Positions 1-6,450 of a DNA stretch of 6,450 bases are shown piece after piece. The notes below the pieces were generated by a model. That model was not told the DNA's origin, ran no database searches, and saw only the letters and a program-made list of their open reading frames with translations. Within the stretch, counting starts at the first letter, position 1, and the number at the start of each line of letters is the position of its first letter. Source of the stretch: Terriglobales bacterium (lineage in GTDB: Bacteria; Acidobacteriota; Terriglobia; Terriglobales; Gp1-AA117); contig JASLFF010000457.1 of assembly GCA_030150795.1 (NCBI GenBank), positions 1 to 6,450 of the forward strand. The letters run 5' to 3'. A program made the translations under genes and the position numbers.

Positions 1-96
1 ATTGTCCACGCATACAACGTGGTTCCCTTCCGCCAGCAGCGTATCGCACAGATGCGATCCCACGAATCCCGCTCCGCCTGTCATCAATACCCGCAT
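1..96 (-). CDS. NAD-dependent epimerase/dehydratase (SDR family), N-terminal fragment
   Basis: Only the first 32 codons are in the window; the gene runs off the left edge, reading leftward from an ATG at 94-96. The translation begins [20 protein letters not shown] and continues to VVCVDN. This is the Rossmann-fold start of extended SDR enzymes: the beta1 strand, the Gly-rich NAD(P)-binding motif GGAGFVG (TGxxGxxG type, residues 6-13) and the second beta strand ending in the acidic residue that binds the NAD ribose. The wording is especially close to UDP-glucuronate decarboxylase and UDP-glucose 4-epimerase type proteins, which are cytosolic and make nucleotide sugars for polysaccharides. The exact substrate cannot be told from 32 residues. 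A purine-rich GAGAGGGA lies about 9 bases upstream of the ATG as a plausible ribosome binding site. The gene is co-oriented with the GH-like gene behind it, which suggests a shared polysaccharide locus. Confidence 0.85.
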
Positions 97-121
97 AGAA
101 GTTTTTCCCTCTCAACAAAGC

Positions 122-184
122 TTGTCATCCTGAGCGACTACGAGCGACGCAGGAGCGAGGAGGAGTCGAAGGACCCCGAGGATA
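122..184. repeat. Dispersed intergenic repeat of the GTCATCCTGAGCG...GTCGAAGGACC type
   Basis: The spacer between the GH-like gene and the epimerase holds a segment starting TTGTCATCCTGAGCGAC and ending GGAGTCGAAGGACCCCGAGG. The two ends match a short element recalled from many acidobacterial and other soil bacterial genomes (GTCATCCTGAGCG... GCGAAGGACC). Between them the copy carries an irregular run of roughly 10-base units (GAGCGACTAC, GAGCGACGCA, GGAGCGAGGA, GGAGTCGAAG), so it looks like an expanded or degenerate version. No second copy was seen in this window, so its repeat status rests on recognition, not on an internal comparison. The element sits where the epimerase's leader or promoter should be. 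The rest of the 97-266 spacer shows no gene. Confidence 0.5.
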
Positions 185-266
185 CGTCATCCACCCATGC
201 CGCTTCAGGAAGTTCTCTTGAAAAACACTTGATCCAGCCAGCCGCCAACACTACCTGCAAACCATT

Positions 267-1364
267 CTACCGCTCTCCGGCTTGCATCCCGCTGATTGTG
301 CTGTTGCCGCCGCAGTGACCTATGCTGCGTTCCACGTCGGTTCCTTCTTCATAATCATTCCACGTTTCCACCAGCAGGTACGGAGCGGCATTTTGCGATC
401 CATAATATTTGCGGAACACCCGCAGCACGTCTTCAAAGGTCTTGCCGCAACGATAAGCAATGTGCCGGTTGCGGCTCCATGAAGCCTTGCTGTCGTCAAA
501 GCCCGGCCACACCGCGCCCACTGCCATCTTGTCCCGATGGTGCTGCTGCATGTTGCGATAAAAATAATTCAGGTAGTCTTCGCCGTAGTTGCTGCCGTCG
601 CGCGCCCAGCCGTCTTTGCCCGGCTGCACCCACGCGTAGTATCCATCAAACGCGTCCGGATATTTCTCGCTCATGTCCTTGTAGATCAGCAGCGGAGGAT
701 CAGGCCATGATCGGGTGACCTGCCGAATGCGGTTCCAATCGGTGTTGGACTCCTTGGGAAAAATAAAGATCACCGGACGCCCGTTATAGCGCAGATAAGC
801 GGAGCGCGAAGGCCCAGCTTCCGGCCCAATGTAGCGATCGTAAAGATATTGCAGGTCTACAATCACCGCGTCCGTGTCATAGCCGGGATGGTCAACCGCT
901 TCGTCATACTGAGCCGCGACCTTAAAACTGGGATCGGCGCCGGCAGCCTGCTGCATCAGCCCGTAAGCCTGGTCTTCAAACTCCTTGCGCGGGCCATACC
1001 AGTTCACCACAAAGCCGCTGATGTTCAGCTCTTTGGCCTTGGCAATCTGCTGCCGTAGAACATTGGGATCATGGCATGAATAGCCCACGTTGATATGGGC
1101 TTTCTGCCCGAACCAAGGCTGATAAATGGCCAGCAACTTGGGGCTGCCTTCCGGCGCGCGTCCCTGCGCAGCCAGCGATTCGCGCGGATTGATCTTGGCC
1201 GCGCAGCCCGTTGCGCCGGCCATCATCAGCAAAGAGAGCATTGCCATCACCAGCAGCGCGATGGCCCGGAAATCTGCGGTGCGCCGCAGGCGTGAAACAC
1301 GCTCCAGAGAAGTATCCAGTTTGGAGAAAATATCTTTGGAAATAGAGATAAGAATGCCCTTCAT
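267..1364 (-). CDS. Membrane-anchored or lipoprotein glycoside hydrolase, GH71/GH99-like
   Basis: 365 residues, probably a TIM-barrel glycosidase acting outside the cytoplasmic membrane. Residues 1-33 are polar and basic. Residues 34-52 are a hydrophobic segment preceded by the basic stretch RLRR and ending AGATGC (Cys54), a weak lipobox because Ala is at -3. The segment may be a lipoprotein signal or a simple membrane anchor. The mature part has YQPWFG (81-86, first barrel strand), NISGFVVNWYGP (114-125) and near the C-terminus VETWNDYEEGTDVE (332-345). These motifs match the glycoside hydrolase clan containing GH99 endo-alpha-mannosidases (WNEWHEGT-like) and GH71 alpha-1,3-glucanases (TWNDY-like). 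By that comparison the acid/base pair would be Asp337 and Glu340, an inference. The substrate is unknown. The ATG at 1362-1364 has only a weak upstream GGCAGG, and a start nearer the hydrophobic segment is possible. A nucleotide-sugar enzyme follows on the same strand, which fits polysaccharide synthesis or trimming. Confidence 0.75.
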   Translation of the reverse strand: MKGILISISKDIFSKLDTSLERVSRLRRTADFRAIALLVMAMLSLLMMAGATGCAAKINPRESLAAQGRAPEGSPKLLAIYQPWFGQKAHINVGYSCHDPNVLRQQIAKAKELNISGFVVNWYGPRKEFEDQAYGLMQQAAGADPSFKVAAQYDEAVDHPGYDTDAVIVDLQYLYDRYIGPEAGPSRSAYLRYNGRPVIFIFPKESNTDWNRIRQVTRSWPDPPLLIYKDMSEKYPDAFDGYYAWVQPGKDGWARDGSNYGEDYLNYFYRNMQQHHRDKMAVGAVWPGFDDSKASWSRNRHIAYRCGKTFEDVLRVFRKYYGSQNAAPYLLVETWNDYEEGTDVERSIGHCGGNSTISGMQAGER

Positions 1365-1655
1365 GACCTGCCAACTGCAATAAGCTATTTAATGACTTTC
1401 AGTTGGATGAAAAAGCAGCAGTTTGGGATGGATAGGGGCGAACGCCGGTGGCCAAGTGCCGCGACTGAGGAGAAGTTGGAAACAGCCCAGGAATCTTTCC
1501 GACACAAAGAGTGCCGGAAAAGTTGCCGGATTACAGTCGGTCACAACACTTTAGTACTACGTCCTTTCCCTCTGCCCCTTATTTTCAAACACGTTACTAG
1601 GGGAAATCCCAGTGGGTCGAAAAGGCCGCAAGTCATGCTACGATAATTTTCCGCA
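1365..1655. other. Divergent intergenic region between GH-like gene and orphan permease
   Basis: This 291-base stretch separates the minus-strand GH-like gene from the plus-strand permease and must hold the promoters of both. No convincing gene was found on either strand; the open frames here lack start signals and recognisable protein features. A short imperfect direct repeat (GTGCCGGAAAAGTTGCCGGA, 1511-1530) and a pyrimidine-rich run (1561-1582) are visible, without a clear function. No good TTGACA-type -35 box is seen for either gene. Confidence 0.6.
1636..1644 (+). promoter_or_regulatory. Possible extended -10 element for the orphan permease
   Basis: TGCTACGAT fits an extended -10 (TGn plus TACGAT), and an overlapping GATAAT (1642-1647) is a second candidate. 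No matching -35 is present. Transcription from here would start about 5 bases before the ATG at 1656, which would explain why no Shine-Dalgarno sequence precedes that start. The assignment is weak and based on sequence resemblance only. Confidence 0.3.
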
Positions 1656-4124
1656 ATGTCAGCCTTTGCACGTGATCTCCGCTATGCCTTCCGGGCTTTT
1701 GGCAAGAGTCCGGGCTTTGCCGTGGCTGCAATCCTTTCGCTGGCCATTGGAATTGGCGCCAACACAGCCATCTTTAGCATTACCAGCGCATTGCTGCTTC
1801 GTCCGCTGCCTTATAAAGATGCAGATCGCCTGGTGATCATGTGGAACACCTCACCCGGGCTGGGCATTACCCGGGACTGGTTTTCCAGCGCGCAGTATTT
1901 CGACATCAAGAACAACCATCACGGATTTGAGCAGGTTGCCATGGCTGTTGGCGGCAATTACAACCTGACCGGTGAAGGCGAGCCGGAACGCGTTGGCGTA
2001 GTCAGGGTTTCCAGCAACCTATTGCCGATGCTGGGCGCGCAGCCGGCGCAGGGCCGCCTGTTTAACCCCGACGACGACCGCTATGGCGGCCCCAACGTTG
2101 CGGTCCTGGGATATGGCCTTTGGGCACGCCGTTACGGTTCAAATCCGCACATGGTGGGCAGGCACATTACCATCAACACCCATGACTATGAGGTGATCGG
2201 GGTCTTGCCGAAAAGTTTTTCTCTACCCCGCGAGGTCATGCCCACGCTCGACGGCTCGGAGCAATGCGACCTGCTGCTTCCCATGCCTCAGATCCCGACT
2301 CTTACGACGGAACGCGGGCATGAGGATTACAACATCATCGGCAAGCTAAAGCCGGGAGTTACGCTGGAACAGGCCCGCGCTGAGATGAACACCATCACGG
2401 CCCACCTGCGCCAGGACCATCCGGACGTTTATCCTCCAAATGGCAACCTTACGTTTATAATTTTGCCGCTGCTGGAACAGGTGGTGGGCAATGTTCGCCA
2501 TACGCTGTGGGTGCTGCTGGCAGCCGTTGCATGCGTGCTGCTGATTGCATGCGTGAACGTTGCCAATCTCTTGTTGTCGCGAGCGGTTGGACGGCAAAGA
2601 GAAGTTGCGATTCGCACCGCGGTAGGCGCAAGCACTGGCCGCATCATCCGCCAGTTGCTCACGGAAAGTGTTTTGCTCGCGCTTTGCGGCGGCGTTCTGG
2701 GTGTCGTCTTTGCTTTTATCGGTATCCACTGGACCCATGTACTTGGGCCAAAAAGCGTCCCGCGACTGGCCGAAATCAGCGTTCGTAGTGACGCGCTGTG
2801 GTTTACCCTGCTCATCTCCATTGGATCGGGGATACTTTTTGGCCTTGCTCCGGCATTGCGCATTGCTCGCGTTGATCTGATCACCACTCTCAAGGATTCC
2901 GATCGCGGCTCTGCAGGCGCCAGCGCCATGTGGGGGCGCGGCAACAATCTGCGGCGCTTACTGGTCATTGCCGAACTGGCTATTTCAGTGGTGGTTTTGG
3001 CTGTGGCCGGACTGTTGCTGCGCAGCTTGATTCGCCTGCAGCACGTTGATCCAGGGTTCAATGCCGCCAACGTGCTGACGCTGGAACTTACCTTCAGCGG
3101 AGATACGTACAAAGATCCGGTAGTTGTTCGCGCCGTGTGCCGCCAGTTACTGGAAAACCTGGAGCGCCTGCCGGGCGCGGTGACTGCAGGGGGCGTTTCT
3201 TCTCTGCCGCTCAGCAATATGGATGCATGGGGTCCTATCACCGTAGAAGGCCGGGTGCTTTCGCCGGGCGAAAGATTTATCAATGCCGATGAGCGTGTTG
3301 TGGCCGGACATTATTTTGAGACCATGCAGATTCCGCTGCTCAAAGGCCGCTTATTCAACGAGCAGGATACGCCGGACAAACCAATGGTTGCGGTGGTGGA
3401 TGAATTCATGGCACAGCAGCTCTGGCCCAACCAGGACCCACTGGGCAAGCGCATCAGGTTTGGGGACCTGGCCGCTAAACCGGTGTGGACCACCGTGGTC
3501 GGCGTGGTTGGCAGAATTAAACAGGATACGCTGGACTCCGATTCGCGCATCGCTTTCTATATTCCCCATAGCCAGTTCATCAGTCGATTGCTCAACATCG
3601 TTTTGCGAACCACCACTGATCCCGCTTCTATCACTGCTGCCGTCAGCCATGAACTGCATGAGGTTGACCGCGATCTCCCGCTTTACGGCGTGGTCACCAT
3701 GGACCAGCGCGTAGCGGAGTCTTTAGCACGGCGGCGCTTTGCCGCGGTCTTGCTGGCGGTGTTTGCCGGCTTTGCTCTGGCGCTCGCGGCCATTGGCATT
3801 TATGGCGTCATGGCCTATCTGGTCATTCAAGGCACACGGGAAATCGGCATTCGCATGGCGCTGGGCGCAACTCAGCGCACCGTGCTCAGGCTGGTGGTAA
3901 AGCAAGGCATGACGCTGGCGCTGGGAGGCGTAGCTATCGGCCTGATTGCGGCGCTTGCATTCGGCCGTCTGGTCAGCGGCCTTCTCTACGGCGTCACATA
4001 CACTGACCCGCTCACATTCGCCGGTATCGCCGTATTGCTCACGATTGTTGCGCTCATCGCCAGCTATATTCCTGCGCGCCGCGCCGCCCGTATCGATCCT
4101 ATGATTTCTTTGCGTTGGGAATAA
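1656..4124 (+). CDS. ADOP-type ABC transporter permease (duplicated MacB-PCD/FtsX)
   Basis: 822 residues, an inner-membrane permease of the acidobacterial duplicated orphan permease group, related to MacB/LolC. It begins DLRYAFRAFGKSPGFAVAAI, followed by AIGIGANTAIFSI and LLLRPLPY (about 31-53), the hallmark N-terminus with a first membrane helix. A MacB-type periplasmic domain spans about 55-270. An FtsX block with helices at about 283-305, 335-357 and 381-400 follows, with REVAIRTAVGAS (315-326). A central helix (about 434-456) opens the second half: periplasmic domain about 460-685, then FtsX helices at about 697-722, 750-770 and 784-804 with REIGIRMALGAT (718-729). The end, IPARRAARIDP and SLRWE, is typical. 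It lacks the N-terminal helical extension some family members carry. No ATPase gene is adjacent, so its partner and substrate are unknown; peptide, lipid or drug export is an inference from MacB. The start is fixed by an in-frame TAA at 1644-1646, and no clear ribosome binding site is seen. Confidence 0.92.
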   Translation: MSAFARDLRYAFRAFGKSPGFAVAAILSLAIGIGANTAIFSITSALLLRPLPYKDADRLVIMWNTSPGLGITRDWFSSAQYFDIKNNHHGFEQVAMAVGGNYNLTGEGEPERVGVVRVSSNLLPMLGAQPAQGRLFNPDDDRYGGPNVAVLGYGLWARRYGSNPHMVGRHITINTHDYEVIGVLPKSFSLPREVMPTLDGSEQCDLLLPMPQIPTLTTERGHEDYNIIGKLKPGVTLEQARAEMNTITAHLRQDHPDVYPPNGNLTFIILPLLEQVVGNVRHTLWVLLAAVACVLLIACVNVANLLLSRAVGRQREVAIRTAVGASTGRIIRQLLTESVLLALCGGVLGVVFAFIGIHWTHVLGPKSVPRLAEISVRSDALWFTLLISIGSGILFGLAPALRIARVDLITTLKDSDRGSAGASAMWGRGNNLRRLLVIAELAISVVVLAVAGLLLRSLIRLQHVDPGFNAANVLTLELTFSGDTYKDPVVVRAVCRQLLENLERLPGAVTAGGVSSLPLSNMDAWGPITVEGRVLSPGERFINADERVVAGHYFETMQIPLLKGRLFNEQDTPDKPMVAVVDEFMAQQLWPNQDPLGKRIRFGDLAAKPVWTTVVGVVGRIKQDTLDSDSRIAFYIPHSQFISRLLNIVLRTTTDPASITAAVSHELHEVDRDLPLYGVVTMDQRVAESLARRRFAAVLLAVFAGFALALAAIGIYGVMAYLVIQGTREIGIRMALGATQRTVLRLVVKQGMTLALGGVAIGLIAALAFGRLVSGLLYGVTYTDPLTFAGIAVLLTIVALIASYIPARRAARIDPMISLRWE

Positions 4125-4126
4125 CT

Positions 4127-4843
4127 CTACTCGTCATATTCGCTGGAGCCTTGCACCCAGATAAATGACTGCAAGTCAATCATGTCCCGGGGAGCCAAAT
4201 CTTCAAGATCGCCGCGCGCTGTCTCAGCAAATTCCAGGCAGTTCGCATATGTACTCCACTCCGGTCGAGATTGATAATGAAACGGGAAACCATATTCGTG
4301 GGCCGCAGTCCGGGTGACATTGGGCTTCAAAAAGATGTGTTTTTCGGGCTGCGCCAAAAAGCCGAATACCGTCACAATGGGCCATGTTGAGACGCGCGTC
4401 TGTTTGCGCGGCAGCTCCGCAACAACGCCGCACCACGCATCAAACCTTTCCTGCAGCCTTCCTTTGCCATAGAGAAAGGCATAAAGTCCCGTGGCAAACA
4501 TCCGTGCGCCGGCGGCAGGCTTTACCGCATCACGCAGCGCCATCTTCTCGAATGAAAAAATCAGGTTCGTCCGCGCTTCAATCCTTACCGCGCGCAAGGC
4601 CACCTCGGCATAATCGCCTTCGCGCAGCAATCGCGAGAAAGCCGGCTGGTTCAGCATGCGCTCCCATTCCCTGTTGGCATTCCATTTGTAATCGCGCTCC
4701 CACGCAAGGTAGGTTTCATCCTCAAAGCCATCTGGGAAGAAGCGAAGAAACTTGCGGCGGCAACGCCTGGCCGCGGGCGAAATTTGGTCTCGATGAACTT
4801 CTCTTGAGCGAGGCTGAGCTAGTGCAAGATTGCTGGCGCGCAT
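4127..4843 (-). CDS. Conserved hypothetical protein
   Basis: About 238 residues from the preferred ATG at 4841-4843 (MRASNLALAQPR). I do not recognise a named domain, but the sequence resembles an uncharacterised family seen in soil bacteria. Visible landmarks are a basic start, then FPDGFEDETYLAWERDYKWN, RIEARTNLIFSFEKMALRDA, WPIVTVFGFLAQPEKHIFLK, EYGFPFHYQSRPEWSTYA and the C-terminal RDMIDLQSFIWVQGS. There is no signal peptide or membrane helix, so it is probably a soluble cytoplasmic protein. It is rich in aromatic and charged residues with mixed helix and strand, and no catalytic motif could be named. AAGGGGGA lies 8 bases before this ATG, a good ribosome binding site. A longer version starting from TTG at 4936 is open but has no such site and would add 31 low-quality residues. 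The gene converges on the permease with only two bases between stop codons and is divergent from the DUF4160-DUF2442 pair. Confidence 0.75.
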   Translation of the reverse strand: MRASNLALAQPRSREVHRDQISPAARRCRRKFLRFFPDGFEDETYLAWERDYKWNANREWERMLNQPAFSRLLREGDYAEVALRAVRIEARTNLIFSFEKMALRDAVKPAAGARMFATGLYAFLYGKGRLQERFDAWCGVVAELPRKQTRVSTWPIVTVFGFLAQPEKHIFLKPNVTRTAAHEYGFPFHYQSRPEWSTYANCLEFAETARGDLEDLAPRDMIDLQSFIWVQGSSEYDE

Positions 4844-4994
4844 GTCGTGGATCCCCCTTGTTCCCGTTGGATTCACGAATACTGCAGAGGTTTGGCAACA
4901 ATCGAGGGCTGCAGCTGTTAGCGCTGATGTAATCAAGTGCGGGCTACGTACGGTGCGTCCTTTCCTAACTTTGTAATAAGCATATTTATTGCCA

Positions 4995-5018
4995 ATAAAC
5001 CTAACCGCTTAGGTTTAT
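4995..5018. promoter_or_regulatory. Perfect inverted repeat, probable operator of the DUF4160-DUF2442 operon
   Basis: Left arm ATAAACCTAA (4995-5004) and right arm TTAGGTTTAT (5009-5018) are exact reverse complements around a 4-base centre CCGC. Ten matched base pairs in a symmetric site are typical of a dimeric helix-turn-helix repressor. The right arm runs into the likely -10 box, so a bound protein would block RNA polymerase. It lies only 15 bases before the GTG start. Autoregulation by one of the two downstream proteins is an inference, since neither has an obvious helix-turn-helix domain. As RNA it could form a hairpin, but without a T tract it is not a terminator. Confidence 0.6.
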
Positions 5019-5021
5019 GAT
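5016..5021 (+). promoter_or_regulatory. Likely -10 box of the DUF4160-DUF2442 operon
   Basis: TATGAT matches TATAAT at five of six positions and overlaps the palindrome's right arm. TTGCCA (4989-4994) matches a -35 box at five of six, but the 21-base spacing is too long for a standard sigma-70 promoter, so it may be coincidental or need an activator. Initiation about 7 bases downstream would give a transcript starting almost at the GTG at 5033, which fits the lack of a ribosome binding site there. Confidence 0.4.
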
Positions 5022-5032
5022 AAGATTTAACA

Positions 5033-5281
5033 GTGCCAACAGTTCTCCGCTTCGATGGATTGCGTGTTGTTATCTATCCCAACGATCACCGCCCAGTTCA
5101 TGTCCACGTTATTGGTCGAGGCTGTGAGGCAGTATTCAATATGAACTGTTGGACCGGACCAGCCGAACTTCGCGAGAATTACGGCTTCCCCAAGCGAGCG
5201 CTATCGCACATTAGCAGCGTATTGACTGAACACTTGGAAGAACTTTGTAACAGATGGGAGGAAGTTCATGGCATTGCATGA
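5033..5281 (+). CDS. DUF4160 domain-containing protein
   Basis: 82 residues covering the whole DUF4160 domain. It starts MPTVLRFDGLRVVIYPNDHR, the characteristic family opening, with the conserved His-rich stretch YPNDHRPVHVHV (15-26), followed by GCEAVFNMNC, GPAELRENYGF (42-52) and a C-terminal helix HLEELCNRWEEVHG (67-80). The protein is small, soluble and has no signal peptide. Its biochemical function is not established to my knowledge. The family is often encoded just before DUF2442 proteins, and that arrangement has the look of a toxin-antitoxin-like pair; here too the next gene is DUF2442. The GTG start is forced by an in-frame TAA at 5021-5023 and by agreement with the family N-terminus. 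There is no Shine-Dalgarno sequence, so leaderless or near-leaderless translation is likely. It overlaps the next gene by 14 bases. Confidence 0.88.
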   Translation: MPTVLRFDGLRVVIYPNDHRPVHVHVIGRGCEAVFNMNCWTGPAELRENYGFPKRALSHISSVLTEHLEELCNRWEEVHGIA

Positions 5282-5681
5282 TGACTTCGAGATAGCTAAA
5301 CAGCGGGCCAAAGCCCTTCAATCCTCTCTTCCAAAGGCAGTTTCTGCCCACTATGACCGCAAGAGCGGGCGTATTGTAGTCGATCTAAGCTCTAGACTGA
5401 CTCTGAGTTTTTCACCAGATGATGCACAGGGGCTGGAAAATGCCAAGCCGTCTCAGTTGGATGAAATTGAAATAACTCCATCAGGTTTTGGAATTCACTT
5501 TCCCAAACTGGATGCAGACCTATACGTTCCGGGTCTCTTGGAAGGTCTTCTGGGCTCAAAGAAGTGGATGGCGTCAAGACTTGGCCAAGCCGGCGGCCAA
5601 TCCACGAGCACGGCCAAGCGCTCAGCTTCCAGAGCGAACGGGAGACTTGGCGGAAGGCCGAAAAAAGCTGCGAGGGGCTAA
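5268..5681 (+). CDS. DUF2442 domain-containing protein with basic C-terminal tail
   Basis: 137 residues. The N-terminal 20 residues form a charged helix. The DUF2442 fold spans roughly 24-98: AHYDRKSGRIVVDLSSRLTL, then SFSPDDAQGLENA (47-59) and the conserved GFGIHFPKLDADLYVPGL (73-90), ending LEGLLGSKKWM. The tail (about 105-137) is Gly/Ser/Arg/Lys-rich and contains NGRLGGRPKKA; the GRPKK core resembles an AT-hook, so DNA binding is possible but unproven. Members often sit next to DUF4160 genes, as here. Function is unknown; a partner or antitoxin and autoregulator role is an inference from the overlap, the tail and the upstream palindrome. The ATG at 5268 lies inside the DUF4160 gene and has a strong ribosome binding site (GGGAGGAAG, ending 3 bases before it), which indicates coupled and probably higher expression than the leaderless upstream gene. 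Confidence 0.87.
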   Translation: MALHDDFEIAKQRAKALQSSLPKAVSAHYDRKSGRIVVDLSSRLTLSFSPDDAQGLENAKPSQLDEIEITPSGFGIHFPKLDADLYVPGLLEGLLGSKKWMASRLGQAGGQSTSTAKRSASRANGRLGGRPKKAARG

Positions 5682-5717
5682 GAGTTCAGATTTCATTACC
5701 GCTTCTAAAGGTTCCCG

Positions 5718-6235
5718 CTACCCCTTGTCCTTGTAGAACCCTTCGCTCCCAAACCCAAACACTCGGTTCGACCGTGCCCGATAATTTTCCCATGCAATCG
5801 CCGCCGCCAGTTCCACCAGTTGCGGCGTAGAGAACCGCTGCTGCAGCCGCTCGCGCAGATCAGGAGTTACCTTCGCTGGCGTTGCCGTGATTGCGTCCGC
5901 CATTTCCAGCACAAGTTTTTCGTCGGGAGAAAAAAGATCACTTTCCGCGTACCAGTTCAGGTTGCGGATCTGGTCGTCGCTCAAGCCTGCGAGTCTGCCG
6001 CCGGCAGAATTAATGTCGATTCAAAAAGGGCATTCCACCAGTTTGGCAGCGCGAATCTGTCCCAGGACCTTCAGCTTTGCCGGCACAAGATTTGTTTTCT
6101 CCAGGGCCATGCTGAACTTGGCATAAGGAATCATCACGTCAGGATGTGTAGCCACCGTCTGCAGGGGAGCAATGTCTTTGCCCAGCGTTTGCGGGCAAAG
6201 CGCCGGATCAGCGCAACTTGAAGCTTCTTCAGCAT
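5718..6235 (-). pseudogene. CMD (carboxymuconolactone decarboxylase/AhpD-like) gene, frameshifted, with TGA at the redox Cys: decayed gene or candidate selenoprotein
   Basis: The gene starts at ATG 6233-6235 (MLKKLQVALIRRFARKRW) with AGGAGA 8 bases upstream. After codon 18 the homology jumps to the -1 frame, where GKDIAPLQTVATHPDVMIPY follows; adding one G at the run opposite 6181-6183 restores the frame. That frame reads on through LKVLGQIRAAKLVECPF, meets TGA at 6021-6023, and continues IDINSAGGRLAGLSDDQIRN to the stop at 5718. The corrected protein is 172 residues, full length for this family. Cys69 is the first cysteine of the CxxC motif and the TGA is codon 72, where relatives have the second cysteine (CPFCIDI). 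CMD/AhpD proteins are small helical oxidoreductases in which this pair reacts with peroxides or disulfides. After the TGA the family pattern is well preserved (LFSPDEKLVLEMADAIT, LVELAAAIAWENYRARSN). Either the gene is decaying with two lesions, or it is a CxxU selenoprotein with one real or artefactual indel. The 5718-5984 frame opened by TTG is not an independent gene. Confidence 0.7.
5994..6008 (-). promoter_or_regulatory. SECIS-like hairpin downstream of the in-frame TGA
   Basis: On the coding strand, 12 bases after the TGA, TCTGCC and GGCAGA pair perfectly around a GGC loop. The loop begins 18 bases after the TGA and its first base is G. Both properties agree with the general bacterial SECIS description (apical loop roughly 16-37 bases downstream, G in the first two loop positions). 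Against it, the stem is short, and GGC and GCC glycine/alanine codons make such pairings common in GC-rich coding sequence, so by itself it proves little. Confidence 0.35.
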
Positions 6236-6287
6236 CGGGGTTCTCCTGGCCGATTCGATGAATGTGATCCCGGCCCGGATACTTCTT

Positions 6288-6309
6288 ATTCGGGGACGCA
6301 CCGCCGAAT
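6288..6309 (-). other. Hairpin in the spacer after the serine hydrolase-like gene
   Basis: On the minus strand ATTCGG-C-GG and CC-CCGAAT pair with one bulged C around a TGCGT loop, starting 8 bases after the TAA at 6317-6319. The position suits a transcription terminator, but no run of T follows, so intrinsic termination is doubtful. It could stabilise the 3' end instead. The CMD gene starts about 50 bases further on. Confidence 0.3.
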
Positions 6310-6316
6310 CGTGATT

Positions 6317-6450
6317 TTATTGGCCAAAGGCAATATCGTAAATCTTGCGTGAAAGGCCGATAAAATCCAGTGAGACGTTTGGCGCTTCAAAATTAGATAG
6401 CATCACAACACCAAACTGCTTTTCGGGGAGAAGATACAAGATGCTGCTGA
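6317..6450 (-). CDS. C-terminal fragment of a probable beta-lactamase-fold serine hydrolase
   Basis: The last 43 codons of a minus-strand gene that enters from the right edge, ending at TAA 6317-6319. The visible protein includes SSILYLLPEKQFGVVMLSNF and ends GLSRKIYDIAFGQ. The pattern of a hydrophobic strand, LPE-K-FGVV-L-N, then a terminal helix is the usual ending of class C beta-lactamase-like serine hydrolases (Pfam Beta-lactamase family), where these two strands flank the active-site sheet. The catalytic SxxK and YxN motifs would be outside the window, so activity cannot be judged. The CMD gene follows 81 bases downstream on the same strand, so a shared transcript is possible. Confidence 0.55.
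   Translation of the reverse strand, partial: SSILYLLPEKQFGVVMLSNFEAPNVSLDFIGLSRKIYDIAFGQ

Follow-up and report, generated by a model that had tools for sequence, protein, structure and literature searches.

Selenoproteins with a CxxU motif in the CMD and AhpD groups have been known since 2005, when they were described from the Sargasso Sea (PMC1088965). An AhpD-like 2 selenoprotein of pfam02627 followed in 2008 (PMC2398784), and CMD-domain selenoproteins appear in later lists (PMC9312934, PMC13188914). For Acidobacteria, the part of a 2006 survey consulted here gives four selenoproteins in three families (PMC1794560). As described in the relevant parts of these papers, the known CMD proteins combine a Pfam CMD domain, a CxxU motif and an in-frame UGA with a hairpin downstream, the same as in the gene reported here. 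The first four sources bear out the initial annotation of this DNA, which held that selenocysteine forms had already been described in CMD/AhpD-like proteins. The likeness is one of description, and the acidobacterial clade is not tied to a listed entry in the parts of the lists consulted. In the open-licence literature, no paper was found on this gene in acidobacteria.

The window, by which we mean the whole analysed stretch of 6,450 nucleotides from a Terriglobales bacterium, carries a CMD/AhpD-like gene on the minus strand (5718..6235), which starts at ATG 6233-6235, ends at TAG 5718-5720 and contains a single internal TGA and a single frame slip. The internal TGA (6021..6023, minus), the predicted selenocysteine codon, is the sole stop in frame ahead of the terminal TAG in the read-through 5718-6242. 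Positions 6032-6021 read TGC CCT TTT TGA, that is C-P-F-stop, with VE before and IDINSAGG after, and homologues with Cys read CPFC at this C-P-F-U motif (CxxU; 6021..6032, minus). The in-frame TGA was thus correctly placed at the second Cys of a CxxC motif by the initial annotation. Its claim of a frame open past the TGA to the natural end stands as well, with the length corrected from 101 codons to a counted 100. Is it likely that a random nonsense mutation falls on this codon? In the 153 codons around the TGA there are 44 single-step routes to a stop; seven of them lead to TGA, and one of the seven lies at this codon (counted as TGC). The earlier argument that chance would seldom hit it therefore holds, at 1 of 44 routes and with the same TGA in 30 other distinct relatives.

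Among genomes, the window gene has its closest relatives in acidobacterial MAGs (Acidobacteriaceae, Terriglobia, Acidobacteriales). A scan of genome contigs gave nine loci: L001-L005 (77-92% identity) have TGA at the codon, while the acidobacterial L006-L008 (44-46%) and L009 from Pallidibacillus (30%) have TGT or TGC. Of 397 genomes sampled from the order to which the relative G001 belongs, 313 gave a match at E 0.001, and the best 47 rows (44 genomes) have one internal TGA each; this cut was set after viewing the list, with E 9.8e-22 for row 47 and 6.5e-18 for row 48, and among the weaker rows some hold one TGA and others no stop. For 30 loci fetched from the best 47 rows the TGA was located, and in 30/30 it falls on this same codon, the other 17 rows being covered by TGA count only. 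Once duplicates are taken out and the window and L001-L005 are counted in, 31 of 31 distinct close sequences have TGA there. The alignment of relatives proposed in the initial annotation thus gave a fully kept TGA, and the scattered stops that it named as contrary evidence were not seen, since no second internal stop was counted in the best 47 matches. A search of 396 genomes sampled from the phylum, with the Cys form P0074 as query, gave 17 matches in 16 genomes at E 1e-20, with TGA in 14 and TGC in 3. At the protein level, 84 of the best 120 of 319 homologues start after the TGA, and at the codon the residue is Cys in 31, Trp in 4 and Ser in 1; proteins were admitted if their length was 0.55-1.75 times that of the query, which leaves shorter cut-off gene calls uncounted. 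The closest Cys form among these best 120 of 319 has 49% identity, and Cys at the TGA codon is confined, among the homologues seen, to those below 50% identity. Judged by these alignments, the TGA of the window gene is not a private mutation and is common to close relatives.

Could the gene still be a pseudogene, in which the TGA arose by nonsense mutation and the slip in frame is a second lesion? Two apparent lesions within one gene would fit, and the initial annotation had named the nearby frameshift as its main counter-argument. The slip is real: one base is concerned at approx. 6182..6187 (minus), so that the N-terminal residues from ATG 6233-6235 to about 6182-6187 lie in a different frame, and L001-L004 have a single frame across that place. 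Either the slip arose in sequencing or assembly, or it is a recent lesion of the window copy, whose intactness it puts in doubt. The TGA, however, is common to 30 other distinct sequences, and selection persists beyond it. Upstream of the TGA, dN/dS of the window is 0.053 against L001 and 0.035 against L027; downstream it is 0.027 and 0.034. Against six further relatives the values are 0.023-0.167 with one incomputable by saturation, and they are rough because several pairs are near-saturated at synonymous sites. By these ratios, the region past the TGA is under purifying selection as protein. We therefore regard the pseudogene reading as very improbable, though the slip alone could have killed the window copy.

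Is there an RNA signal behind the TGA? A SECIS-like hairpin, TCTGCC-GGC-GGCAGA, lies at 5994..6008 (minus), starting 12 nt past the TGA with its loop after 18 nt, and its general form in relatives is TCTGCC-NNN-GGCAGA. At least five of the six pairs are formed in 31/31 sequences, against 3.78 expected under synonymous shuffling. Second copies of L001-L005 (L026, L028, L029, L031, L034) were dropped from the folding, codon, hairpin-pair and bSECIS counts. At +5 the Ser codon is TCT in 29 of the 31, whereas in the rest of these genes TCT accounts for 9% of Ser codons. At +9, all 27 Arg codons are AGA (22) or AGG (5), which account for 4% and 7% elsewhere; the other four sequences have no Arg there, and L004, L005 and L030 among them have a 7-8 bp stem instead. 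An alignment of 39 sequences (A3), made of the 31 and 8 of the 17 phylum-sample loci and therefore leaning towards the named structure, has changes on both sides in 4 of the 6 pairs. Its covariation score is 0.243, which was reached by 0 of 500 shuffles, and slid structures score 0.050-0.108. Left out of A3 were L057, L058 and L072 (already in), L062, L069 and L070 (Cys codon), and L064, L067 and L071, which are more distant TGA relatives with the hairpin in another register. When the test was confined to the 31 sequences and used a structure of 8 pairs, the covariation score again lay beyond every shuffle, but at least as many pairs with two-sided changes arose in 74 of 500 shuffles, and at least as many further pair types in 225 of 500. 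Note that the sequences are related to each other, so these covariation counts are not independent.

We also compared the hairpin with published bSECIS limits, which, in the part of the source consulted, are a loop of 3-9 nt, a stem of 4-16 bp, a spacing of 16-37 nt, a G in the first two loop positions and an energy of at most -7.5 kcal/mol (PMC13188914). The window hairpin is within the loop, stem, G and spacing limits (loop GGC, 6 bp, 18 nt), and its core has -7.4 kcal/mol against the limit of -7.5; the whole 39 nt reach -9.2 in another fold, and in this minimum-energy fold another pairing wins over the hairpin. All limits are satisfied by 22 of the 31 sequences, where shuffles satisfy them at a mean rate of 23%; 1 of 4 Cys sequences also satisfies them, as do 46% of the window's own synonymous shuffles. 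Whole-region folding energy gave no separation from synonymous shuffles (mean z -0.76 for the 31 sequences, +0.57 for the window), and what carries the RNA argument is therefore the hairpin in its fixed register, together with codon choice and covariation. RNAalifold kept only 3 pairs for the 31 sequences, and Rfam at gathering scores had no match in the window. The hairpin sought by the initial annotation is thus present at SECIS distance past the TGA, conserved and covarying, with an energy in the window that narrowly misses the published limit.

The initial annotation had further suggested a search for the sel genes. Run on relatives, it recovered selA, selB, selD and tRNA-Sec, incompletely in some assemblies. 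Over eight relatives' genomes (five with TGA and three with Cys forms), selA is found in 8/8, selB in 7/8, selD in 5/8 and tRNA-Sec in 6/8 (ARAGORN); for the five TGA genomes alone the numbers are 5, 4, 3 and 3. The one selB not over the cut-off, in G003, is partial. A tRNA-Sec-like match in the same genome is tRNA-Ser by ARAGORN and was excluded from the count. The five selD genes over the cut-off (G001, G002, G005, G006, G007) have one in-frame TGA each, which suggests that SelD of these genomes is probably itself a selenoprotein. In the order sample, tRNA-Sec was detected in 151 of 397 genomes: 37 of the 44 that carry the TGA gene and 114 of the 353 others (Fisher p 3.8e-11, kinship ignored). 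Among the 7 of 44 TGA-gene genomes without detected tRNA-Sec, selA is present in 6, and selB in 4 of the 5 searched. In G035, a 2.1 Mb assembly with the TGA gene, selA, selB and tRNA-Sec were not found. There is no general selB linkage: among 55 scanned loci, a number that includes copies, L040 of G241 alone has selB next to the TGA gene.

With the same signal kept in relatives and an RNA hairpin behind it, the stop signal is most likely read as selenocysteine, by far the best reading of the TGA. It is very probable that the window gene encodes a CMD/AhpD-like thiol-selenol redox protein whose UGA 6021-6023 is read as selenocysteine via SelB, tRNA-Sec and the downstream hairpin. The proposal of a candidate CxxU selenoprotein of the CMD/AhpD family is supported by the TGA in 31/31 sequences, the hairpin and the relatives' Sec machinery.

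There is a further question, whether the UGA might be read as another amino acid such as Trp or Cys, through a changed code or a suppressor tRNA. The four Trp homologues among the best 120 of 319 would agree with this, and they presumably come from gene calling with TGA as Trp. Against it, UGA also terminates the CMD/AhpD-like gene itself in 12 of the 31 distinct sequences; since the gene ends with TGA there, UGA is a normal stop in these organisms and is not generally reassigned. Moreover, each gene has a single TGA, at the Cys position of homologues, and the hairpin and the tRNA-Sec link also speak against such decoding, which we consider extremely unlikely. That the UGA truly stops and a second protein begins downstream is hardly credible either: the annotated starts after the TGA in 84 of the best 120 of 319 homologues favour such a split, but they are spread over nine alignment positions, the pattern expected if starts were chosen mechanically, the Cys homologues are single proteins, and the stop has drifted to TAA or TAG in 0 of the 31.

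What may the selenocysteine protein do? With the TGA read as Cys, the window protein (P0001) matches Pfam CMD PF02627 at 26.3 bits against a cut-off of 23, and the relative P0002, with Trp at the codon, scores 20.6 bits, below it. The AlphaFold2 model (mean pLDDT 83.9) is helical, and its helix 72-84 starts inside the CPFU motif (residues 71-74); an all-helical AhpD-like fold is predicted on this model. Foldseek matches among solved structures include PA0269 (2o4d/2ijc/7xw1), Atu0492 (2gmy), other AhpD-like proteins and the debrominase Bmp8 (6ohi, 6ohj). The likeness to these is one of fold, with TM 0.70-0.78 over the query at 18-24% identity, and the profile match has E 3e-22 for 2o4d and 9.4e-19 for 6ohi. 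Two printed alignments with PA0269 show Cys where the window gene has TGA. The best NCBIfam match, over residues 45-171, is NF053654 GroundWater_YciW (YciW-related (seleno)protein); at 91.3 bits against a cut-off of 310, the window protein is not a member of that equivalog. PADLOC assigned no family.

We infer that in the cell SelB and tRNA-Sec would decode UGA 6021-6023 as selenocysteine, guided by the hairpin that lies immediately behind this codon within the coding sequence. The product would have C-P-F-U where homologues have the CxxC pair. By analogy, the selenolate would attack a substrate, probably a peroxide; the neighbouring Cys would close a selenenylsulfide, and a cellular thiol reductant would reopen it. 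On the same analogy, the most likely role is that of a selenol-thiol redox pair with peroxides as substrates. It is unlikely that the CMD clade of this order has fixed Sec together with a selenol chemistry beyond AhpD peroxide reduction, for example a reductive dehalogenation like that of its fold-mate Bmp8.

In L001, L002 and L004 a gene for signal peptidase I (Pfam) precedes the CMD/AhpD-like gene on its strand; in the window the upstream partial ORF has no Pfam family match, so that gene context does not name the function. Elsewhere in the window, overlapping DUF4160 and DUF2442 genes lie on the plus strand (5033-5281 and 5268-5681), an arrangement that we take to resemble a toxin-antitoxin pair, and in L002 too a DUF2442 gene is found beside the TGA gene. 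A minus-strand protein at 267-1364 has weak hits in Pfam, namely glycoside hydrolase families 71 and 99, and WbsX. The same relatives' genomes also contain CMD/AhpD-like matches of about 30% identity with exactly one TGA each (e.g. G001:C109:3237-3641 and G002:C23:206954-207355), in sequence terms a probable further Sec family.

The kind of protein, a CMD/AhpD CxxU selenoprotein, has been known since 2005, and general knowledge of selenoproteins as such is unchanged by this gene, which adds a real but ordinary member. What it brings to the acidobacteria is a conserved selenocysteine CMD gene, of a sort that annotation tends to cut short. What is more, the gene is a clean test case for SECIS signals within coding sequence, since the rare codons TCT and AGA have been retained at the sites where the hairpin depends on them.
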